Source: Bacteroidota bacterium
GTDB taxonomy: Bacteria > Bacteroidota > Bacteroidia > Flavobacteriales > Flavobacteriaceae
Direction: 5' to 3'
Length of the DNA: 6,180 bases
NCBI GenBank assembly: GCA_023393485.1
Contig: JAEWLD010000063.1
Span: forward strand, 1-6,180
The stretch's first letter is position 1, and each line of letters starts with the position of its first letter. The position numbers and the translations under genes are program-made. The notes under the pieces were generated by a model, which was not told the DNA's origin, did not search any database, and saw only the letters and a list, made by a program, of their open reading frames with translations. This document shows, in pieces, positions 1-6,180 of the stretch.

Positions 1-8
1 ATGTAGAG

Positions 9-1172
9 TTAATCGGACCGCCAGGAAGTCGTAAAACGGCACATCAGATTCAGGATATGTGTCCGGATGGCCAAATCTTCTTTAGTTAGTGAATGTCCTT
101 TAAACAAGGGCAATTGGTCAATTTCGAGGATTCGGTAATATTCTTCGATCGTCTTGACGTTTTGGCCAAAGCCATACCAGCTGTCACCAATTGCCGACAC
201 GCCGAGCCCAATCATAAGCCTGGTGTCTGAATCGGTATAACCCATGAAATTACGGTGAAGCCTGTTTTCTTCCACCGCGGTGAAAAGACTGTCTGATTCC
301 AGGGCAAAATGGTCCATCCCTATTTCTGTATAGCCGTGGTGTTCAAGCATGGCCCGACCGGTTTCGTAAAGCAGGCGCTTTTCATCGCCATGCGGGATGT
401 CTGACTCCTGGAATCCGCGCTGGCCGTTTCCTTTGATCCACGGCACATGTGCATAACTGTAAAACGCGATCCTGGACGGAAGCAGCGAAACGGTTTTTTC
501 AATCGTATCGATGATGTCTTTTTCTGTCTGGAAGGGAAGGCCGTAAATCAAGTCGTGCCCGATCGATGTAAAGCCGATTTCACGTGCGCGCAAGGTTACA
601 TTGGCGACGTTTTCATAGGGTTGGATCCGATGGATGGCCTTCTGGACTTTTTCAGAATAGTCCTGGACACCGAAACTAACGCGGCGGAAGCCAAGATCAT
701 AAAGTTTCTGGAGATGTTCACGCGTGGTATTGTTCGGATGGCCTTCGAAACTCATTCCGCAGGTTTCTGCCTTGCGGCCGGTCTTGAAAATGCCGTCGAT
801 CAGGATTTTCAGATTGGCAGACGAAAAAAAAGTCGGGGTGCCGCCGCCGAGGTGAATTTCCTTTACAAGCGGTTTCTCGCCCAGCAATTCGCAGTACAGA
901 CGCCATTCTTTGAGCACGGCCGTAATGTAAGGCTCTTCAACGCCATGATTCTTTGTAATTCTCTTGTTGCAGCCACAGAACGTGCAAAGACTTTCGCAGA
1001 ACGGCAAATGAATATAAAGGCTGATGCCTTCCGCTGAATTTTCGGCAAAGCAGCGCCTGACATTATTTTGCCAGCCGGCAAGTGAAAATGAATCATCCCA
1101 ATAAGGAACGGTTGGGTAACTTGTGTACCTTGGTCCGGGAACATTGTATTTTTGGGTGAGCGATGGAGTCAT
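9..1172 (-). CDS. hemN: Oxygen-independent coproporphyrinogen III dehydrogenase, C-terminally shortened
   Basis: Radical-SAM enzyme that converts coproporphyrinogen III to protoporphyrinogen IX without oxygen, in the cytoplasmic heme pathway. Seen: PRYTSYPT near residues 15-21; the HemN cluster pattern C-x3-C-x2-C-x-C at Cys59, 63, 66 and 68; the preceding Tyr53; GGGTPT at 109-114; and SFEGHP near 141-146 with the Glu expected to contact SAM. The ATG at 1172 gives the standard N terminus. The frame ends after CRFTTSW-RSD at residue 387, whereas the family usually has about 450-460 residues. The missing part would hold the conserved C-terminal RN-C-M-FD region. The first codons past the TAA read L-Y in the same frame, so a nonsense change, an indel or a sequence error is possible. 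The gene has its own candidate promoter and an FNR-type box upstream. The family call is very safe; intactness is doubtful. Confidence 0.93.
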   Translation of the reverse strand: MTPSLTQKYNVPGPRYTSYPTVPYWDDSFSLAGWQNNVRRCFAENSAEGISLYIHLPFCESLCTFCGCNKRITKNHGVEEPYITAVLKEWRLYCELLGEKPLVKEIHLGGGTPTFFSSANLKILIDGIFKTGRKAETCGMSFEGHPNNTTREHLQKLYDLGFRRVSFGVQDYSEKVQKAIHRIQPYENVANVTLRAREIGFTSIGHDLIYGLPFQTEKDIIDTIEKTVSLLPSRIAFYSYAHVPWIKGNGQRGFQESDIPHGDEKRLLYETGRAMLEHHGYTEIGMDHFALESDSLFTAVEENRLHRNFMGYTDSDTRLMIGLGVSAIGDSWYGFGQNVKTIEEYYRILEIDQLPLFKGHSLTKEDLAIRTHILNLMCRFTTSWRSD

Positions 1173-1188
1173 GACATTTAATTTTGCG

Positions 1189-1196
1189 CTAAATTA
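1189..1196 (-). promoter_or_regulatory. Candidate -7 element of the hemN promoter
   Basis: Read on the minus strand this is TAATTTAG, seven of eight bases of the Bacteroidota -7 consensus TANNTTTG. It would place the transcription start near 1183, leaving a leader of about 11 bases before the hemN ATG. No good -33 TTG lies at the usual distance, which fits a promoter that depends on an activator bound at the box centred on 1225.5. The call rests on weak sequence similarity plus geometry. Confidence 0.35.
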
Positions 1197-1219
1197 TTTA
1201 TCGGGCGCCGAACTAAAAA

Positions 1220-1231
1220 TGACCCACATCA
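1220..1231. promoter_or_regulatory. FNR/Crp-type operator upstream of hemN
   Basis: The plus strand reads TGAC-CCAC-ATCA, an inverted repeat of the TGAY-N4-RTCA form recognised by FNR/FixK-type regulators (consensus TTGAY-N4-RTCAA; the outermost T and A are not kept). It lies 53 bases upstream of the hemN start codon and 36.5 bases from the end of the candidate -7 element, which is where a class II activator sits. hemN is a classic FNR/FixK target in other bacteria. The likely binder is the FNR-like response regulator at 4978-6024. Confidence 0.6.
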
Positions 1232-1260
1232 CTCCGGCCGCCAGCAGTTGACTTTCTAGG

Positions 1261-2073
1261 TCAATTATACTTTTCCGGCTTGTCATATTCAATTTCGGTA
1301 AGGTAAAAAACGGCATAGGTGAACTCTTTTCCGTCAAGCAGCCAAGTGGCTTTGAGCGTGTTTGGGATCAAGATGCCTTCGTGCCTTTTATAGCTTGACA
1401 TCCGGCCAATCCAGGTTTCGAGCCGCTCGCCCATATGACGACTGGTTTCTATCTGGACAATCTCAAAAGCGTCATTGAAAGTCACTATATAGCTAATTTT
1501 CAACTCGCTGTGCCGATAATTTAGTTTTGCATGGTACCGGTCAATGGCTTCCCACGTGAGGCTTTGGCCGGGAAGCAATGCCGTCGGAAACCAAACGCTT
1601 TCGCCAAGCCAGCGGAGCAATTCACCCTGCGAAAGCCTGACGCCGCCATTGTCGGCAACACGGAAAACCGAATACAAAAACACTTTCAGCCGTCCGTTTC
1701 CCGAAATGTACTGATCGATTGCCGTAAAGATTTTGGTTTTGCCCCGCCAGATAAATCCCGGTTTGGCTATCGTGAAATATTCCTCGCCACAGATCAGGGA
1801 CCAGGGTTTGTCTATCGCCGTTTTAAACCGGCCGCGATGTTTGAGCCGCGCGTAACTGATCCGGGGCCTGCCTTCGGGCAGGACATGATTAAAATAACGT
1901 TGTACGGGTTCGGGCAGCGACTTGAAATCAATCCGATGATAACGTTGCGGAACAAGTGCGGGCGAGTCCTTGAATAGTTTTTTCAAATCGCGGTTAAACC
2001 CCGATTTCGCCGCAAAGAACATAAACGCTACCGCAGTTACGGCAAGCCCGATGAAAATACAGATAAAAGTCAT
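1261..2073 (-). CDS. Membrane-anchored DUF6544-type protein of unknown function
   Basis: The 270-residue protein has one hydrophobic segment at about residues 3-22 and then a basic stretch, suggesting an N-terminal membrane anchor with the rest outside the membrane core. The following part shows the hallmarks of a widespread uncharacterised family (DUF6544/DUF6920 type, named from memory): LPEPVQRYF near 53-61, HVLPEGRP near 63-70, GELLRWLGESVWFPTALLP near 150-168, an internal ISYIVTFND strand, and a C-terminal Y-LTEIEYDKPE. Biochemical function is not known and no catalytic motif is evident. The length is normal for the family. The start is the ATG at 2073, 24 bases after the preceding gene, so it is probably the last cistron of the operon that begins at 3639. 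hemN follows after 88 bases. Confidence 0.8.
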   Translation of the reverse strand: MTFICIFIGLAVTAVAFMFFAAKSGFNRDLKKLFKDSPALVPQRYHRIDFKSLPEPVQRYFNHVLPEGRPRISYARLKHRGRFKTAIDKPWSLICGEEYFTIAKPGFIWRGKTKIFTAIDQYISGNGRLKVFLYSVFRVADNGGVRLSQGELLRWLGESVWFPTALLPGQSLTWEAIDRYHAKLNYRHSELKISYIVTFNDAFEIVQIETSRHMGERLETWIGRMSSYKRHEGILIPNTLKATWLLDGKEFTYAVFYLTEIEYDKPEKYN

Positions 2074-2097
2074 GACGCCAATGCCGAAGTCATGCGC

Positions 2098-2472
2098 TTA
2101 ATTCAGTTCGGGAATCACCACGAGGATATCCTGGATGTTGCCGCAGCGATGGAATTTCATCAGTGACACACCCGAATCCTCAATGGTCGTGATCAGTTTT
2201 TTGCGGATGGTTTCTTCATTGCCAAGCGCGCGCCCGGGCAGATCGGCGACGATTTCAAGATGGATTTCCTTTGGCGTGTAGCCGCTGCAACTTTTGGTGA
2301 AGTCAGTTTCGGCATCGGCATTCCATTCGCGGATGCCAAGTATATTTCCATTGCCGATGGTGAGTTCGCTTAAAAGATAGTCATAAAGCCTGGTCGATGG
2401 CGCCAGCCCTTCCGGCGTGCCTTCAAAGGTAAAATTGCCCGGAAACCTGAATTGGATGGCTGTGCGTGTCAT
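2098..2472 (-). CDS. Conserved-looking hypothetical protein, coupled to the OsmC gene
   Basis: I do not recognise this 124-residue protein. It has no signal peptide or membrane segment, so it is probably cytosolic. Predicted strands and helices alternate (for example KEIHLEIVADLPG near 68-80, then a helix around EETIRKKLITTIEDSG at 86-101), compatible with a small alpha/beta fold of the OsmC or ferredoxin-like kind, but I cannot assign a family. It has two cysteines, C62 (KSCSG) and C110 (HRCGN). The ATG at 2472 overlaps the OsmC stop codon in an ATGA, so the two are probably translationally coupled and made in matched amounts. This suggests, but does not show, a shared task with the OsmC protein. 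Confidence 0.78.
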   Translation of the reverse strand: MTRTAIQFRFPGNFTFEGTPEGLAPSTRLYDYLLSELTIGNGNILGIREWNADAETDFTKSCSGYTPKEIHLEIVADLPGRALGNEETIRKKLITTIEDSGVSLMKFHRCGNIQDILVVIPELN

Positions 2473-2930
2473 AACGTTGGGGTTGCGTCGGTAGGTTTTT
2501 TACTGAGCGAGACCTGCGACGCCATTACGATTTCTGAATTTACCGAATGTGAAATCAGGCACGCGCTATTGGCGTATTGCAGCACTTTCATCCCTTTTTC
2601 AATGCACGAAGCCGTAAATACGGTAATTGACGGATGAAGCGCGATCTTGGTCAATTGCAGTTTCCCGTCCTTTTCAGAAAGTACGCCCGAGGCGCTGCAG
2701 GTGAAATCGCCGAATTCGAGTTTTGTCTTTTCGGCAATTGCAAGAAAAGTTGTCATGAAACAGCTTGATATCGCGCCGATGAGTAAATGTTCGGGCGACC
2801 ATATCCCAGGGATTCCTTTGGCGAATTCGGGCGGCGTCGCAACCAGGATCGAATCGGGAAGAACATCGGAACTGATTTCTCCCTTGCGGCCTTCAAGCCA
2901 TTTTGTCTTTACATTGTAAATCGCATTCAT
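2469..2930 (-). CDS. OsmC family peroxide-reductase-like protein
   Basis: OsmC/Ohr proteins are cytosolic thiol peroxidases that reduce organic or fatty-acid hydroperoxides with a reactive cysteine pair. Seen in this 153-residue protein: an N-terminal strand region with R15, the family motif SPEHLLIGAISSCFMTTFLA with Cys57 on the central helix, and Cys124 in the ANSACLISHSV segment, which aligns with the second catalytic cysteine. Length is typical. The segment order is closer to the YhfA/general OsmC branch than to classical Ohr, so the substrate is uncertain. The start at 2930 gives the usual short lead-in strand; an A-rich leader without Shine-Dalgarno precedes it, as is common in Bacteroidota. 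It lies 20 bases after the DUF2892 gene and overlaps the next gene by four bases, so it sits in the middle of the operon. Confidence 0.92.
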   Translation of the reverse strand: MNAIYNVKTKWLEGRKGEISSDVLPDSILVATPPEFAKGIPGIWSPEHLLIGAISSCFMTTFLAIAEKTKLEFGDFTCSASGVLSEKDGKLQLTKIALHPSITVFTASCIEKGMKVLQYANSACLISHSVNSEIVMASQVSLSKKPTDATPTL

Positions 2931-2950
2931 TGGTTATTGTTTTTAGTTTT

Positions 2951-3169
2951 TTAATCCTCTCGTTTGGCCGTGCTGAAATTAAACGGCAGATACAGCAGGC
3001 AAAATCCGTTTAATGCGGCAATTACCATGGCTATTCCGAAAATTCCGAGCACAAGCTGGGCCGTGCCGCTTACCCTATCGATGCAGTAAAAAGCCAATGC
3101 CGCAAGGATGATCCGGATGATCCTGTCAAGCGTGCCGACATTTTTTTTGAGGTTTTTGATTACAGACAT
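2951..3169 (-). CDS. DUF2892 small inner-membrane protein (YgaP-like membrane domain)
   Basis: The 72-residue protein has the DUF2892 layout: an amphipathic N terminus with NVGTLDRIIR at about 10-19, a first membrane helix at about 18-30, a short loop, a second membrane helix at about 38-54, and the terminal NGFCLLYLPF motif with Cys57 (family form GFCPLY). In other proteins this domain is fused to rhodanese domains (YgaP) or stands alone, as here; its own activity is unknown. The start at 3169 is 14 bases after the stop of the upstream gene, so both are almost certainly on one transcript. The family call is firm and the function open. Confidence 0.88.
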   Translation of the reverse strand: MSVIKNLKKNVGTLDRIIRIILAALAFYCIDRVSGTAQLVLGIFGIAMVIAALNGFCLLYLPFNFSTAKRED

Positions 3170-3183
3170 GTTTTAAATTTGAA

Positions 3184-3639
3184 TTATTCGCCGTTGATGA
3201 CATCCTGCAATGCATCGTTGATTTCGCCCGCCTGGTAAAAAAAGAGCTTCTTGAATTCGGTGTTTGCCCTACCCGACGAACCGTCATAGCGCGTAAGTTC
3301 CCTGGTGAACGCCAGGTCTCTGTCCTGAAAACTGCTTTTTAACTCCGAAAGCTGATAATCGCTCTGCTGATAGATAAGATTCCACTTGATTTTATTGTCG
3401 CCGCTTGAGGTCGTATCAATCATCCGGCGCAACGTTTTGAGGTTGTTTTCCGTAATGCCGACAATCTTGTCTGCCGTCGTCCTGAAAGTTTTCCAATCTG
3501 CGACGACAAGTTCTTTTTTGGTGCCGACCGGTTCTACCGTCCTGCCTTCGGCCAGCTGTTCGTCCTGATCTTTCGCGCAGGTTTGCACGAGCAACAGCAC
3601 AAATGAAAATGAAAATACAGTGTTTCTAAATAATTTCAT
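3184..3639 (-). CDS. Small exported, probably lipidated helical protein; first gene of the operon
   Basis: The 151-residue protein starts with a classical signal (MKLFRN, then a hydrophobic run to about residue 19) ending in VQTC, so Cys21 may be lipidated, although Q-T before the Cys is not an ideal lipobox. The residues after it (AKDQDE) are acidic, resembling surface-export tags reported for Bacteroidota lipoproteins. The mature part is predicted mostly helical: helices begin near W49-K50 (DWKTFRTTADKI), around residues 62-74, 85-105 and 128-148. The repeated pattern of W-x-x-F, spaced helices and a final FKK-F-x-x-GEIND-ALQD faintly recalls the Sll1863-type stress-response family; this is only a suggestion. 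It is led by the divergent regulatory region and followed 14 bases later by the DUF2892 gene. Confidence 0.82.
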   Translation of the reverse strand: MKLFRNTVFSFSFVLLLVQTCAKDQDEQLAEGRTVEPVGTKKELVVADWKTFRTTADKIVGITENNLKTLRRMIDTTSSGDNKIKWNLIYQQSDYQLSELKSSFQDRDLAFTRELTRYDGSSGRANTEFKKLFFYQAGEINDALQDVINGE

Positions 3640-3665
3640 GGTTCAGGATTGCATTCGATGTACAG

Positions 3666-3673
3666 CAAAATTC
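3666..3673 (-). promoter_or_regulatory. Candidate -7 element for the minus-strand operon
   Basis: On the minus strand this reads GAATTTTG, seven of eight bases of TANNTTTG. The start of transcription would be near 3660, giving a leader of about 20 bases to the ATG at 3639. There is no convincing -33 TTG; instead the palindromic box centred on 3702.5 lies 36.5 bases upstream of its last base, exactly as in the hemN promoter. This suggests an activator-dependent promoter, but the element alone is weak evidence. Confidence 0.38.
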
Positions 3674-3696
3674 AGCCGAACGCCTTTAGTGGCGAA

Positions 3697-3708
3697 TGAC
3701 GGCCGTCA
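3697..3708. promoter_or_regulatory. FNR/Crp-type operator 1, perfect palindrome
   Basis: TGAC-GGCC-GTCA is a perfect 12-base inverted repeat matching the TGAY-N4-RTCA core of FNR/FixK sites. It is closest to the minus-strand operon and lies at about -41.5/-42.5 from its predicted start, the class II activation position. It is also the more distant site with respect to the kinase promoter. The probable ligand is the FNR-like response regulator encoded downstream of the kinase. Confidence 0.65.
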
Positions 3709-3718
3709 GCCAAAAAAG

Positions 3719-3730
3719 TGATTGCCGTCA
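3719..3730. promoter_or_regulatory. FNR/Crp-type operator 2
   Basis: TGAT-TGCC-GTCA keeps both half sites of the FNR/FixK core; the flanking G and C extend the dyad by one pair. Its centre (3724.5) is 22 bases, about two helical turns, from operator 1, so two dimers would bind on the same face of the DNA. It lies 46.5 bases from the end of the kinase -7 element (about -52 from the predicted start), which would suit class I activation or autoregulation of the kinase-regulator operon. Confidence 0.62.
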
Positions 3731-3742
3731 CGTTTTTATTTT

Positions 3743-3771
3743 TTGGCTTCGCACAATAATTTTTACATTTG
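3743..3771 (+). promoter_or_regulatory. Bacteroidota-type promoter of the kinase-regulator operon
   Basis: A -33 TTG at 3743-3745 and a perfect -7 TACATTTG at 3764-3771 are separated by 18 bases, matching the flavobacterial consensus (TTG, 17-23 bases, TANNTTTG). Transcription would begin near 3776-3778, leaving under 20 bases before the TTG start codon. With both elements present it probably has basal activity, unlike the two minus-strand promoters, and could be tuned by the boxes upstream. Confidence 0.62.
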
Positions 3772-3793
3772 GCCTACTTAACCATTCCGGAAA

Positions 3794-4981
3794 TTGAAAA
3801 ATTCTGAATTACTTCAAGCAATTGTCCAAAATGCGATCGACGGCATTATCTCAATCGATGAGCGCGGCATTGTAGAAAGCATCAATCCATCGGGTTGCCG
3901 ATTGTTCGGCTATATGCCCGAGGAAGTCATTGGCAACAATGTATCGATGCTGATGCCGCCGCCAGACAGTCTTCAGCACGACCATTACCTTCGCCGGTAT
4001 CAGGTCACGCATAAGCCGAGAATCATCGGCATTGGCCGCGAAGTCACCGGTTTGCGCCGCGACGGCAGCACATTTCCGCTGCGGTTGGGCGTCAGTGAAG
4101 TGAAATACAATGACAAAATGTTTTTCGTGGGCTTTATCCATGACCTGACCCAGCAAAAAGAGGTCGAGGAACGGCTCAAGGATTACGCAGTCCATCTTGA
4201 GGAATTGGTTGAAATCAGGACGCAGTCATTGAATGAATCAATCCACGCGCTTGAAATCGCAAAGGAGCAGATCAGCGACTCGCTTGAAAATGAAAAAGAA
4301 CTCGGCAAGCTGAAAAGCCGGTTTATTTCTATGGCCTCGCATGAATTCAGGACGCCGCTCAGTACGATCCAACTTTCGGCTTCGCTCGTCGATAAGTACG
4401 CCGAGTCGGCCGGCATGAAAGAAATCACCAAACACGTGGGCAAAATCAAGGGTTCGGTGACCGGATTGACCGCGATACTCAATAATTTCCTCCAGATGGA
4501 GAAACTTGAAAGCGGAAAAGTCGAAGCCAATATTTCTGTTTTTGACCTAAAAGAGCTGGCTTTTGAAATCACCGAGGAAATGCAGCTGCTCGCCAAAACA
4601 AAACAAAGCATTGATTATCGGCATATCGGCAACCAGACCAAGGCCAATCTCGATAAAAACCTGATCAAAAACTGCATCGTCAATCTCATTACCAACGCCG
4701 TTAAATATTCAGGCGACGAAGCATTGATTGAATTCATCACCGAAATCAACCCTGAAAACTGCATCATCACCGTAAAAGACAACGGCATCGGCATTCCCGA
4801 AGAAGACCAAAAATATTTGGGCGATGCTTTTTTCCGCGCACAGAATACCGGCGCGATTCCAGGAACCGGCCTTGGCATAAACATCGTCGCACGTCATGTT
4901 GAATTGATGAACGGCGAGATGACCTTTGAAAGCCAACTCGGGCAAGGAACTTCATTCACCTTAAAATTCCCCACACAATGA
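3794..4981 (+). CDS. FixL-like PAS sensor histidine kinase, probable heme oxygen sensor
   Basis: Soluble sensor kinase of 395 residues, without membrane segments. Order: PAS at about 4-120; coiled-coil linker at about 121-175; HisKA dimerisation domain with the phospho-accepting His183 in SHEFRTPL; HATPase_c with the N-box NLITNAVKYS (N297, N301), G1 box DNGIGIP (D329), F box near 346-348 and G2 box GTGLGI (357-362). The PAS part matches rhizobial FixL closely: MLMPPPDSLQHDHY corresponds to the FixL segment with heme-ligating His200, giving His62 here, and IIGIGREVTG places Arg82 exactly 20 residues later, as FixL Arg220. Pocket residues I77, L98 and V100 correspond to FixL I215, L236 and I238. 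Oxygen or another gaseous ligand is thus the likely signal, though heme binding is inferred. The start must be the TTG at 3794: an in-frame TAA lies at 3779 and the next Met is inside PAS. It overlaps the regulator gene by ATGA. Confidence 0.93.
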   Translation: MKNSELLQAIVQNAIDGIISIDERGIVESINPSGCRLFGYMPEEVIGNNVSMLMPPPDSLQHDHYLRRYQVTHKPRIIGIGREVTGLRRDGSTFPLRLGVSEVKYNDKMFFVGFIHDLTQQKEVEERLKDYAVHLEELVEIRTQSLNESIHALEIAKEQISDSLENEKELGKLKSRFISMASHEFRTPLSTIQLSASLVDKYAESAGMKEITKHVGKIKGSVTGLTAILNNFLQMEKLESGKVEANISVFDLKELAFEITEEMQLLAKTKQSIDYRHIGNQTKANLDKNLIKNCIVNLITNAVKYSGDEALIEFITEINPENCIITVKDNGIGIPEEDQKYLGDAFFRAQNTGAIPGTGLGINIVARHVELMNGEMTFESQLGQGTSFTLKFPTQ

Positions 4982-6024
4982 CCAAAATACTCATTATAGA
5001 AGACAACGACGACATCCGTGAAAACGTAGTGGAAATCCTCGGGCTGGCCGGTTACGAAGTCTTTGAAGCCAACAATGGCCGAACTGGAGCCGAACTCGCG
5101 ATGAAAAAATTGCCCGATCTCATTTTGTGCGACATCATGATGGGCGACCTCGACGGTTATGGCGTGCTGCATCTGCTCAACAAAAACGCCGACACCAAGG
5201 CCATTCCGTTTATTTTCATGACGGCGAAGTCAGAGCGCGGCGATATCAGAAAAGGCATGGAACTCGGTGCAGACGACTACCTGACCAAACCATTCGACGA
5301 TACAGAATTGCTCAACGCGATTGAAACGCGGCTCAAAAAAAAGCTGATCCACCAGGAATTCTACAGCAAGTCGATCAAAGGGCTTTCTGAAATCGTTTCG
5401 CAGAAAGATGGTCTTTCGGGCCTGAAAGCCGCGCTCGATGAACGCAAGGTCAGGGCGTTCAAAAAAAACCAGGTCATTTATTATGAAGGCGACCGTGCCA
5501 ATGGCATTTGGGTTGTGCTTGATGGAAAAGTCAAAGTGACAAAAATGGCCGAAGACGGCCGCGAACTGATGACCGGCATGTTTGAATCAGACCATTTCCT
5601 GGCAATCAATACGCTTTTTTCAAATGGTTCGTTCATTGACACTGCGACCGCCGTCGAAGAAAGCCATCTGATACTTTTTCCTAAGGAGCAATTTGAGGAA
5701 TTCATCAACCTTTATCCTGACGTTGCAGGCAAATTCATCCGGATACTCAGCAGCCAGATCCGAAGCCAGGAAGAACAGCTGATGCAGCTGGCTTATCAGT
5801 CTGTCAGAAAACGCATTGCCGAAAGCCTGCTCAGGCTGCACCGGCAGGAAAATGATTCGCAGCATATTTCGGTTAGCCGGATTGATCTTGCGGCATTATC
5901 TGGAACCGCGCCCGAAACCGTAAGCCGTACATTGTCTGATTTCAAGGACGAGGGAATCATTGAAAAGAAAGGCAGTGCGATAACGATTGTCGATCTGAAA
6001 AAACTGGAACGAATCAAAAACTGA
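4978..6024 (+). CDS. Response regulator fused to a Crp/FNR-type DNA-binding module
   Basis: Cognate regulator of the adjacent kinase, 348 residues. Receiver domain at about 1-122 with acidic pocket E8/D9, phosphorylation site Asp52 (LCDIMM), Thr82 (MTAK) and Lys104 (TKPFD). A helical linker leads to a cNMP-binding-type beta-roll at about 155-245, a long dimerisation helix at about 245-280 and a Crp-type winged helix at about 275-345. The recognition helix PETVSRTL carries Glu313, Ser316 and Arg317, the FNR-type E-x-x-S-R pattern that reads TGAY half sites, rather than the Crp R-E-x-x-x-R. The Fe-S cysteines of FNR are absent (only Cys51), and the cAMP-pocket GE and RS/TA signatures are not kept. 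Control is therefore expected by phosphorylation rather than by a bound ligand. It is probably an activator of hemN and the divergent operon. The domain call is firm; targets are inferred from matching boxes. Confidence 0.93.
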   Translation: MTKILIIEDNDDIRENVVEILGLAGYEVFEANNGRTGAELAMKKLPDLILCDIMMGDLDGYGVLHLLNKNADTKAIPFIFMTAKSERGDIRKGMELGADDYLTKPFDDTELLNAIETRLKKKLIHQEFYSKSIKGLSEIVSQKDGLSGLKAALDERKVRAFKKNQVIYYEGDRANGIWVVLDGKVKVTKMAEDGRELMTGMFESDHFLAINTLFSNGSFIDTATAVEESHLILFPKEQFEEFINLYPDVAGKFIRILSSQIRSQEEQLMQLAYQSVRKRIAESLLRLHRQENDSQHISVSRIDLAALSGTAPETVSRTLSDFKDEGIIEKKGSAITIVDLKKLERIKN

Positions 6025-6033
6025 TCGGGCGGG

Positions 6034-6045
6034 ATCGATATCGAT
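6034..6045. repeat. 12-base palindrome between convergent genes
   Basis: ATCGATATCGAT is a perfect inverted repeat filling most of the 21-base gap between the regulator stop (6022-6024) and the BON-gene stop (6046-6048). It could fold into a short hairpin acting as a weak two-way terminator, but no T-run follows on either strand and the stem is AT-rich, so no function is assigned. Confidence 0.3.
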
Positions 6046-6180
6046 TCATCGTCCTGTCGAAAGAAAATTTTCAACTTCTTGGACGCCTTCGACATTGCGT
6101 ACCAGGCGAGTGACGAGATTCTTCTGATTGACATCGTCAACTTCGCCGCGTAAAATTACCCGATTGCCAAAAATTTCGAC
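6046..6180 (-). CDS. BON-domain protein, C-terminal part only (runs off the window)
   Basis: The last 44 residues of a protein whose start lies beyond the right edge. They form most of a BON domain: strand GNRVILRGEV, helix DDVNQKNLVTRLVRNV, then the diagnostic EGVQEVENFL and a short tail STGR before the TGA at 6046. BON domains (OsmY, bacterial nodulation proteins) occur in periplasmic or envelope stress proteins and are thought to bind lipids or membranes; cellular location cannot be judged without the N terminus. It converges on the regulator gene with 21 bases between the stops, so it is a separate transcription unit. Confidence 0.85.
   Translation of the reverse strand, partial: VEIFGNRVILRGEVDDVNQKNLVTRLVRNVEGVQEVENFLSTGR

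Follow-up and report, generated by a model that had tools for sequence, protein, structure and literature searches.

Tandem FNR-type boxes 22 bp apart as a predicted class-II-like operator of a receiver–CRP regulator in Bacteroidota

Two palindromic FNR-type boxes lie in the gap between a sensor kinase–regulator gene pair and an oppositely oriented stress operon of a Bacteroidota bacterium. Their location raises the question of which protein reads them and which of the two operons they control. In the window, by which we mean the whole 6,180-nucleotide stretch analysed, the boxes occupy the following positions.

3697–3708: box 1, TGACGGCCGTCA, a perfect TGAY-N4-RTCA; the inner (promoter-proximal) box for the minus-strand operon
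3719–3730: box 2, TGATTGCCGTCA, a perfect TGAY-N4-RTCA; the outer box for the minus-strand operon and the inner box for the kinase operon

A sequence-only reading of this DNA had described two tandem FNR-type boxes, with centres two helical turns apart, in the divergent gap, and the description proved accurate in each respect. Both boxes match the motif perfectly, and their start-to-start distance of 22 bp corresponds to approximately 2.1 turns at 10.5 bp per turn. They are located between position 3639, the start of a minus-strand gene for a 151-aa protein, and position 3794, the TTG start of the kinase, in a gap of 154 bp. Elsewhere in the window, the motif is matched perfectly only at 1220–1231. 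The outer T and A of the extended form TTGAT-N4-ATCAA are absent from both boxes. The region is rich in loose TGA/TCA matches, from which palindromes could arise by chance: when up to one mismatch is allowed, the window contains 21 matches (shuffle mean 8.6), a number that exceeds every one of 200 shuffles. Single loose matches are therefore weak evidence, and the distinctive feature is the perfect pair. None of 300 dinucleotide shuffles of the window produced such a pair at 22 bp, the arrangement recurs in related loci, and a reversed-pattern control produced none in 247 genomes, which makes a chance origin scarcely credible.

The genes to the right of the gap encode a predicted two-component system.

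3794–4981, plus strand: FixL-like heme-PAS sensor histidine kinase, 395 aa, TTG start, matching FixL 1dp6
4978–6024, plus strand: REC-CRP response regulator (receiver domain, cNMP-binding fold and Crp-type helix-turn-helix), 348 aa

The PAS domain of the kinase is of the heme-PAS type and matches the PDB entry of FixL, 1dp6, over residues 7–130 (E = 7.5e-32). Its H62 and R82 align with the heme-ligand His and the distal Arg of FixL, which we take to be H200 and R220 of B. japonicum. Since the kinase reaches 160.9 bits with the NCBIfam FixL equivalog NF041777, whose cut-off is 850, it is FixL-like and not FixL proper. The regulator is a member of the CRP/FNR superfamily, with PF00027 and PF13545 both above cut-off, and its recognition helix reads E-T-V-S-R. 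Its sole cysteine, C51, is within the receiver domain; accordingly, it has no FNR-type N-terminal cysteine cluster and is not FNR proper. In cAMP-responsive CRP, the phosphate-binding cassette follows the pattern G-E-L ... R-S/T. The regulator has L-A-I...F-I-D in this place, aligned to G-E-L...R-T-S of chain 3h3u, so that its cAMP pocket looks lost and it falls outside the cAMP-responsive CRP proteins. Its Crp-type output also separates it from FixJ and FxkR, in which the receiver is joined to a non-CRP output domain.

To follow the boxes in related loci, 80 loci were fetched in addition to the window, and a locus was kept if an ORF of 380 aa or more, treated as the kinase, ends at the REC-CRP gene. 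This left 72 loci (71 and the window), with nine dropped. A perfect box occurs within 300 bp before the kinase in 51 of the 72 loci (200 shuffles: mean 1.6, largest 7) and is absent from 21. A pair at exactly 22 bp, with one box perfect and the other carrying at most one mismatch, is found in 33 loci (shuffle mean 0.005) and is missing from 39; the next commonest spacing, 56 bp, is represented by six loci. The 10-bp spacer between the boxes has a mean pairwise identity of 0.27 among 77 pairs, indicating that the distance is kept and not the sequence. A second set was drawn from the genus of Flavobacterium sp. BFFFF1; of 20 loci fetched there, one lacks a kinase ORF and 19 were used, one of which coincides with L001. 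Allowing two mismatches in all, the 22-bp pair is present in nine of these loci and absent from ten. The three closest relatives fetched (77–80% in the regulator) keep the 22-bp spacing, with one or two mismatches in the pair. The earlier reading would have both boxes and their spacing conserved in orthologous loci. This is borne out in part: the spacing recurs in both sets, but far from all loci have it, and the 22-bp pair is not universal in REC-CRP loci.

The recognition helix, as read by eye, is E-x-x-S-R in L001–L058, L073 and the window, and E-x-x-I-R in the other 21 proteins, with L006 left out of the reading. The 21 E-x-x-I-R proteins all belong to a group of 22 distant REC-CRP proteins (L059–L080), many of whose kinases lack a FixL residue; the 22-bp pair is nonetheless kept in several of these distant loci. 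In ten loci, a pair is accompanied by a kinase in which one of the two FixL residues is missing. Oxygen is therefore not certain to be the signal across the family, and the signal may differ from locus to locus. The operator itself seems to go with the regulator.

The distribution of pairs over whole genomes bears on the identity of the protein that reads them. Among 14 chosen genomes with REC-CRP, 11 contain a perfect 22-bp pair, in 20 places, and the reversed pattern is found in none. When the gap was left free between 2 and 30 bases, the same genomes gave 63 pairs, compared with 5 for the control; as counted from the listing, the spacing is 22 bp in 20 of the 63, 23 bp in 16 and 21 bp in 7. 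Ten of the 16 pairs at 23 bp come from one Mucilaginibacter genome, and four of the seven at 21 bp from one repeat. A wider set of 247 Bacteroidota genomes from across the phylum contains 79 perfect pairs in 32 genomes, with 0 for the reversed-pattern control. REC-CRP was detected at E 1e-60 in 37 of the 247 genomes. A perfect pair is present in 23 of these 37 (the other 14 have none), compared with 9 of the 210 genomes without the regulator. In a looser search of the nine pair-bearing REC-CRP-negative genomes, only G192, with three pairs, proved to have REC-CRP (2e-56). G192 is kept as a negative in the main figures because pair-less genomes were outside the looser search; its addition changes the counts to 24 of 38 versus 8 of 209.

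These figures can be set against a rival explanation, in which a stand-alone FNR or other CRP paralogue binds the pair and REC-CRP is only a neighbour. Stand-alone FNR-type proteins were defined by similarity to one from Chitinophaga: the match had to reach about 4e-40 and to fall in a frame shorter than 300 aa. This definition, whose cut-off was set after the match list had been seen, selects 53 of the 247 genomes, six of which match only from query residue 25 or later (cysteine part uncovered); two have an internal stop. Perfect pairs occur in 15 of the 20 genomes with REC-CRP and without FNR (52 pairs; 16 of 21 genomes with G192 added), in 8 of the 17 with both (16 pairs), in 5 of the 36 with FNR alone (5 pairs) and in 4 of the 174 with neither (6 pairs). 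The pairs thus follow REC-CRP without FNR far more often than FNR alone (p = 8e-6), and a looser FNR cut-off preserves the trend (11 of 15 REC-CRP-only genomes, p = 8e-5; 12 of 22 with both); these p-values are optimistic, because the loci and genomes are related, and serve as guides, not exact probabilities. The five FNR-only genomes have one pair each, and REC-CRP genomes up to 13. On the other hand, FNR-only genomes do hold these few pairs, at a higher rate than genomes with neither protein, and in one of them (G186) the FNR-type gene ends 149 bp before the pair. Furthermore, a second tandem system, spaced at 23 bp, is found in Mucilaginibacter close to other Crp-type genes. The four-way table lowers the standing of a stand-alone FNR as the sole reader of the pair.

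The placement of the pair relative to promoters addresses the second part of the question. The available part of PMC9723704 describes TAnnTTTG as the sigma-A −7 box of flavobacteria. Elements of this kind were found on both sides of the boxes.

3666–3673, minus strand: predicted −7 element of the divergent operon, GAATTTTG, with one mismatch to TANNTTTG, starting 23 bp after box 1
3742–3745, plus strand: TTTG, a possible −33 element of the kinase promoter, 18 bp before TACATTTG, read from the sequence
3764–3771, plus strand: predicted −7 element of the kinase operon, TACATTTG, a perfect TANNTTTG, 33 bp after box 2

The −33 designation follows a consensus that we assume to apply here. A total of 78 distinct pairs were examined for a −7 element: that of the window, 72 from the 247-genome listing and five from the 14-genome set. 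From the 13 pairs of G113, the eight listed were taken into the survey, and the pairs of G021 were left out. Three of the 78 pairs fall within a long ORF, each of them in a genome that lacks REC-CRP, and seven are without a suitable gene. The remaining 68 provide 96 pair–gene orientations, some of which have a gene in common. In 35 of the 96 orientations, an element that matches TANNTTTG with no more than one mismatch starts 23 bp downstream of the inner box, while any other offset from 0 to 99 accounts for at most 4. The 23-bp offset would place the inner box near −41, a class-II position. On the minus side of the window, the box stands at a fixed distance from the −7 element, as in class-II FNR-type promoters; on the kinase side, the distance is 33 bp and exceeds the recurring 23 bp by 10 bp. 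At promoters with a pair, the −7 element often starts with G or C rather than T (GA/CA-NNTTTG), as though they had been made weak in order to rely on the activator.

The same asymmetry is seen in the related loci. Among the 72 regulator loci, a −7 element at offset 23 is present on the divergent side in 23 and on the kinase side in 12. The second set has it on the divergent side in only 6 of 19 loci. In five distant loci (L061, L062, L065, L068 and L079), a single pair is flanked at 23 bp on either side by a −7 element with no more than one mismatch, an arrangement that is a symmetrical two-way promoter. The sequence-only reading had proposed that one pair of sites could set both operons. For the window, the divergent half of this proposal stands, with its −7 element at the recurring 23 bp; the kinase half is weakened, with its −7 element at 33 bp beside a −33-like TTTG of its own, and some distant loci are indeed two-sided. 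The pair might also be mainly an autoregulatory or repressing site of the kinase–regulator operon, its fit to the divergent operon being incidental. The frequent perfect boxes upstream of the kinase and the 12 loci with a kinase-side element would agree with such a role, as would the kinase promoter, TTTG-N18-TACATTTG, which looks strong by itself, as a repressible promoter might. Against it, the divergent-side element at 23 bp is found in nearly twice as many loci, including the window, and in the three closest relatives fetched; in addition, pairs stand beside many other genes. The kinase −7 element overshoots the recurring geometry by 10 bp, so that in the window autoregulation probably has less strength or another form. 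Its offset of 33 rather than 23 counts against control of the kinase operon as the main role of the pair. An autoregulatory or repressing site as the main explanation is very unlikely. In our reading, the pair forms a tandem operator of class-II-like type whose geometry suits the stress operon above all.

Single boxes followed by a −7 element at offset 23 were also counted, in 76 genomes comprising 38 with REC-CRP (G192 included) and 38 chosen without it. They number 246 and 51 sites, respectively (reversed control, 8 versus 5). There are 74 such boxes in the 20 REC-CRP-only genomes and 168 in the 17 with both regulators. The FNR-type proteins also go with single class-II boxes in the remaining groups, with 33 in six FNR-only genomes versus 22 in 33 with neither. 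Single boxes are thus distributed otherwise than pairs, suggesting that the single box is common to both regulators and that the 22-bp pair goes with REC-CRP. Their presence in FNR genomes without REC-CRP indicates that the box and its class-II place are not private to REC-CRP. On balance, binding of the pair by a stand-alone FNR or another CRP paralogue is unlikely. The link of the boxes to the regulator encoded next door, as drawn in the earlier reading, gains support from the recurrence of the pair in regulator loci and from its co-occurrence with REC-CRP across the 247 genomes, including those in which no stand-alone FNR was detected.

Two further groups of genomes display other arrangements. 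Five genomes with REC-CRP and no perfect pair (G117, G121, G148, G196 and G212) contain 16–20 single class-II boxes each, and all five have an FNR-type match, that of G212 with an internal stop. In these genomes, the regulon is possibly shared or handed over between the two regulators. The second tandem system, found in one Mucilaginibacter and one Pedobacter genome (L235, L236 and L237), consists of CTTGA-N6-TCAAG-like boxes at 23 bp, with nine pairs in 35 kb in Mucilaginibacter. Oxidoreductases, YceI-like proteins and stand-alone Crp-type genes were recognised by eye beside its pairs.

The genes to the left of the pair are all on the minus strand and are listed from the promoter outward.

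3184–3639, minus strand: first gene of the divergent operon, 151 aa, N-terminus lipoprotein-like by eye
2951–3169, minus strand: YgaP-like transmembrane protein, 72 aa, PF11127
2469–2930, minus strand: OsmC-like protein, 153 aa, PF02566
2098–2472, minus strand: 124-aa protein with no family match in Pfam or NCBIfam
1261–2073, minus strand: DUF6544/DUF6920 protein, 270 aa
1220–1231, minus strand: single box before hemN, TGATGTGGGTCA on the minus strand, perfect, 23 bp before a −7-like element
1189–1196, minus strand: predicted −7 element of hemN, TAATTTAG, one mismatch
9–1172, minus strand: HemN, oxygen-independent coproporphyrinogen III oxidase, C-terminal part missing, TIGR00538 above cut-off

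The 151-aa protein has no Pfam or NCBIfam match at E 0.001; a homologue (29%) is encoded divergently in L215. HemN covers positions 7–382 of the 454 of TIGR00538 and ends at the window edge, and it is 451 aa long in the relatives L216 and L217. The loss of its C-terminal part is either a contig-end artefact or a truncated gene. The combination of a perfect box and a −7 element at 23 bp arises 0.003 times per window shuffle. With its own perfect box at this offset, hemN is predicted to be a direct target apart from the pair. In three related loci (L016, L032 and L039), hemN is located just downstream of the regulator.

The genes that accompany pairs elsewhere were read in relatives of the source genome. 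Pfam was applied to 94 distinct genes beside pairs, and 25 of the 71 families were listed as raw counts, with no background gene set. Among the matches listed, Usp is the most frequent (15), followed by BON and HSP20 (5 each). Glutamyl-tRNA reductase (HemA), FixS, YceI and PAS kinases, the last including the kinase of the window, are listed three times each, and COX1, FixO, pyruvate phosphate dikinase, CBS, flavodoxin and alcohol dehydrogenase twice each. Judged by these families, the genes beside pairs look like a low-oxygen and stress set.

Considering the box geometry, the co-occurrence and the promoter offsets together, the pair is probably a tandem operator on which two dimers of the neighbouring REC-CRP sit next to each other, with the divergent stress operon as the predicted target of activation. 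A CRP dimer covers about 22 bp, so that the 22-bp spacing would bring two dimers into adjacent positions on almost the same side of the DNA. The FixL-like kinase would carry heme, become active when oxygen falls, and phosphorylate the receiver domain of REC-CRP. Once phosphorylated, the dimer may recognise TGAY-N4-RTCA with its E-T-V-S-R helix. From a class-II-like position near −41, the inner dimer would contact RNA polymerase; the outer dimer, shifted upstream by one CRP footprint and lying on almost the same face, would reinforce the complex. The simplest reading of the sequence is a FixJ–FixK fusion acting from tandem class-II-like operators. A wider reading, rather doubtful at present, is a phylum-wide Bacteroidota low-oxygen regulon written in the code box-22-box-23-(−7) and read by the fused FixJ–FixK. 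The 22-bp tandem would force two adjacent REC-CRP dimers, as a tetramer built by phosphorylation, and would thereby separate its promoters from the single-box promoters of FNR, with a further Crp paralogue using 23 bp.

The proposed system can be compared with several established ones. At the class-II promoters of FNR and ANR, TGAY-N4-RTCA stands at a fixed place upstream of the −7/−10 element, and the targets are of the hypoxia type. Here, in contrast, the −7 element is the Bacteroidota TAnnTTTG, two boxes are present at 22 bp, and the regulator has one cysteine only and is predicted to be switched by its receiver domain. The DosR (DevR) regulon of mycobacteria is another case of two-component hypoxia control of universal stress and alpha-crystallin proteins; DosR has a LuxR-type output and an operator different from the TGAY-N4-RTCA pair. 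For NmpRSTU of Myxococcus xanthus, the available part of PMC11841059 describes heme-based signalling and binding of NmpR to the cbb3 and hemN promoters, and the paper also names universal stress proteins. That system differs in having an NtrC-like regulator and a protoglobin sensor. CRP/FNR homologues of Flavobacteriales are placed in a carbon-sensing group in the available part of PMC8510549, which does not name a receiver fusion for them. Among the papers listed by the literature searches, titles and abstract openings point to nothing on a receiver–CRP fusion or a tandem FNR operator in Bacteroidota, or on how such regulators of this phylum work.

A fused FixJ–FixK-type regulator with a defined operator and readable neighbours, from universal stress proteins and Hsp20 to cbb3 oxidase and heme synthesis, makes low-oxygen control in Bacteroidota directly testable. 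It also provides an annotation rule from sequence, namely two TGAY-N4-RTCA boxes 22 bp apart with a −7 element 23 bp further, and hints that related regulators could be separated by the spacing of their boxes. The closest parallel is the FixL–FixJ–FixK cascade of Rhizobiales, together with hFixL–FxkR–FixKf, which likewise combines a FixL-type heme-PAS kinase with an FNR-like output without an iron-sulfur cluster; the cbb3 genes beside pairs extend the likeness. FixK, as described in the available part of PMC4999443, lacks the iron-sulfur cluster and is activated through FixLJ. The system proposed here differs in its phylum, Bacteroidota, in its operator, a tandem pair at 22 bp, and in the union of receiver and CRP/FixK-like output in one protein, which leaves no FixJ step. 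Alphaproteobacteria split between FixJ and FixK what REC-CRP joins in a single protein.
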